The position numbers and the translations under genes are program-made. Positions 1 to 64,000 of a stretch of 64,000 bases of DNA are shown here, one piece after another. Under the pieces are notes generated by a model. It was not told the origin of the DNA. It did not search any database and saw only the letters and a list, made by a program, of their open reading frames with translations. How positions within the stretch are numbered: position 1 is the first letter of the stretch; every line of letters begins with the position of its first letter. The stretch lies in the NCBI GenBank assembly GCA_902800045.1, contig CADCCZ010000004.1, forward strand, positions 1 through 64,000, in the 5' to 3' direction. This stretch comes from an uncultured Bacteroidia bacterium (GTDB lineage Bacteria > Bacteroidota > Bacteroidia > Bacteroidales > ML635J-15).

Positions 1-83
1 CCCGATCCCATTCCGAACTCGGAAGCTAAGCTCACCAGCGCCGATGGTACTGCGTATTGTGGGAGAGTAGGTCGCCGCCGTCC
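1..83 (+). rRNA. rrf: 5S ribosomal RNA, 3' part
   Basis: The first bases match the conserved 3' two thirds of bacterial 5S rRNA, including CCGAACTCGGAAG and the closing segment GGGAGAGTAGGTCGCCGCCG. The 5' part lies before the window. The gene is presumably the end of an rRNA operon. The exact 3' end is uncertain by a few bases. It is followed at once by a strong hairpin and T run. Confidence 0.93.
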
Positions 84-90
84 TTCAAGG

Positions 91-119
91 TCCCGACTAT
101 CAAGTCGGGATCTTTTTTT
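91..119 (+). terminator. rRNA operon terminator
   Basis: TCCCGACT and AGTCGGGA form a perfect 8-bp stem with a 4-base loop, followed by a run of seven T. It sits just after the 5S gene. Its T run supplies the TTTG of the next gene's promoter. Confidence 0.9.
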
Positions 120-147
120 GTTTATATGCAAAATATTATTATCTTTG
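117..147 (+). promoter_or_regulatory. Bacteroidota-type promoter of the T9SS adhesin gene
   Basis: TTTG at 117-120 and TATCTTTG at 140-147 are separated by 19 bases, the arrangement known for primary sigma factors of Bacteroidota. The start codon is at 174, so an earlier in-frame start at 57, inside the 5S gene, is excluded. Confidence 0.8.
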
Positions 148-173
148 CACAAAATTTGATAATAAGGTTTAAC

Positions 174-3100
174 ATGAGAAATTTTGCAGTACTTATTTGT
201 GCCTTCTTAATGTCGTTTGCTTTTGACTCAATGGCATTAAACGCACCAACACTATCGTCTCCTAACGACGGTACAGTTTATTCATCTGTGATAAAGCCGA
301 CAGTTTCATGGAATTCCGTGTCTGGAGCGAATAAATACATATTGGATTGGGATACCGTATCTTCGTTTTCTTCTCCAAAGTTCCGTACATTTTCAACAAC
401 ATATTCTTATGTCAATTTAACAGCGCTGATGTATGGGACAACATATTACTGGAGAGTCCGTGCTGTAAATGAAAGTGCAAATGATACCTCGGACTATTCT
501 GCGGTACGGAATTTTACAACCTGTTCAGGTCCAACCTTAGATTACCCAAATGATGGGATGATTTATTCGTCAACCGTAAAGCCGACACTTTATTGGAATG
601 CAATTACAGGCGTTGGAAGTTATATCCTTGAATGGGACACTGTATCATCATTTTCATCGCCGATGTTTGGTACGTTTACAACTTCTTCAACAAATGTCAC
701 TATAAATGCATTGCTATACGGCACAACGTATTATTGGCGAGTAAAAGCAACCAATAGCGACGACAGCGATACATCAAGCTATTCCGCAGTTAGGAGTTTT
801 ACAACCTGCTCTGCTCCAACTCTAGATTATCCGAATAATGATATGATTTATACGACGACCGTAAGGCCAACAGTTTCATGGAATACAATCACAGGCGTTG
901 GAAGTTATATCCTTGAGTGGGATACAGTATCGTCATTTTCATCGCCGATGTTCAGTTCCTTAACAACATCTTCAACATCTGTCAATATTAATGGATTGCT
1001 ATTCGGCACAACGTATTATTGGCGCGTAAAGGCAACCAACAGCAACGACAGCGACACTTCCAGCTATTCCGAAGTTAGGAATTTTACAACTTGCTCGGCT
1101 CCAATTTTGAGCGCTCCAAGTAATGGTATGGTTTATACGACTATGGTACGGCCTTCAGTTTCATGGAATTCAATCACTGGCGCAGGAAGTTATATCCTAG
1201 AGTGGGATACAGTGCCTTCGTTTTCATCAACGATGTTCCGCACATATACAACATCATCGACATCCATTTATATTAATGGATTGCGATACAGCACAAAGTA
1301 CTATTGGCGCGTTAAGGCAACCAATACAAACGACAGCGACACATCAAGATATTCTGAGGTGTGGAATTTCACAACAGCCGGAACAGTTACTTTAAGTTCA
1401 CCAACCAACAATCCAAGTCCGACAGGCAGGTTTTATTCACGGCAGTATTTAAAGTGGAATACATTACCAGGCTCTTCGGAATACTTGATCCAGCTTGATA
1501 CAACTTCCGATTTCAGTTCAAGTGTATTGCGAAATATTAGTGTGACAACATCAAGTACAAGTTCAGATTCATACTATGAAAAGTGTGTGTACGATTTATA
1601 TTATGGAACAATGTACTATTGGAGAGTTTGTGCAATAAGTTCTGTCGATACAACCGACTGGTCTGAGACTTGGCAGTTTCATACGATGGACGATGTACAG
1701 CTGTTTTTCCCAAGTGATACTAGTGCAAATGGCACTTATTTTACACGGCAAGAATTTCAATGGAAGAATTCATTAGGTTCTAAATCGTATATTCTTCAGT
1801 TAGATACAGTTCCGAGTTTTGATTCTGGATTGTTGCAGAGCATAGATGTTTCATCATCAACTACAAACACAGATACATACATATACAAGTATATTTCCGA
1901 TATGCGTTATGGCACAATGTATTATTGGCGTGTATGTTCGGCAAATGCAGTTGATACATCGGGCTGGTCTGCTACATGGCGATTCCATACTACCGACTGG
2001 GTTGCGCTATATTATCTCAACGATACAAGTTCTACTGCTGGCTATTATACCCGCCAGGAACTTGAATGGAAAAATTCAAAAGGTTCAAAATCATATATTC
2101 TTCAGTTAGATACAGTCCCGAGTTTTGATTCCGGATTGTTGCGCAGCATAGATGTTTCATCATCAACCACCAACACCGATACATACATATACAAGTATGT
2201 TTCCGATATGCGTTATGGTACAATGTACTATTGGCGAGTTTGTGCTATAAACAATGCTGACACATCGGGCTGGTCTTCAACTTGGCAATTCCATACTGTC
2301 GACTGGGTTGTATTGGATTCTCCATCAAATAATAGTACAGGTTTGGCAGTTTCTTCGCGTACATTGTATTGGAAAAACTCCTTGGGCTCTTCTTCGTACA
2401 TAGTTCAGGTTGATACAACAAGAAACTTTAATTCGGAACTATTGCGTAATTTAAGCGTTTCGTCGTCAACGACAAGTACAGAAACATACAAGAGTACAAG
2501 CATAACGAATATGCTCTATGGAACAACTTATTATTGGCGGGTATGTGCGGCAAATGCTGCTGATACATCTGGTTGGTCGAGTGTATGGCGTTTCACTACT
2601 GCCTATCAGCTTACCTCTGGACCAGTGCTTGTAAGTCCAGAAAACAATAGCACCGAAATACAGCCATCTGGTGTCGATTTGGTATGGAATCCACTGGACA
2701 ATGTAACTGGTTACCGCTATCAGGTGTCGACCGACAATACTTTTGCAACAATATACCGCAGTGGCACCACAGTCAACACAACGGCAACCTGCTATCTAAA
2801 TTATGGCACAACTTACTATTGGCGTGTTCAAGGCTACAATGCAAGCGGAAATTCGGTTTGGTCTCAGGTGTGGAGTTTCGATACTCAATCGTGCGAACTC
2901 ACTGGCGAAACAGCTGTGGAGGCTTGTGGTTCGTATGTTTGGCGTGGTACAACCTACACCGAGTCGGGTGACTACGACTTTACCAAGCATCTGTCGAACG
3001 GTTGCGACAGCATAATAACCTTGCATCTGACAATCAACCAGTCGTCGGAGCGCGAATTCTCGTATAGCGCATGTGAAAGTTATACTTGGAACGGCGTGAC

Positions 3101-4331
3101 CTACGATGAAAGTGGTGACTATGTACAGAATATCACTGCATCAAACGGTTGCGACAGCGTTGTCACACTGCATCTTACAATCAATCAGCCAGTGGCCGAG
3201 CTAGTCGAAGTCGAGGCCTGCAATTCCTACCAATGGAATAACCAAACTTATACCGAAAGTGGTGATTATCAGCAGACTTTCACTGCTACAAATGGTTGCG
3301 ATAGCGTTGTGACTTTGCGTCTCACAATTAATGAATCTCCGCGTCGAGAATTTTCAGCTGTTTCGTGCGTCAGCTATGTATGGAACAATCAAACATACAC
3401 CCAATCTGGAAATTATGAGCAAACGATTTCATCCGATAATGGATGCGATAGCATTGTTACTCTGCATCTTACCATAAATCAGCCGCTTGCACATCAATTC
3501 GAAGCTACGGCTTGTGAATCTTACAATTGGAATGGCGAAATATATACCGCAAGTGGCAACTATCAGCAGACATTCACGGCTACCAATGGTTGCGATTCTG
3601 TTGTTACCCTGCATTTGACAATAAATCATCCGACTACAGCAGAATTCGCGGTTTCCGCTTGCGACTCCTACGAATGGAATGGTGAAACTTATACCGAGAG
3701 CGGTAATTATACTCAGACATTTATAATAGCTAACGGTTGTGATTCAGTTGTAACCTTGCATTTGACAATTAACCATCCGCAGACCCAACAATTTGAAGCC
3801 GAGGCTTGCAATTTCTATGTATGGAACGGTGTGTCATATAACGAAAGTGGTGACTATGTTCAGACTTTGTCTGCTGCAACTGGCTGCGATTCGGTCGTTA
3901 CGTTGCATCTTGTCATCAACGAACCTGTAACTTATGAGTTCGATACTTCTGTAAATGAAGCCTTCGTTTGGAATGGTGAAACATTTACCGAAACTGGCGA
4001 TTACACTCAGGCTTTCACTGCTGCCAACGGTTGCGATTCAATTGTAACCTTGCATTTGAATGTTTTAACTGGAATTTCGGAAGCAGAAATGCTGATAAAC
4101 ATTTTCCCAAATCCAGCAAACGACATCTTGAACATCACATCATCTGAAACAATTTCGGAAATTGAAATTGTAAATGCCTTGGGACAGGTTGTAAGGCGCA
4201 TGGAAGTGAATGCCGACAATGCTGTTTGCGATGTCGAAGATTTGACAAGCGGGGTGTATGTGGTTAGAATTCGCGCCCTTCGACAGGCTCAGGGAGCTGT
4301 TGTCTCACAACAAAAATTTGTAAAGGAATAA
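174..4331 (+). CDS. T9SS-secreted repeat adhesin with nine Fn3-like modules and eight GCDS repeats
   Basis: This 1385-residue protein has a signal peptide (about residues 1-20, MRNFAVLICAFLMSF). Nine fibronectin III-like modules of about 100 residues follow, each ending in YYWRV. Then come eight repeats of about 40 residues ending in GCDSVVTLHLTIN (3000-4065). The C-terminus is a type A T9SS sorting domain (IFPNPANDILNI, GVYVVRI, final KFVKE). No catalytic domain is visible, so a surface adhesin or glycan-binding role is the likely inference. Modules around 1790-1930 and 2096-2236 are nearly identical at DNA level with a 306-base period, a recent duplication. The start at 174 fits the promoter at 117-147. 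A REP-like sequence lies in frame within the sorting domain at 4276-4294. Confidence 0.85.
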   Translation: MRNFAVLICAFLMSFAFDSMALNAPTLSSPNDGTVYSSVIKPTVSWNSVSGANKYILDWDTVSSFSSPKFRTFSTTYSYVNLTALMYGTTYYWRVRAVNESANDTSDYSAVRNFTTCSGPTLDYPNDGMIYSSTVKPTLYWNAITGVGSYILEWDTVSSFSSPMFGTFTTSSTNVTINALLYGTTYYWRVKATNSDDSDTSSYSAVRSFTTCSAPTLDYPNNDMIYTTTVRPTVSWNTITGVGSYILEWDTVSSFSSPMFSSLTTSSTSVNINGLLFGTTYYWRVKATNSNDSDTSSYSEVRNFTTCSAPILSAPSNGMVYTTMVRPSVSWNSITGAGSYILEWDTVPSFSSTMFRTYTTSSTSIYINGLRYSTKYYWRVKATNTNDSDTSRYSEVWNFTTAGTVTLSSPTNNPSPTGRFYSRQYLKWNTLPGSSEYLIQLDTTSDFSSSVLRNISVTTSSTSSDSYYEKCVYDLYYGTMYYWRVCAISSVDTTDWSETWQFHTMDDVQLFFPSDTSANGTYFTRQEFQWKNSLGSKSYILQLDTVPSFDSGLLQSIDVSSSTTNTDTYIYKYISDMRYGTMYYWRVCSANAVDTSGWSATWRFHTTDWVALYYLNDTSSTAGYYTRQELEWKNSKGSKSYILQLDTVPSFDSGLLRSIDVSSSTTNTDTYIYKYVSDMRYGTMYYWRVCAINNADTSGWSSTWQFHTVDWVVLDSPSNNSTGLAVSSRTLYWKNSLGSSSYIVQVDTTRNFNSELLRNLSVSSSTTSTETYKSTSITNMLYGTTYYWRVCAANAADTSGWSSVWRFTTAYQLTSGPVLVSPENNSTEIQPSGVDLVWNPLDNVTGYRYQVSTDNTFATIYRSGTTVNTTATCYLNYGTTYYWRVQGYNASGNSVWSQVWSFDTQSCELTGETAVEACGSYVWRGTTYTESGDYDFTKHLSNGCDSIITLHLTINQSSEREFSYSACESYTWNGVTYDESGDYVQNITASNGCDSVVTLHLTINQPVAELVEVEACNSYQWNNQTYTESGDYQQTFTATNGCDSVVTLRLTINESPRREFSAVSCVSYVWNNQTYTQSGNYEQTISSDNGCDSIVTLHLTINQPLAHQFEATACESYNWNGEIYTASGNYQQTFTATNGCDSVVTLHLTINHPTTAEFAVSACDSYEWNGETYTESGNYTQTFIIANGCDSVVTLHLTINHPQTQQFEAEACNFYVWNGVSYNESGDYVQTLSAATGCDSVVTLHLVINEPVTYEFDTSVNEAFVWNGETFTETGDYTQAFTAANGCDSIVTLHLNVLTGISEAEMLINIFPNPANDILNITSSETISEIEIVNALGQVVRRMEVNADNAVCDVEDLTSGVYVVRIRALRQAQGAVVSQQKFVKE
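4276..4294. repeat. REP-like palindrome inside the T9SS sorting domain
   Basis: CCCTTCGACAGGCTCAGGG is an imperfect palindrome with CCCT/AGGG arms. I recognise it as a sequence dispersed in many bacterial genomes. Here it is translated in frame as part of RALRQAQG, between the conserved GVYVVRI strand and the terminal KFVKE strand of the sorting domain. Confidence 0.75.
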
Positions 4332-4353
4332 TAGGTTTGCATAATAAATGATG

Positions 4354-4385
4354 AAAAAATGACGGTTTTGTACCGTCATTTTTTG
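4354..4385 (+). terminator. Terminator after the adhesin gene
   Basis: AAAAAATGACGGT pairs with ACCGTCATTTTTT over 13 bp around a short loop. The T-rich descending arm acts as the tail. It lies 23 bases after the stop codon. Confidence 0.88.
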
Positions 4386-4483
4386 TTTATAGAAGAGCAA
4401 ATTCATGTGGAAATTTAAAAATTTAGCATCCAAATCATTGATAATAAGCACGTTGTAATAAAGAAAAATTTTTGAAAAATATT

Positions 4484-4514
4484 TTAGTTTATAATATAAA
4501 CTTGTTTATCTTTG
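4484..4514 (+). promoter_or_regulatory. Promoter of the membrane protein/regulator pair
   Basis: TATCTTTG at 4507-4514 is preceded by TTAG at 4484-4487 with 19 bases between. This is a one-base variant of the usual upstream TTTG. The start codon is at 4598, which leaves a leader of about 80 bases. Confidence 0.65.
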
Positions 4515-4597
4515 CAATGTGATTTAAGAACTAACGCGCGGTGGTAATTAGGTCACAAAAAGAAATAATAAATAAGGTTAATTTAAAATTTGATACT

Positions 4598-5182
4598 ATG
4601 AATCAGAACGAACAAAACAAAGAGATGACGGCTCAGGAGAGCCTCTCTCTAATTAGTGAAATGCTGAACAACAGCAGACGCATTATCCTTCAGAACAATG
4701 CAAAGCACTTTATGCTTTGGGGTATTTTGCTCACAGTGACATCGCTTGTCATCTACGAACTTTGGCACATTACCGGCAATCCTATATGGAACTGCGCTTG
4801 GTTTGCCATGCCAGCATTGGGTTTCCCAATTGTGAGAATCCTCGACAGGAAAAATACCGATGTGCCGCAAAACGTCATCAACAAGCAGCTTGGTCTGATA
4901 TGGCTCACCTATTGCATTTTTGCAGTTAGTATCAGTGTCATCGCAATGCTGGCAGTACCTATGAATATTTCGCTTGTTATTGCCGTGCTTTTGGGTTTTG
5001 CCGAATGCATTTCAGGCTTCCTGCTGAAAAACTGGGCAATCACTATCGGTGGATTTATTCTTGGTATAGGGGGCGCTATATTTGCTTCAATGGTTTACAA
5101 TGAGGCTCAGCTGCTCATTTTCACCCTTGGTGGAATTATTTTAGTGGTAACAGGTCTGATTATTAAATTTCAATACAAGTAG
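4598..5182 (+). CDS. Multi-pass membrane protein of unknown function
   Basis: This 194-residue protein has a polar N-terminus (about residues 1-35, rich in Q, N and E) and then about six hydrophobic segments, for example GILLTVTSLVIYELW and LIFTLGGIILVVTGLII. I recognise no motif. The start at 4598 (MNQNEQNKE) is preferred to an in-frame ATG at 4541 because the extension is not membrane- or signal-like and lies in the leader. The next gene, a winged-helix regulator, begins 2 bases after the stop, so they are co-transcribed and probably translationally coupled. Such pairs are common in Bacteroidota. The membrane protein may sense or respond to what the regulator controls, but that is inference. 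Confidence 0.75.
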   Translation: MNQNEQNKEMTAQESLSLISEMLNNSRRIILQNNAKHFMLWGILLTVTSLVIYELWHITGNPIWNCAWFAMPALGFPIVRILDRKNTDVPQNVINKQLGLIWLTYCIFAVSISVIAMLAVPMNISLVIAVLLGFAECISGFLLKNWAITIGGFILGIGGAIFASMVYNEAQLLIFTLGGIILVVTGLIIKFQYK

Positions 5183-5184
5183 CT

Positions 5185-5475
5185 ATGTTTCCAAAACTTG
5201 ACCCGATTCTTCATTCGGAGCTGAGATTGGCAGTGATTTCCATTCTGGCCGATGTCGATGGTGCCGAGTTTAGCTACATCAAGAAGCAGACAGGCGCTAC
5301 GTCGGGAAATCTCAGCGTGCAAATCGACAAGCTTAGTGCTGCTGGCTACATATCAGTCGAAAAAGGCTTCAAGGGGAAAATGCCATGCACAACCTGCAAG
5401 ATTACCCCAGCCGGTATCGAAGCGTTCGAAAACTATGTGGCTGCGTTGAAAGAATACATTTCAACAGAAAAATAA
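5185..5475 (+). CDS. Small winged-helix transcriptional regulator (HTH_34/MarR-like)
   Basis: This 96-residue protein consists only of a winged-helix DNA-binding domain. Residues 10-60 (ELRLAVISILADVDGAEFSY, then SGNLSVQIDKLSAAGYISVEK) give the helix-turn-helix. The FKGKMPCTTCKITPAGIEAF segment gives the wing and last helix. This matches the PF13601-like single-domain regulators common in Bacteroidota. It has no ligand-binding domain. The two cysteines in PCTTC, at the wing, could respond to metal or redox state, but this is speculative. It is coupled to the membrane protein upstream. Confidence 0.85.
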   Translation: MFPKLDPILHSELRLAVISILADVDGAEFSYIKKQTGATSGNLSVQIDKLSAAGYISVEKGFKGKMPCTTCKITPAGIEAFENYVAALKEYISTEK

Positions 5476-5489
5476 AGCTTGGGATAAAT

Positions 5490-5551
5490 AACATCATCCG
5501 CCTTTTTGTCATCCTGGGCTTGTTTCAGGATCTGAAAAGGCGGGTGATGTT
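5490..5551. repeat. Long hairpin element with nested REP-like core, possible terminator
   Basis: The arms at 5490-5506 and 5535-5551 (AACATCATCCGCCTTTT and its partner) pair over 17 bp with one G-U pair. Inside is a second inverted repeat, ATCCTG/CAGGAT, in the context CATCCTGGGCTTGTTTCAGG. This resembles a REP-like repeat seen in many genomes. It sits 14 bases after the regulator gene and is followed by TTTTGAATTT, so it may also end transcription. Confidence 0.75.
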
Positions 5552-5653
5552 TTGAATTTATTGGTATTCGCTAAATATCGTTTCAACAATAAAGACTAAG
5601 AGCAGCGCAACTTTTAGCAGACAACAATATTTTGAAGTATATCAAGTATTTTA

Positions 5654-5661
5654 TAAATTTG
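5654..5661 (+). promoter_or_regulatory. Promoter -7 element of the lipoprotein gene
   Basis: TAAATTTG fits TAnnTTTG and lies 19 bases before the start codon at 5681. No clear upstream TTTG is seen. Confidence 0.55.
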
Positions 5662-5680
5662 CAGTATAAAAATAAATAAT

Positions 5681-6397
5681 ATGAGAAGAATTGTCTTTAT
5701 CCTCATTGCAGTTCTTGTTTTATTTGGCTGCAACAAACAGGAACAGTTTACGGTAACTCTTAATATTGAAAATGCCGACCACATGCAAGTGTCGCTTCTA
5801 AAGGAGGTCGACGGAAAAAGAGTGCGTCTCGACAGTACCGTTTTCGTTGGCAAAAATGCAGAACTCAAAGCCGATTTCGATGCTCCGCAGACTTGTTATA
5901 TCATTCGGTTCGATCATCAAAAAAAATGCGACAATATAGGATGTGAAAATAATATCTTTTTGTTCTTTACTGAGAACCAGAACACAACTATTACCGGCGA
6001 TTTTAATGCAAGGCAAAATTGGACGGTGAAAGGCTGCGCCACAATGGAAGATTACAATAACTTACGCCAAATCCTCTCGCCAAAGGAAGACTCGATTATG
6101 GCTATCTATTCTGAACTCAGCGTGATTGACGATACCATTATGTCGGCGGAACTTGATTCGCTATTCAATGCTGCATTGGAAGAATACAACAATACCATTG
6201 TAGATTTTATAAGAAGCCACCCCGGTAGCTATTTTGCACATTTAATCCTTGACCAGCAGAAAGAGTCTCTTGACTTTGAAACCGTAAAGGAACTATCGGA
6301 AACCCTGACAAACGAATCGGATTTCAGCAGAAGAGTCAAGGAATATGTGCAACAAAATCAGGACCTTGGGTCAGAGCAGCCTGCAGCCGTGGAATAA
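5681..6397 (+). CDS. DUF4369-like lipoprotein
   Basis: This 238-residue protein has a lipoprotein signal (MRRIVFILIAVLVLFGC, Cys17 as lipid site). A beta-rich domain follows (residues 22-115, FTVTLNIENADHMQVSLLKE and later TTITGDFNARQNWTV) of the DUF4369 type. That domain usually precedes a thioredoxin-like domain in Bacteroidota. Here the rest is helical and acidic, with no CxxC, so the protein looks like the N-terminal half of that family only. Its role is unknown, presumably periplasmic or at the outer membrane. It converges with the protease gene, whose stop is 2 bases away at 6400. Confidence 0.75.
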   Translation: MRRIVFILIAVLVLFGCNKQEQFTVTLNIENADHMQVSLLKEVDGKRVRLDSTVFVGKNAELKADFDAPQTCYIIRFDHQKKCDNIGCENNIFLFFTENQNTTITGDFNARQNWTVKGCATMEDYNNLRQILSPKEDSIMAIYSELSVIDDTIMSAELDSLFNAALEEYNNTIVDFIRSHPGSYFAHLILDQQKESLDFETVKELSETLTNESDFSRRVKEYVQQNQDLGSEQPAAVE

Positions 6398-6399
6398 TA

Positions 6400-7626
6400 T
6401 TACAAGTCCACTTCTTTTATTTCCCCTTCGGGACTGCGGAGCACATAATGCATTAAATCGTCATGTGGTTCCAGCAATCTAAATGTGCAATAATCTGTAA
6501 TAGGAATTCCGTCGATGCTTATCAGGTAGTCGCCAGAGCGAACGCCTTTTTTGTATGCATCCAAACCTTTTTTTACAATAGCCCTTGCTACGCCAAGAGT
6601 GTCGCCATCTTCGGCTGGTCTAAATGAGAGTCCCCTTGTTATTTTGTTTGCAACAACAACTTCCGACTTTCCATCGTGAGGAAGCAGCACAAAGCGCCGT
6701 TTCGGAGCATCGATAATAAGAGATGCGTGTTGCATTACGGCCGTACCAAGTTTCAGCATGGCAGTATTGGTCGAAATGCACAGGTCCTTGAATGTAAGGT
6801 CTCCAATCTCTACCTGCGGAATACGAAGAATCCTGTAGGCGACTGTGTCGTAGGTGGCACCGAAAATACCAGCGCTCGATAGGACTGAAGTGTCTGAATG
6901 TAATGTCATTTCATCTATTTTCTGTTTCATTTTCTGGTCGCTTTTCCCCCAGCGGTCAAGCAGCTCTTGAGGAAGGTCGAACCAGCCACCTACATTTCCC
7001 GAGTCGAAGAGCATCCTGATTTTGGAAAACGGGAATTTTACGAAAAATGTCGGTCTGCTCGAATCGTATTTCAGTATTTTATGTCCTTTCTCCTCCTTGG
7101 CGAAGAATCCCTTGCGGTCGGTTACTATCATCAGGCTGTCTTTCGTGTCGAATTTGAACGAAAGGCCTTTTTTGACAATAAGGTCGAACGCAAGTGCGCC
7201 ATCAATAATTCCGCAGGTGTATTGGCTTAAGCCGTTGTCAACAATAATAGGGTAGTTTTCGATGCTAATGTTGCCCATCTTAATGGTCGGGCACTTGTGA
7301 ATAGCTTTCTTAAGCATTGCTTTTTGTGAGTCGACGGTTTTTACACTGTCGCCCGACGCTATCATCCAGTCCTCCTCTTTTCCTATCCAGAAGCCAGTCT
7401 GCGCTCCAGTGTCGAACAGCATGTTTCTTACAACTCCGTTAATCTCTACCGGAACTACTGCAGCCCCGTCCCAGATTTTTATTTTCACCGTATCTACAAA
7501 ATCGGTGTTGGCAATGTTGAAATCAAATGCTTTAGCGATTTGCGCTGCCGACTGCAACGATGTCAGGCTAACCAAAATTACGGTCATTGCTTTTATGAAA
7601 GCGATAGTTTTTGTGTGTTCCCTCAT
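6400..7626 (-). CDS. Secreted retropepsin-like aspartyl protease with PDZ domain
   Basis: This 408-residue protein has a signal peptide (about residues 1-29, ending SLQSAAQ). It carries two aspartyl-protease lobes, each with the D-T/S-G motif: MLFDTGAQTGFW (Asp72) and MLFDSGNVGGWF (about residue 205). A C-terminal PDZ domain contains SGDYLISIDGIPITDY. The two-lobe form plus PDZ matches a clan AA family frequent in Bacteroidota. The protease probably acts in the periplasm or on the surface, and its substrate is unknown. It has its own promoter (7649-7679) and converges on the lipoprotein gene. Confidence 0.85.
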   Translation of the reverse strand: MREHTKTIAFIKAMTVILVSLTSLQSAAQIAKAFDFNIANTDFVDTVKIKIWDGAAVVPVEINGVVRNMLFDTGAQTGFWIGKEEDWMIASGDSVKTVDSQKAMLKKAIHKCPTIKMGNISIENYPIIVDNGLSQYTCGIIDGALAFDLIVKKGLSFKFDTKDSLMIVTDRKGFFAKEEKGHKILKYDSSRPTFFVKFPFSKIRMLFDSGNVGGWFDLPQELLDRWGKSDQKMKQKIDEMTLHSDTSVLSSAGIFGATYDTVAYRILRIPQVEIGDLTFKDLCISTNTAMLKLGTAVMQHASLIIDAPKRRFVLLPHDGKSEVVVANKITRGLSFRPAEDGDTLGVARAIVKKGLDAYKKGVRSGDYLISIDGIPITDYCTFRLLEPHDDLMHYVLRSPEGEIKEVDL

Positions 7627-7648
7627 GGTAATATTTATTTTTATGGCA

Positions 7649-7679
7649 CAAAAGTAAGAATTTATCCGTCACAAACAAA
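7649..7679 (-). promoter_or_regulatory. Promoter of the aspartyl protease gene
   Basis: On the minus strand TTTG (7676-7679) and TACTTTTG (7649-7656) are separated by exactly 19 bases, a full match to the Bacteroidota consensus. The start codon is at 7626. Confidence 0.82.
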
Positions 7680-7869
7680 AATAGTGGCTAATATTTCCCG
7701 CAACTATTTTATGCTCAAAAAATTAACCGATTATGAACAATTTGCCTGCTTGCAAGGCTAGATTAAATTTGCTTTTACCTATGTGAATTTTTTTAAATCG
7801 TTGATGTATAGTGGATTATGTACGAAAAATTATTTTCCGCTTACCGCTGTGTATCTGAAAAAAAAGTGA

Positions 7870-7877
7870 TAATTTTG
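7870..7877 (+). promoter_or_regulatory. Promoter -7 element of thrS
   Basis: TAATTTTG fits TAnnTTTG and lies 29 bases before the thrS start. The rest of the spacer 7680-7906 is AT-rich, and I see no gene or clear structure in it. Confidence 0.6.
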
Positions 7878-7906
7878 CACGAAATTTTTGACTATAAAAG
7901 AATAAG

Positions 7907-9844
7907 ATGATAAAAATTACTTTACCCGACGGTTCGGTTAAGGAATACCAGCAAGGTGTTACTGGTATGGAAATAGCTGAAAGCATCAGTCCGAGGCTTG
8001 CCAAGGAAGTGCTTTCTATCAGTGTAAATGGTAAGGTTCAGGATTTGACCATGCCAATAACGGAAGATGCTTCCATCAAGTTGCACAAGTTCGAGGACGA
8101 GGAAGGCAAGCACGCTTTCTGGCACACCTCTTCACATATCATGGCCGAGGCTATTCAGAAGTTGTTCCCAGGAACAAAGTTCGGTATCGGTCCTGCTGTT
8201 GAAAACGGTTTCTACTACGACATCGAACTTCCCGACGGAAAAATCCTTTCGGAAAACGATTTCGCAGCAATCAACAATAAGATGATGGAAATCTGCCGTG
8301 CCGATTCAAAGCTCGTAAGAAAGGACATCTCGAAAGCCGATGCTCTCAAGTTGTTCGAGGAACGCGGTGATGAATACAAGGTTGAACTCATCTCCGAACT
8401 CGAGGACGGCAAGATTACCCTTTACAATCAGGGCGAATTCACCGACCTCTGCAAGGGCCCGCATATCCCGTCAACCGGCTATGTGAAGGCTATCCAGGTA
8501 TTGAGCTTGGCTGGTGCTTACTGGCGTGGCGACGAAACCCGCAAGCAGCTTACCCGCGTTTACGGTATCAGCTTCCCGAAGCAGAAGATGTTGGAAGAAT
8601 ACATCACCATGCTCGAAGAAGCCAAGAAGCGTGACCACCGCAAAATCGGCAAGGAACTCGAACTTTTCATGTTCTCCGATATGGTTGGCAAGGGCTTGCC
8701 TATCTGGTTGCCAAATGGTACCGCATTGCGTCTGCGTCTCGAAGATTTCTTGAAGAAAATCCAGAAGCGCTACGGTTACCAGCAGGTTATGACTCCGCAC
8801 ATCGGAAACAAGGCATTGTATGTAACATCGGGTCACTGGGACCACTACGGCAAGGACTCGTTCCAGCCGATTACTACTCCCGAAGAAGGCGAAATGTACT
8901 TGCTCAAGCCGATGAACTGCCCTCACCACTGTATGATTTTCAAGAACAGCCCACGCAGCTACAAGGATTTGCCTTTGCGTATTGCTGAATTCGGTACAGT
9001 TTACCGCTACGAGCAGTCGGGCGAATTGCACGGACTTACCCGCGTTCGTTCGTTCACACAGGACGATGCACACATTTTCTGCCGTCAGGACCAGGTTAAG
9101 CAGGAGTTCATCCGCGTAATGGAAATCATCGAAATCATCTTCAAGGCTCTCGATTTCCAGAACTTCGAAGCACAGATTTCGCTCCGCGACCCCAACAACA
9201 CTACCAAGTATGTTGGTTCCGACGAGGTTTGGGCAATGGCAGAGCAGGCAATCATCGACGCTTGCAAGGAAAAGAATCTTCCCGCACGCGTAGAATATGG
9301 TGAGGCAGCTTTCTATGGTCCTAAGTTGGACTTCATGGTAAAGGACGCTATCGGTCGTCGTTGGCAGCTTGGTACTATCCAGGTCGACTACAACTTGCCG
9401 GAACGCTTCGAACTCGAATATGTTGGCGAAGACAACAAGAAGCACCGTCCGGTTATGATTCACCGTGCACCGTTCGGTTCGATGGAACGTTTCGTAGCTG
9501 TTCTTATCGAGCACACCGCAGGTAAGTTCCCGATTTGGCTTGCTCCGAATCAGTTTGTAGTATTGCCAATCAGCGAAAAGTTCAACGACTATGCTCACGA
9601 AGTTGTAAACAAGCTGAAGGACTTGAATGTAAACGGTATCATCGACGAAAGAAACGAAAAGATTGGCCGTAAGATTCGCGACAACGAATTGAAGAGAATA
9701 CCTTACTTGCTGATTGTAGGCGAGAAGGAACAGGAAAACGGACAGCTTTCGGTTCGCAAGCAGGGCGCAGGCGATATGGGCGCAATGACTGTCGAAGAAT
9801 TCGCAAAGATTGTAAACGATGAAGTTAAGAAGTATATTGACTAA
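7907..9844 (+). CDS. thrS: Threonyl-tRNA synthetase
   Basis: This class II synthetase attaches threonine to tRNA-Thr. Its 645 residues show the full bacterial architecture. A TGS domain (1-60) is followed by the editing domain with the HxxxH zinc motif ([10 protein letters not shown]). The catalytic core carries [14 protein letters not shown] and the motif 3 segment [11 protein letters not shown]. The anticodon-binding domain begins near [10 protein letters not shown]. It is the first gene of a thrS-infC-rpmI-rplT translation operon, an order conserved in many bacteria. Long antisense open frames over it are shadows. Confidence 0.98.
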
Positions 9845-9846
9845 TA

Positions 9847-9855
9847 AAAGGAGGT
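9847..9855 (+). promoter_or_regulatory. Perfect Shine-Dalgarno-like sequence before infC
   Basis: AAAGGAGGT lies 2 bases after the thrS stop codon and 21 bases before the infC ATG at 9877. This is too far for standard SD use. The frame is closed at 9868, so no closer start exists. Strong SD sequences are rare in this phylum. Confidence 0.5.
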
Positions 9856-9876
9856 AAAAGTTTTTTATAAAATTAT

Positions 9877-10410
9877 ATGGCAAAAGAAAATCAGCAAAAC
9901 GAACACAGAATTAATCGCGCAATTCGCGCACCATTTGTACGTGTAACAGGCGATAATGTTGATAAACCTGGAGTTTACAGCATTAGGGAAGCTTTGGACC
10001 TGGCGGAACAACTCGAGATGGACTTGGTAGAAATCGTTCCGACCGCAGATCCGCCCGTATGCAAGGTTATCGACTACCAGAAATTCCTTTATCAGCAGAA
10101 GCGCAAGCAGAAGGAGTTGCAGAGCAAGACTCATACGATGACAATCAAGGAGTTGCGCTTTGGTCCTCAGACCGACGACCACGACTACAACTTCAAGCTG
10201 AACCATGCCAAGAGATTCCTAGACGAAGGCAACAAGGTAAAGGCATACGTATTTTTCAAGGGACGTTCGATTGTGTATAAGGAACAGGGCGAAATATTGC
10301 TCCTGAAGCTTGCAAACGACCTCGAGGAGTACGGCAAGATTGACCAGATGCCTAAGCTCGAAGGAAAGAAAATGCAAATTGTGATATCACCTAAACCTAA
10401 AAAGAAATAA
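9877..10410 (+). CDS. infC: Translation initiation factor IF-3
   Basis: IF-3 binds the 30S subunit, checks start codon and initiator tRNA, and prevents premature joining of the subunits. The 177 residues contain the N domain with the linker signature ([12 protein letters not shown]), a lysine-rich linker, and the C domain ([19 protein letters not shown], and VIVFF-type strand AYVFFKGR). The start is ATG, not the AUU or other rare codon used by infC in enterobacteria. An in-frame stop at 9868 fixes the start. It is second in the thrS operon. Confidence 0.97.
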
Positions 10411-10431
10411 TAACTTTAAAAATTTAGAACA

Positions 10432-10629
10432 ATGCCAAAAATGAAGACTAATTCCGGAGCTAAGAAGAGATTTTTCTTGACCGGAACCGGTAAGATCAAA
10501 AGAAGACACGCTTTCAAGAGTCATATCTTGACCAAGAAGGCTACTAAGCGCAAAAGAGAACTTGCTCACTACACAACAGTAGCAGAAAACAAGGAAAAAT
10601 CTGTAAAGTTGTTGCTTGGAATGAAATAG
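10432..10629 (+). CDS. rpmI: Ribosomal protein L35
   Basis: This 65-residue basic protein of the large subunit has the family signature [20 protein letters not shown] near the start and KRKRELAH in the middle. The length is typical. It lies 21 bases after infC, in the standard infC-rpmI-rplT order. Confidence 0.97.
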
Positions 10630-10668
10630 TTTCCGCGCAGTTAGAATGATTAATTAAATTATGAACCA

Positions 10669-10711
10669 GAACGTTTAGCCGCAAGTTCCGATCAAAAGGA
10701 CGCTAACGTTC
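10669..10711 (+). promoter_or_regulatory. Structured leader upstream of rplT
   Basis: GAACGTTTAGC (10669-10679) pairs with GCTAACGTTC (10702-10711) over 10 bp with one bulged T. A second stem, GTTCC/GGAC, nests inside. The element fills the 97-base gap between rpmI and rplT and ends 15 bases before the rplT start. L20 is an autoregulator in other phyla, and I recall a candidate L20 leader motif described in Bacteroidales. Whether this is that motif needs a covariance search. A 5-codon open frame (ATG at 10661, MNQNV) overlaps its left arm. Confidence 0.6.
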
Positions 10712-10726
10712 GCAAATTTTAAGATT

Positions 10727-11071
10727 ATGCCAAGAAGTGTAAACGTAGTTGCCGCTAGAAACAGGAGAAGAAAAGTTCTTTCTCAGACTAGAGGTTATTT
10801 TGGAGCAAGAAGTAAGGTTTGGACCGTAGCAAAGAACGCATACGAGAAAGGTCTTGCTTATGCATACAGAGACAGAAAAAACAAGAAGAGAGAATTCCGC
10901 GCATTGTGGATTCAGAGAATTAATGCTGGTGCTCGTCTAAATGGTTTGAGTTATTCTCAATTGATGGGTAAGCTTCACGCAGCAAATGTTGACATCAACC
11001 GCAAGGTTCTTGCCGACCTCGCTATGAACAACCCAGAAGCATTTGCAGCAATCTGCAACAAGGTAAAATAA
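10727..11071 (+). CDS. rplT: Ribosomal protein L20
   Basis: This 114-residue large-subunit assembly protein has family segments [36 protein letters not shown] and [20 protein letters not shown]. It is the last gene of the thrS operon. The structured leader just upstream suggests feedback control by L20. Confidence 0.98.
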
Positions 11072-11102
11072 TTGATATTTTTGGAATAGGTGATATATCC
11101 AG

Positions 11103-11130
11103 GGTCGTCAGTTTCTGACGACCTTTTTTA
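11103..11130 (+). terminator. Terminator after rplT
   Basis: GGTCGTCAG and CTGACGACC form a 9-bp stem with loop TTT, followed by TTTTTTATTTT. This closes the thrS-infC-rpmI-rplT operon. Confidence 0.93.
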
Positions 11131-11314
11131 TTTTGTGACTTCAGTGGGCGTAAATGCAATTTTCTTCTATATAATACAGATTTCCAATTATAAATAGCAA
11201 TGCTTTTGGTATTTGTATTATTGCGTTATGTAGAAATTTATAAGTTAATACTCTAAAAATATAAGAAATATATATAATATTCATGTGCGCTGTTATAATA
11301 TCCGAACTTTTTGA

Positions 11315-11358
11315 TAACTTTGACATTTCAAACTTATAATAGTGTAAGATTATATTTG
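11315..11358 (+). promoter_or_regulatory. Candidate promoters of the giant protease gene
   Basis: The AT-rich spacer 11131-11393 holds two TAnnTTTG matches: TAACTTTG at 11315-11322 and TATATTTG at 11351-11358. Neither has a perfect upstream TTTG at 19 bases, although TTTC lies at 11326-11329 for the second. I see nothing else in this spacer. Confidence 0.45.
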
Positions 11359-11393
11359 TTAGTTTATTTAGTAACCTTTTTATTAGTATAAAT

Positions 11394-14300
11394 ATGAGTA
11401 GAAATTTACTACTAAAGTCACTATTTGGGCTGATTGCATTGTTGTCGCTGATATTTTTCAGTGATAGCGTATCGGCGCAGATATCGCATGGCGGGAAGCC
11501 GTGGACTTTCAACACTGCAAAGGGAGTGGCTTCTTCCTTTATAAATGTGGAGTACGACGAGATTGTTCTCAAGTCTCCCGATGTAGAACCTTTAATTGCC
11601 GAGGACTTGGCAAATGCCTCTAAAGACTTGCCATTGCGTGTTGGTGTTTCGATCGACGCCGACATTTCGATGGAAAACGCAGGTACTTGGACCGAGCTGC
11701 CGATGGGAGCAAGGCTGTGGACATTGAAAGTGAAAGTTCCAGGAGCAAAAGCTCTTACTCTCGGTTTCGAAGATTTCTATCTTGCCGAAGGTAGCAAGCT
11801 GTTCTTCTACAACGAGAACCGCAAGCAGGTGCTCGGTGCGTTCACAAGTGAGAACAACCTCGAAAACAGGACTTTCGCTATCGAACAGGTGCAAGGCGAG
11901 GTCGTTTATATCGAGTACTACGAACCAGCATACAAGAAGTCAGGCAGTGCTGGTAAGACTACTTTCCACATTTTCGATGTAGGTTATTTCTACCGCGAGT
12001 TTACCGACCTAAAACCTTATAAGGATACACAGACTAGGGTTCAGGAATCTGAGTCGTGCGAGGTCGATATAAACTGTACTCCTGTTGGCGACAACTGGCA
12101 GGACGAAAAGCGTGGCGTCGCTCAGATTACCCTCAAATCGGGCGGAGGCTGGTACGTATGTACAGGTTCGCTTATTAACAACACCAACAGCGATGGTACG
12201 CCGTATTTCCTTACAGCTTTCCATTGTGGCGAAGACAATACTACTACTGCCGAATTCAACCAATGGATTTTCAAGTTCAAGTACGAAGCACCTGCTGCAC
12301 AGGCATCTGGTAACGGAACTACAATAACAAACGAACCTTCGTCGGCACGTTCCATTACAGGCTGTACCAAGAAGGCAAGCGGTGATATTTCTGGAGGTTC
12401 CGACTTCTTGCTTCTGCTTCTTAATACAACGCCAACGGCAGCCTACGAACCTTACTACAATGGATGGAACCGTTCTACTACAGCTCCATCGAACGGCGTA
12501 GGTATTCACCACCCAGCAGGCGACATCAAGAAAATTTCTACTTATACAACCTCTCAGTCGGGTTCGTACACCGGTTCGGCAACAGGTGCCCACTGGCGTT
12601 TGCAATGGAGGCAGAATGCCAACGGTTTCGGTGTAACCGAAGGTGGTTCGTCTGGTTCGCCTCTGTTCGACAGCAATGGTTTTGTTGTGGGTACTCTTAC
12701 TGGTGGTTCTTCCTATTGTACTGCTACTGCAGGATACGACTACTATGGAAAAATTTCGTACCACTGGCAGTCGAACGGCAATACAAATGCTACCCAGCTT
12801 AAGCCGTGGCTCGACCCGTCGAATTCAAATGTAACAACCTGCCCAGGCTACGACCCGTTTGCAAATCAGCCGCCTGAGCCAGATTTTGCAGCTTCGAGCA
12901 CTACTATCCTTGAAGGTGGTTCAGTAGATTTCTACAACTATACAATGAACAACCCGGTTTCATATTCATGGTCGTTCCCTGGAGCTACTCCATCGTCGAG
13001 TACAGCACAAGAACCGACTGGAATTACTTATAATACTGCTGGTTCGTACAATGTTACACTTTCTGCAACCAATGCCAACGGAACAAATTCTGTTACTAAG
13101 AACGGATACATCAATGTTGTAAGTGCATCAGGTTCGTTCTGCGATACCGTTTCGCAGTTTGGAGGTACACCTACTGTATATATGTTGGACAATGGCTATG
13201 TGGCAGGTACAAACGGTTACGATATGACTTCATGGGCAGAAAAGTTCCCGTCAATATCGCCGTACAATCGCATAAGCGGTTTTAGGTTCTATCCTGTTGT
13301 CGCTAAGAATGCAACCAATAGCAATGTTACGTTCAATATATGGAATCTTTCTGGCGATGTGCCAAATCAGGTAATTGCTTCGAAGAGCATTCCTATGGCA
13401 AGTGTTGTTACCGCAATGAATAATGTCGGTTACATCGACATCGAATTCGACAATGTCATTGATATTCCAGCCGATGGTTTTGCAATAGGTTTCGACCGTC
13501 CTGGTACTCCAGCATCAGGTGATACGCTTGCTACATATACCAATGACTCGGATGGAGAATACAATACTGCGTATGTTTACTATAGCGGCAATTGGTACGA
13601 TTATGCATACCTATTGGATGAATCGAGCTTCCAATATCCTATGTTCCCGTTTGTTTGCTACGATGGTTCGCAGCCTCCTACTGCCAATTTCACTTCCGAC
13701 ACACGTCAGGTGGAAATTGGTGGAAGTGTAACATTTGCCGATATTTCATCGGGTAATGTAACTTCACGTTCGTGGACATTCGAGGGCGGAACGCCATCGA
13801 CAAGTACCGATGAAAATCCAGTAGTTACATATTCTGCAGCTGGTAGCTATCAAGTTGTTTTGACAGTTACAAATGCAAACGGTAGCAACACCAAGACTGT
13901 CGCTGGTTACATCGAAGTTTACGACCCGAACTCAACCAATGCATTCTCGCTCGACTTCGAGGCTTGTGCAAACTTCCAGGTCGATAACTTCGATCCGTGG
14001 ACAACTTACGATGGCGATGGTAAAACAACATACGGAATACAAGGTGCCTCGTATACAAATTCTGGATATACAGGTTCTTTCATTGCATTCAACGCCTCAG
14101 CAACAGAACCTGCTGCTGGTGATTCGTGGGCAGCTCACGGTGGAAGCCGTTGCGGTGCTTGCTTTGCTGCAACAACACCTCCAAACAACGACTGGCTGAT
14201 GTCAACAGCTATTACCTTGGGTAATAACTCATCTTTCTCATTCTGGGCAAAGTCAGCAACCGACCAGTACGGCCTAGAAAGATTCAATGTATTGCTTTCT

Positions 14301-17300
14301 ACAACTAATAATACTTATACTAGCTTTACTGTAAAGCTTAGTGGAAACAATTACATTGAGGCTCCGACAACTTGGACTCAATATACCTATGACTTGTCGG
14401 CTTACGACGGACAGACTATTTATGTTGCAATACAGTGCGTTTCGAACGATGCATTCGCATTCCTGATTGATGATATCCTCATCTCGAGCGAATACACCGA
14501 ACCAGATGCTGAATTTACAGCCGACAACACTACTATCGAAGCAGGTCAGACGGTTAACTTCACCGACCAATCTACAATGATGCCTACATCGTGGTCGTGG
14601 ACTTTCGATGGCGGTACTCCATCAACAAGCACACAGCAGAATCCAAGCGTTGTATATAGCACTCCTGGCACTTACTCGGTAAGCCTTACCGCTACAAACG
14701 CACAAGGTTCCAACACCGAAACCAAGACAGGCTACATAACAGTAACTCGCGCAGCTGAAGTTATCGTTGAATGGAACTTCCCGACAAATAGCGCCGATGC
14801 AACTGCTGATGCAGGTATTCAGGCAAACCTTAACAAGACCTTGACCGTTGGCGGTGGTGTTAATACTCCAACCTATACAACAAATGGCGCTTCAACAAGG
14901 TGTGCAAGTGCTACAAACTGGCAAAATGGTAATAATTCAAAATATTGGACAGTAAACTTTACTACTTCTGGTTACGAAAGCATTAAGTTCTGGTCGAAGC
15001 AGAGTGGTAATAATAATAGGTCGCCTAGAGATTTCAAGGTACAGTACAGTTTGAATGGTTCTACATGGACAGATGTATCAGGAACTAATGTTACAGTTGC
15101 AAGGAACTGGACTTCAGGTATTCTTGAAGGAATATCACTTCCTGCTGCATGTAATAATCAGGCAACGGTTTACCTCAGGTGGATAATGAGGTCGACTACA
15201 GGTATTGGCGGCAATACAGTGAATGCTAATACTTATGCTTCATTAATCGACGACATTGTTGTAAAAGGTGTAGAAATGGCAGCAGCTCCTGAAGCAGAAT
15301 TTGCTGCTAATGCAACTAGTGTTTGCCCTGGTGCAACGGTTACTTTCACTGACCAGAGTATAAATAATCCTACTTCGTGGTCGTGGAACTTCGGCGACGG
15401 TGGTACATCTACCGAGCAGAACCCAACACACACCTACGCAACTGCTGGCAACTACACAGTAACTTTGGTTGCTGGCAATGCAAATGGTACCGATACCGAA
15501 ACCAAGAACAATTACATTACGGTAAATGCTAATCCAACCGTTTCGGTTGCTGCTCCGCAGGCTTATTGCGCTGGCGAAACTGCCGCAATCAATGCAACCG
15601 TTTCGGGTGCAACTACCTATGCTTGGAGCGGTCCTAACGGTTTCACAGCTTCTACTCAGAACGCTTCGATAGCAAATGCTACTGCTTCGAATGCAGGAAC
15701 ATACACAATCACAGTCACAAGTGCTGCTTCGTGTTCTGCTACTGCTTCGGCAAACCTTACAATTAATGCTGCTCCTTCGCTTACTGCTTCGAATGGCGGT
15801 CCTTACTGCGAAGGCGCAACAATAGCACTTTCGGCAACTGGCAACGGCGGAACTTCATATTCGTGGAGCGGTCCCGACGGATTCACTTCTACTCAGCGTA
15901 ACCCGTCTATCGCTAATGCCGATGCCGACAATGCCGGTACTTATACCGTAACTCTTACAAATAACACAACAGGATGTTCGACTTCGGCAACTACAAATGT
16001 TACCGTAAATGCTCTTCCTACTCTTAACCCATCTAACGATGGTCCTTACTGTGCAGGAAGCACCATCAGACTTAATGCTAATGGCGCAAACGGAACTGTA
16101 TATGCATGGAGCGGTCCTAACTTCACATCCAATGTTGCTAACCCGACAATTGCCAACTCGGCTGCTTCGAATGCTGGAACCTACAATGTAACGCTTACCA
16201 ATTCGGTAACAGGTTGCTCGGTTGAGGCAAGCACAGTTGTCGTAGTAAATGCTGTTCCTACAGTTATCGCTTCGAATGGCGGTGCATATTGTGCTGGTCA
16301 GACAATCGCTTTGTCGGCAGCTTCTAATGCTACATCGTTTGCATGGAGCGGTCCTAACGGATACACTTCGGCAGAGCAGAACCCGACAGTTGCAAATGCA
16401 ACAACAAGCAACGGTGGTACCTATACTGTTACTGCAACAAATGCAAACGGATGTTCGGCAGCTTCGAGCACTGTTGTCAGCGTAAATGCAGCTCCAACTG
16501 CTAATGCTTCGAATGGTGGTCCATACTGCGTAGGACAGGCAGTCGCATTGCAGACAACTGCAACTGGAACCTATTCGTGGAGTGGTCCTAACGGATTTAC
16601 TTCAACCCAGCAGAATCCGACTATCGCAAACTCGACTTTGGCAGCTGCTGGTACATATACCTTGGTGGTTTCGAATGCAAACGGATGTACAGCAAATGCT
16701 ACTACAGAAGTTGTTGTAAACGATGCTCCTACGGCTAGCGTTTCGAATGAAGGTCCTTATTGCGAGGGCGCTAGCATAGCACTTACAGCTGTTGTAACCA
16801 ATGCTGCTTCGTACTCGTGGAGCGGTCCTAATGGATTTACCTCGAATGTACAAAATCCTACCATCGACAATGCTACAACAGCAAATGCCGGAATCTACAC
16901 TTTGGTTGCAACCACTGGCGAATGCTCGGCAGAAGCAACTACAACGGTTGTTGTAAATGCAGCTCCTGTAGCTAATGCAACCAACAACGGTCCATACTGC
17001 GAAGGCGCAACAATCTACTTGCAGACAACAGCAACCGGCACCTACGCATGGAGCGGTCCTAACGGATTCACTTCGACTCAGCAGAACCCGACTATCGACA
17101 ATGCTGTAACAACCAACGGCGGAACCTACAGCCTGGTTGTAACAGGTGCCAACGGTTGTGTTGCAAATGCAAGCACCGATGTTGTAGTAAATGCTACTCC
17201 AACATTGACTGCTTCGAATGGCGGTGCATATTGCGCTGGCGAAACAATCTCGTTGTCGGCAACTTCCGATGCAGCTTCGTTTGCATGGAATGGTCCTAAC

Positions 17301-20300
17301 GGATTCACATCAACTCAGCAGAACCCGACTATCGCAAATGCTACTACCAATAATGCAGGTTTGTACACCGTAGTTGCAACAGGCGCAAACGGATGTGAAG
17401 CAAATGCAAGCACAACAGTTGTTGTAAACACTAATCCTACTGCCGATGCATCGAACACTGGTGCTTACTGCGAGGGCGCAACTATCGAGTTGCATACAAC
17501 AGCAACTGGCACCTACGCATGGAGCGGTCCTAACGGGTTCACTTCTAACTTGCAGAACCCGACCATCGCAAACGCTACACTTGCTAATGGCGGTGAATAT
17601 ACCTTGGTAGTTTCGAATGCAAACGGATGTAATGCCGAAGCTAGCACAATGGTTGTCGTAAATGCAAACCCGACAATCGAACTTGGTGCAAACCAGACCG
17701 TATGTTCGGGTGCAACTGCTGTTCTCGACGCTGGTGCTGGTCTTACCTACCACTGGTCGACGGGAGCATCAACCCAGACAATTGTTGCAACTGCAGGCGA
17801 CTACTACGTTACAGTTTACAATGCAAACGAATGTTCGGCTACCGACAATATTTCGGTTGCAAACTATCCGCAGACAATTCTTACAACGTCATCAACAGCA
17901 GAATCGCACAACAATGCTCTTGACGGTACTGCAACAGTAACTCCGAACGGTACTGCACCATTCGCATATATGTGGTCGAACAATGGCAACACCGCAACTA
18001 TCAGTGGACTTGCTGGTGGCAACTACAACGTTACCGTAACCGATGGAAATGGATGCGAAACTACTGCGATAGTAAATGTTGCAACAATGAACACTCCTCC
18101 AGTTGCCGATTTCTCTGTTAACAATACAACCGTATGCCTTGGCGTAGAAGTCGCATTTACCGACCTTTCGACAAATACTCCTACTCAGTGGGCATGGAAC
18201 TTTGGCGATGGACAAACATCCAACCTACAGAACCCAACCCACACATACGCCGCTGCTGGCAGCTACAATGTTTCGCTCACTGTTACAAATCAGGACGGAA
18301 GTGATACCAAGCAGGTTGCAGGCTATGTGGTTGTAAATGCTGTTCCTACAGCCAATGCAACTAACACCGGCGCATATTGTGCAGGCGAAACCATCGAGCT
18401 TTCGGTCGAAAGCGACATAGCTACCGAATACCAGTGGGTTGGTCCTATGGGCTTCAGCAGCACATTGCAGAACCCGACACGTGCAAATGCAACTACAAAC
18501 CATACTGGAACATATTCGGTAACCGTAACTACTGCCAACGGATGTTTGGCTGTGGCAACAACAGATGTAACCGTAAATGCTAATCCAGTGGCAAATGCAA
18601 CCAACAACGGTCCTTACTGCGAGGGCGCAACAATCGCATTGCAGACAACAGCAACCGGCACCTACGCATGGAGCGGTCCTAACGGATTTGTTTCGAACGA
18701 ACAGAACCCGACCATTGGCAATGCTACAACCGAAAATGCTGGAGAATATACCTTGGTAGTTTCGAACGTAAGCGGATGTTCTGCTCAGGCAAGCACGGTG
18801 GTTGTCGTAAATGCAACCCCGACACTGACAACTTCGAACGATGGCGCATATTGTGCAGGCGAAACAATCTCGTTGTCAGCAATTTCAGATGCTACTTCGT
18901 TTGCATGGAGCGGTCCTAACGGATACACTTCGGCATTGCAGAACCCGACTATCGCAAACGCAACACCTAATAATAGTGGTACATATACGGTAGTTGCAAC
19001 CAGTGCAAATGGTTGTTCGGTCGAAGCAAGCACAAATGTCGTTGTATATGCAAATCCTGTTGCTTCTATTACCAACAATAGCGGTACGACAGTTTTGAAT
19101 TGTACGACAACTTCAATTCAGCTTGTTGCAAATGGCGGTACTTCATATTCGTGGAATGGCGTAACAGGCAATGCCGAATACACTGTTACTGCTGCTGGTG
19201 TTTATACAGTAGTTGTAACCAACGAAGGCAATTGTACCGACGAGGCTTCGATAACAATAACCTCCGACGGTAATAATCCTATGGTTTCAATCGATGGTGG
19301 CTTGACCTACTGCGAAGGCTCGACAATTTCGTTCACTGCAACATCCGACGTTCCTGCAACATTTGCATGGGAAGGTCCTAACGGATTTACAGCAAACACG
19401 GCATCAATCTCGATACCGAATGCAACAACCAACAATAGTGGAGCATACGTTGTTACTGCTACTCCAGCCAACGGCTGTGCAGTAAATTCTTCAGCAAATG
19501 TGGTTGTTAATGCAAATCCGAGTGTTGCAATTTCGAACAATGGTCCAGTTTGCGAAAGCGGACAGGTAACATTTACAGCTTCGAGCAACGAAACATTGTC
19601 ATACTCGTGGAGCGGTCCTAACGGATTTGCTTCTACCGAAGCTTCTCCGGTAATTTCGGCAGCAACATTAGCCAATGCAGGTACTTATACCCTCGAAGTA
19701 GAAAATGTGGCTACAGGCTGTGTAAATACATTCCAGACCGAATTGGTAGTAAATGCTAATCCTATGGTAAGCCTTGGCGACGATATTGCAGTTTGTGCAA
19801 ATGTCGAGGCAGTTCTCAATGCAACCGCAGGTTTCGTTTCGTACACATGGAACGGCGTTGCTGGTTCGCAGACTTACACTGCAACCGTAGATGGCATCTA
19901 TACCGTAGTTGTTACCGACAACCACGGATGTACTGCAAGCGATATGGTATCGGTAACTCATTACGAATTGCCAGTTCTTGCTCTTACATCTACTAACGAA
20001 ACAGGTACAGGACAGCACGATGGTACTGCAATGGTTGAAATCACTTCAGGCGTAGCTCCTTACTCGATATTATGGAGCACCAACGCAACTACAGCGCAGA
20101 TTACAGGTCTTACAAATGGCCAGTATTCGGTAGTTGTAACCGATGACAACGGCTGCGAAGTTAGCGGTTCGGTTAATGTTGGTCTTACCAACACACCGCC
20201 GGTAGCAGCTTTCGAAGCTTCGGCAACATCTGGCTGTGCTCCTCTTACAGTAAACTTCACCGATGCAAGTACCAACTATCCGCAGTCGTGGACATGGTAT

Positions 20301-21335
20301 TTCGGTGAAACAACTTCCAATGAGCAGAATCCTACTTTCGAGTTTGCCGAGCCAGGTACATATACCGTTATGTTAATGGTATCTAACCCGGATGGAACCA
20401 ACGTAGCAACATCTGTAATCCGCGTTTACGCTAACCCGACAATCAACTTGGGCGACGACCTGACAGCTTGCGTAGGCTCAGCCGTTACGGTAAATGCCGC
20501 AGCAGGTTTCGCAGCGTATGCATGGAGCAACGGTGCTACCGAAAGCACGATAGAAGTTACCGAGGCTGGTAGCTATTCGGTTGTAGTAACCGACGATCAC
20601 GGATGTACAGCTACCGACGATGTTGCAGTTACATTCAACCCGCTGCCTGTAATTGAACTTGGCGACGACGTTAATGTATGTAGCAATGCTTCGGCAGAAA
20701 TAAATGCTGGCGAAGGTTATGCATCGTATGCATGGAGCACCGGCGACGCAACCCAGTCGATAATGGTTTCGGCTGCTGGCGAATATACTGTAACTGTAAC
20801 CAACGAATTTGCTTGTTCGGCTTCCGATGCTGTAAACGTAGCAGTATTGCAAGCTCCGACAATTTCGCTCGACGATGTCACAGCATGCACCAACCAGGAA
20901 GTGATGCTCACTATCGAAACCGACGATTTTGTATTGTGGCTCGATGAAGTCGAAGGCAATACATACACAGAGACTTATCCGTATGCTGGCGAATATCAGG
21001 TATGGGTAACCGTAAGCAACGAATATTGCGAAACTACAGATACCGTAACAGTAACTGTTGAACTTTGCAACGGCGTTGAAGAAATGTCGGTTATGGAAAT
21101 TCAGCTCTACCCGAATCCAGTACGTGATATTGCAACATTCACTGTATCGGGATACGAAGGAAATGTTTCATACTCTGTTGTTGACCTCAGCGGCAGGGAA
21201 ATGACCTTCGAGACTGTTTCTGTAGCAGGCGAGGCAGTTCACACTGTTGACGTAAGCAACTTTGTTCCTGGAATGTATATCCTCAGGGTTACAACTGGTA
21301 CAGAGGTTCACAACCTGAAGTTTACCAAGGAATAA
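11394..21335 (+). CDS. Giant T9SS-secreted trypsin-like protease with PKD, jelly-roll, Ig-like and SprB repeats
   Basis: This 3313-residue protein starts with a signal peptide (residues 1-29, ending DSVSAQ) and a chymotrypsin-fold domain. Its triad is His277 (LTAFHCG), Asp337 (GGSDFLLLL) and Ser420 (GGSSGSPLF), as in the lysyl endopeptidase-like S1 group. PKD domains lie near 493-578, 756-846, 1036-1120 and 1300-1379. A Cleaved_Adhesin/choice-of-anchor-J jelly-roll like that of gingipains covers 853-1036, and another jelly-roll covers 1122-1300. About fourteen Ig-like repeats of about 80 residues with WSGPNGF and YTVVVTNANGC signatures fill 1379-2790. They are interrupted by SprB-like repeats (about 2163-2230 and 2863-2933) and more PKD domains. 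The end (3225-3313) is a type A sorting domain ([21 protein letters not shown]). Likely role: a surface-anchored or released protease-adhesin. Substrate specificity is not readable. Confidence 0.9.
15530..19770 (+). repeat. Array of about 240-base Ig-like repeats in the giant protease gene
   Basis: About fourteen DNA repeats of about 234-246 bases encode the WSGPNGF modules. Several are close at DNA level, for example copies near 16970-17200 and 18590-18820. This is a setting for slippage and unequal recombination. Two PKD/SprB blocks break the array near 17880-18340 and 19065-19300. Confidence 0.8.
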
Positions 21336-21352
21336 TCCATAGTGGTAACAAA

Positions 21353-21384
21353 CAAAAAAGGCGGATTTCGGTCCGCCTTTTTTG
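21353..21384. terminator. Terminator after the giant protease gene
   Basis: AAAAAGGCGGA and TCCGCCTTTTTT form a long stem around TTTCGG, beginning about 18 bases after the stop codon. Its symmetry means it could act on both strands, although hairpin A1 lies between it and pyrF. Confidence 0.88.
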
Positions 21385-21393
21385 TTTCTATGG

Positions 21394-21476
21394 TTGCTGT
21401 TTGTCTTTCTTGCCCCCATGCCTTAAGGGCATTAAAGTCGTTAAGACCTTTAATGGCTGGGGGCAAAAAACAGCAA
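21394..21476. repeat. Hairpin repeat family A, copy A1
   Basis: There are three nested stems. The outer is TTGCTGTTT/AAACAGCAA (21394-21402, 21468-21476). The middle is TTGCCCCCA/TGGGGGCAA (21410-21418, 21458-21466), 9 bp perfect. The inner is GGCATTAAAGTC with GACCTTTAATGGC. It ends 4 bases before the pyrF stop codon, so it may also serve as a terminator for pyrF on the minus strand. Confidence 0.8.
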
Positions 21477-21480
21477 TATA

Positions 21481-22308
21481 CTATGCAATTCCTTTTTCTT
21501 TCAGCAATCCTTCCATCTGCTTCTGCAATTCTTCTGCCTTCTGTCCGGCAACCTTTGCAAAGTTCTCGGTGCTGTCGGCGAAAATAATTCCGCGCGACGA
21601 GTTTACCAGCAGACCGCAGTGGTCGTTCATGCCGTACTTGGCTACTTCCTCGAGCGAACCGCCTTGTGCGCCTACGCCTGGCACCAGCAGGAAATGGTCG
21701 GGAACAATCTTGCGGATATAGGCAAGCATGTCGGCCTTTGTAGCGCCTACTACATACATCATCTTGTCCTTGCCAGCCCATTGTTGCGACTTGCTTAAAA
21801 CTTCCTCAAAAAGTCTCTTATTACCGTTGCTGAACATCTGGAAGTCCTCGGAACCCTTGTTGCTGGTGAGTGCAAGCAGAATTACCCATTTGCCGTCGTA
21901 GGGGAGGAAAGGTGTTACCGAATCTTCGCCCATGTACGGAGCGACTGTTACGGCGTCGAAGTTCATCTTCTCGAAGAATGCGCGGGCGTATAGTTTCGAG
22001 GTGTTGCCTATGTCGCCACGTTTAGCGTCGGCGATAATAAAAATTTCGGGATATTTGCTGCGGATGTAGTCCACGGTATCTTCGAGGGCTTTAAGACCAG
22101 TGGTGCCTTCGCTTTCGTAGAATGCGAGGTTTGGTTTGTATGCCACCGAATATTTTGCAGTGGCGTCAACTATCTGCTTGTTGAATTCGAAGATTGGCGA
22201 TTCTGCGTTGAGCAGGTGCTTCGGCAATTTCTGTATGTCGGAATCGAGTCCTGTGCAAAGAAAACTTTTCTTTTGCTTGATTTGCTGGAATAATTGTTCG
22301 TAGTTCAT
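21481..22308 (-). CDS. pyrF: Orotidine 5'-phosphate decarboxylase (type 2)
   Basis: This enzyme performs the last step of UMP synthesis, decarboxylation of OMP. The 275-residue protein has the active-site segment [13 protein letters not shown] and the phosphate-binding end VPGVGAQGG ... LVNSSRGII. It belongs to the longer type 2 group found in Bacteroidota and actinobacteria. I choose MNYEQLFQQ at 22308 as the start. The upstream ATG at 22332 would place the start inside the -7 promoter element at 22330-22337. Confidence 0.96.
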
Positions 22309-22329
22309 TGTGATGTTTTTTAGATGTGG

Positions 22330-22337
22330 CAAAAGTA
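22330..22337 (-). promoter_or_regulatory. Promoter -7 element of pyrF
   Basis: TACTTTTG on the minus strand, 21 bases before the pyrF start codon, matches TAnnTTTG. No CAAA is seen 19 bases further out. Confidence 0.6.
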
Positions 22338-22439
22338 GAAATTATTTATGATTTTAGATTTACGATTTACGATTTTATTTCAATGGACAATCGGGCTAAG
22401 AGGGCTAACAGTCCAGCAGAAGAACAGGCTAACAGCTCA

Positions 22440-22560
22440 AAGGCTAGCAGAAGGCTGTTGCCCCCCACACATGCCTTAAGGTCTTTAAAGGCCTTAATGG
22501 CTTTAAAGATGGGGGGGGGGGAAAGACTTCTTGCCTTCTAGCCTTTTAGCCTTCAGTCCA
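22440..22560. repeat. Hairpin repeat family A, copy A2, with a G11 run
   Basis: TTGCCCCCC (22458-22466) faces a run of eleven G (22511-22521). Inner segments GGTCTTTAAAGG and GGCTTTAAAGA can pair. The outer words GCTAGCAGAAGGC and GCCTTCTAGCC also pair. The spacer 22338-22596 otherwise holds AT-rich direct words (GATTTACGATTT) and GCTAACAG/CTGTTAG words. No gene is seen. Confidence 0.7.
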
Positions 22561-22596
22561 CCTGCAAGACTGCTAGCCTGTTAGACATTAAGCCTT

Positions 22597-23622
22597 CTAG
22601 CCCTCGTAAATTCCTTGATTTGCCACGTCTTTGTTCAACTCTACATTGCCAAACTTGTCGGCGATGAGGTCGAGCAGGGATTCTATTTCTTCTACGGTGT
22701 TAGCGGTGAGAAGTTTTAGCCTAGTTTCCTTGAAATTAGGAATAGCTTTGAAGTACATTGTGAAGTGGCGGCGCATTTCGTAGATTCCGCGCATTCCTTC
22801 CTTGTAATCGACCGACTTGTGCAAATGTTCGCGGGCATAGTCAACGCGCTCGAGGACGGTAGGAGTGGGGAGTTCTTCGCCTGTTTCAAGATAGTGTTTC
22901 ACTTCGCGGAAAATCCATGGCCTTCCAATGGCGGCACGACCTATCATTATGGCATCAACGCCGTATGTATTGAAGCGTTCGGCAGCGATTTTCCCGCTGG
23001 TGATGTCACCGTTGCCGATAATTGGTATGTGAATTGCAGGATTGTTCTTGACCTTGCCTATGAGCGTCCAGTCGGCTTCGCCCTTGTACATCTGTGCGCG
23101 TGTGCGTCCGTGTATGGTAAGCGCTTGAATTCCACAATCCTGCAACATAAGTGCGACTTCCTCCACGTTGAGCGATTCGCTGTCCCAACCCAGACGAGTC
23201 TTTGCTGTAACTGGGAACCGCGACACTTTTACAACCCTTTCGGTTATTTCTTTCATCAGAGGCAGATTGCGCATCATTCCAGAGCCAGCGCCACGTCCGG
23301 CAATCTTTTTCACCGGACAGCCGTAGTTGATGTCCAGAATGTCGGGGTCGGCATTGTTGATGAAGCGTGCGGCTTCTTCCATTGCGTCGGGGATATGTCC
23401 GTAGATTTGTGTGCCAACGGGTCGCTCGTAGTCGAAGATGTCGAGTTTCTTTACTGTTTTTTGTGCTTCGCGGATAAGTCCGTCGGCGGAGATGAACTCG
23501 GTGAACATGAGGTCGGCACCGAACTTCTTGCACATATAACGAAACGACGGGTCTGTAACATCCTCCATTGGTGCGAGGAATACAGGCCTGTCGTTAAATT
23601 CGGTATTACCGATTTTAAACAT
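22597..23622 (-). CDS. dusB: tRNA-dihydrouridine synthase (DusB type)
   Basis: This FMN enzyme reduces uridine to dihydrouridine in tRNA. The 341 residues show the TIM-barrel markers APMEDVTDPSFR, DINYGCPVKKIAGRGAGSG (catalytic Cys in NYGCP), TAKTRLGWD, TIHGRTRAQMYKG, GNGDITSG and IGRAAIGRPWIF, followed by the helical C-terminal domain. The gene lies 6 bases after the infB stop codon, so it is probably co-transcribed with rimP-nusA-infB. Confidence 0.95.
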   Translation of the reverse strand: MFKIGNTEFNDRPVFLAPMEDVTDPSFRYMCKKFGADLMFTEFISADGLIREAQKTVKKLDIFDYERPVGTQIYGHIPDAMEEAARFINNADPDILDINYGCPVKKIAGRGAGSGMMRNLPLMKEITERVVKVSRFPVTAKTRLGWDSESLNVEEVALMLQDCGIQALTIHGRTRAQMYKGEADWTLIGKVKNNPAIHIPIIGNGDITSGKIAAERFNTYGVDAIMIGRAAIGRPWIFREVKHYLETGEELPTPTVLERVDYAREHLHKSVDYKEGMRGIYEMRRHFTMYFKAIPNFKETRLKLLTANTVEEIESLLDLIADKFGNVELNKDVANQGIYEG

Positions 23623-23628
23623 TTGCTT

Positions 23629-26589
23629 TTAGCTCAATGTTGCCTTTACTTCGGTTTCGTCGAATGCCTCAACAATATCACCGACCTTAATGTCGTTGAA
23701 CTTGTCGATGTTGAGACCGCATTCCTGACCGGCAATGACTTCCTTGGCATCGTCCTTGAAACGCTTCAGGCTGCCGAGTTCGCCAGTGTAGATAACAATA
23801 CCGTCGCGGATGATGCGGACTTTCGACTTGCGTGAAATCTTGCCGTCGGTAACGAGACATCCGGCAACAGAACCAACCTTCGAAATCTTGAAGACTTCGC
23901 GGATTTCTGCCGAACCGGTGATAGTTTCCTTTACAACCGGCTTCAACATGCCTTCCATAGCATCCTTGATTTCGTTGATTGCGTCGTAGATGATGGAGTA
24001 GAGGCGGATTTCGATGCCTTCCTTCTCGGCGGTCTTGCGTGCATAGGTAGAAGGACGAACCTGGAAACCTACGATGATAGCATTCGATGCGGCAGCCAGC
24101 ATGACATCCGATTCGGAAATCTGACCGACGGCCTTGTGTATGATGTTCACCTCGAACGATTCGGTCGAGAGCTTTATCAATTCGTCCGACAGAGCCTCGA
24201 TAGAGCCGTCCACGTCGCCCTTTACGATGATGTTTATCTGGTGGAAATCGCCGAGAGCCATACGGCGGCCGATTTCGCCGAGAGTGATATGCTTCTGAGT
24301 TCTGATGCTAAGTTCACGCTGCAACTGCAAACGCTTGTTGGCAAGGCTCTTGGCTTCCTGTTCGGAGTCGAGTACGTTGAACTTGTCGCCTGCCTGCGGA
24401 GCACCGTTGAGACCAAGTACGAGAACTGGAGTAGAAGGTCCAGCTTCGGTAACCTTCTGGTTGCGTTCGTTGTACATAGCCTTTACACGGCCTGTTGCGC
24501 AACCTGCAAGCAGAATGTCGCCCACGTGCAAGGTTCCCGACTGAACTATGAGAGTAGCAACGTAACCGCGTCCCTTGTCGAGTGACGATTCGATTACGGT
24601 ACCTGTTGCGTTCTTGTTTGGATTTGCCTTAAGGTCAAGCATTTCGGCTTCGAGAAGAACCTTTTCGAGAAGTTCCTCGATGTTGAGACCAGCCTTTGCC
24701 GAAATGTCCTGCGACTGATACTTACCGCCCCATTCTTCGACGAGGTAGTTCATATTTGCCAACGATTCCTTGATTTTGTCAGGATTAGCTGTTGGCTTAT
24801 CTATCTTGTTGATTGCAAATACGATAGGAACGTTTGCTGCAGAAGCGTGGTTGATAGCTTCCTTTGTCTGCGGCATTATGTCGTCGTCGGCAGCGATGAC
24901 GATGATTGCCACGTCGGTAATCTGGGCACCGCGGGCACGCATTGCGGTAAATGCCTCGTGACCAGGAGTATCGAGGAAGGTTATACGCTTGTCGTTAAGC
25001 TGTACGCTGTATGCACCGATGTGCTGTGTGATACCGCCGGCTTCGCCAGCAACAACGTTGGTATGACGGATGTAGTCGAGCAACTTGGTCTTACCATGGT
25101 CGACGTGACCCATGACGGTAACTATAGGCGGACGCGGAACGAGGTCTTCCTCGTTGTCTTCGGTCTGCTTGATTTCGTCGAGGATTTCGGCGCTGACGAA
25201 TTCAACCTGGAAGCCGAATTCCTCTGCCACGATCGACATTGTTTCGGCATCGAGGCGCTGGTTGATAGAAACGAACAAACCAAGGCTCATGCAGGTTGCG
25301 ATGATTTTGGTTACAGGAACGCCCATCATGGTTGCGAGTTCGTTTGCCGAAACGAATTCGGTAACCTTTATTATCTTCTTTTCGGCTTCGAGACGTTCTT
25401 CCTCTTCGGCGCGGCGCATCGAGAACATGTCGCGTTTTTCCTTACGGAATTTTGCGGCTTTCGACTTGTTCTTGTTTGCGGTGAGCTTAGCGAGAGTTTC
25501 CTTTACTTTCTCCTGTATGTCCTCCTCGTTGATTTCTGGTTTCTTAGGAGCAGGTTTTCCGCCTTTCTTTTTCTTACCGCCTTCGCCAGCCTGACCCTTC
25601 TTCGAGAAGTCGTTCGAGCCAGAAACCTTGTTGATATCGACCTTTATGTTGTCGCGTTTGATACGTTTGCGTTTTTCCTTGCGCTCGGCCTTTTCCTTTT
25701 CGCGGTTCTTCTGGCGTTCTTCCTTAGCTTCCTTGCGTGCGCGTTCGGCAGCTTCCTGCTTGCGCTCGTATTCGCTGATGTCGATTTTGCCAATGATGTT
25801 AGGTCCTTGGAGTTTTTCGACGTGAGTCTTTATGAATTCGGGCTCTGGAGGAGCGACCTTTTCGGGCTTTGCCTCGACTTCGGGTTCTGGCTCAGCGGGC
25901 TTTTCGGGTTCTACAGGCTTAGGAGCAACAACAGGCTTTTCTTTCTTAGGCTCTTCGGCCTTGGCCTGCTTTTTGGCTTTCTTCTGAGCTTCCTTGGCAG
26001 CCTTCAGTTCCTCTTCCTTCTGCTTTCTTTCCTCTTCCTTTTCGGCAGCGGTCTTACGTTTTGGACGGGTGTTCTGGTTTATCTGGTCGAGATTAATCTT
26101 GCCAAGAACCTTTGGACCGTTTTCGTCGGTATCGATCTTGCCTTCGATAGGCTGTATTTCGTGTGGTTTAGGAGTTGCTTTAGGTTCTTCCTTTGCGGGA
26201 ACTTCGGCTGGTTTCTCCTGAGGTTTAGCTTCTTCGGCCTCTTTCTGGGCCTCTTTCTGGAGACGTTCTTTCTCCTTAGCTTCCTTGGCTTCCTTAGCTT
26301 TTTCTGCCTCCTGTTTCTGCTTCTCAAGGTTCTGCTGCTTTTCGATAGAAATGTTCAGCTCCTTGTTTTCCTTAGCCTTCTCGGTATCCTTGATGGCGGT
26401 TTCGTTCATGGCTTTCGAGTCCTTGAACTTTTCGTCGAGCAGAGCCAACCATTCGGGTTGTACCTTAGCGTTAGGGTTGTTTTCGATTTCAATACCCTTG
26501 CTGGCGAGATATTCCACGATGGTTGAAGTCGCTACATTGTAGATAGCAACTACGGCGCTTAATCTTTTTGGTTTCGTTTCCGAAGTCAT
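23629..26589 (-). CDS. infB: Translation initiation factor IF-2
   Basis: This GTPase brings initiator tRNA to the ribosome. The 986 residues begin with the IF2_N fold ([20 protein letters not shown]). A long Lys/Glu/Ala-rich linker follows (about 80-400), with a second IF2_N-like segment near 400-460. The G domain carries [20 protein letters not shown] and NKIDK. Domains II-IV end with the tRNA-binding C2 part ([14 protein letters not shown]). It sits between nusA and dusB. AGGAG lies 8 bases before the ATG. Long plus-strand open frames over the charged linker are artefacts of composition. Confidence 0.98.
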
Positions 26590-26630
26590 ATTTTTCTCCT
26601 AAATTACCTGTTTCGTTCTTTTTGCGCGTT

Positions 26631-27878
26631 TTACTTGTTAAATTCGGCTTTCAAGATTCTTATTACGTCGTCGATAGTTTCCTCTTCGAGGTCGGTACGG
26701 CGAACGAGTTCGTCCTTGCTGAGTTCGAGTACGCTGAGTGCGGTGTCGCAGCCAACAGCCTTGAGCTGGTCGATTACCCACTGTTCGATTTCGTCGTTGA
26801 ATTCGTCGAGGTCGATATCTTCTTCCTGCGAAACTCTGAATACATCGATAGTGTATCCGAGCAACTGGCAAGCGAGCTTTATGTTGAGGCCGCCTTTACC
26901 GATAGCCAATGAAACCTGGTCGGGGTTCAGGTAAACTTCGACGCGCTTTTCTTCGTTTATGATCTTGAGCGAAGAAATCTTGGCTGGGCTGAGTATGCGC
27001 TGGATATACAGCGGCATGTTTGTGGTATAGTTTACTATATCGATGTTTTCGTTGTGCAGTTCGCGAACGATGCCGTGGATACGGCTACCCTTCATACCTA
27101 CGCAAGCTCCAACCGGGTCGACGCGTTCGTCGTAAGATTCAACAGCAACCTTAGCTCTTTCGCCAGGTATGCGGACAATCTTCTTGATAGTGATAAGTCC
27201 AGAATCGCCGATTTCGGGAATTTCCTGTTCGAAAAGTCTTTCGAGGAACTTTTCGGAAGTACGCGAAATCTTTATGATTGGGCTTCCGTTCTTGAGTTCT
27301 ACGCTCGAGATTACGGCCTTGAGGGTGTCGCCCTTGCGGTACTTGTCGCTAGGAATCTGGTCTTGTTTCGAGAGGAGGAGTTCGGTTCCTTCTTCGTCGC
27401 GGACAAGGATTTCGCGTTTCCATACCTGATATACTTCGGCGGTGATGAGGTCGCCGATTTTGTCTTTGTATTTGAGGTAGATATTGTCCTTTTCACGCTC
27501 CATAATCTTTGCCTGGAGATTCTGCTTCAGAGCGAGGATTGCACGGCGGCCAAAGTCCTGGAGACGGATTTCGTCGGAATATTCTTCGCCGACTTCGTAG
27601 TCCTCGTCGATTTTCTGAGCTTCAGACAGGGGGATTTTGGTGTATTTGTCCTCAATTTCATCGTAGTCGTCGTCTTCGACAACTGTTCTTGTACGCCATA
27701 TTTCAAGGTCACCGGTCTTGTCGTTTACAATCACGTTGAACTTGCTGTCTTCGCCATACAATTTTACCAATGTTGATGAAAATACGTCCTTCATCACGCC
27801 GATCATCGTCGATCTGTCGATGTTTTTCAGCTCCTTAAATTCGGCAAAGGTGTCAATTAAGTTTTCCTGTTGTACCAT
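26631..27878 (-). CDS. nusA: Transcription elongation/termination factor NusA
   Basis: NusA binds RNA polymerase and nascent RNA and acts in pausing, termination and antitermination. The 415 residues show the N-terminal polymerase-binding domain (1-125), an S1 domain (about 130-200, GDLITAEVYQVWKREILV), two KH domains (GACVGMKGSRIHGIVREL, then LAIGKGGLNIKLACQL) and a short helix-hairpin-helix-like tail (residues 370-415). It lacks the duplicated acidic repeats of enterobacterial NusA. It sits 8 bases after rimP and 41 bases before infB. Confidence 0.97.
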   Translation of the reverse strand: MVQQENLIDTFAEFKELKNIDRSTMIGVMKDVFSSTLVKLYGEDSKFNVIVNDKTGDLEIWRTRTVVEDDDYDEIEDKYTKIPLSEAQKIDEDYEVGEEYSDEIRLQDFGRRAILALKQNLQAKIMEREKDNIYLKYKDKIGDLITAEVYQVWKREILVRDEEGTELLLSKQDQIPSDKYRKGDTLKAVISSVELKNGSPIIKISRTSEKFLERLFEQEIPEIGDSGLITIKKIVRIPGERAKVAVESYDERVDPVGACVGMKGSRIHGIVRELHNENIDIVNYTTNMPLYIQRILSPAKISSLKIINEEKRVEVYLNPDQVSLAIGKGGLNIKLACQLLGYTIDVFRVSQEEDIDLDEFNDEIEQWVIDQLKAVGCDTALSVLELSKDELVRRTDLEEETIDDVIRILKAEFNK

Positions 27879-27886
27879 GGCTTTTA

Positions 27887-28345
27887 TTATTTAAAGTCAA
27901 TTACGCTTTTAACTGTTTTTATATTAATTCGTTCAATATCAAATTGTTCCGTCACAACCACCTTTTTGTTGGCTTCCTTTTTCACGGTAGCCGTCTCGAC
28001 GGTTATGGCGTTGTCGGCATATGCCTTGAGCGTTGCGACGATTTTTTCGCCGTCAACGTAAACGATTTCCACCTGCTTGCCGATATTTTTCAGGTACTGT
28101 TCCTTTACGCGGAAAGGGTTGGTGAGTCCTGGAGAGCTTACTTCGAGCGAATAGTCTTCTTTTTCGCGGTCGAGGCACTCTTCGATAGCCTGGCTTATGC
28201 GGCGGCACTCGTCAATTGTGATGCCGTTCATGTCGTCAACGTATATGGAAATATCGTTGGATACACTTACAGCAATATCCACAACAAACTGTGTTTCAGA
28301 GAGAAACCGTTTGCTTAAAACTTCTATATCTTCCTTCCTTATCAA
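27887..28345 (-). CDS. rimP: Ribosome maturation factor RimP, TTG start
   Basis: RimP helps assemble the 30S subunit. The 152 residues carry the family pattern ITIDECRRISQAIEECLD and YSLEVSSPGLTNPFR, followed by the C-terminal SH3-like domain. The only plausible start is TTG at 28343-28345. No ATG occurs upstream in frame before the leader hairpin, and the next in-frame Met is in the conserved core. RimP is the first gene of rimP-nusA-infB-dusB. Promoter and attenuator-like hairpin lie just upstream. Confidence 0.92.
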   Translation of the reverse strand: MIRKEDIEVLSKRFLSETQFVVDIAVSVSNDISIYVDDMNGITIDECRRISQAIEECLDREKEDYSLEVSSPGLTNPFRVKEQYLKNIGKQVEIVYVDGEKIVATLKAYADNAITVETATVKKEANKKVVVTEQFDIERINIKTVKSVIDFK

Positions 28346-28350
28346 CGTCA

Positions 28351-28380
28351 GAAAATAAAACGGGGGAAATCTATCCCCCT
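28351..28380 (-). promoter_or_regulatory. Attenuator-like hairpin in the rimP-nusA-infB leader
   Basis: On the minus strand GGGGG (28375-28379) pairs with CCCCC (28362-28366) around an 8-base loop, followed by GTTTTATTTT. This has the form of an intrinsic terminator, placed between the promoter and the rimP start. It could attenuate the operon. NusA is known to autoregulate its operon in E. coli, so the link is plausible but unproven. Confidence 0.6.
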
Positions 28381-28398
28381 GTCAGTTCTAAATCTGCG

Positions 28399-28429
28399 CA
28401 AAAGTACAACTTTTTTCCGAAATAGCAAA
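28399..28429 (-). promoter_or_regulatory. Promoter of rimP-nusA-infB
   Basis: On the minus strand TTTG (28426-28429) and TACTTTTG (28399-28406) lie exactly 19 bases apart. The start site should fall about 12-15 bases before the GGGGG/CCCCC hairpin. Confidence 0.82.
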
Positions 28430-28469
28430 ACTTTTTTTAGTGCCTGCGGCGGATGAGGGCTAAAGCCCG

Positions 28470-28586
28470 TTTTTATGCCTTCGGCGTTTCTATGGCTTCG
28501 CCGTTTCTATGCCTACGGCGTTTCTGTGGCTTCGCCGTTTCAATGGCTTCGCCGTTTCTGTGTTTCAGGTTTCTGTGGCTTCGCCG
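28470..28586. repeat. 17-base tandem repeats with mini-hairpins (family D)
   Basis: Units begin at 28470, 28487, 28504, 28521, 28538 and 28570 in the form TTTCTATGGCTTCGCCG. The centre alternates between GGCTTCGCC, GCCTTCGGC and GCCTACGGC, so both arms change together. The rest of 28430-28640 holds GGGCTAAAGCCC and repeat C1. Similar words in reverse orientation occur at 48241-48335. Confidence 0.85.
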
Positions 28587-28590
28587 TTCC

Positions 28591-28632
28591 TGAGACGCAA
28601 TGAATTGCGCCTATACAAACGGCTTTCAGCCT
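28591..28632. repeat. Repeat family C, copy C1
   Basis: TGAGACGCAATGAATTGCGC followed by CTATACAAACGGCT and a pyrimidine-rich tail. The core GCAATGAATTGC is an inverted repeat. A second copy lies at 30228-30270. Confidence 0.8.
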
Positions 28633-28640
28633 TTTTGCCC

Positions 28641-29324
28641 TTATTTCATCACAAAGTAAACCACTAAAGCGATGATGTCCAGTATCGAGATTATCAAGTA
28701 GATGATTGCATTTGTGCGAGTTGCCTTGTCATAGACGTTGACTTTTTCGCCGTTGAAGATGCGTTTTTTGCCAAGCAGCGATGCTGCGAGGAAAATGCCG
28801 ATAATACCGCCGAGGAAGGCGAAGATGTAGCCGATGATTATTGTTCCGTAACCGCCGAATTTTGGTTTGCGGACTTCTTCGAGACGTTTGTTGCGGTATG
28901 CTTCCACAACTTCGTCGCTTACGTGCTTGCCGCGTTTTTCGAGCAGGGTTTGTGCCATTACAATGTCTTCGACCGCCCACTCGTCGGGCTTCTTTATGAC
29001 GTCGAGAAGCTCTTCGTCGTTGAATTCGTTGAGCAGAGTGTTTTCTTCGCTGCCTGCGTTGCGGAAATATTCGGCTATGTGGCTGTGGAGTTCGTTTTGC
29101 GAACGTTCGAAATCGTCTTCGGCAACCATGAGCATGAACTTGTACTGCATAGCATCTTCGGCAACCTGCACTCCGTAAGCCGAGGAGAGAACGTCGGTGC
29201 TGTCGGCACGTGGATTCTCAATGGTATAGTCGATTCCGCAGTCGTCGAATACGTCGGTGAAGAATTTCATGTCGTCCTCGTTGCGGAAAACCCTGAATAG
29301 TATGTATTTCTTTTCGTCTTCCAT
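28641..29324 (-). CDS. Small membrane protein of unknown function, DUF2007-like N-terminus
   Basis: This 227-residue protein has a soluble N-terminal region (KKYILFRVFRNEDDMKFFTD, a pattern like the DUF2007 signalling domain), an acidic helical middle (EEVVEAYRNKRLEEV) and two hydrophobic segments near the end (GTIIIGYIFAFLGGIIGIFL and IIYLIISILDIIALVVYFV). The function is not known. I choose the ATG at 29324, 11 bases after aroE. The longer frame from 29357 would overlap aroE by 22 bases. Confidence 0.7.
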   Translation of the reverse strand: MEDEKKYILFRVFRNEDDMKFFTDVFDDCGIDYTIENPRADSTDVLSSAYGVQVAEDAMQYKFMLMVAEDDFERSQNELHSHIAEYFRNAGSEENTLLNEFNDEELLDVIKKPDEWAVEDIVMAQTLLEKRGKHVSDEVVEAYRNKRLEEVRKPKFGGYGTIIIGYIFAFLGGIIGIFLAASLLGKKRIFNGEKVNVYDKATRTNAIIYLIISILDIIALVVYFVMK

Positions 29325-29335
29325 GATATAATGTT

Positions 29336-30088
29336 TTATTCGTTCCAAATTTCCCAAGCTTTGTCGGCTTGTTCGTAAAGCATTGTAAGTCCGTTGGTTG
29401 TGCGTGCGCCCTGTGCTTCACAGTTCTCGATGAATTTTGTCTTGGCAGGGTTGTAAACGAGGTCGAGGCAGATATGGTCGCCTGTGATGCCTTCGTAGGG
29501 TATCTGCGGGAACTGCGACACGTTGGGAAACATTCCGACGGGTGTGGCGTTTATTATCAGTTTGTAGTCCTTTATAATTTTGGCTGTCAGCTTCTGGTAC
29601 GACAGTTCGTCGAGGGTTTCGGGATGTCGCGAAACGTTGGTCGACGCTATGCCCATTTCGGAGAGCACTACCTTGGCGGTTTTTGCCGAACCTCCGCTGC
29701 CTAGTATCAAGGCTTTGCAACCGGCAGGCACTTCGAGCATCTCGAAGGTCTTGCGCAGTCCGTAGATGTCGGTGTTGTAGCCTTTCAGGTGAGTGTATTC
29801 GCCGTCGCGAGTAATCTTGATGACGTTTACGGTGCCGACTTTCAGGACTTTGGCGTCGAGTTCGTCGAGGAAGGGGATGATGGTCTCCTTGTAGGGCGAG
29901 GTGACGTTGAGTCCCACTAGCGACGGATTGCCGTCGATTATGTTGGTAACTTTCGATACTTCGGATATTGGGAAAAGGGTGTATTTGCAGTTGGAGAGTC
30001 CCAGTTCCGCGAATTTATTGGTGAAGTATTTCTGCGAAAGCGAGTGGCTGAGCGAGCCGCCGATGAGTCCGAATAGGCGTTTGGGCAT
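29336..30088 (-). CDS. aroE: Shikimate dehydrogenase
   Basis: The enzyme reduces 3-dehydroshikimate to shikimate with NADPH in aromatic amino acid synthesis. The 250 residues show the substrate site (GGSLSHSLSQKYF), the catalytic lysine in NVTSPYKE, and the nucleotide-binding loop LGSGGSAKT. The protein is short compared with about 270 in E. coli but complete for the Bacteroidota form. It is followed closely by the small membrane protein. Confidence 0.95.
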   Translation of the reverse strand: MPKRLFGLIGGSLSHSLSQKYFTNKFAELGLSNCKYTLFPISEVSKVTNIIDGNPSLVGLNVTSPYKETIIPFLDELDAKVLKVGTVNVIKITRDGEYTHLKGYNTDIYGLRKTFEMLEVPAGCKALILGSGGSAKTAKVVLSEMGIASTNVSRHPETLDELSYQKLTAKIIKDYKLIINATPVGMFPNVSQFPQIPYEGITGDHICLDLVYNPAKTKFIENCEAQGARTTNGLTMLYEQADKAWEIWNE

Positions 30089-30130
30089 GGGGGAGGTTCT
30101 AAGTTTCTGGGTTTCTAAGTTTCTGAGTTA

Positions 30131-30270
30131 ATGTTGAGTCGCGGCGCGCCACGACCGTACTTTCTAAGTTTCTGGTTTAATGTTGAGTCGTGGTGCGCCA
30201 CGACCGTACATTGTTCTCGTGTCTGTTGAGACGCAATGAATTGCGCCTGTACAAACGGCTGTTAGCCTGT
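30131..30270. repeat. Repeat cluster: two GTCG-palindromes and repeat C2
   Basis: GTTGAGTCGCGGCGCGCCAC at 30133 and GTTGAGTCGTGGTGCGCCAC at 30182, each continuing GACCGTAC, are two copies of one palindromic unit 49 bases apart. The palindrome is GTCGTGGTGCGCCACGAC. Repeat C2 (GAGACGCAATGAATTGCGCC) follows at 30228-30270. Short TTTCTAAGTTTCTG words lie before them. The 184-base gap between the DUF368 gene and aroE holds nothing else. Confidence 0.8.
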
Positions 30271-30272
30271 CT

Positions 30273-31226
30273 TCAAGCCTTTTCGCCTTCTAGTCCTTTA
30301 TCATCCTTTCTTTTCTTGTGGTTTGCAATTGTTTCGGTAATTATTATCAATGCTGCGCCTATGATGATTATAGCAAGGGCAATGACGAATTCGGAATTCA
30401 TTTCGGGCAGGTTGTAGTCGTATCCGGTTACGATTTCCTTTCCGTTGGAGAGGGTTTCGACGACGCCAGTTTTCCACGGCCAGATTATTGGAAGGCTACC
30501 GATGATAAATCCGGTGAGCAGTGCGATTGTCATGTCGTGGTAGTTTTTGAAGATCCATGCCAGGATGTGAGCGAATGCCAGAATTCCGACCACAACGCCA
30601 ATCATTACGGGCAGGAGAATTGGCATCGATTCCATGGGGCTTTTTGTGAGCATGTCGATACCTTCGATTACCACAAGCTGGTAGTCGCCCATGAGCACTA
30701 GGATGTATGATCCCGAAATGCCTGGAAGTATCATTCCGCTGGCGCCTATTGCACCGCAGAGGATAAGGTAGAAGAAGTTGTCGTTTTCCTGTGCCGGGGT
30801 TCCGAACGAGATAAGCAGCGACACTCCGATTCCGATAATGAATGCTGCAATCACCCAGATGCTCCATTTGTTGATGGCTTTGCCAACATAGAAAATTGAT
30901 GCGAGGAGCAGTCCGAGGAAGAACGACCAGATGTAAATCGGGTAGTTTTCGAACAGGAACTTGAACAGTTTAGCCACCGATACCATAGCCAGGGCGATTC
31001 CCAGCAGCACTTCGATGAGGAATACGAAGTCGGTGTATTTTGCAAATTCCTTGAACTTGCCTGTGAAGAGCAGTTTTAGTGCTTTAAAGTTAAAAGACTT
31101 CAGAGAATTGATAAGTCTTTCGAAAATTCCGACTATGAGGGCTATTGTTCCGCCCGAAACGCCGGGTATTACGTTTGCTATTCCCATTCCAACGCCCTTG
31201 AGGACGTTTACAAAAAAATTCTTCAT
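30273..31226 (-). CDS. DUF368 membrane protein, putative undecaprenyl phosphate translocase (PopT family)
   Basis: This 317-residue protein has about eight to ten membrane segments and the two family motifs GVGMGIANVIPGVSGGTIAL (N-terminal) and GAIGASGMILPGISGSYILV (middle), an internal duplication. DUF368 proteins were reported in 2022 to return undecaprenyl phosphate across the inner membrane for peptidoglycan and O-antigen synthesis. That function is taken from the family. It begins 1 base before the stop region of the endonuclease gene upstream, so the two are co-transcribed. Confidence 0.88.
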   Translation of the reverse strand: MKNFFVNVLKGVGMGIANVIPGVSGGTIALIVGIFERLINSLKSFNFKALKLLFTGKFKEFAKYTDFVFLIEVLLGIALAMVSVAKLFKFLFENYPIYIWSFFLGLLLASIFYVGKAINKWSIWVIAAFIIGIGVSLLISFGTPAQENDNFFYLILCGAIGASGMILPGISGSYILVLMGDYQLVVIEGIDMLTKSPMESMPILLPVMIGVVVGILAFAHILAWIFKNYHDMTIALLTGFIIGSLPIIWPWKTGVVETLSNGKEIVTGYDYNLPEMNSEFVIALAIIIIGAALIIITETIANHKKRKDDKGLEGEKA

Positions 31227-31227
31227 T

Positions 31228-32292
31228 CTAATATTTTATAATCTTTGTCGTTGTCGAACTGCCGTCGGCGAAAGTTGCTTTTACGAAGTAAATTCCGCTT
31301 TCGTACTGTTCGATGTTAATGGTTGCAAAGTTAGCATCTGTTTCGCAGTAAAAAGTTTTTTTGCCAAGAATATTGAATACCGACACCGAAACCATTGGTT
31401 GTTCGCAAGATATGTTTACCATGTCAGCCGACGGGATAGGGTATGCCGATAGTTTTGCCGTGGTTTGTGCGATGTTGGTTCCGGCATCGGGACCGAGGCA
31501 CGACTCGAAGTCGCAGTGGTCGTGCCAGATTGCATCGACGAAATATGGGCAGTCGATAAACGGGTTGCGGTTGCGCTGTATGGTGTATATTGCATTGTTG
31601 CGGTCGATTTCCTTTTGCGACACGGGGTCGGCGTAGTGCCATTGTATTAGCATCTGCAGAGCCCAGGGTTTCAGCTGGCTGCCGGTAAACATAGATTCGC
31701 TGGCCTGACCGAGGTTTTTGTCCATGTAGCAAACGCTCATATAAAAATAGGTGCGAGCGAGGTCGCCCTTGTACTCGTCGGCGGGTTCGAAAGCGGTTCC
31801 CGAGTAGCCCGGAAATGTGCAAGGTCCCAGTTTGCTGCCGTTGCTTGATGTGAAAGTAGGATTAGAAACTGTTCCCAGCGGCCAATTGTCGCGTTTGTTG
31901 TTTACATGTCCGTCGGTTGGATAGACGTGGAAGAGGTCGGTTTTCATTGGGGTTGCATCGCCGAACCAGCTTTGTGGCACCGAGTGTTCGCGGTTGTAGC
32001 ATACGCATTCGCCGTTGTAGTTACCGCATTGGTCGGTGCTGTATATGAAATCGCAGTTTGAGTATATGTCCCAGATGGTGTCGCCGTTGCGTAGGTCGGT
32101 CTGGTAGAATTTTGCCCACAGCTGTCCGTAGTCGAATACGGTATGGCTCGAAATTATCGAGTATAGAGTTTGGCGCAGTTCCTCGCCGCAGAGGTCGCGA
32201 GTGGCGTTGTAGTAGTTTGCTGGCATTTGAGCGAACGAAGTTGTGGCGCAAAGGCAAGCTGCAAAAAGTAATATCTTGTGCATAAATTTCAT
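31228..32292 (-). CDS. Secreted endonuclease I with T9SS sorting domain
   Basis: This 354-residue protein has a signal peptide (MKFMHKILLFAACLCATTSF, cleavage near FAQ). The endonuclease I / NucM fold shows the His-metal motif REHSVPQSWFG (histidine in EHS) with DLFHVYPTDGHVNNKRDNWP and the later EYKGDLARTYFYMSVCY. The C-terminus is a T9SS sorting domain (LSAYPIPSADMVNIS, GIYFVKA). It probably degrades external DNA for nutrition or biofilm escape. The open frame continues upstream to 32697, but that 135-residue extension is translated repeat DNA. The promoter at 32308-32337 and the signal peptide fix the start at 32292. Confidence 0.92.
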   Translation of the reverse strand: MKFMHKILLFAACLCATTSFAQMPANYYNATRDLCGEELRQTLYSIISSHTVFDYGQLWAKFYQTDLRNGDTIWDIYSNCDFIYSTDQCGNYNGECVCYNREHSVPQSWFGDATPMKTDLFHVYPTDGHVNNKRDNWPLGTVSNPTFTSSNGSKLGPCTFPGYSGTAFEPADEYKGDLARTYFYMSVCYMDKNLGQASESMFTGSQLKPWALQMLIQWHYADPVSQKEIDRNNAIYTIQRNRNPFIDCPYFVDAIWHDHCDFESCLGPDAGTNIAQTTAKLSAYPIPSADMVNISCEQPMVSVSVFNILGKKTFYCETDANFATINIEQYESGIYFVKATFADGSSTTTKIIKY

Positions 32293-32307
32293 CGGTAAAA
32301 TTTTTTG

Positions 32308-32337
32308 CAAAGATACAATAATTTGCAGGGATTCAAA
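32308..32337 (-). promoter_or_regulatory. Promoter of the endonuclease I gene
   Basis: On the minus strand TTTG (32334-32337) and TATCTTTG (32308-32315) lie 18 bases apart. It excludes the longer start at 32697. Confidence 0.78.
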
Positions 32338-32384
32338 TATTGAATGTTTTAAGCGCCATGCCGATATGAATAATGCTTGGTATT

Positions 32385-32465
32385 GTGTGTGGAGATCTCG
32401 GATAGCAGTCTCCGCAACGCTCCCCGTTCCGTATCGCGTGTGCGCTCTGGCTTCCGCGATGACTT
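32385..32465. repeat. Repeat family B, copy B1
   Basis: About 80 bases beginning GTGTGTGGAGATCTCGGATA and ending GCTTCCGCGATGACT. The ends are near inverted repeats (ATCGCGGA/TCCGCGAT in the consensus). On the minus strand it reads as the VIAEASRSTRHGTGSVAETA type of false protein. Confidence 0.85.
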
Positions 32466-32498
32466 GGAGGGAGGGATTGTGGTTTGTGACAAGAAAAT

Positions 32499-32582
32499 AC
32501 CGCAATGTTGTTTGCCCCCTCCGCCCTAAGGTCCTTAAAAACCTTAAGGGCGTTAAACTTGGGCAAAAACATAACGTGCGGT
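32499..32582. repeat. Hairpin repeat family A, copy A3
   Basis: Nested stems: ACCGCA/TGCGGT (32499-32504, 32577-32582), TTTGCCC/GGGCAAA (32511-32517, 32561-32567) and CGCCCTAAGG/CCTTAAGGGCG (32522-32531, 32542-32552). It lies between B1 and B2. Confidence 0.85.
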
Positions 32583-32585
32583 AAT

Positions 32586-32665
32586 GTGAGTGGAGATCGC
32601 GGATAGCAGTCTCCGCAACGCTCCCCGTTCCGTGTCGCGTGCTACGACTGGCTTCCGCGATGACT
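32586..32665. repeat. Repeat family B, copy B2
   Basis: Same sequence as B1 with few changes, beginning GTGGAGATCGCGGATAGCAG and ending CTTCCGCGATGACT. B1 to B2 is a 201-base period with A3 between them. Confidence 0.85.
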
Positions 32666-32699
32666 GCTAGGGTGGGCTGTCTGTGTTTTGTTGTCACAT

Positions 32700-32747
32700 G
32701 TTGTTCTAGTTGTCGTTTTATTTTTTTACGACAACCTAGACAACAAC
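32700..32747. repeat. Hairpin between repeat B2 and purN
   Basis: GTTGTTCTAGTTGTCGT and ACGACAACCTAGACAACAAC are inverted with two small bulges around a T-rich loop. It may be the end of purN transcription, or another repeat type. No U run follows on either strand. Confidence 0.6.
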
Positions 32748-32798
32748 GGACAACCTTTTCCGAGCGTAGCGTTTTTAATTGATTTGCATCTTGTCCGT

Positions 32799-33392
32799 TT
32801 AGTCGTTGCTCGCAACGACTTTACAAGCGATATCCTCTATCACTTTCGGATAATACTCGTACTCGAGCGCGTGAACCTTGGTGGCAATATCGTCGGGTGA
32901 GTCGGTGGGACTTACCTGCACCTTTGCCTGGAAAACCGTGCTGCCCTGGTCGTAGTTGCCGTCGATGAGGTGGATGGTGATGCCGGTTTCGGTTTCGCCG
33001 CTCTGCTTCACGGCCTCGTGCACGTGCATGCCGTACATACCCTTTCCGCCGAACTTGGGCAGTAGTGCAGGGTGGATGTTGACTATGCGACTGGGATAAG
33101 CGTCGATGAGGTACTGCGGAACTAGCCAGAGGAAGCCTGCGAGGACTATCATGTCTACCTTATATTTATTAAGGTATTCCATTATTCGTTTTCCGTCGTT
33201 GAAATCGGCTCGATTGAAGGTCATGGAGTCGAGTCCGAGACGTTTTGCGCGCTCCAGCACGAAGGCATCGGGCTTATTACATAGTACGCACACTGGTTTT
33301 GCAGTGGTCCTGCCATCAAAGTATTTTGCTATATTTTCGACGTTAGTGCCTGAGCCTGAGGCAAATAATGCAATTCGTATGATTTTGTCCAT
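32799..33392 (-). CDS. purN: Phosphoribosylglycinamide formyltransferase
   Basis: This purine synthesis enzyme moves a formyl group from 10-formyl-THF to GAR. The 197 residues carry the phosphate loop ALFASGSGTNVENI, the AGFLWLVP core, the catalytic triad segment VNIHPALLP (Asn, His) and the Asp in TIHLIDGNYDQG. Length is typical. It is divergent from acpP. The -7 region TACTTTG (33424-33430) is one base short of the consensus. Confidence 0.96.
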   Translation of the reverse strand: MDKIIRIALFASGSGTNVENIAKYFDGRTTAKPVCVLCNKPDAFVLERAKRLGLDSMTFNRADFNDGKRIMEYLNKYKVDMIVLAGFLWLVPQYLIDAYPSRIVNIHPALLPKFGGKGMYGMHVHEAVKQSGETETGITIHLIDGNYDQGSTVFQAKVQVSPTDSPDDIATKVHALEYEYYPKVIEDIACKVVASND

Positions 33393-33548
33393 TGTTTTGT
33401 CCTTTATGTTTGATAATCAATGCAAAGTACAGCAAAAAAAATGGTATGGACAAAAAGAATTAAAAAAAGTTTGACTATCTGAAATGATTTTTGTTATTTT
33501 GCGGCGATTTTTTTTTAATGTATTTTTATTAACTAAAATTAAAGAATT

Positions 33549-33785
33549 ATGTCAGACATTGCATCTAGAGTAAAAAGTATTATAGTAGAAAAATTGGGTG
33601 TTGACGAAGCAGAAGTTACACCAGAAGCAAGTTTCATTTCAGATTTGGGTGCTGATTCATTGGACACTGTAGAATTGACAATGGAATTTGAAAAGGAATT
33701 TGGTGTTGAAATTCCTGATACTGATGCTGAAAATCTCACTACAGTAGGAGCAGCAATAGCTTATATTGAAGCGCACATCAAGTAA
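33549..33785 (+). CDS. acpP: Acyl carrier protein
   Basis: The 78-residue carrier for fatty acid synthesis has the phosphopantetheine serine in the motif [12 protein letters not shown]. It is acidic and of usual length. TTATTTTG (33494-33501) resembles a -7 element. fabF begins 5 bases after its stop codon, giving an acpP-fabF-rnc operon. Confidence 0.97.
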
Positions 33786-33790
33786 ATAGC

Positions 33791-35041
33791 ATGGATCTTA
33801 AGAGGGTTGTCGTAACCGGCATGGGCGCAATATCGCCCGTTGGACTGACGTGTCTCGAAACGTGGAATAACGTTCGGGATGGTGTTAGTGGCTCTGCCCT
33901 TATAGACACCTACGACACCTCTTCTTCTAAGACCAAGTTTGCTTGCATTGTAAAGAATTTTGCCCCCGAACAGTATTTCGACCGTAAAGAGCTTCGAAAG
34001 CTCGACAGGTTCTGCCAGTTCGCTATTATAGCTTCCGACGAGGCCATAAAGAACTCCGGTATCGATTTTAATACAATCGACAGGACAAGGGCTGGTGTCA
34101 TTTGGGCATCGGGAATTGGTGGCTCGAACACTATTTTTGGCGAAATTCTCGACTATGCTGGCAGTGCTGTTTCGAGGTTCTCTCCATTTTTCATACCTAA
34201 GATGATAGCCGACATAGCTGCCGGAACCATCTCGATAAGGCATGGACTAATGGGGCCGAACTACAACACGGTATCGGCGTGTGCATCGTCGGCAAATGCC
34301 ATCATCGACTCTGTAAACCTCATTCGTCTCGGCATGGCCGACATGATAGTGACGGGTGGTTCCGAAGCTTCGGTCAACGAGGTTGGAATGGAAGGTTTCC
34401 AGTCGATGCAGGCAATGTCGAAGAACAACGATGAATACATGACGGCATCGCGTCCGTTCTGCGCTACGCGCGACGGATTTGTGATGGGCGAGGGCGGTTG
34501 TGCGCTTGTACTCGAGGAATACGAGCATGCAAAGAACCGCGGAGCAAAAATCTATGCCGAGGTGGCTGGCGTTGGTCTTTCGGCCGATGCCTACCATATT
34601 ACCGCTCCTCATCCCGAAGGACTTGGCGGAATTATTGCAATGAGCAATGCATTGAAGAATGCTGGAATCGCTCCCGAAAAGATCGATTACATAAATGCTC
34701 ACGCTACGTCTACGCCAATTGGCGACCTCCCCGAAATACTTGCAATACAGAAAGTTTTCGGCGAGCATGCCTACAACCTGAACATCAGTTCCACCAAGTC
34801 GGAAGTAGGTCATCTTCTCGGCGCGGCTGGAGCCATCGAGTCGATGTTCTGCATTTTTGCTATAAACGAAGGCGTAGTGCCTCCGACAATTAACCACAAG
34901 CAGTTCGACGAAAAAATCGACCGCAGACTTAACCTCACATTGCACAAAGCCCAGAAGCGCAATGTTGATTATGCACTGTCGAACGCATTCGGATTCAGCG
35001 GTCACAATACATCCATCATTTTCAAAAAAATGTCCAAGTAA
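33791..35041 (+). CDS. fabF: 3-oxoacyl-ACP synthase II
   Basis: This condensing enzyme elongates fatty acids. The 416 residues show the Cys-His-His triad: Cys in VSACASSANAI, His in INAHATSTPIGD, and His in VGHLLGAAGAIE, with the lysine just before in STKSEVGH. The stop codon overlaps the rnc start by one base (TAATG), implying translational coupling. Confidence 0.97.
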   Translation: MDLKRVVVTGMGAISPVGLTCLETWNNVRDGVSGSALIDTYDTSSSKTKFACIVKNFAPEQYFDRKELRKLDRFCQFAIIASDEAIKNSGIDFNTIDRTRAGVIWASGIGGSNTIFGEILDYAGSAVSRFSPFFIPKMIADIAAGTISIRHGLMGPNYNTVSACASSANAIIDSVNLIRLGMADMIVTGGSEASVNEVGMEGFQSMQAMSKNNDEYMTASRPFCATRDGFVMGEGGCALVLEEYEHAKNRGAKIYAEVAGVGLSADAYHITAPHPEGLGGIIAMSNALKNAGIAPEKIDYINAHATSTPIGDLPEILAIQKVFGEHAYNLNISSTKSEVGHLLGAAGAIESMFCIFAINEGVVPPTINHKQFDEKIDRRLNLTLHKAQKRNVDYALSNAFGFSGHNTSIIFKKMSK

Positions 35042-35763
35042 TGTTTCTGTCGTTTCTTTTCAGGAAGAAAAATCCCAAGGACGAGAAATTAAGGAAACAG
35101 CTTGAAAAAATTTTAGGCTTCAAGCCGAAGGAAATCTTGTATTACAAGATGGCACTCCGTCATGCTTCGGCAAACCAGAAGCAAAAGGAGATTCGTTACA
35201 ACAACGAGCGACTGGAATTTCTGGGCGATTCGGTGATAAGTACTATTGCCAGCGTGATGTTGTACGAGAAGTATCCGCAGTCGACCGAGGGCGAGCTTTC
35301 GGTGCTGAGGTCGATGCTCGTCAGCCGCAAAAGCCTAAATAGGGTTGCTAACGAATTGCAGCTCAAGCGACTGATGCAATACAAGGAAGGTCGTACTAAC
35401 GAACAGAAGAACATTACGGGAAATTCGTTCGAAGCGCTTGTAGGAGCAATTTTCTTCGACAAGGGCTATGCGGTGTGCGATAAGTTTGTAAGGGGAATCT
35501 TCGAGCATTATTTCGACGTCGAGAACCTTATGAAGCACAACAGCGACTACAAGTCGCGTCTGCTCCAGTATTCGCAGAAGGAGAAGTTTGCGCTCGATAT
35601 TGATACTTTCGAGAGTATGGAAGCATGCGAGAAATTGTATCATTTTGTTACCGAAATTTGCATCGATGGCAAGTTTATGGCTAGCGGCAAGGGCTGGACA
35701 AAGAAAGAAGCCGAGCAAATGGCATCGTACGAGGTGCTGAAAATATTGGGTAGGGAACTGTAA
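35041..35763 (+). CDS. rnc: Ribonuclease III
   Basis: This double-strand-specific RNase processes rRNA and other RNAs. The 240 residues contain the signature NERLEFLGDSVISTIAS, the second metal site in GNSFEALVGAIFFDKG, and a C-terminal double-stranded RNA-binding domain (SYEVLKILGREL end). The acpP-fabF-rnc order is conserved in Bacteroidota. Confidence 0.96.
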   Translation: MFLSFLFRKKNPKDEKLRKQLEKILGFKPKEILYYKMALRHASANQKQKEIRYNNERLEFLGDSVISTIASVMLYEKYPQSTEGELSVLRSMLVSRKSLNRVANELQLKRLMQYKEGRTNEQKNITGNSFEALVGAIFFDKGYAVCDKFVRGIFEHYFDVENLMKHNSDYKSRLLQYSQKEKFALDIDTFESMEACEKLYHFVTEICIDGKFMASGKGWTKKEAEQMASYEVLKILGREL

Positions 35764-35884
35764 TAAGGTGCAGTTTAAGTGTTTTCTCCTAAAAGTTTTT
35801 CGTTTATGCCTATGCGACAGCGGTTTTATTCCTCGTTAATTTTATGAGTGCAAAAAAGTTTTTTAGTATTAACAAAATAAATAC

Positions 35885-35892
35885 TAACTTTG
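35885..35892 (+). promoter_or_regulatory. Promoter -7 element of lpxC-lpxA
   Basis: TAACTTTG, 22 bases before the lpxC start, fits TAnnTTTG. TTAG at 35863-35866 stands 18 bases upstream, the same variant as at 4484-4487. Confidence 0.7.
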
Positions 35893-35914
35893 CACGAATT
35901 TTTAAAATCGTATA

Positions 35915-36820
35915 ATGAAGCAAAAGACAATTGCTGCAGAAATAAGATTATCGGGCCAAGGTTTGCATTTTGGCAAAGTGTCGACGCTGACAATAAAGCC
36001 TGCTGAACCTAATAGCGGATATGTGTTTGTAAGGACAGACCTTGAAGGTTGTCCACGTGTGAAGGCTGTTGCCGACAATGTAAATGCAACTTCGCGAGGA
36101 ACGACAATAGAGGAGAACGGTGTAAGTGTCAGCACAATAGAGCATTTGCTTGCAGCTACATACGCCATGGGTATCGACAATGCCGAATTTTGCATTGATG
36201 GACCCGAAGTGCCAATACTCGACGGCAGTTCGAAGTATTATGTAGAAGGCTATTCTAGAGTTGGCATTGTGGAGCAGGATGCAGAGCTTAAGATTATTGA
36301 TGTTGCCGAGCCAATCAAGTTTTCGAATGGCAAAGGAACAGAAATCACCATTAACCCATCGAATAGTTATAGCGTAAAGGTGCTGGTAGATTATGGTGCA
36401 GCCATGCCGTCGCAAACTGCCGAACTTTCAAATCTTGCCGACTTTGCATCGGAGATTGCAAACTGCAGGACGTTTGTATTCCTCAGCGAAATAGAGCCAT
36501 TGCTCAAGATGAATCTTATAAAGGGCGGCGACCTCGACAATGCAATAGTAGTTGTAGATAAGGTGCTTCCGCAGAGCGAGTACGACCGTATCGCGGCAAT
36601 ATGTGGAAAGGAAAGCATAAAGGCGCAGGAAAGTGGAATACTCAACACCATTAAGCTTCAGTTCGACAACGAGCCGGCACGCCATAAGTTGCTCGATATT
36701 ATTGGCGACCTTGCATTGTGCGGATTCCGTTTCAACGCGAGGATAGAGGCTGTTCGTCCAGGACATTCGGCCAATACCCAGTTGTCGAAAGAATTAAGAC
36801 ATTATTTATTAAACAGATAA
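35915..36820 (+). CDS. lpxC: UDP-3-O-acyl-N-acetylglucosamine deacetylase, not fused to FabZ
   Basis: LpxC is the committed, zinc-dependent step of lipid A synthesis. Zinc and catalytic residues are visible in STIEHLLAA, ARHKLLDIIGDLAL and GHSANTQLSKEL. In most Bacteroidota LpxC is fused at its C-terminus to FabZ (about 460 residues). Here the protein ends at residue 301, and lpxA starts 6 bases later. FabZ must be encoded elsewhere. Nothing suggests a frameshift, because the intervening 6 bases leave no room for a remnant. Confidence 0.95.
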   Translation: MKQKTIAAEIRLSGQGLHFGKVSTLTIKPAEPNSGYVFVRTDLEGCPRVKAVADNVNATSRGTTIEENGVSVSTIEHLLAATYAMGIDNAEFCIDGPEVPILDGSSKYYVEGYSRVGIVEQDAELKIIDVAEPIKFSNGKGTEITINPSNSYSVKVLVDYGAAMPSQTAELSNLADFASEIANCRTFVFLSEIEPLLKMNLIKGGDLDNAIVVVDKVLPQSEYDRIAAICGKESIKAQESGILNTIKLQFDNEPARHKLLDIIGDLALCGFRFNARIEAVRPGHSANTQLSKELRHYLLNR

Positions 36821-36826
36821 TTAGAC

Positions 36827-37612
36827 ATGAATCAACCGCTTGCATACGTTCATCCATCGGCAAAAATCGCTGAGAATGTTATAATTGAACCATTTGCATA
36901 TATTGAAAAGAACGTTGAAATAGGTGAGGGCACATGGATCGGTCCTCATGCAACTATAATGGAAGGTGCTAAAATCGGCAAGAACTGCAAGATATTCCCA
37001 GGCGCTGTAATCGCAGCTATTCCGCAGGACTTGAAGTTCCAAGGTGAAAAGACTACAGCTGAGATTGGCGACAATACCATGATCCGCGAATGCGTAACCG
37101 TAAGCCGTGGCACTCTTGCAAAGGGACGTACAGTAATAGGTTCCAACTGCTTGATAATGGCTTATTGCCATGTGGCTCACGACTGTGTTGTTGGAAACAA
37201 TGTGATACTTGTGAACGGTGCAACATTGGCTGGCGAGGTTGTTGTTGACGATTTTGCTATCCTAAGTGCCAACACTCTGGTACATCAATTCTGCCATATT
37301 GGAGCACATACCATGTTCGCAGGCAATTCTCTTGTCGGCAAGGACGTGCCTCCATATATCCGCGCAGCAAGAAATCCGCTGGCTTATTCGGGCGTAAATT
37401 CAATCGGACTTCGCCGCAGAGGCTTTACAAACGAGATGATAAACAATATTCAGGACGTTTACAGAGTTCTGTACAACAAGGGTTTGAATGTTAGTCAGGC
37501 ACTGGCTTACATCGAGAACGAACTTCCTGCCACCAAGGAGCGCGATGAGATTGTGCTTTTCCTCCGCAATTCGAACAGAGGAATTATAAGGGGCACAGGA
37601 GAAAAGGAATAA
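36827..37612 (+). CDS. lpxA: UDP-N-acetylglucosamine acyltransferase
   Basis: This first enzyme of lipid A synthesis transfers a 3-hydroxyacyl chain from ACP to UDP-GlcNAc. The 261 residues form the left-handed beta-helix hexapeptide repeats (IGEGTWIGPHATIMEG, VIGSNCLIMAYCHVAHDC). The catalytic histidine is in AYCHVAHD, and the helical C-terminal domain begins near GLRRRGFTNEMI. It is coupled to lpxC. Confidence 0.97.
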   Translation: MNQPLAYVHPSAKIAENVIIEPFAYIEKNVEIGEGTWIGPHATIMEGAKIGKNCKIFPGAVIAAIPQDLKFQGEKTTAEIGDNTMIRECVTVSRGTLAKGRTVIGSNCLIMAYCHVAHDCVVGNNVILVNGATLAGEVVVDDFAILSANTLVHQFCHIGAHTMFAGNSLVGKDVPPYIRAARNPLAYSGVNSIGLRRRGFTNEMINNIQDVYRVLYNKGLNVSQALAYIENELPATKERDEIVLFLRNSNRGIIRGTGEKE

Positions 37613-37632
37613 TTAGTTTTAGTTATACGAAA

Positions 37633-37663
37633 GAAGCAACCAATGAGGTTGCTTCTTTTTTTG
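37633..37663. terminator. Terminator after lpxA
   Basis: GAAGCAACC and GGTTGCTTC form a 9-bp perfect stem with loop AATGA, followed by TTTTTTTG. It lies between the convergent lpxA and outer-membrane protein genes. Confidence 0.93.
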
Positions 37664-37684
37664 TGTATTGCAATACAATGTCTG

Positions 37685-38335
37685 TCAGAACCGGGCGCCA
37701 AATCCCGCTTTTATAGTTGCGTCCATTCCGATATTAGTCTCTACAAGTCCGAAAATATTGTCGTTTCCAACGCGTATGCCTATTGGCGTGATGTTGAATG
37801 CAAAAAATGCCGATGATGAACTTGAACCTTTTTTGTTGTCGTCGAAGATGGTACCAACGCCCATGTCGATGCCCGAATACAGTTTGACATACTTTTTGTT
37901 CAAGTACGAGAACTGAACGCTAGGCATAACGGATAGGGTAGATGTATTGTAGTGGTTTATAAGCACATCGGTAGAGTCGTAGATGGAGGTGGTAAGACCT
38001 TCGTAAACAACTTTTATACCCGGACGGAACCATTTGTTTACCTGATAGTAGTAGTCGAGTCCATAGGTGCCGATGAATTTTGTGTCGGTTCGGTTGCCGG
38101 CCAAACCATTTCCTACGCCTTCGATAACGAGCTTGAAAAAGTCGAATAAGCCGCCGAATGCCGAAACGGTTCCTATGCTGGCACTGATTTCGTTGCGTGG
38201 AGCGTCTATGTTAAACGACGAGCTGTTGTCGGACGAATCGGCTTCGAGGTAAATGGTTTCTTGTCCTAATGCATTGAATGATAATGCTGACAGCATTAAG
38301 AATGCGATTGCAGTAATTATTGCTTTTGTTTTCAT
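37685..38335 (-). CDS. Outer-membrane beta-barrel protein of unknown function
   Basis: This 216-residue protein has a signal peptide (MKTKAIITAIAFLMLSALSF, cleavage near ALGQ). Alternating hydrophobic/aromatic strands follow (YGLDYYYQVNKWFRPGIKVVYEG, LSVMPSVQFSYLNKKYVKLYSG), ending FGARF with a terminal aromatic as usual for outer-membrane barrels. No family is recognised. Unusually for this phylum, GGAGG stands 7 bases before the ATG (38343-38347). Confidence 0.75.
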   Translation of the reverse strand: MKTKAIITAIAFLMLSALSFNALGQETIYLEADSSDNSSSFNIDAPRNEISASIGTVSAFGGLFDFFKLVIEGVGNGLAGNRTDTKFIGTYGLDYYYQVNKWFRPGIKVVYEGLTTSIYDSTDVLINHYNTSTLSVMPSVQFSYLNKKYVKLYSGIDMGVGTIFDDNKKGSSSSSAFFAFNITPIGIRVGNDNIFGLVETNIGMDATIKAGFGARF

Positions 38336-38444
38336 TTCAGTTCCTCCAAAATTTTGTTTAATACACCTTTCACAAAAATTGTTCCATTCTCGATTTTTGA
38401 AAAATCACTGCAAGTTTACAATTTTTTTCGGACATGTGAAAGTT

Positions 38445-39350
38445 CTACATGTTCTTAATGAAACTTTCTGGCAACCATACGTTTTCCAATTGCCTAGCGT
38501 TCCTGAACAGTGGTGCAATTTCATCGTCTGTAAATCCTGCGATTCCACAGCCAATGCGAGTTACGAGAAACTTGTATTCGGGATGCGCCTTTGCAAATTC
38601 GATAAACTCATCAACATACGGCTTTATGGTTTCCACTCCGCCCTGCATTGTCGGTATTGCGTAGCTTTGTCCTTGCAGACCAACGCCTTGTCCCCATACT
38701 GCGCCGAACTTGTCCATAGCTATTCGTGCAGCACCTCCACCGTGGGCTCCTGCGAGGTTGCTTCCGAAGACAAAGATTTCGTTTTCGCCAAGTGAGCGTA
38801 TGAAATCTGGGGCAATGCGCTCTGATTTTTGTTCTGATATCATATCTAATATTTTTTGCTGTTCTGTTTTTGTGAAATCTTTGACAATAGAGTCGGATAT
38901 TTGTTTGGCAATGGCTTTATTTCTAAGTATTTGTATAGCCATGCTAAGGATTTTGTCGTGGTCGAAGGCAAGACGTGGGATGTCGTTTAATGCAAACCAT
39001 TGTGCGCGAGCGGCATCGTCGCTGCCTTTTACTTCGGCTAGCTTTACAAACCCGTAGTACGCCACTGTGATAACCCTTTCGCGTGGGTCGCGGTTTACCT
39101 CGGTGAAAGTGTATAATTGCTCGATGTTTGCAATGTCGAGTCCTGTTTCCTCTTTGAGTTCACGTATGGCGCATTGTTCGGTTGTTTCGTCGATGTTCAT
39201 GAATCCGCCAGGAAAAGCCCAGCATCCTTTGTATGGATCGTTTCCGCGTTCGATGAGCAGGATTTTAAGTTCTTTGCCATCGAATCCGAAAACCACACAG
39301 TCGGCCGTGACAGCTGGATGCGGGTATTTGTATGTATAGCCTTGTTCCAT
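38445..39350 (-). CDS. Nudix hydrolase fused to a phage-associated macro-like domain
   Basis: Residues 10-150 form a Nudix domain with a full box (G49, E55, R63-E64, E67-E68, G70: GFMNIDETTEQCAIRELKEE then TGL). The upstream ERGNDPYKGCWAFPGG resembles ADP-ribose/NAD-type Nudix enzymes. Residues about 190-301 (EIFVFGSNLAGAHGGGAARI, WGQGVGLQGQSYAIPT, TRIGCGIAGF) match a family often found as stand-alone phage proteins. Its glycine-rich loops resemble macro domains. The fusion suggests work on ADP-ribose or a related nucleotide, but the substrate is not known. It is divergent from the atoE-like gene and has its own promoter. Confidence 0.8.
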   Translation of the reverse strand: MEQGYTYKYPHPAVTADCVVFGFDGKELKILLIERGNDPYKGCWAFPGGFMNIDETTEQCAIRELKEETGLDIANIEQLYTFTEVNRDPRERVITVAYYGFVKLAEVKGSDDAARAQWFALNDIPRLAFDHDKILSMAIQILRNKAIAKQISDSIVKDFTKTEQQKILDMISEQKSERIAPDFIRSLGENEIFVFGSNLAGAHGGGAARIAMDKFGAVWGQGVGLQGQSYAIPTMQGGVETIKPYVDEFIEFAKAHPEYKFLVTRIGCGIAGFTDDEIAPLFRNARQLENVWLPESFIKNM

Positions 39351-39372
39351 GTTTTTTTGCGTAAATTTTACT

Positions 39373-39403
39373 CAAAGGTATAGTTTGTTTTTAAACAGAC
39401 AAA
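39373..39403 (-). promoter_or_regulatory. Promoter of the Nudix fusion gene
   Basis: On the minus strand TTTG (39400-39403) and TACCTTTG (39373-39380) lie exactly 19 bases apart. It overlaps the region that drives the divergent transporter gene. Confidence 0.8.
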
Positions 39404-39422
39404 ACGGTTTGCGTAATTTTTT

Positions 39423-39430
39423 TATTTTTG
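39423..39430 (+). promoter_or_regulatory. Promoter -7 element of the fatty acid transporter gene
   Basis: TATTTTTG, 16 bases before the start codon at 39447, matches TAnnTTTG and implies a very short leader. Confidence 0.55.
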
Positions 39431-39446
39431 CGTAAAATTTCAGAAT

Positions 39447-40799
39447 ATGTTCCAGAAAATAATAAACGCTTGTGTAAAGTTGGTGCAGAAACTTCTGCCA
39501 GAACCATTTATATTTGCTGTAATACTCACCGTCGTAGCTTTTCTGATTGCTATGCCCGTCTGTCATCAGACACCGCTCGAGGTGGTCGAGAACTGGGGCA
39601 ACGGCGTGTGGTCGCTGTTGGCATTTGCAATGCAGATGGCTTTGGTGCTGGTGTGCGGTTCAACCTTGGCTTCGGCACCGCTGATTAAGCGTGGCATAAG
39701 CTGGCTGGCTTCGCTACCGAAGAAACCCGTTGGTGCAATAGCTCTTGTAACCGCTATTTCGTCGCTTGCCTGCTGGCTCAACTGGGGCTTCGGACTTATC
39801 GTGGGCGTGATTTTCGCTAAGGAAATTGCCCGTAAGTTGCAGGGTGTCGATTACCGTTTACTCATTGCTTCGGCATATAGTGGGTTCGTCGTTTGGCACG
39901 CTGGTTTGTCGGGCTCGATTCCGCTCACAATGGCTACCCCTGGTGCTGGCTTGAAGGAAGTAACACAAGGTGCGCTCGAAAATCCAATTCCTATAACCGA
40001 CACCGTACTCAGTCCGTACAACATCGTGATTGTCGCGCTGATAATAGTCGCTCTTGTGGCGGTAAACTCGCTCATGCACCCCAAGGCCGACAAGGTCGTC
40101 GCAATAAATCCCGACTTGCTTGCCGAGGATGCTCCAGTCAAGACAGAAAAGGCTAGTACCCCTGCCGAAAAAATGGAAAACAGCCGCATTCTAAGTCTGA
40201 TAATTGCAATTCTCGGCTTGACATACCTTGTTATAAAATTGTTCTTCCGTGGCGGTTCGCTCGACCTCAATTCGGTGATAATGCTGTTCTTGTTCCTCGG
40301 CGTAATCCTTCACAAGACACCGCTTGCATACGTACACGCCTTCACAAAGTCGGCGACTGGTGCGGCAGGCATTCTGCTTCAGTTTCCGTTCTATGCAGGA
40401 ATTATGGGAATAATCACTGGTGTTGGCGAATCGGGAATCTGTCTCGGTACAGTCATCAGCGATGCTTGCATTTCGGTGTCAACGCCAACAACTTATCCAT
40501 TGCTAACCTTCCTTTGTGCCGCCGTGCTCAATATGTTCGTGCCTTCGGGTGGCGGACACTGGGCAATTCAGGCACCGATTATGTTTACCGCAGGTGCAAA
40601 TCTAGCCGTTGACCCTGGACTAACAGGCATGGCTATCTCGTGGGGCGACGCGTGGACAAACCTCATTCAGCCCTTCTGGGCAATTCCTGCACTTGCCATA
40701 GCAAAGCTCAACGCCAAGGATATTATGGGATTCTGCATCATCGACCTTGTGGTAACAGGAATCATCATCTGTGGCGGACTGCTCGTTTGGGCGTGGTAG
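39447..40799 (+). CDS. Short-chain fatty acid transporter (AtoE family)
   Basis: This 450-residue inner-membrane protein has about 12 hydrophobic segments and the features of the AtoE/TIGR00366 group: LACWLNWGFGLIVG, SGLSGSIPLTMATPG-type segment (AGLSGSIPLTMATPGAG) and VPSGGGHWAIQAP. The family moves short-chain fatty acids such as butyrate or acetoacetate. It is followed by lysine 5,6-aminomutase alpha, so a role in exporting or exchanging acids from lysine fermentation is a reasonable inference. Confidence 0.9.
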   Translation: MFQKIINACVKLVQKLLPEPFIFAVILTVVAFLIAMPVCHQTPLEVVENWGNGVWSLLAFAMQMALVLVCGSTLASAPLIKRGISWLASLPKKPVGAIALVTAISSLACWLNWGFGLIVGVIFAKEIARKLQGVDYRLLIASAYSGFVVWHAGLSGSIPLTMATPGAGLKEVTQGALENPIPITDTVLSPYNIVIVALIIVALVAVNSLMHPKADKVVAINPDLLAEDAPVKTEKASTPAEKMENSRILSLIIAILGLTYLVIKLFFRGGSLDLNSVIMLFLFLGVILHKTPLAYVHAFTKSATGAAGILLQFPFYAGIMGIITGVGESGICLGTVISDACISVSTPTTYPLLTFLCAAVLNMFVPSGGGHWAIQAPIMFTAGANLAVDPGLTGMAISWGDAWTNLIQPFWAIPALAIAKLNAKDIMGFCIIDLVVTGIIICGGLLVWAW

Positions 40800-40860
40800 G
40801 AGCGGAAAACTATAGAATCAAGTTTTTTTGTCAATAGCATAGATAATCGGATTTTTTGTG

Positions 40861-40868
40861 TATTTTTG
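40861..40868 (+). promoter_or_regulatory. Promoter -7 element of kamD
   Basis: TATTTTTG lies 41 bases before the kamD start in the 110-base spacer after the transporter gene. kamD may thus be transcribed on its own as well as by read-through. Confidence 0.55.
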
Positions 40869-40909
40869 CAAACTCAAATTAATTCGTTTAACGGAAATAA
40901 TATAACACG

Positions 40910-42466
40910 ATGAATACTAGCAAGGTAGGTCTCGACTTTGAAAAAGTTGAATACGCAAGAGGTAAAGCAAGAGAAATTGCAAACCAAGTACAGGATTTCG
41001 TTGAAAACTACACCACCGTAGCAGTAGAAAGAACCTTGTGCCGTCTGCTCGGAATCGATGGCATCGACAGCAACGATGTCCCGCTGCCAAACGTAGTGGT
41101 CGAAGAGCTGAAATCGAAAGGCGTTTTGAACCAAGGCGTTATGTTCTATTTAGGAAATGCTATGGTTGAAACAAAATTGTCGGCACAAGAAATAGCAGAG
41201 CAAATTTCGGCTGGCAAACTCGACATTTCAAAGCTTCCGATTCATCCTATCGATGAAATCAAGAAAGCCCTCGAGCCTACAATCAACAAGACAATAGAAA
41301 AAATCAGAGGCAACCGTCTGCGCCGCGAAAACTATATCAAGACCATCGGCGAGGGTAGCAAGCCTTACCTTTATATCATTGTTGCAACAGGTAATATCTA
41401 CGAGGATGTCGTTCAGGCTCAAGCTGGTGCTCGTCAGGGTGCCGACATTATCGCAGTTATCAGAACCACAGGTCAGAGCCTTCTCGACTATGTGCCGTAC
41501 GGTGCAACTACCGAAGGTTTTGGTGGAACTTTTGCAACTCAGGAGAACTTCCGCATTATGCGTAAGGCTCTCGACGAAGTAGGCGAGGAAGTTGGCCGCT
41601 ACATCCGCCTCTGCAACTACTGTTCAGGCTTGTGTATGCCCGAAATCGCTGCTATGGGTGCACTCGAAGGCCTCGACGTTATGCTTAACGATGCCCTCTA
41701 CGGTATCCTTTTCCGCGACATCAACATGCAGCGTACTCTTATCGACCAGTATTTCTCAAGGATAATCAACGGTTTTGCTGGCGTTATCATCAACACAGGT
41801 GAGGACAACTACCTTACTACCGCCGATGCATACGAAGAAGCACACACCGTTCTCGCTTCCGACCTTATCAACGAGCAGCTTGCATTGTTGGCTGGTCTTC
41901 CCGAAGAACAGCAGGGTCTTGGTCATGCATTCGAAATGGATCCAAAGCTCGAAAACGGATTCCTATACGAACTCGCTCAGGCACAGATGATTCGCGAAAT
42001 ATTCCCTAAGGCTCCGCTCAAATACATGCCTCCTACAAAATTCATGACAGGTAACATCTTCCGCGGTCACCTTCAGGATGCATTGTTCAATATAATAGGT
42101 ATTTGGACGCACCAGGGATTGCAGCTTCTCGGTATGCCAACCGAAGCTATCCATACTCCGTTCATGAGCGACCGTTATCTGTCAATCGAAAATGCAAAAT
42201 ACATCTTCAACAACATGAAGAGCATAGGCGAAGAAGTTGAATTCAAGGAAAACGGTATCATTCGTAAGCGTGCAGCCGAAGTTCTCGACAATGCAACCAA
42301 GCTTCTCGAGCACATGGTCGACGAAGGTTTGTTCACCGCATTGGAAAAGGGTATCTTCGCAAACATCAAGCGTCCGAAGAATGGCGGTAAAGGTCTTGCT
42401 GGCGTTACCGAAAAGGGCGAAAACTACTTCAACCCGTTCGTTGAACTGATGAAGGGAAAGAAATAA
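40910..42466 (+). CDS. kamD: D-lysine 5,6-aminomutase alpha subunit
   Basis: This is the large subunit of the B12- and PLP-dependent enzyme that moves the terminal amino group of D-lysine or beta-lysine in lysine fermentation. The 518-residue length equals that of known KamD. Characteristic segments are YIIVATGNIYEDVVQAQAGA, VIRTTGQSLLDYVPYGATTE and CNYCSGLCMPEIAAMGALEG. The partner KamE, which carries the B12 domain and the PLP lysine, normally lies directly downstream. Here a terminator follows and no kamE is present in the window. Confidence 0.93.
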   Translation: MNTSKVGLDFEKVEYARGKAREIANQVQDFVENYTTVAVERTLCRLLGIDGIDSNDVPLPNVVVEELKSKGVLNQGVMFYLGNAMVETKLSAQEIAEQISAGKLDISKLPIHPIDEIKKALEPTINKTIEKIRGNRLRRENYIKTIGEGSKPYLYIIVATGNIYEDVVQAQAGARQGADIIAVIRTTGQSLLDYVPYGATTEGFGGTFATQENFRIMRKALDEVGEEVGRYIRLCNYCSGLCMPEIAAMGALEGLDVMLNDALYGILFRDINMQRTLIDQYFSRIINGFAGVIINTGEDNYLTTADAYEEAHTVLASDLINEQLALLAGLPEEQQGLGHAFEMDPKLENGFLYELAQAQMIREIFPKAPLKYMPPTKFMTGNIFRGHLQDALFNIIGIWTHQGLQLLGMPTEAIHTPFMSDRYLSIENAKYIFNNMKSIGEEVEFKENGIIRKRAAEVLDNATKLLEHMVDEGLFTALEKGIFANIKRPKNGGKGLAGVTEKGENYFNPFVELMKGKK

Positions 42467-42492
42467 ATGTTACGATACATAATACTTCACGG

Positions 42493-42522
42493 AAAGGTCG
42501 TCGCGATGACGACCTTTTAATT
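42493..42522. terminator. Bidirectional terminator between kamD and corC
   Basis: AAAGGTCGTC and GACGACCTTT form a 10-bp stem with loop GCGAT, with A-rich and T-rich flanks. It serves both convergent genes. Confidence 0.9.
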
Positions 42523-42533
42523 TTTATGCGTAG

Positions 42534-43790
42534 CTAATCGGCGTAAAGCATTACCTTTACAATTTTTGTCCCCTTGATTTCCAAAATCCTGAATCGGTAG
42601 GTAGTATCGTTGTCGTTTATAGTGACTATCTCGCCAGTCTTGGGGAAATTGCCCGAAAAGTACATGATGTAGCCGGCAATCGTTTCGTATTCGTCCGATT
42701 CGGTAAGCGAATAGCCGTATTCCTCGTTGAATGTTTCCACATCTTCGAGTCCCGACATTACATAGTTGCCGTCCTTGTTGACTACAACCGACAATTCATG
42801 TAAATCGTGTTCGTCCTCAAATTCACCAAATATTTCCTCGAGAATATCCTCCACGGTAACTATTCCGCAGGTACTTCCAAATTCGTCAACCACTACGGCT
42901 ATACTTCGGTTGGTGGTAATCAGGCGACCAAATAGTTTCTTTGCCGACATGGTTTCGGGAACAACTAGAATCTGGCGCATAATATTACGCAGTTTCTGCG
43001 GATTCTTGAATATGTCCTTGATGTTTACATATCCGATAATATCATCCACGTTCTCCTTATAAACCAGTAAGTTGGAGTGTCCAGTCTCGACAAATCTCTT
43101 GCGTACGTCTTCAATCGAATCGTTCACCTGTACGGCAAGAATCTTATTTCGAGGAATAATGCACTCGCGAAGCTTGATGGACGAAAAGTCCATCGCATTC
43201 TGGAAAATCTTGAGTTCCTGTGCCGACTTGGCCGAAGGAGATTCGGTGCTGCTGTCGATAATATCCTCGATGTCGACCTTGCTGAACATATTTTCCTTCT
43301 GATGGTCGTCGATTCGTACGCCGAAAATTCTAGTTATCAATCGTGCAATCCACACCGAAATTACAACAACAGGATAAAACAGGAAATAAAAGAAAGCCAC
43401 TGGTACGGCAAAAGTCTTCAACGCCGAATCGCTAAGAATGCGGAACAAGGTCTTTGGAAGGAATTCGGCTACAAAAAGAACTATCACGGTGGCTATTACT
43501 GTTTGCAGAAGAAGAATAAGCATTTCGTTGCCAAGCGGAGCCAAAGGTGCCGCCAGAACTTTTGCAAGGAAAATACTGTAAACCACATTTACGAGGTTGT
43601 TGCCTACCAGCATTGTGGATATGTACTGCGACGAGTCCTTTGTAATAAGTGCTAGCACCCTCGAATTGAAACTGTCCCTCTTGGTTTCGATTTCAAGTCG
43701 CAGTTTGTTGGAGGTGACAAAAGCAATCTCCATTCCCGAAAAGAATGCAGAAAGTACAAGTGCCAATACTATTATAACCCAGTTTACCAT
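42534..43790 (-). CDS. CorC/HlyC-type CNNM membrane protein with CBS domains (GldE-like)
   Basis: The 418 residues start with a CNNM (DUF21) membrane domain of about four segments (ALVLSAFFSGMEIAFVTSNK; VVYSIFLAKVL; FVAEFLPKTLF). Two CBS domains follow (CIIPRNKILAVQ, then RSIAVVVDEFGSTCGIVTVE DILEEI in two parts), and the end is a CorC_HlyC/transporter-associated domain. Relatives act in magnesium or cobalt efflux. In Flavobacteria the GldE homologue supports gliding/T9SS. Which role applies cannot be told. It ends the coaX operon; the upstream small gene's stop overlaps its start (TAATG). Confidence 0.88.
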   Translation of the reverse strand: MVNWVIIVLALVLSAFFSGMEIAFVTSNKLRLEIETKRDSFNSRVLALITKDSSQYISTMLVGNNLVNVVYSIFLAKVLAAPLAPLGNEMLILLLQTVIATVIVLFVAEFLPKTLFRILSDSALKTFAVPVAFFYFLFYPVVVISVWIARLITRIFGVRIDDHQKENMFSKVDIEDIIDSSTESPSAKSAQELKIFQNAMDFSSIKLRECIIPRNKILAVQVNDSIEDVRKRFVETGHSNLLVYKENVDDIIGYVNIKDIFKNPQKLRNIMRQILVVPETMSAKKLFGRLITTNRSIAVVVDEFGSTCGIVTVEDILEEIFGEFEDEHDLHELSVVVNKDGNYVMSGLEDVETFNEEYGYSLTESDEYETIAGYIMYFSGNFPKTGEIVTINDNDTTYRFRILEIKGTKIVKVMLYAD

Positions 43791-44014
43791 TATTCCTCCC
43801 CGTTGCGCCTACGTTCACGGCGTTCCTCGTTACGTCGTTGCATGAATCGCATTATGAACATTCCCGCACTTATTACAGCCATGGCGTAAAATATCCATAC
43901 ATTCGATACGCTGTCGTATTTTGTCTGATAGTATATGCCTGCAGCTAGGCAGAAAATTGCCATCACAATCCACAGACATTCTATAACAATTCTAAAAATC
44001 TTCTTGCTATTCAT
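43790..44014 (-). CDS. Small two-helix membrane protein
   Basis: This 74-residue protein has two hydrophobic segments (IVIECLWIVMAIFCLAAGIYY and WIFYAMAVISAGMFIMRFM) and a highly basic, arginine-rich tail (QRRNEERRERRRNGEE). No family is recognised. It overlaps both neighbours (8 bases with lptC, 1 base with corC), which supports real translation. Confidence 0.75.
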   Translation of the reverse strand: MNSKKIFRIVIECLWIVMAIFCLAAGIYYQTKYDSVSNVWIFYAMAVISAGMFIMRFMQRRNEERRERRRNGEE

Positions 44015-44576
44015 CTTTTATACTTATTATTCCTGCCGGCTTCAAAATCTTCCATTCTGAGAAATCCTGGTTCGACTCGAAGCCATCGCCAGTAAGAATT
44101 TCATCTTCGGTGGTTATCCTCACATACTTGTCTGAATATATCAGCTCTTTGTTCATGTCCCAGTAAAGCAGTTCCGTATTGATTTTTTCGTTTCTACTTA
44201 TATTGTCTATTTCGACATCCGATTTGATTTCCCATAGTTCCTTTTCGATAAGGAAACGAGCATACGAGCAGCGCAATGTGGCATTAATCGATCCATAACC
44301 ATCGAAAAATCTTACGTTCAAGCCGTACCTGTACTCGTCGTATTTCATGTTTTTGCCGTCGTACCGTGCCATTTCCTTTGCCTTCAGTTCTATCATTATC
44401 CTTCCAGAGTCGCTGTATACGGTTTCGAATCCGAATACCGAGAACGTAGGCAAATTGGAACGTGTTGTAAGAAGGTTTACCTTGTCGATGTCGTTCTTAC
44501 ATGAAACAAATATCGTACTTGCAACAATTGCAAGCACGATACCTGTCTTTAAAAATATTTGTTTTAAGTCTGACAC
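44007..44576 (-). CDS. lptC: LptC-like LPS export lipoprotein, GTG start
   Basis: LptC links the LptB2FG pump to the periplasmic LPS bridge. The 189 residues show a hydrophobic N-terminus ending IVASTIFVSC (Cys26, lipobox-like) and a beta-jellyroll domain (LTTRSNLPTFSVFGFETVYSDSG, then SINATLRCSYARFLIEKELWEIKSDVEI and TELLYWDMNKELIYSDKYV in parts). The latter are hallmarks of LptC. The start is GTG at 44574-44576, overlapping the TPR gene's stop (TAGTG). A lipid anchor instead of a membrane helix is typical for this phylum. Confidence 0.85.
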   Translation of the reverse strand: MSDLKQIFLKTGIVLAIVASTIFVSCKNDIDKVNLLTTRSNLPTFSVFGFETVYSDSGRIMIELKAKEMARYDGKNMKYDEYRYGLNVRFFDGYGSINATLRCSYARFLIEKELWEIKSDVEIDNISRNEKINTELLYWDMNKELIYSDKYVRITTEDEILTGDGFESNQDFSEWKILKPAGIISIKDE

Positions 44577-45907
44577 TACTTGATGAACCTTGCAGTGGTT
44601 GTCTCGTTAATCCAGCAGCCTACGGTTACTGTTGCGCCTTCCTTCATATCGGCCCAGAAAGCATCACCAGCCTTCGGGAAATATGCAGAGTAGGTTGATA
44701 TAAGCTTGTTGGCTTCTTCGGCAACCGAAGGATCTACGCTCTTAGCCTTCTGGAACTGGTCAACAACTACCCAGTAAACCCATTTGTTCTCGAAAGCATC
44801 GTTACCGCAACCCTTGCCACCTGCTGCATAAACCCTACCTATCAAGAGGTAAGCCTTGCCGTAGTTCGGGTCGACAGCCAATGCACTGCGTGCAGCCTGA
44901 CGAGCCTTAGCGTAATTGTTCATGCCAGTGAAGTAAAGCAAACCAAGTTCGTAGTACATGTCGGCCTTTTTCTCGTTGCTTTCCTCGAGCGAAATAGCCT
45001 CGTTGTAATACTGTTCGGCCTTGCCCGACTCACCACGCTTGAAGTAAGCCTGTCCGATTGCGTGTGCAGCGGCAGAACTCTTTTCGTTTTCGTACATTAC
45101 AATAGCAGTACGCATATACAGGTCGGAAAGTTTGCACTCGTCGCTGTTGCCGTTTCTCAGAAGCTTTACAATCTTCTTTGCCAATTCGACATTGGTCGGG
45201 TCGGCTTCAAACTTCGGAGTGAAAACGTCGATTATCGACTTGCAGTCGGCAGCACTGCTGTTGACAAACAATTCTTCAACTGCAGTTGCAGCATCAACAA
45301 TCTTTACTTTCTTGTCTTCCTTGGTTTCCTTTTCTGCTTGCTCTGCAAGTGCATCGGAGATCGAGGAGTAAACATTTACCATAGTCTCCTTGCTTATTTC
45401 TTCCTTTTCGTAACGGTTCAGTGCAACGATCATGTACAACTTAAGAACACCATAGTTTGCAGAGTTGCCTGCAAGTTCGAATACTCGTGCACACATATCG
45501 TAAACGTCTGCACCGTTTTGAGGACGATACTTGTTAAGCATAATAGCCTTTGAACCAAGATAGGTAGCTTCCTGACCATACAACCTTATACGCTTGTCGT
45601 AGATCATAAGCAGGGTGTCGATTGCAGCCTCGCGGGCATCACCTTCCCTTGTTGCAATTATATTTTCAAGGATTGTAGGTCCCTGTATAAATACATTCTT
45701 GGTCGTCTTGCGGTCAACCTTGTCGTCGCAATTGTTGAAGCACCATTTCCATGTTGGATATGCGTCCCTATAGTTTTTCTGATTGTAGAATTCCGTATAA
45801 GTCGACATATTAATAGTGAAATCGTCAACCTCACCATCCTGAGCAAACGTTACTGTTGAGAACAACATTCCTACAGTTACCATCAATAATAAAACTTTTG
45901 CTTTCAT
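44576..45907 (-). CDS. Secreted TPR protein
   Basis: The 443-residue protein has a signal peptide (MKAKVLLLMVTVGMLFSTVTF, cleavage AQ). TPR-like helices run through the protein, with clear repeats at AHAIGQAYFKRGESGKAEQY, MYYELGLLYFTGMNNYAKAR and KAYLLIGRVYAAGG. It probably acts as a periplasmic scaffold near LptC and the outer-membrane protein. A second ATG at 45913 is possible. I prefer 45907 because it gives a standard signal peptide. Confidence 0.82.
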   Translation of the reverse strand: MKAKVLLLMVTVGMLFSTVTFAQDGEVDDFTINMSTYTEFYNQKNYRDAYPTWKWCFNNCDDKVDRKTTKNVFIQGPTILENIIATREGDAREAAIDTLLMIYDKRIRLYGQEATYLGSKAIMLNKYRPQNGADVYDMCARVFELAGNSANYGVLKLYMIVALNRYEKEEISKETMVNVYSSISDALAEQAEKETKEDKKVKIVDAATAVEELFVNSSAADCKSIIDVFTPKFEADPTNVELAKKIVKLLRNGNSDECKLSDLYMRTAIVMYENEKSSAAAHAIGQAYFKRGESGKAEQYYNEAISLEESNEKKADMYYELGLLYFTGMNNYAKARQAARSALAVDPNYGKAYLLIGRVYAAGGKGCGNDAFENKWVYWVVVDQFQKAKSVDPSVAEEANKLISTYSAYFPKAGDAFWADMKEGATVTVGCWINETTTARFIK

Positions 45908-45918
45908 AACCATAATTT

Positions 45919-47196
45919 TTAATCTATTCTACTTTTTACGAACCAACGGTCAACTAAATTGAAGTTGACACCAATTATATAATAATTTTCTTTTACCATA
46001 TTGTTTTTCAAAGAACCTCTTTGGCCGATCTGCAACGTTACATTAAATACTGTCTTTGCATATCGCGGTTTAAATCCTACTCCAAAAGTAATGCCATAAT
46101 CTGGAACGGAAAGTTTTCCGCCGTTCATATTTATATAAGAATTGTTAAAATACAATCCCATACGATACGACGATGACTGCCATAAGTTCTTAGGAGATAA
46201 GCTGTTGGGCGTGAATTCTGCACCTAAAGCGGCACCTAAACTGTTTTTGAGTGAGTCACAAACTCCAAAAAACTTGCTATTCTGCCAGTTTTGCAGCGTA
46301 AAGTCGGCAGCAATCGAAAGTTTCGACTTGTATGTATAACATAATCCAAATCCGACAGTATGAGGCAACCCGATTTTACCCTTCACGTCGTTATCCTGAT
46401 ATATTGTGTCGATTACAGTTGTCGAAGCAATAGCCAGGGAGTTGTATACCAGAGTCGACTGCTTGGCATTGAGGTCGCGGTTGTATGCGTAGTAGGCACC
46501 AAGTCGCAAGTTGTCTTCGCCGATGTGGATATTGTACTTCAAACCGACATCGAAAGTAACGTCGGAAATCTTAAATGTCTTTTGGCAGAACGAGTTGATA
46601 TACGTGCCTACCGAGTCCTCGGTAAATACTATGGCATTGGAATGATATATCTTGCCAAAAAGATACGATACGCCGACACCAAGACTCAAGTCTTTTATCG
46701 GGTTGAATGCGTTGTTGAAGAAAACCCTGTTGAGACCGCCATCGCCGGCATACACGTAGTTCTTGTCGATGTCCAGCGAACTTTCGGGTGAGTATATCGA
46801 GTATCCCACATTGCTGTACGGAGTAATTCCGAGAGCCATTTTCCACCACTTTGCGCATGCGAATCCGACGGCAATCTGCGACAATTCGGCATCGGACTTA
46901 AGCTTGCTGGTGCGTGGATTCGAAATCGAATAATTTCTAAGTCCAGCATCGAATCCAAAGTTGAATATGAATGTAAGCGTGTCGATCTCGCCAATGCTGG
47001 CGGGACTCTTGTAGTTTACATCGTACATATATGGTGTGGCATAACCTACGCCACCCATAGCCGAATTGCGTGCCTGAGAGTTTGCTGTCACATCGCCTAT
47101 ACCATACCTCGAATATGGAGAGCCGACCTTTCCTTGCGAATAGGAAAAAGCCGCTATCGACAAAGCAAAGATGACTAGCACCAATCGTTTAAACAT
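45919..47196 (-). CDS. Outer-membrane beta-barrel protein (coaX-lptC operon)
   Basis: This 425-residue protein has a signal peptide (MFKRLVLVIFALSIAAFSYS). The N-terminal segment SPYSRYGIGDVTANSQARNS AMGGVGYA (here split) is typical of FadL-like outer-membrane proteins of Bacteroidota. Many amphipathic strands follow (MALGITPYSNVGYSIYSP, LRLGAYYAYNRDL). Its substrate is unknown. I choose the ATG at 47196. It overlaps coaX by 8 bases, compared with 26 for the alternative at 47214, and gives a clean signal peptide. Confidence 0.82.
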   Translation of the reverse strand: MFKRLVLVIFALSIAAFSYSQGKVGSPYSRYGIGDVTANSQARNSAMGGVGYATPYMYDVNYKSPASIGEIDTLTFIFNFGFDAGLRNYSISNPRTSKLKSDAELSQIAVGFACAKWWKMALGITPYSNVGYSIYSPESSLDIDKNYVYAGDGGLNRVFFNNAFNPIKDLSLGVGVSYLFGKIYHSNAIVFTEDSVGTYINSFCQKTFKISDVTFDVGLKYNIHIGEDNLRLGAYYAYNRDLNAKQSTLVYNSLAIASTTVIDTIYQDNDVKGKIGLPHTVGFGLCYTYKSKLSIAADFTLQNWQNSKFFGVCDSLKNSLGAALGAEFTPNSLSPKNLWQSSSYRMGLYFNNSYINMNGGKLSVPDYGITFGVGFKPRYAKTVFNVTLQIGQRGSLKNNMVKENYYIIGVNFNLVDRWFVKSRID

Positions 47197-47920
47197 TATA
47201 TTCCAATATTTCATTCAATCCAATAGCCACCAAATATGGCTCTGCAAAATTATTATTTTTTATTCTTTTCTCAAAGAAAAAGCTGTCGCCTCCAGTAAAA
47301 ACAACAAGTAAATTGTCGAACTGCTGGCTGAAAGCGTTTACTGTAGCTTCTACTTCGTAGAGCATACCATTCTGAATACCAATGGTCAAGGCTTCGTTCG
47401 TGTTGGTGCCGAACAAACCATCGACCGACTCGTCCACCTGTAATAACGGGAGCCGCCCCGTAAAATTGTGTAAGGCCCTAAACCTTGTTTTCAGTCCGGG
47501 CGAAATATTTCCGCCAAGGTATTCGCCATTGTCAGTGACAATGTCGTAGGTTATTGCCGTACCCGAATCTATAACCAGTACGTTGCGCTTCGGATAGCGT
47601 GCTACGGCTCCTACTACGGCTGCCACCCTGTCGCTGCCTAACGTTTCGGGTGTGCCATATTTTATTATTATAGGTAAGCTCAACGAAGTGCCATATACAA
47701 CCACAGGAAAAAATGGACGGAAAACTGCTGCAATTTCCTCTGCATCGATGCTTACCGACGAAACAATGCACCTCGCAATGCTTTTTGCTGGAACAATTTC
47801 TTCGAGCGACGGCAAAAGTTCTGCCACCTCATGGCATTTTATGCGGTTCGTAATGTTCCCATTATCAAATAGGAACATCTTGATCGAAGAATTTCCTGCG
47901 TCAACAATCAGATTGTACAT
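47189..47920 (-). CDS. coaX: Type III pantothenate kinase
   Basis: This enzyme phosphorylates pantothenate, the first step of CoA synthesis. The 243 residues have the ASKHA motifs: PHOSPHATE 1 IVDAGNSSIKMFLFD, the YGTPETLGSDRVAAVVGA substrate segment, the Asp in LVIDSGTAITYDIV, and GGNISPGLKTRFRALH. The start at 47920 (MYNLIVDAG) leaves room for the promoter at 47937-47944. The longer frame to 47950 would include it. Confidence 0.95.
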   Translation of the reverse strand: MYNLIVDAGNSSIKMFLFDNGNITNRIKCHEVAELLPSLEEIVPAKSIARCIVSSVSIDAEEIAAVFRPFFPVVVYGTSLSLPIIIKYGTPETLGSDRVAAVVGAVARYPKRNVLVIDSGTAITYDIVTDNGEYLGGNISPGLKTRFRALHNFTGRLPLLQVDESVDGLFGTNTNEALTIGIQNGMLYEVEATVNAFSQQFDNLLVVFTGGDSFFFEKRIKNNNFAEPYLVAIGLNEILEYNV

Positions 47921-47936
47921 TAATTTAAATTTGGCA

Positions 47937-47944
47937 CAAAGATA
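47937..47944 (-). promoter_or_regulatory. Promoter -7 element of the coaX-lptC-corC operon
   Basis: TATCTTTG on the minus strand, 17 bases before the coaX start, matches TAnnTTTG. Confidence 0.7.
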
Positions 47945-47946
47945 AT

Positions 47947-48077
47947 GCAAATTGATTTACGAATTACGATTTTAGATTTACGATTTGTCTGACAAGATGC
48001 AAAATATAGTTTCTGTGTTTCTCAGTTTCATGTTTCAGGTTGCTGACAAGATGCAAATTGATTTACGAATTACGATT
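47947..48077 (+). repeat. Direct repeats in the coaX-ppiD spacer
   Basis: GCAAATTGATTTACGAATTA, continuing CGATT, occurs at 47947-47971 and again at 48053-48077. GACAAGATGCAAA also occurs twice (47991-48003, 48045-48057). The first copy abuts the coaX promoter, so the second may be a duplicated piece of promoter region. Related GATTTACGATTT words are found near 22360 and 62100. Confidence 0.75.
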
Positions 48078-48090
48078 GCTCTGACATTAT

Positions 48091-48199
48091 GCAGAAAGGG
48101 CTGGCTGGCTAACAGAAATGCAATTGTCCCCACATGCCTTAAGGTCTTTAAAGGCCTTAAGGGCCTTAAAGATGGGGACAAGTCTGTTAGCCTTTCTGC
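48091..48199. repeat. Hairpin repeat family A, copy A4
   Basis: Nested stems: GCAGAAAGG/CCTTTCTGC (48091-48099, 48191-48199), GGCTAACAG/CTGTTAGCC (48107-48115, 48184-48192), TTGTCCCCA/TGGGGACAA (48124-48132, 48173-48181) and inner TTTAAAGG/CCTTAAAG. In the third stem, C to T and G to A changes relative to A1 keep the pairing. Confidence 0.85.
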
Positions 48200-48240
48200 C
48201 TACAAGCCCATAAACCTAAAAACGGCGCCAGCCATAGAAA

Positions 48241-48335
48241 CATAGAAACCTGAACGGCGAAGCCCTCAACGAAGTTAAACGTGCGAAGCACATAGAAACG
48301 CCGCAGGCATTAAACGCCGTAGCCCTCACCCCTCA
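48241..48335. repeat. Family D repeats, reverse orientation
   Basis: CATAGAAACCTGAACGGCGA, ACATAGAAACGCCGCAGGCA and ACGCCGTAGCC are reverse complements of the words in the 28470-28586 tandem repeats. Each contains a short GGC/GCC hairpin. They fill the spacer between hairpin A4 and the ppiD-like promoter. Confidence 0.7.
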
Positions 48336-48380
48336 AATCATTTTTTGTTTTTTTTGATTGTACCGAATAATAATTATTAC

Positions 48381-48388
48381 TATCTTTG
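48381..48388 (+). promoter_or_regulatory. Promoter -7 element of the ppiD-like gene
   Basis: TATCTTTG, 52 bases before the start codon at 48441, matches TAnnTTTG. An ATTG lies 20 bases upstream. Confidence 0.65.
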
Positions 48389-48440
48389 CACCCCAAAAAA
48401 TATTTTTATTATTATAGACTAATTTTAAACATTTAAGGTA

Positions 48441-50600
48441 ATGGCAGTATTACAGAACATTAGAGAGAAATGTGGCGTTTTGGTTATTGTTATCGTCGGC
48501 TTGGCTTTGCTAGCTTTCCTGCTTGGTGACTTCCTCAGCTCAGGACGTATAGGTCACGGAGACGATACCGTCATAGCAAAGATAAACGGCTCGAAGGTTG
48601 ACTATAGCGAATGGACAGCCAACTACAACAACCACAGATTGTTCTACGAGGTTGCTCAGCAGGGCAGAAACATTGATGCCAACACAGAAAGAAGCCTCAG
48701 AGAAAGCGCATGGAACGACGTTCTCAACACATACGTATGGAGCAAGTATTACGATGAAGTAGGCTTGGGTGTAAGCGACGACGAACTCGAAGACCTCCTC
48801 TACGGTCCTAAGCACGCTCACAGCATCATAGTGCAGAATTTCGGATTGCAGAAGAATGAAAACGGCGAATACGACACAAAGGCTCCGAAAAACTTCTTCG
48901 ACAATGCCGAAGAAAATCCGGAATACAAGGTTATCGCCGACTACTGGAAAAAAGCAATCGTCGAAGACCAGATGACCTCGAAGTACGGAAACATGCTATC
49001 GAAGGGCTTCTACACCCCGACAGCACTTGCAAAGATGTACTACGAAGATCAGAACAGCTCTGTCGATTTGGTATATGCTTTCAGAGAATACGCCTCAATA
49101 AAGGACGAGGACATCACCGTAACCGACAAGGATATGGAGGCTTACTACAACGAACACAAAAACAGATTCGTTGAAGACCAGGCTAACAGAGATCTCGAAT
49201 ATGTTGTTTTCGACATCGTTCCTTCGGAAAGCGACATCGCCGAAATTAAGAAGAATACCGAAGACCTTCGTACCGAAATGGCTTCGCTCGACGACAACTA
49301 CCTCTCGTTTGCTCAGGCAAACAGCAGCAACAGCCGTCCCGAAGACAGATACAACCGCATGTACAAGGACGATGTTTACATGACCGCAAAGGATGCTGAA
49401 AACTTAGGTTTCACTGCCGATTTCTTCAACTCCGAAGCTGGTACAATGTCGGATGTAATTATGCAGGGCAACTACTTCTTGTTTGGCAGAATTCTCGACG
49501 TTGCAAACCGTCCCGACTCAGTAAACGCTTCGCACATCCTTATCGTTCCAAACGATAGCGTTACAAAGGAAATGTGCAAGGCAACAGCCGACAGCTTGGC
49601 AAATGTACTTAGAAGCACCAAGGCCGACTCTGCAGCTTTTGCAGCAATGGCAATCGAATATTCGCAGGACCCAGGTTCGAAGAACAATGGCGGCAACCTC
49701 GGCGATTTTACCGAAGGTACTATGATCTCCGAATTCAACGAGGCTTGCTTCGCTAACGCTGCCGGAACAATTCAGGTTGTTGAATCGCAGTTCGGCGTTC
49801 ATATCATTAAGATCAACTCGCAGACCAAGGCCGTAAGAAAAGCAAAAATCGCTGTTCTCGACCAGGAAATCAGATTCTCCGACAATACTTACGAAGCAGC
49901 ATTCCAGGCTTCAAATTCATTCTACGCAAAGAGCATAACCGCTGCCGATTTCGACAAGAACGCAACAGAACAGAATCTCAACGTAAGAATGGCTAACAGA
50001 ATTACCGATATGAGCGACAACGTAATCCCTGGCATCGACAATGGCCGCGAAATAGTTCGCTGGGCATTCAACGAAGACAGACAGCTGGGCGATGTATCAA
50101 ATGTATTCGAAAGCTCGGCACGCGACAAGTTCCTCGTTGTTAAGCTCTCGAAGATTCGCGAAAAAGGCTTCACTCCTTTCGAGGACACCAAGGAAATTAT
50201 CGAACCCGAAGTAAGAAAGCAGATGAAGGCCGAAAAGATGATGGCCGAAATGAACGGAATGACTGTTGAGGCAGTCGCTCAGAAGTTCAGCGCAAAAACC
50301 GACACCATAAGCAACATCAATTTCGCAAGCTTCTCAATCCCAGGTCTCGGACTTATCGAACCTAAGGTTAATGCAGTAGCTACAACTCTCGATGTTAACA
50401 AGGTTTCGGCTCCAATCGACGGAAACAACGGTGTATATGTAGTAAAAGTTCTCAACAAGACCGCTGCTCCCGAAAAGCAGGACTTCGAAAACGACAAGCT
50501 TGCTAAGATGCAGGAATATCAGAGAAACTACTCTTACCGCATGAACAACGCTGTCAAGAAAATAATAAAGATGGACGACAGAAGAGCTAAGTTCTTCTAA
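48441..50600 (+). CDS. PpiD/SurA-like periplasmic peptidyl-prolyl isomerase
   Basis: This 719-residue foldase has one N-terminal membrane anchor (VLVIVIVGLALLAFLLGDFL) as in PpiD. A SurA_N-like helical region follows (SLRESAWNDVLNTYVWSKYY, DDELEDLLYG). The parvulin domain lies around residues 365-460 (NASHILIVPNDS ... DPGSKNNGGNLGDFTEGTMI ... VESQFGVHIIKI). A second degenerate parvulin-like region follows, and the end is basic (YRMNNAVKKIIKMDDRRAKFF). It should help outer-membrane and T9SS proteins fold. Confidence 0.9.
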   Translation: MAVLQNIREKCGVLVIVIVGLALLAFLLGDFLSSGRIGHGDDTVIAKINGSKVDYSEWTANYNNHRLFYEVAQQGRNIDANTERSLRESAWNDVLNTYVWSKYYDEVGLGVSDDELEDLLYGPKHAHSIIVQNFGLQKNENGEYDTKAPKNFFDNAEENPEYKVIADYWKKAIVEDQMTSKYGNMLSKGFYTPTALAKMYYEDQNSSVDLVYAFREYASIKDEDITVTDKDMEAYYNEHKNRFVEDQANRDLEYVVFDIVPSESDIAEIKKNTEDLRTEMASLDDNYLSFAQANSSNSRPEDRYNRMYKDDVYMTAKDAENLGFTADFFNSEAGTMSDVIMQGNYFLFGRILDVANRPDSVNASHILIVPNDSVTKEMCKATADSLANVLRSTKADSAAFAAMAIEYSQDPGSKNNGGNLGDFTEGTMISEFNEACFANAAGTIQVVESQFGVHIIKINSQTKAVRKAKIAVLDQEIRFSDNTYEAAFQASNSFYAKSITAADFDKNATEQNLNVRMANRITDMSDNVIPGIDNGREIVRWAFNEDRQLGDVSNVFESSARDKFLVVKLSKIREKGFTPFEDTKEIIEPEVRKQMKAEKMMAEMNGMTVEAVAQKFSAKTDTISNINFASFSIPGLGLIEPKVNAVATTLDVNKVSAPIDGNNGVYVVKVLNKTAAPEKQDFENDKLAKMQEYQRNYSYRMNNAVKKIIKMDDRRAKFF

Positions 50601-50616
50601 ACAACACATAACACAC

Positions 50617-50648
50617 AAAAAAGAACCTTTAGCGAGGTTCTTTTTTTG
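50617..50648 (+). terminator. Terminator after the ppiD-like gene
   Basis: AAAAAAGAACC and GGTTCTTTTTTT form an 11-bp stem around TTTAGCGA, ending in T residues. Confidence 0.9.
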
Positions 50649-50663
50649 TTTATATAGAACGAT

Positions 50664-51377
50664 ATGAAGCTAATCTTACCTTTTATAATTGCATTTTTCT
50701 CGCTTATTACAAGTTGTACAAGACCTGATTTCTGTTATCCGGAATCCAAACAATGGGCACACAGGGCAAACGATACAACTGTGGCAAAAGAAAAAAGCAA
50801 ATGCTTCGACGGATTGGAGATTGATGTCTACTACTCCGAATACCAGAATAAAATATTTGTAGGACACAATATAGAAGATACAATCAACGACTTGCAATTA
50901 TGCAAATGGTTCGACGCAATCGAAAGCCCTGCTAAAAAATATTTCTGGATTGACTTCAAGAACCTTAATACAAAAAATGCCGACAAGGCTGCCGATATAA
51001 TTTGTTCCATAATGGAAAGCAAAGGAATGGACGACAACCTTTTCGTTGAAAGTTACGACATAAAAGCCCTAAAGAAAATCAAAAGATACGGCTTGCGCGT
51101 CATCTTTTGGACCGAAAACTTGCAATGGCACAATGTCGATACCGCTACATGGATAACCGACACAAAAAGAATGATAGATGAGCTTGCTCCCGACGCAATT
51201 AGCAACGAGAGCTCCATGTATGGACTTCTCACCGATTATTTCCCAGAGCAGAATATACACCTGTGGGAAACCCCTGACGAGCAAAAAGACGAAAACTGCA
51301 AACGAATAAAAGAATATTGCAAGAACAAATCGGTGAAAGTCGTATTGGTTGACAATGACGAACCAATAGCGTACTAA
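50664..51377 (+). CDS. Glycerophosphodiesterase-like (PLC-like fold) lipoprotein
   Basis: The 237 residues begin with a lipoprotein signal (MKLILPFIIAFFSLITSC, Cys18). A compact PI-PLC/GDPD-like barrel follows. Its predicted catalytic and metal residues are His33-Arg34 (WAHRAN), Glu52 and Asp54 (GLEIDVYY) and His68 (FVGHN), then FWIDFKNLN and LFVESYD. The closest type I recall is the FAM151/GDPD-like group. Loss of one canonical motif makes the exact reaction uncertain, but a phosphodiester substrate is likely. It precedes the acyltransferase and phosphotransferase genes. Confidence 0.75.
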   Translation: MKLILPFIIAFFSLITSCTRPDFCYPESKQWAHRANDTTVAKEKSKCFDGLEIDVYYSEYQNKIFVGHNIEDTINDLQLCKWFDAIESPAKKYFWIDFKNLNTKNADKAADIICSIMESKGMDDNLFVESYDIKALKKIKRYGLRVIFWTENLQWHNVDTATWITDTKRMIDELAPDAISNESSMYGLLTDYFPEQNIHLWETPDEQKDENCKRIKEYCKNKSVKVVLVDNDEPIAY

Positions 51378-51390
51378 ACCAAAATATTCT

Positions 51391-51398
51391 TAATTTTG
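51391..51398 (+). promoter_or_regulatory. Promoter -7 element of the acyltransferase gene
   Basis: TAATTTTG lies 15 bases before the ATG at 51414, implying a very short leader. No upstream TTTG at the usual distance. Confidence 0.5.
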
Positions 51399-51413
51399 CA
51401 ATAAATTTTGTTT

Positions 51414-52967
51414 ATGGAATTTAGGCATTACAATACAAACGATACCGCAATAATAAAGGGTGCTGCCATATTATTGATATGCCTGCACAACTTCTTTCAT
51501 TGGTTGCCCCCTTCACCTGGAGAAAACGAATTCCTTTTCTTTGGCGATAGTGTTAGCAACCTGTTCAACTTGCTAGGAGATAGACCTCTGGAATTTGTAA
51601 ACATACTTTTCAGCTATTTTGGACATTTTGGCGTTCAGTTGTTCCTGTTAATAAGCGGATACGGTCTTGCAAGGTCGATGATGAAGAACGAACGCTCGTG
51701 GTTGCCATTCTTCTGGGAAAGAATAAAGAAACTCTACCCTCTTCTAATCGTTGGTGTACTATTCCTATTCTTTACCATAGTCCTTACCGAAGGACGACTT
51801 TTCTCCGATACCGAGCAAACCGAACTTTGCTACAAGCTGCTTTTCATTCAAACACTTGTACCAGGTTCAGCACTTACGCTGAATGGTCCGTGGTGGTTCT
51901 TCGCACTCATACTACAGCTATACATATTTTTCCCAATCCTATACAGGTTAACAAAAAGGTTCGGATGGAAGGCGTTTCTTTCTATCTGCTTGATTTCGTA
52001 CGCAATAATATACATATATAAATTCCAGCTTGGACTTTTCGATGGCGAGATGATAATGATGAACATGCCGGGTCATCTTCCCGAATTCTGCCTAGGCATT
52101 CTCCTTGCAACAAACAAGCAGCCAAAAATCAGCATAATTTGGCTTTTTGCCGCAATCGCATTATTTGTTCTCGGCAATTTCTACAAATATTTCTATCCGC
52201 TTACATTCCTTGCCGTCACAATAATAACAATCTTTACATACCAGGGACTGAAAGCTATTCCGATAAGAAAACGCATCCTGAAGAAGACGCTGATGCATTT
52301 CGGTGGAATATCGATGGCAATTTTTGCAGTTCATGGCGCTTTGAGGCATCCAGTTCTCAAGTTTGCAGCCATTTACGACAATGCCGCATGGCATTTGCTC
52401 GCTGGAATTGTGTTCCTGCTTATTGTATGGTGCGCCTCGATTGCAGCAAAAAAGATTTACGAACTAATCACAAGACCGTTGGCAAAAGTCCAGATAAATG
52501 ATTGCCGTGCAACACGCATCACAGGAAACATATTGCAGTCGGCATTAATTGCATTCTTCATGGTAATTGCTGCATATTACACGTACGCAGGGATAGATGT
52601 AAAGCAACCAAACTTCATTTCGTCGGGCGAAATGGTCGAGAGCGGAACAATAGGAACAGCCGACACTTATTCAAGAATTACAAAGCTCGACATCGACAAG
52701 CGATACACTAACCTGCAAATCGAGGGAAGCGTAGAATACAAGGGAGACGAGGCAATTCCTATCGTACTGGAAATTCCCGACATGGTCTGGACAAAGTTCG
52801 ACATCCCGGCAAATAGCGATGGTGAGTTCAAGGAATTCAACTTTTCGTACAACCACGTAGTACCATTTGTAAAGAATACCAAGAAAAATGTATTGAAGTT
52901 ATACTTCTGGAACAAAGATGGACACTGCGGAGAATTCAAAAATGCTAAAGTTTCGATAAGCCATTAA
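51414..52967 (+). CDS. Acyltransferase-3 family membrane protein with C-terminal beta-sandwich
   Basis: This 517-residue protein has about ten membrane segments of the acyltransferase 3 (OafA-like) fold. The N-terminal His is in ILLICLHNFFHWL, followed by FGVQLFLLISGYGLA and WWFFALILQLYIFFP. Family members add acetyl or other acyl groups to exported glycans. After residue about 405 a soluble beta-sandwich follows (EIPDMVWTKFDIPAN, LKLYFWNKDGHCGEF, AKVSISH). It resembles the tail of the next protein. The start at 51414 replaces a TTG two codons earlier. It is 1 base from the next gene. Confidence 0.88.
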   Translation: MEFRHYNTNDTAIIKGAAILLICLHNFFHWLPPSPGENEFLFFGDSVSNLFNLLGDRPLEFVNILFSYFGHFGVQLFLLISGYGLARSMMKNERSWLPFFWERIKKLYPLLIVGVLFLFFTIVLTEGRLFSDTEQTELCYKLLFIQTLVPGSALTLNGPWWFFALILQLYIFFPILYRLTKRFGWKAFLSICLISYAIIYIYKFQLGLFDGEMIMMNMPGHLPEFCLGILLATNKQPKISIIWLFAAIALFVLGNFYKYFYPLTFLAVTIITIFTYQGLKAIPIRKRILKKTLMHFGGISMAIFAVHGALRHPVLKFAAIYDNAAWHLLAGIVFLLIVWCASIAAKKIYELITRPLAKVQINDCRATRITGNILQSALIAFFMVIAAYYTYAGIDVKQPNFISSGEMVESGTIGTADTYSRITKLDIDKRYTNLQIEGSVEYKGDEAIPIVLEIPDMVWTKFDIPANSDGEFKEFNFSYNHVVPFVKNTKKNVLKLYFWNKDGHCGEFKNAKVSISH

Positions 52968-52968
52968 A

Positions 52969-55449
52969 ATGAAAGCCACAAGCATATTCGATAAAAACAA
53001 AATAAAGGAAACCATCTGCGAATGGGCGAGACTTAACGTCCTTATGCTTGTCCTTATGCTCTTAATCAGGCTCGCCTTCGGCGTGGTGACATATTTCCGC
53101 ATAGACGTTGACGCCAGTGGCATATCGGCAATAATGTCGGGAAGCATATTCGACCTTATAACTATGCTTCACATAATGTGCTGGGGATTTGTGCCTTTTA
53201 TGATACTGCACATGTTCTTGCCAAAAACAGCACGCGGAATATCACTTGCCCTTATATTCATTTATTGCATATTTTCTCTGCTGCTCAACGAATATTTCTG
53301 CAATACCACAATGCCGCTCGACCAAGTGATATTTGCCTACTCGTCGGAAGAAATAAAGGGAATAATTGGCGCATCAACATCATTTAGCATTATACCGATA
53401 CTATGTTTTGTCTTGCCAGCAATCGCAATAATTGCTCTGGCAATTGTGTGGAAAAAAGTAAAAATCAATTTCATAGTTGCAACTATATGCATAATAATCA
53501 GTATTATCGCATCAATTTCAATAAACTATTCGGAAATAATCCGTAAAGAAAAATTCTACGACAACCACCGCAGATTCTGCCTGGCAATAAATCAGCCGTC
53601 GTACACAATAGTAAAAATAACCGACTACATAAGAATTTCGCGAGAATGGGCAACTTCGGATGGCAATATGACCGACGAAACTCGAAATGCTGCATTAAAA
53701 TATCAGTCATTGTTTCCCGAAAAGGAATATACAAACCCCGACTATCCGTTGTACCATAAGAACAACTACGAGGATGTGCTTGGAAATTTGATTTCTCCCA
53801 CAAGCGACGGAAATCCGCCCAACTTTGTATTCATCATCGTTGAAAGCCTCGGGCAACGGCTCACAGGAGTTGTAAATCCAACAGTTTCATTTACCCCATA
53901 TATCGACAGTCTGAAGCAATGTGGGCTTTATTGGAACAATTGCCTGTCGGCATCGGAACGTACCTTTGGCGTGCTGCCTGCAATCTTTGCCTCGGCACCA
54001 TACGGCGAACACGGATTCATACAAATATGGGAGCCAATACCCAACCACAATTCTCTGCTAAAGGACATGAAATCGAACGGATACTCCCTGTCGTACTACT
54101 ATGGCGGTGTACACGAATTCGACCGATACGACATCTTCCTGAAACTGAACAACGTCGACTATATTTACAAGCCCGAAATGACCGCTGTCGATTCTGCAAC
54201 ATACAAGATACTAAACGACTTCCACCGCTGGGGAATTGACGATGATGAACTGGTAAGACACGCCATTGAACATAGGGATACCAATCCGCCCCAACTCCCA
54301 TACACCGACATTTACATGACACTTTCCACACACGAGCCATTCATATTCAACGAGATAGATACCTATAAGCAAAAAGTTGAGACAATCCTCAAATCCCACG
54401 CCGATATGCCTGCAAAAGAAAAGAGCAAAATACAGAACAATCTCGACATATATGCCTGCTTTGCATACACCGACGACTGCGTCCGCAAACTCATCGACTA
54501 CTACAAGACACTGCCCGAATACGAGAATACAATATTCGTGATAACCGGAGACCACCGCATGGGAATGCTCCCGTTAGGTGTGTCATTGTATTCGTTCAAT
54601 GTACCATTGATAATTTATTCGCCGCTTATTAAGTCGCCGCGAAGCATGAAAGCCGTAGTCGCACACGACGACATAACTCCCACGCTTAATGCCTATCTGT
54701 CGAAAAACTACAAATACAGGACAAGCAATTACTGTCATTGGATAGGCACGACTCTCGACACTGCAAAGCAATACAGATGCAACAAAAAAATGGCATTTAT
54801 GCTGAACAACCGTGAAGTCGTTGACTACCTGAACGGAGAATACTATATAAGCAGAGGCGAAACCTACAAGATGGAAGAAGACCTCTACTCTACATTAATA
54901 AAAAGCGATGCCATACACGACAAATACTCCGACGAACTGAACAATTTCAACATCGTGAGCCGGTACGTAGTAAAGTACAACAGACTGAAACCAGTTGAAA
55001 ATGCAGAGATTCTCTACAGCAAATACATTGACTTCGACACCGATTCACATGAAATATTCAGTCGATATGTAACCGAAGAAAAGGGGAACAGGTATGTCTC
55101 GATAGGAGAAAATGTTGATTTTGCCCCAATATGTCCCAGTATTACCCTCGAAAAGGAATACAAAACAATAACAAACGTACTTAAATTCGACATTAAAAAT
55201 ATTGACACCTTACGACCATTACCTAATTTAGTCATAACCACCGACGACTACTACATGTCGGTGCCAATGCTTTCCAACGACGGAAAATCATTGAATACTG
55301 GCAGAATGGAACATTTCGAAACGACTATTACAATTCCTGCAGGGAAAAGCAACAGGGGCAAGACCATAAAATACTACCTTTTCAACAAGGATAAGGCAAA
55401 CTTTTTGTACGACAACATATCAATTAGCATCGAGGCCGAAAGGCAATAG
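52969..55449 (+). CDS. LTA synthase/MdoB-type phosphotransferase (sulfatase fold) with C-terminal beta-sandwich
   Basis: The 826 residues start with about five membrane segments (1-200). An alkaline-phosphatase-like domain follows, with metal Glu292 (IIVESLG), nucleophile Thr332 (SASERTFGVLPAIF), and Asp528-His529 (FVITGDHRMG). A threonine nucleophile is typical of lipoteichoic acid synthases and MdoB-type phosphoglycerol transferases, not true sulfatases, which need Cys or Ser in CxPxR. So transfer of a phospho-alcohol from a phospholipid to a glycan is likely. The C-terminal region (about 690-826) is a beta-sandwich ending KYYLFNKDKANFLYDNISIS. It converges on the AlgJ-like gene, 27 bases away. 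Confidence 0.88.
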   Translation: MKATSIFDKNKIKETICEWARLNVLMLVLMLLIRLAFGVVTYFRIDVDASGISAIMSGSIFDLITMLHIMCWGFVPFMILHMFLPKTARGISLALIFIYCIFSLLLNEYFCNTTMPLDQVIFAYSSEEIKGIIGASTSFSIIPILCFVLPAIAIIALAIVWKKVKINFIVATICIIISIIASISINYSEIIRKEKFYDNHRRFCLAINQPSYTIVKITDYIRISREWATSDGNMTDETRNAALKYQSLFPEKEYTNPDYPLYHKNNYEDVLGNLISPTSDGNPPNFVFIIVESLGQRLTGVVNPTVSFTPYIDSLKQCGLYWNNCLSASERTFGVLPAIFASAPYGEHGFIQIWEPIPNHNSLLKDMKSNGYSLSYYYGGVHEFDRYDIFLKLNNVDYIYKPEMTAVDSATYKILNDFHRWGIDDDELVRHAIEHRDTNPPQLPYTDIYMTLSTHEPFIFNEIDTYKQKVETILKSHADMPAKEKSKIQNNLDIYACFAYTDDCVRKLIDYYKTLPEYENTIFVITGDHRMGMLPLGVSLYSFNVPLIIYSPLIKSPRSMKAVVAHDDITPTLNAYLSKNYKYRTSNYCHWIGTTLDTAKQYRCNKKMAFMLNNREVVDYLNGEYYISRGETYKMEEDLYSTLIKSDAIHDKYSDELNNFNIVSRYVVKYNRLKPVENAEILYSKYIDFDTDSHEIFSRYVTEEKGNRYVSIGENVDFAPICPSITLEKEYKTITNVLKFDIKNIDTLRPLPNLVITTDDYYMSVPMLSNDGKSLNTGRMEHFETTITIPAGKSNRGKTIKYYLFNKDKANFLYDNISISIEAERQ

Positions 55450-55476
55450 CTTTATAAAAACTTCCTAGCGTAAAAT

Positions 55477-56985
55477 TTACTCCGACTTGTGCTGGTTATA
55501 ATACCAGATAGCATCGCGTGTAACCGCCGAATCGAGCGAAACATTCCAAGCTTCGGCTTTCAGCTTTATATCGTTGAGCCATTGAGGAGATGCATATATC
55601 ATGCTTTTTATCTCCTTTATGTATATGTCCTCATTTCTTACCTGCGGCACTCCTTCTTCTCCCAGTTCCTCGAAATATGCTTCTGGATTATTGTAAAGAA
55701 GATACTTCGCGTCGCCAAGCATCACATCTTCGAGTTCTCGGCCTTGTGAATTTGCCTTTTCAACAAGCGAAGCCATCCAGTTTTCATCATTCTTCATATT
55801 TGAGATAATGCCATCAAGCACAGAATTTATTTTGCGGTCGCTGTAGCACAGATGGACAAGTGCATTTGAGATAAAACTATTGCCTAGATCATATATCATT
55901 GCAGTACAATATGATAGCATAACAAAGTTAGTACCAAGCAGTTCTGTTACCAAATCGATTTCGGACGTTGATGTGTAATTGGGAGAGAAATATATAGTAC
56001 TATTGTAATACCAATACTGATAATCGGAAAATATTGAATCCATAGGAATCTCACTGACAAAATTCCAAAAGAACGAATCCCCGATCGCTATCATCTTCGG
56101 TTTTTCCGCAGTTGAGTCATTATCTGTCGACACTGAGGCATACATATTCGGCACCTTAGGAATTTCTCTTGTCAGGTTCATCATCTGCTCAAGGTCATCG
56201 TCGGGTTTGCGCGTTTTGTCGTAATATGCAGGGCCTATGCTTATATTGTGGATATTTTTTTTGCCAATATGTTCCATGTACCTGAAAAGCGAGTCGGCAC
56301 TATGCGCCGCTGCAATATTAGACCAGTGAGTGCCAGTTTGTGGAAACAACGGATAATCGACCTTGCCCTTCTGTTCGACAAAGTATTTAGAAAAATTCAC
56401 ATAGTTAACGTCCAAACTATCGAATAAAACGGGATAATAGTCGACAGCCTTCACACCCATAGGTCGAGTATATTTATCGCCATCGGGAAGATGTTCGGGA
56501 TATACGCGTTCTTTTCCAGGTTCAATCATTACAAACAACGTGACACCGAATTCCTTGAGTATCTCCTGCAACTTATACAGGCGCGTTGCCTCCTTCCTGT
56601 AATTTCCCTTTATAACATCCGGTTCTTCGGTATATTTATACATTCTACTTTGATAGAATTCCTCGACATATTGCGGTTCGTACAGCCAACCATCACGACC
56701 TACTGATACACGAGCTCTTGTAGTACCATAAAAATCCCAAATATACTGGTTGTAGAACCTGATAAACCATTCCCTAAAACCGAAATTCTGCTTGGAGTAA
56801 TTCTCAAGGTTGTTCTGATACGTCCTGTCGGCATATTCATTCATTGTAAACTTCGGGTATAAAACCTCCTCAACAACCCCGCCAAGCGGTTTCATTTCAA
56901 CAAAATGAGTTTTCTCCTGCAAGAAAACCAGCAGGAAAAACGCCATCGTCAGTATACATAATATTCTATGAACCCACTTCTCCAT
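55477..56985 (-). CDS. AlgJ/AlgX-like SGNH acetyltransferase with two C-terminal helical modules
   Basis: The 502 residues have an N-terminal anchor (ILCILTMAFFLLVFLQ). An SGNH-type domain follows with QTGTHWSNIAA (His220) and IAIGDSFFWNFV (Ser304), as in alginate O-acetylation proteins AlgJ and AlgX. After residue 385 two copies of a helical module follow (386-431 and 455-498). Their pattern is I..I...P.W...I..KA...G.SL.....DA.WY..N. The same module occurs once in the GH16-like lipoprotein. The start overlaps the MBOAT stop by one base (TGATG). It probably takes acyl groups moved by the MBOAT protein to a glycan in the periplasm. Confidence 0.85.
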   Translation of the reverse strand: MEKWVHRILCILTMAFFLLVFLQEKTHFVEMKPLGGVVEEVLYPKFTMNEYADRTYQNNLENYSKQNFGFREWFIRFYNQYIWDFYGTTRARVSVGRDGWLYEPQYVEEFYQSRMYKYTEEPDVIKGNYRKEATRLYKLQEILKEFGVTLFVMIEPGKERVYPEHLPDGDKYTRPMGVKAVDYYPVLFDSLDVNYVNFSKYFVEQKGKVDYPLFPQTGTHWSNIAAAHSADSLFRYMEHIGKKNIHNISIGPAYYDKTRKPDDDLEQMMNLTREIPKVPNMYASVSTDNDSTAEKPKMIAIGDSFFWNFVSEIPMDSIFSDYQYWYYNSTIYFSPNYTSTSEIDLVTELLGTNFVMLSYCTAMIYDLGNSFISNALVHLCYSDRKINSVLDGIISNMKNDENWMASLVEKANSQGRELEDVMLGDAKYLLYNNPEAYFEELGEEGVPQVRNEDIYIKEIKSMIYASPQWLNDIKLKAEAWNVSLDSAVTRDAIWYYNQHKSE

Positions 56986-58400
56986 CAGAACCTGAAATAA
57001 ATAAATGGACTAAAACTTGAAACATTGAGAGCCGCAATGCTAAACAGCAACAGGAACATTGCAACAATCCACACCACAATGTGCTGCCATCCAGAATAAT
57101 TGGTGTAGAACACAAATTTCTGCATCTTTTTGCCGAAACCGAATAGTGCCACAAACGAAAATGCAAGTGCCACCACAAGTGTTGTCACAAACTGTGCATC
57201 GTGAATACTTACCGCAGCAAAGTCGAACGAGAACAGGCGCGAAATGAAAGTCCAGCACTGACCGATATCCTCGATTCGGAATATTGCCCAGCCCACCATC
57301 ACGAGGATGAAAGTTATAATTACGCTCGGTACTTTGCCAATCCGTTTATACACATTGCCGAGGAACAGTCTTTCCATCACAAGGAAAAAACCGTGGTATG
57401 CACCCCAGATTACAAAGTTCCAGCTTGCGCCGTGCCACAGTCCCGACAGCAGGAAAACAATCCAAAGGTTGAAGTACATACGTGGCTTTGAACAGCGGTT
57501 TCCTCCAAGCGGAATGTAGAGGTAGTTTTTCATGAATGCACCGAGAGTTATATGCCACCGCCTCCAGAACTCGCTTATGCTTGCCGAATTGTACGGATTG
57601 TCGAAGTTTTCGGGGAAGGAGAAGCCCATCATCCTGCCAAGACCTATTGCCATGTCGGAATAACCCGAAAAGTCAAAGTACAATTGCATGGTGTATGCCG
57701 CTATCACTATCCACGAAGTGCCTGTATCAAGCAAGGCAATGTCACCGCCAAGCTGCACATCGACCCAGCGGCCAAGCACATCGGCTACGAGAATCTTCTT
57801 GCTCAAGCCGATTACAAAGCGGTAGAATCCTTGCAAGCATTCCGACCAGCTATGCGTACGATTGGTAATTTGACCTGCTATCTCGTTGTATCGGACAATA
57901 GGTCCGGCAATCAGCTGCGGAAACATCATTATATACACGATGTAGTCCGACAACTTGCGCATTGGCTCGTTTACACCGCGGTATGTATCAATGGTATATG
58001 TTATGCTCTGGAAGGTAAAGAACGAAATTCCTATCGGCAACAGAATCTTAATCCACTCGATTGGTTCGCTGCCAAACATTCCGCGAATGGCATTTATGTT
58101 TTCCATCGTAAAGTTGCCATATTTGTAGTAGGCGAGCAATCCGAGGCTTACAAAAATGGAAATTCCACAGAAAAGTTTTCGTATCGACTGTTTTTCAGCT
58201 TTGCACATAAACTTCACGAGGAAGAAATTCAATATTGTCGAAGCAGTAAGCTGTATGATGAAGTCGGGGGCTCCGTATGCGTAGAACACCAGCGAAGCCA
58301 AAAGTAAAGTGTAATTGCGGAACCTATTGGGGGTAACAAAATACAGCACCAGAAATGCTGGCAAAAAATACAATAGGAATATGTTGCTGCTAAAAACCAT
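56985..58400 (-). CDS. MBOAT O-acyltransferase (AlgI type)
   Basis: This 471-residue membrane protein has about ten segments. It shows the AlgI/DltB family motifs LPIGISFFTFQSITYTID, QLIAGPIVRYNEI, YFDFSGYSDMAIGLGRMMGF, SEFWRRWHITLGAFMKNYLY (His283) and LSGLWHGASWNFVIWG (catalytic His323). It should bring acyl groups across the membrane for the AlgJ-like partner. It lies 10 bases after the GH16-like lipoprotein gene. Confidence 0.95.
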   Translation of the reverse strand: MVFSSNIFLLYFLPAFLVLYFVTPNRFRNYTLLLASLVFYAYGAPDFIIQLTASTILNFFLVKFMCKAEKQSIRKLFCGISIFVSLGLLAYYKYGNFTMENINAIRGMFGSEPIEWIKILLPIGISFFTFQSITYTIDTYRGVNEPMRKLSDYIVYIMMFPQLIAGPIVRYNEIAGQITNRTHSWSECLQGFYRFVIGLSKKILVADVLGRWVDVQLGGDIALLDTGTSWIVIAAYTMQLYFDFSGYSDMAIGLGRMMGFSFPENFDNPYNSASISEFWRRWHITLGAFMKNYLYIPLGGNRCSKPRMYFNLWIVFLLSGLWHGASWNFVIWGAYHGFFLVMERLFLGNVYKRIGKVPSVIITFILVMVGWAIFRIEDIGQCWTFISRLFSFDFAAVSIHDAQFVTTLVVALAFSFVALFGFGKKMQKFVFYTNYSGWQHIVVWIVAMFLLLFSIAALNVSSFSPFIYFRF

Positions 58401-58410
58401 TTCTCTTATT

Positions 58411-60375
58411 TTACTCTATTACAATTTCGTACACACGTCCTTCGATGTCGCTCTTATTGAACGGAATAAGCCCCTGCTCGAACACTATCGGCGGCCACCA
58501 TTCCGAATAATGGTATTCCTGTGTTATGATGCAAAGCATCTGGTTGTTTGGAATGGAAGTCACCTTGTCGTTCATATAACCCACAACCTTCATCTTGTCG
58601 GGAGAACTTCCCAGTCGCCAGATTATTTCGGTGGGACGCCATTCTATCTCGTAGTAATAGTATTCTTCGCCGAATACATCGTTCGACATCGGGCTCTTGA
58701 TTGTCAAAGCCTTGTACAAGTCTGACCAACGCATTGCTTCGTAGGTTGCGCCTTCGTAGTTTATGTAGTTTATGCCCGATGCAAAATTCACCGGCTGCGG
58801 ACAAGCCAAGTCCCAATTGGTGCAGCAGTACATGATTTCGTTGTTGTGCATGGCATCGTCCTTTGTTGCAGGCTTATTCCTGTAATATTGTTCAGGCCAG
58901 TACCTCGAAGCCTTAACAATCTCAATATCAATCTCCGAATACTTGTTAAAAGTCTCGCGCACAGGATTTTCCGAGTCATCACCCTTGTCGATGTACCCAC
59001 AGTTGTAGCAACCGCGACGGTTGTTCCACGGATGGTTGTCCTGATATATCAACCAGAATGCGTATGTGAGTCCGTTCCAAATGTTGTGTTCGTTGAGCAT
59101 TGACGGAAATTTAATCTTGCCACGATATTTTCCGTACGTAAAGCCGAGACGAGTCTTTATGCCCGTCGATTCCTTCTTCATGTTGTTGGCATCGGAACCT
59201 GGGTTTACAATGCTTATATATTCGCCATTTTCAGCGACTTTCACTGTAGAACAAGGCTTGTCGGTTATCTGCGGATAGTCCTGCAAGCGTTGCGAAGCAG
59301 AATATTTCTTGTCGCCTTTTGCGTATTCTTCCAATGTAAAATCGGGATTGCCAACAACATCGCGGATTTCAGGAATATTTCGCAGCGTATATTGCTGACT
59401 TACAGCAGGGAAAAACTGCTGGTACAATGCCTTGCGGTACAACGAATCGTTTGAACCGCATTCGTCGCAACTATTTTCCATCGTGTATTCGGGAGTGCGG
59501 ATATTTAACTCGTCAACAAAAATTCCATCCTTTGGTGTAATAACAGCCCTTGTCTTGAGCACTTTTTTGCTTTTTTCCACTACAATGTTATCCGACTTGT
59601 TAGCGGAAAACCACTCGAACGGGTTAACAAACTTGCCATTTTCATCCGTCAGCGATATGTTCTTCACATAGTCGGGAATTTCGGCAAGACCTTTCTCGTT
59701 GCATACGACAAGCATAAACGAATAGCAGCCGACGCGAGGATTACGTTTCCAGCGATGGTTTATGTCCCCGTCGGCATGGCGTTCGTTGGCGATAACCCAT
59801 TGGGCATCAAGAAATAATTGCTTTTCGACAGAATAACCGTTGTTTTTGGCTTTTTCGACAATGGATGCATACCAATCAGGCTGCCGCCTTATGCCATCGG
59901 CCACTTTTTGTATATTCTCATAACTTGCGGTATTCTCCGAAATATCACTGCCATAATATATTTTCTCGTCACGCGGATTTCCTACTATGCGGAAAAAATC
60001 CTCAACATTCTCATCTCCAGCAACTTCCTTAAATCCAACGGAAACATCTTCCCAACTTCCGTAGAAATTCTCGTCACACAACGAGTCGCCTTCCGAAAAC
60101 TTATAGGTTTCGTTCTGATAATAAATCTTGTAGAAAAGTTTTTCTCCTTCCAACGACGGCACATCGAACGAAAACTTGAATCCTTCGTCGCTTGTCTGGC
60201 GCACCGACGGCAGCACAATGCCATTAAGCACCACATCCTCCAAATCCATGTCCAGCACAACAGTATCGTTTGTCGAATCGAAATTTTCAATTGGATTGAA
60301 ATTAAGAGTCCGACTGCTACACGACAACAATACTGCCGAAACGGCAAATGATGCGAAAACAATCCAAAATTTCAT
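58411..60375 (-). CDS. Lipoprotein with helical module and C-terminal GH16-like domain
   Basis: The 654 residues begin with a lipoprotein signal (AVSAVLLSC, Cys19) and an unknown beta-rich region. Residues 152-197 form the helical module shared with the AlgJ-like protein (VADGIRRQPDWYASIVEKAK, then LDAQWVIANE). Residues about 376-654 show the GH16 (laminarinase-type) pattern: GKYRGKIKFP, catalytic E481-I-D-I-E485 (SEIDIEIVK), and YYYYEIEWRPTEIIWRLG. It probably binds or cuts a beta-glucan-like glycan at the surface. A long cysteine-containing middle (CDECG, CYNCG, CCTNWDLAC) is unusual. It overlaps ettA by one base. Confidence 0.78.
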   Translation of the reverse strand: MKFWIVFASFAVSAVLLSCSSRTLNFNPIENFDSTNDTVVLDMDLEDVVLNGIVLPSVRQTSDEGFKFSFDVPSLEGEKLFYKIYYQNETYKFSEGDSLCDENFYGSWEDVSVGFKEVAGDENVEDFFRIVGNPRDEKIYYGSDISENTASYENIQKVADGIRRQPDWYASIVEKAKNNGYSVEKQLFLDAQWVIANERHADGDINHRWKRNPRVGCYSFMLVVCNEKGLAEIPDYVKNISLTDENGKFVNPFEWFSANKSDNIVVEKSKKVLKTRAVITPKDGIFVDELNIRTPEYTMENSCDECGSNDSLYRKALYQQFFPAVSQQYTLRNIPEIRDVVGNPDFTLEEYAKGDKKYSASQRLQDYPQITDKPCSTVKVAENGEYISIVNPGSDANNMKKESTGIKTRLGFTYGKYRGKIKFPSMLNEHNIWNGLTYAFWLIYQDNHPWNNRRGCYNCGYIDKGDDSENPVRETFNKYSEIDIEIVKASRYWPEQYYRNKPATKDDAMHNNEIMYCCTNWDLACPQPVNFASGINYINYEGATYEAMRWSDLYKALTIKSPMSNDVFGEEYYYYEIEWRPTEIIWRLGSSPDKMKVVGYMNDKVTSIPNNQMLCIITQEYHYSEWWPPIVFEQGLIPFNKSDIEGRVYEIVIE

Positions 60376-62063
60376 TACTCCATCAATTTTCTGTACTTAA
60401 TTCTATGCGGGTCGATGTCGCCTAAGCGCTTGCGCTTGTTCTCCTCGTATTCGGAGTACGAACCTTCGAAGAATACAACCTGCGAATCGCCTTCGAAAGC
60501 CAGAATGTGAGTTGCAACACGGTCGAGGAACCAGCGGTCGTGGGTGATAACTACGGCGCAGCCTGCAAAATCTTCCAAACCATCTTCCAAAGCACGCAAA
60601 GTGTTGACATCAATGTCGTTGGTAGGCTCATCAAGGAGCAATACGTTGGCTTCCGACTTCAAGGTCAATGCCAGATGCAGACGGTTGCGCTCGCCACCCG
60701 ACAGCACTCCGCACTTCTTTTCCTGGTCGGCACCGCTGAAGTTGAAACGACCTACGTAGGCACGGGCGTTAACCAGTTTTCCGCCCAACTGAACAAATTC
60801 AGCACCGCCCGAAATAACCTCGAAGACGGTCTTTTCGGGGTCGATAGCCTCGTGGGCCTGGTCAACATAACCGATTTTTACAGTATCGCCAATCTCGAAG
60901 CTACCGCTGTCGGGCTGCACAAGTCCCATCATCAGGCGGAAAAGCGTAGTCTTTCCTGCTCCGTTGGGACCAATGATACCGACGATTCCTGCTGGCGGAA
61001 GCGAGAAACTGAGGTTTTCGAACAGCAACTTGTCGCCGAATGCCTTGGTGATATTATTTGCAACCAAGACTTTGTCGCCCAAACGCGGACCGTTCGGAAT
61101 GAATATTTCGAGTTTTTCTTCTTTCTGCTTTACATCTTCGTTGAGCATCCTATCGTAAGCCGACAGACGGGCTTTCGACTTTGTACCACGTGCCTTTGGC
61201 GACATGCGCACCCACTCGAGCTCGCGTTCCAAAGTCTTGCGGCGTTTCGAAGCAACTTTTTCTTCCATAGCCATTCGGGCGGTTTTCTGCTCCAGCCACG
61301 ACGAATAGTTGCCCTTCCACGGAATGCCTTCGCCACGGTCGAGTTCAAGAATCCAGCCTGCAACATTGTCGAGGAAGTAACGGTCGTGGGTAACGCAGAT
61401 TACAGTACCCTTGTACTGCTGCAAGTGCTGTTCGAGCCAGTGGATCGACTCTGCATCGAGGTGGTTGGTAGGCTCGTCGAGCAACAGAATGTCGGGTTCG
61501 GTGAGCAGCAGGCGGCACAGAGCCACGCGACGACGTTCGCCTCCCGAAAGGTGAGCCACCGACTCGTCGCCATCGGGACAACGCAGGGCGTCCATGGCGC
61601 GTTCGAGCTTCGAATCGATGTTCCAAGCATCGGCAGCGTCAATCTTGTCCTGCAACTCGGCCTGACGGTTCATGAGCTTGTCCATCTTGTCGGGGTCCTC
61701 GTAGTACTCGGGCAAACCGAACAAATCGTTTATCTCCTCGTACTCCTTGAGCATCGAAACTATTTCGTGTACGCCTTCCTCAACGATTTCCTTCACGGTC
61801 TTAGTGTTGTCGAGTTCGGGTTCCTGTGGCAGATAACCTACTGTGTATCCCGGCGAAAATGCCACTTCGCCCTCGAAAGCCTTATCGACTCCTGCGATTA
61901 TCTTCAGCAGGGTTGACTTTCCCGAACCGTTAAGACCGATTATACCTATTTTTGCACCGTAGAAAAACGACAGATAAATGTCCTTCAATATCTGCCTCTG
62001 CGGCGGAATCTTCTTGCTTACGTTGACCATCGAGAAGATGATCTTGTTGTCTATATCACTCAT
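60375..62063 (-). CDS. ettA: Energy-dependent translational throttle EttA (ABC-F)
   Basis: The 562 residues hold two ABC domains: Walker A GLNGSGKSTLLK and GPNGAGKTTLFR; signatures LSGGERRRVALCRLLL and LSGGERNRLHLAL; Walker B ILLLDEPTNHLD and VLLLDEPTNDID. The linker contains the EttA arm (ERELEWVRMSPKARGTKSKA). EttA binds the ribosomal E site and senses ATP/ADP. It heads a run of envelope-modification genes with a one-base overlap, an unusual place for it. Confidence 0.96.
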   Translation of the reverse strand: MSDIDNKIIFSMVNVSKKIPPQRQILKDIYLSFFYGAKIGIIGLNGSGKSTLLKIIAGVDKAFEGEVAFSPGYTVGYLPQEPELDNTKTVKEIVEEGVHEIVSMLKEYEEINDLFGLPEYYEDPDKMDKLMNRQAELQDKIDAADAWNIDSKLERAMDALRCPDGDESVAHLSGGERRRVALCRLLLTEPDILLLDEPTNHLDAESIHWLEQHLQQYKGTVICVTHDRYFLDNVAGWILELDRGEGIPWKGNYSSWLEQKTARMAMEEKVASKRRKTLERELEWVRMSPKARGTKSKARLSAYDRMLNEDVKQKEEKLEIFIPNGPRLGDKVLVANNITKAFGDKLLFENLSFSLPPAGIVGIIGPNGAGKTTLFRLMMGLVQPDSGSFEIGDTVKIGYVDQAHEAIDPEKTVFEVISGGAEFVQLGGKLVNARAYVGRFNFSGADQEKKCGVLSGGERNRLHLALTLKSEANVLLLDEPTNDIDVNTLRALEDGLEDFAGCAVVITHDRWFLDRVATHILAFEGDSQVVFFEGSYSEYEENKRKRLGDIDPHRIKYRKLME

Positions 62064-62086
62064 GTTTAAATTTTACTTGTGAGGTG

Positions 62087-62117
62087 CAAAGATAAGGAAT
62101 ATTTACGATTTGGCAAA
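62087..62117 (-). promoter_or_regulatory. Promoter of ettA and the downstream glycan-modification genes
   Basis: On the minus strand TTTG (62114-62117) and TATCTTTG (62087-62094) are exactly 19 bases apart, a full consensus match. Confidence 0.85.
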
Positions 62118-62279
62118 GCCGAGCTAAAGGTTACGAAGGCTAGTTCTTGAATTTCGTTCGCGCTGTCACAGTTTTTGTTTGCTCCATTTCATTCCGCTGC
62201 AAAAACTCCGCCAGCGCTTTTCCACCGCAGCTACCGCTGCTACATATATGTGACCCCGCTGGGGTCTATGGCAACAATT

Positions 62280-62358
62280 ACCGCAATGTTGTTTGCCCCT
62301 CCTCGCCCTAAGGTCCTTAAAAACCTTAAGGGCGTTAAATTGGGCAAAAGTGTGCGGT
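62280..62358. repeat. Hairpin repeat family A, copy A5
   Basis: ACCGCA/TGCGGT (62280-62285, 62353-62358) and TTTGCCC/GGGCAAA (62292-62298, 62342-62348) enclose CGCCCTAAGG/CCTTAAGGGCG, almost identical to A3. Preceding 62118-62279 has T-rich and CCCCGCTGGGG words but no gene. Confidence 0.85.
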
Positions 62359-62360
62359 AA

Positions 62361-62442
62361 TGTGTGTGGAGATCGCGGATAGCCGACCGCAACAACGCTC
62401 CCCGTTCCGTATCGCGTGTGCGCTCTGGCTTCCGCGATGACT
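62361..62442. repeat. Repeat family B, copy B3
   Basis: Same unit as B1 and B2: TGTGTGTGGAGATCGCGGAT at the start and GCTTCCGCGATGACT at the end, with a small change in the middle (AGCCGACCGCAACAACG). It lies between A5 and A6. Confidence 0.85.
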
Positions 62443-62471
62443 GGTAGGCTGGGGTCGGCGGTGAGAAAATT

Positions 62472-62560
62472 ACCGCAATGTTTTTTGCCCCACCGCCCTA
62501 TGTAGGGGCAGGTTTAAACCTGCCCCTACATGGCGTTAAACTTGGGCAAAACCATGCGGT
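62472..62560. repeat. Hairpin repeat family A, copy A6, with a 32-base palindrome as its tip
   Basis: ACCGCA/TGCGGT (62472-62477, 62555-62560) and TTTGCCC/GGGCAAA (62484-62490, 62544-62550) are as in A3 and A5. The central segment is replaced by a perfect 32-base palindrome at 62500-62531, with arms ATGTAGGGGCAGGTTT. Bases just outside (CCGCCCTA and GGCGTTAAACTT) match A3, so the boundaries of the exchange are sharp. Confidence 0.88.
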
Positions 62561-62641
62561 ATTGTTGCACATTTTTTTGAATTTTGTCCGCATAATATTT
62601 ATGGTATAATTTATGCATTCCACCAATCAAAATATTTTACC

Positions 62642-62649
62642 TAACTTTG
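62642..62649 (+). promoter_or_regulatory. Promoter -7 element of the alpha-2-macroglobulin-like gene
   Basis: TAACTTTG lies 26 bases before the ATG at 62676 and fits TAnnTTTG. Confidence 0.6.
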
Positions 62650-62675
62650 CGTTTTAACAGAAAAAACATCGCGCG

Positions 62676-64000
62676 ATGAAAAAGATAGTAGCCATAATCA
62701 TTTTAGCCATCATCGGCTTTTCGGCATTTGCACAGACAACCGACGACAAGTACAAGAAAATGTGGAAAGAAGTTTCCGACGCTCAGTACAAGGATTTGCC
62801 AAAGACGGCACTCGAAAAGGTCGAGAAAATAATGGAAATGGCAGTTGCCGACAAGGACGACTACCAGCAGATAAAAGCCATAACTTACAAAATGAAATTT
62901 CTCGTCGAGGCTTCGCAGGACGGCAGCCTGAAATCTGTCGATTTCCTTGAGGAACAAGCCGAAAAGTTGTCGGGAACAGGCAAGCACCTCTGCAATTTCC
63001 TGCTGGGCGCGTCGTACCAGAACTACTACTCGCGCAACCGCTACCAGATTGATTCGCGTTCGGCTGTGAGCGACTCGGCCGACAAGAAAGGTTCGCGCCT
63101 CGAGTTCTACGACAAGAACGAATTTATGAAGATTATCATCGGCAAGTACAAGCTCGCGCTCAACCCCGAACTCAAGAATGTCGCAGCTAACGACTACAAG
63201 GAATTCTTCAGCGACAACTGCACCGACAACGATTTCTATCCTACGCTATACGACGAACTTGCATACGGCATTACCGAGCAGCTCGCAAAGCTCTATCGTT
63301 ACACACGCTCCAACCTCGACGACAGTTTCTTCTGCTCTGCCGACGATTTCACACGGATGGAAATTCCCGACAGCGATGAGAATACCGAGATGGCAAGCCT
63401 ATACTTCATGCAGCAGATTATGAAGCAGAACCCGCCAAGCAGCAGCGCGTATGCATTTACCGACTTCCAGCGCATCAAATACATCGCCGGCAAGCAGGGC
63501 GGAAAGAACGATGTCGTAATGAATCTTTACACCGATGCCACAAAGAAATACAAGGGCAACGAAACCGTGATTTTCATCAACACCGAGATTGCCGAGCATT
63601 TGTCGGAAAAATCGGCCGCCGACCGTGTGGAAGCTGTGAACCTGCTCCGCTCGACCATCGAGGAATACAGGGACAGCAAGTACATAAGCTATTGCTCAAA
63701 CCTGCTTTCGAGACTGACATTCCCGTCGATACACATTTCGTCCGACAAGGTCACTTATCCAAACGAGAATATTCCGCTCCACATCGAGTACAGCAATACC
63801 AAGACCGCCAAAATCAAGGTCGTAAAGGTATCGGACAATGCTTCCACCTACGATAATTTCAGTACCAGTTCGGGCAATATCAACAAATACTACGACAACA
63901 AGGCCGTTGCCGAAGGCACGATAAACCTTCCCGATGCCCACGATTATTCAACCCACAGCACCTATTATATAGAAAAGGGCTTGCCGACTGGTTTCTACAT
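62676..64000 (+). CDS. Alpha-2-macroglobulin family protein, N-terminal part
   Basis: The frame is open from ATG at 62676 to the end of the window (441 codons and 2 bases), so the gene is cut off. It has a signal peptide (MKKIVAIIILAIIGFSAF, cleavage AQ). A helical, TPR-like region follows (KMWKEVSDAQYKDLPKTALE, AITYKMKFLVEASQDG). The first macroglobulin-like strands start near residue 350 (VTYPNENIPLHIEYSNTKTA). This is the usual N-terminus of the large alpha-2-macroglobulin proteins of Bacteroidales. The identification rests on the overall pattern because the bait region is outside the window. Confidence 0.75.
   Translation, partial: MKKIVAIIILAIIGFSAFAQTTDDKYKKMWKEVSDAQYKDLPKTALEKVEKIMEMAVADKDDYQQIKAITYKMKFLVEASQDGSLKSVDFLEEQAEKLSGTGKHLCNFLLGASYQNYYSRNRYQIDSRSAVSDSADKKGSRLEFYDKNEFMKIIIGKYKLALNPELKNVAANDYKEFFSDNCTDNDFYPTLYDELAYGITEQLAKLYRYTRSNLDDSFFCSADDFTRMEIPDSDENTEMASLYFMQQIMKQNPPSSSAYAFTDFQRIKYIAGKQGGKNDVVMNLYTDATKKYKGNETVIFINTEIAEHLSEKSAADRVEAVNLLRSTIEEYRDSKYISYCSNLLSRLTFPSIHISSDKVTYPNENIPLHIEYSNTKTAKIKVVKVSDNASTYDNFSTSSGNINKYYDNKAVAEGTINLPDAHDYSTHSTYYIEKGLPTGFY

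Follow-up and report, generated by a model that had tools for sequence, protein, structure and literature searches.

Layout of the Two Hairpin Arrays

The DNA analysed here, a stretch of 64,000 nucleotides that we call the window, carries two islands of hairpin repeats (Table 1). The 32-kb island lies between purN and an endonuclease I gene, and the 62-kb array is flanked by ettA and a divergently transcribed gene. An earlier note on this DNA had described two alternating repeats, A and B, in the orders B1-A3-B2 and A5-B3-A6. Both orders were borne out, with a B-to-B period of 201 at 32391-32664 and an A-to-A period of 192 at 62279-62561, and every A and B copy in both arrays is on the + strand. 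B2 and B3 carry exactly the inverted ends that the note had given for B (ATCGCGGA/TCCGCGAT), whereas the left end of B1 is ATCTCGGA. The B core had three matches in the window, compared with 0.00 expected from shuffles. Since the 3' end of an A copy stands directly before B1, the 32-kb array was (A)-B-A-B. Module E, the right neighbour of B2, is also found after B at C1:932, C3:136, C8:63 and C8:88 kb.

Table 1. Hairpin modules, linkers and related repeats in the window.
Feature	Position	Strand	Remark
3' remnant of an upstream A (GGTATTGTGTG), fused to B1	32379-32389	+	Junction as in the complete A-B pair at C2:196 kb (TGCGGTATTGTGTGTGGAGATC)
B1 hairpin (GGAGATCTCGG...TTCCGCGATGAC)	32391-32463	+	Row in B alignment
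B-to-A linker, 34 bp	32464-32497	+	Resembles D-to-A linker tail (..TTTGTGACAAGAAAA)
A3: outer TACCGC..GCGGTA / TTTGCCC..GGGCAAA, inner CTTAAGG hairpin	32498-32583	+	Single-stranded DNA fold -23.8 kcal/mol, z -7.1
B2 hairpin	32592-32664	+	B core, alignment
Module E, inverted repeat GTTGTC..GTTGTCGT / ACGACAAC..GACAAC	32689-32756	+	Typical right neighbour of B
Module D, ending in hairpin GACCCCGCTGGGGTC (62252-62266)	62153-62266	+	Typical left neighbour of A
A5	62279-62359	+	Fold z -6.1
B3 hairpin	62368-62441	+	Fold z -2.3
B-to-A linker, 29 bp, half D hairpin plus its tail (..GGCTGGGGTCGGCGGTGAGAAAAT)	62442-62470	+	
A6, inner hairpin replaced	62471-62561	+	Fold -32.4 kcal/mol, z -8.2
Perfect palindrome ATGTAGGGGCAGGTTTAAACCTGCCCCTACAT, GTAG double-foot REP nested in A6 loop	62500-62531	.	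Same hairpin (TTTGAAA centre) within RAYT-like genes
Related nested hairpin, TTGCCCCC..CTTAAGG..GGGGGCAA in outer arms GCTGTTT..AAACAGC	21401-21476	.	
Related CTTAAGG hairpin, TTGCCCCC/GGGGG arms inside outer arms GGCTAGCAG/CTAGCC	22458-22522	.	
Related nested hairpin, TTGTCCCC..CTTAAGG..GGGGACAA in outer arms GGCTAACAG/CTGTTAGCC	48118-48191	.	

A CRISPR reading of the arrays was dismissed on inspection, both alternating parts being repeats. No Rfam family matched the array region, the sole match being a 5S rRNA at the window start, and the B-A-B unit had no match in phage and plasmid collections. The 5S rRNA (1-83) is cut by the contig start, so that the contig start is probably an rRNA operon. 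Note that a minus-strand open frame (31228-32697) continues from the endonuclease I gene across all of the 32-kb array, the minus-strand B reading VIAEASRSTRHGTGSVAETAIRDLH; this frame was taken as probably an accidental, false extension of that gene.

Order, Strand and Spacing of A and B in the Genome

Copies of both repeats were counted by BLAST and pattern searches in the genome from which the window comes (G000; 3.2 Mb, 13 contigs). The B-A-B stretch as BLAST query gave 49 matches in this genome, and 20 A copies and 20 B copies of the window type were placed. B was located within 60 bp of A for 12 of the 20 A copies, and the adjacent A/B pairs had both members on the same strand without exception (14/14), with gaps of 1-14 bp from A to B and 26-42 bp from B to A. 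When copies were placed at random (2000 runs), the mean number of A copies adjoining B was 0.04-0.32 and the maximum 3, compared with the 12 observed; the mean of 0.32 and the maximum of 3 came from a stricter placement confined to 12% of the genome. Note that many copies are related by descent, so that adjacent pairs are not independent events and the adjacency counts are inflated. In the relatives, A and B have the same order and strand as in this genome. The A+B units recur at many loci and in related species, as clustered hairpin elements in fixed strand and order.

On the other hand, 8 of the 20 A copies have no adjacent B, and B without A also exists. The picture that the earlier note had set against its own reading, A and B occurring independently with no preferred order or spacing, does not describe this genome, in which independent copies exist and order and spacing are nevertheless strongly preferred. 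The proposal that the repeats moved as compound units held in part. The same composite junctions recur at unrelated loci, as does a composite of A with the GTAG REP; however, A+B is not one element but two often-joined families, since 8 of 20 A copies lack B and the B family is much larger and occurs without A. We also observed about 2 kb of repeated gene DNA between two A/B arrays at G000:C2:193962-196047, where in a G005 contig one array joins both outer flanks. Array recombination at this place may shift gene cassettes.

Nested Structure of A and Exchange of Its Loop

A is a hairpin within a hairpin, in which outer TACCGC..GCGGTA arms enclose middle TTTGCCC..GGGCAAA arms and an inner CTTAAGG hairpin, and it folds as single-stranded DNA with z values of -6.1 to -8.2. 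The inner part of A6 differs from that of A3 and A5, being a palindrome with GTAG and CTAC at its ends. This inner hairpin is also present in frame in RAYT-like genes of the same genome (C1:1.066 Mb; L033:1682-1712) and of three relatives (L310, L311, L313), and A with the GTAG inner REP was found at an unrelated locus in G016. In addition, the loop of A is exchanged at one orthologous site, G007 differing there from G000, G014, G017 and G021. Homologous RAYT-like genes in G014 and G023 are without the in-frame GTAG double-foot hairpin.

A has the inverted ends TTACCGC/GCGGTAA, by which we also designate the A type. No target-site duplication was resolved for A, singlet B or the compound unit; at the empty sites compared for the 32-kb array and for the solitary A of C9:57 kb, the intergenic flanks are too diverged for one to be read. 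The twelve A 5' ends that were found all belong to short A copies, and some A copies stand directly at the stop codons of genes for secreted proteins.

B Is a Covarying Hairpin of a Wider Family

B (also designated GGAATGAC-type) has the core ACGC-TCCCCGTTCCGTATC-GCGT and belongs to a large hairpin family. In the genus, the core is present at 5-74 copies per genome in 13 of 26 genomes and at none in the other 13, and the reversed control gave 0. Among the matches listed from an exact scan of genome contigs for the B core, all were Bacteroidales or Bacteroidia MAGs, many of them labelled rumen, reticulum or omasum; the source of the window is apparently a rumen-type Bacteroidales bacterium.

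Across an alignment of 56 distinct B copies, the 15-nt loop is nearly invariant, and the stem changes on both sides. Specifically, 11 pairs were changed on both sides, and the number of double-change cells was 145, compared with 62 in shuffles and 15-57 in slid controls. Judged from these aligned copies, B is a maintained, covarying hairpin with a conserved 15-nt loop. As single-stranded folds, two of the three B copies in the window were no better than shuffles (z -0.5 and -1.4). Many B hairpins, of differing subtypes, have a further element of the TGCTTNGCAGATGC..GCATAG..AAAGCATT type inserted in the 3' arm at nearly the same point.

In the wider B family, B makes up the right-hand side of an inverted pair, GTCATTCCG..CGGAATCTCC facing GGAGATTCCG..CGGAATGAC, which is REPIN-like. 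This REP-style inverted-pair unit also occurs alone with constant ends (about query 690-850); in the window, each B copy is a singlet with A attached. Furthermore, a 253-bp element encloses the B-type inverted pair between terminal inverted repeats of ~20 bp (GGAAACTATATACGTGTTGAC / GTCAACTTGTATATAGTTACC). At one site, G000:C2:180966-181208, this MITE is bordered by a 6-bp duplication, ATTTTT, and G005:C28 has the precise empty site. There are about 10 copies of it in the genome of the window and up to ~20 in G017. No autonomous partner was found among the matches listed, in which its paired ends are separated by just 150-370 bp or so, and the B copies of the window are without its ends.

Module D, Linkers and Transposase Genes

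D hairpins (GACCYCNNNGRGGTC) number 27 in the genome of the window (control, 0), and they also occur in 10 other genomes of the genus. Arrays of GACCTCGGAGAGGTC hairpins (GACCYC..GRGGTC, the D type), often 50 bp apart, flank IS200-type TnpA genes in G006, G007, G041 and G022. The protein at L302 is such an IS200-type transposase, with WQ and YINNQKEHH, and the TnpA with D-type arrays appears to resemble subclass 1.2, as assigned from motifs only. The linkers from B to A resemble those from D to A without the left arm of the D hairpin. This truncation points to a probable origin of the tandem units in duplication, with the break close to the apex of the D hairpin.

Among about 50 Y1 transposase loci examined in the genus, none was flanked by A or B hairpins and no cognate transposase gene for A or B was found; a direct Y1 link thus exists only for D and for the inner hairpin of A6. 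The RAYT genes of the window's own genome were rejected as partners of A or B, their hairpins being of different types (GGATTTGCAATCC, CAGACTTCCAGTCTG and GTAGGGGCAGG). The NCBIfam RAYT score of the RAYT-like gene in this genome was 70.3, below the cut-off of 80. A and B are short, palindromic and intergenic, as REPs are, and have tens of copies in the genome. However, the GTAG/GTGG foot is absent at the A and B ends and present only in the inner palindrome of A6, and since both this foot and a cognate gene were looked for and not found, we do not claim REP/REPIN membership for A and B.

Variation between Related Species

We compared the arrays with orthologous sites in genomes of the same genus, all of which appear to be draft MAGs, so that repeat arrays in them may be collapsed, misjoined or misassembled. 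Seven relatives lack the 32-kb island at the orthologous site, where G002 and G016 have longer insertions. At the 62-kb site, the A-B-A of the window contrasts with a truncated B and an A with a collapsed loop in G005. At another locus, where flanks are 85-99% identical, the arrangement is D-A-B in G007, G021 and G005, and D-B-A-B in G017. At C4:157 kb, A and B are separated by 237 bp of other modules in the genome of the window, whereas they are adjacent in G005. The comparison for expansion or loss that the earlier note had called for was thus made between species, and unit content differs at orthologous sites, the 62-kb one included. Some of this variation has the look of units gained or lost in tandem and of exchanged loops.

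Origin of the Islands

We consider it likely that the arrays are mosaic intergenic islands of non-autonomous REP/MITE-like hairpins that inserted beside and inside each other, with A+B subsequently copied and then gained or lost in tandem. The islands would be built from several small hairpin families of this kind (D, A, B, E and others), each probably spread by the action of a transposase on single-stranded hairpins, of the Y1/HUH type as for REPs and REPINs; such an enzyme is the likeliest agent, and cognate transposases are presumed for A and B as well. New copies would land beside existing hairpins or in their loops, which would account for the nested A and for the loop exchanged in A6. 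A and B would have become joined on one strand, and the composite would then have been copied to many loci, by a mode that we can only infer. Local tandem duplication and deletion would finally yield the arrays (A)B-A-B and A-B-A, whose period is close to 200 bp. In favour of this picture are the order and spacing of A and B, the covariation of B, the uneven presence of its core in the genus, the empty and variable orthologous sites, the mobility of DNA bearing B as seen in the 253-bp element, the nesting, and the D-type arrays beside TnpA genes. Against it stand the absence of A and B hairpins from the flanks of about 50 Y1 loci, the missing GTAG/GTGG foot and target-site duplications of A and B, the poor folds of two window B copies, the apparent draft state of the comparison genomes, and the descent of many copies from one another.

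Much of this layout could also be imagined without any transposase, as a passive mosaic produced only by segmental duplication, gene conversion and slippage at palindromes, A and B never having been moved as units. Illegitimate tandem duplication near the D hairpin apex is expected to leave truncated D-to-A linkers, such as those found from B to A; repeated gene DNA lies between the arrays at C2:193 and C2:196 kb, and in G005 the loop of A6 has collapsed between short repeats. We nevertheless regard this explanation as rather unlikely, given the scatter of B cores over 5-74 places in 13 genomes and their absence from 13 others in the genus, the duplication and the precise empty site of the 253-bp element that bears B, and the recurrence of REPIN-like copies with constant ends. 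The same 253-bp element, with its ~20-bp terminal inverted repeats and 6-bp duplication around B-bearing pairs, and the inverted ends of A (TTACCGC/GCGGTAA) would suit A and B being MITEs of an unknown DDE insertion sequence, recognised through double-stranded terminal inverted repeats and arrayed by mutual insertion. This is quite improbable, however, as the window B copies lack the 253-bp ends, no autonomous copy was seen (paired ends about 150-370 bp apart), all twelve A 5' ends are in short A copies, and no duplication was resolved around A.

The compensatory changes and the invariant loop of B are what a selected RNA would show, and with some A copies right at the stop codon of secreted-protein genes, the hairpins could be read as cis-acting RNA (terminators, attenuators or mRNA stabilisers) serving host regulation, with the tandem layout tuning its strength. 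Of all the explanations we give this one the least credit: covariation is equally expected if a protein reads the DNA hairpins, the region has no match in Rfam, the genes on either side of the 62-kb array are transcribed divergently, and seven relatives are without the 32-kb array.

Under the reading that we prefer, mobile hairpins inserting beside and inside each other, a bolder extension seems to us possible rather than probable, namely that hairpin loops are preferred landing sites of other mobile hairpins, that elements grow by nesting and loop exchange, that A+B then becomes a new mobile unit, and that D belongs to TnpA subclass 1.2. The layers built up in this way would be the outer TACCGC arms of A, its middle TTTGCCC arms and its inner CTTAAGG or GTAG hairpin. 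The related genomes offer a readable series of small parasitic hairpins joining into composites, with sites that are empty, that carry one unit or two, or that have exchanged loops. The D hairpin with the IS200-type TnpA and the A6 inner hairpin with the RAYT are concrete candidate pairs, and they bear on two questions, a preference of Y1 transposases for the loops of hairpins as targets and the existence of repeats that belong to subclass 1.2 enzymes.

Relation to Known Systems

The closest precedent comes from P. fluorescens SBW25. There, GI and GIII REPs take turns along the same strand, forming ordered tandem arrays whose period is 184 bp, and clusters also arise when elements insert into existing ones or alongside them (PMC3116915). 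The present arrays likewise consist of two hairpin families alternating on one strand in ordered tandem. However, phylum and sequences are different, A is nested rather than a simple REP, and A and B have no GTAG foot and no cognate RAYT was found. In RAYT/TnpAREP subclass 2.4, double-foot REPs lie in frame within the transposase gene (PMC6006769); similarly, the inner palindrome of A6 has GTAG/CTAC ends and lies in frame in PDHFH..YIMENP genes of the genus, although here the REP also sits in the loop of an unrelated repeat, and the subclass was assigned by way of motifs and description rather than by placing the protein in a tree. For TnpA subclass 1.2, the Y motif is Y---Q--HH, the HUH motif is DH[IV]H, and no REPs are listed (PMC6006769). 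The L302 protein shares WQ and YINNQKEHH with this subclass, whereas HUH in the L302 type is NHIH and the genes here are flanked by GACCYC..GRGGTC hairpin arrays.

REPs inserted in palindromes have been described, as have mosaic intergenic regions (PMC3733652, PMC3049150). BIMEs, Neisserial intergenic mosaic elements and pneumococcal BOX are, like the islands here, intergenic mosaics of modules with preferred order and variable unit number (PMC3049150, PMC3733652); the modules, ends and hosts differ, and the likeness drawn here is one of arrangement. BrickBuilt of Porphyromonas gingivalis is a Bacteroidales MITE with internal tandem repeats (PMC4596501), but what it carries is a minisatellite within a single MITE, whereas distinct hairpin families alternate here and most units are without MITE ends. 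Since alternating REP arrays and REPs in palindromes are already on record, the A/B arrays represent a variant within a known class. They are set apart by how deeply the hairpins are nested, by the exchange of loops at orthologous sites, by the conservation of the B loop, and by arrays of hairpins surrounding a transposase that resembles subclass 1.2.

Other Repeats in the Window

An imperfect 17-bp tandem repeat (CGTTTCTATGGCTTCGC type) at 28467-28594 is also present at several intergenic places of the genome. In addition, the window has long repeat-rich coding stretches at 427-2828, 2997-4059 and 15605-20807, with in-frame periods of about 285-306, 147 and 237 bp, which probably encode surface or secreted proteins.
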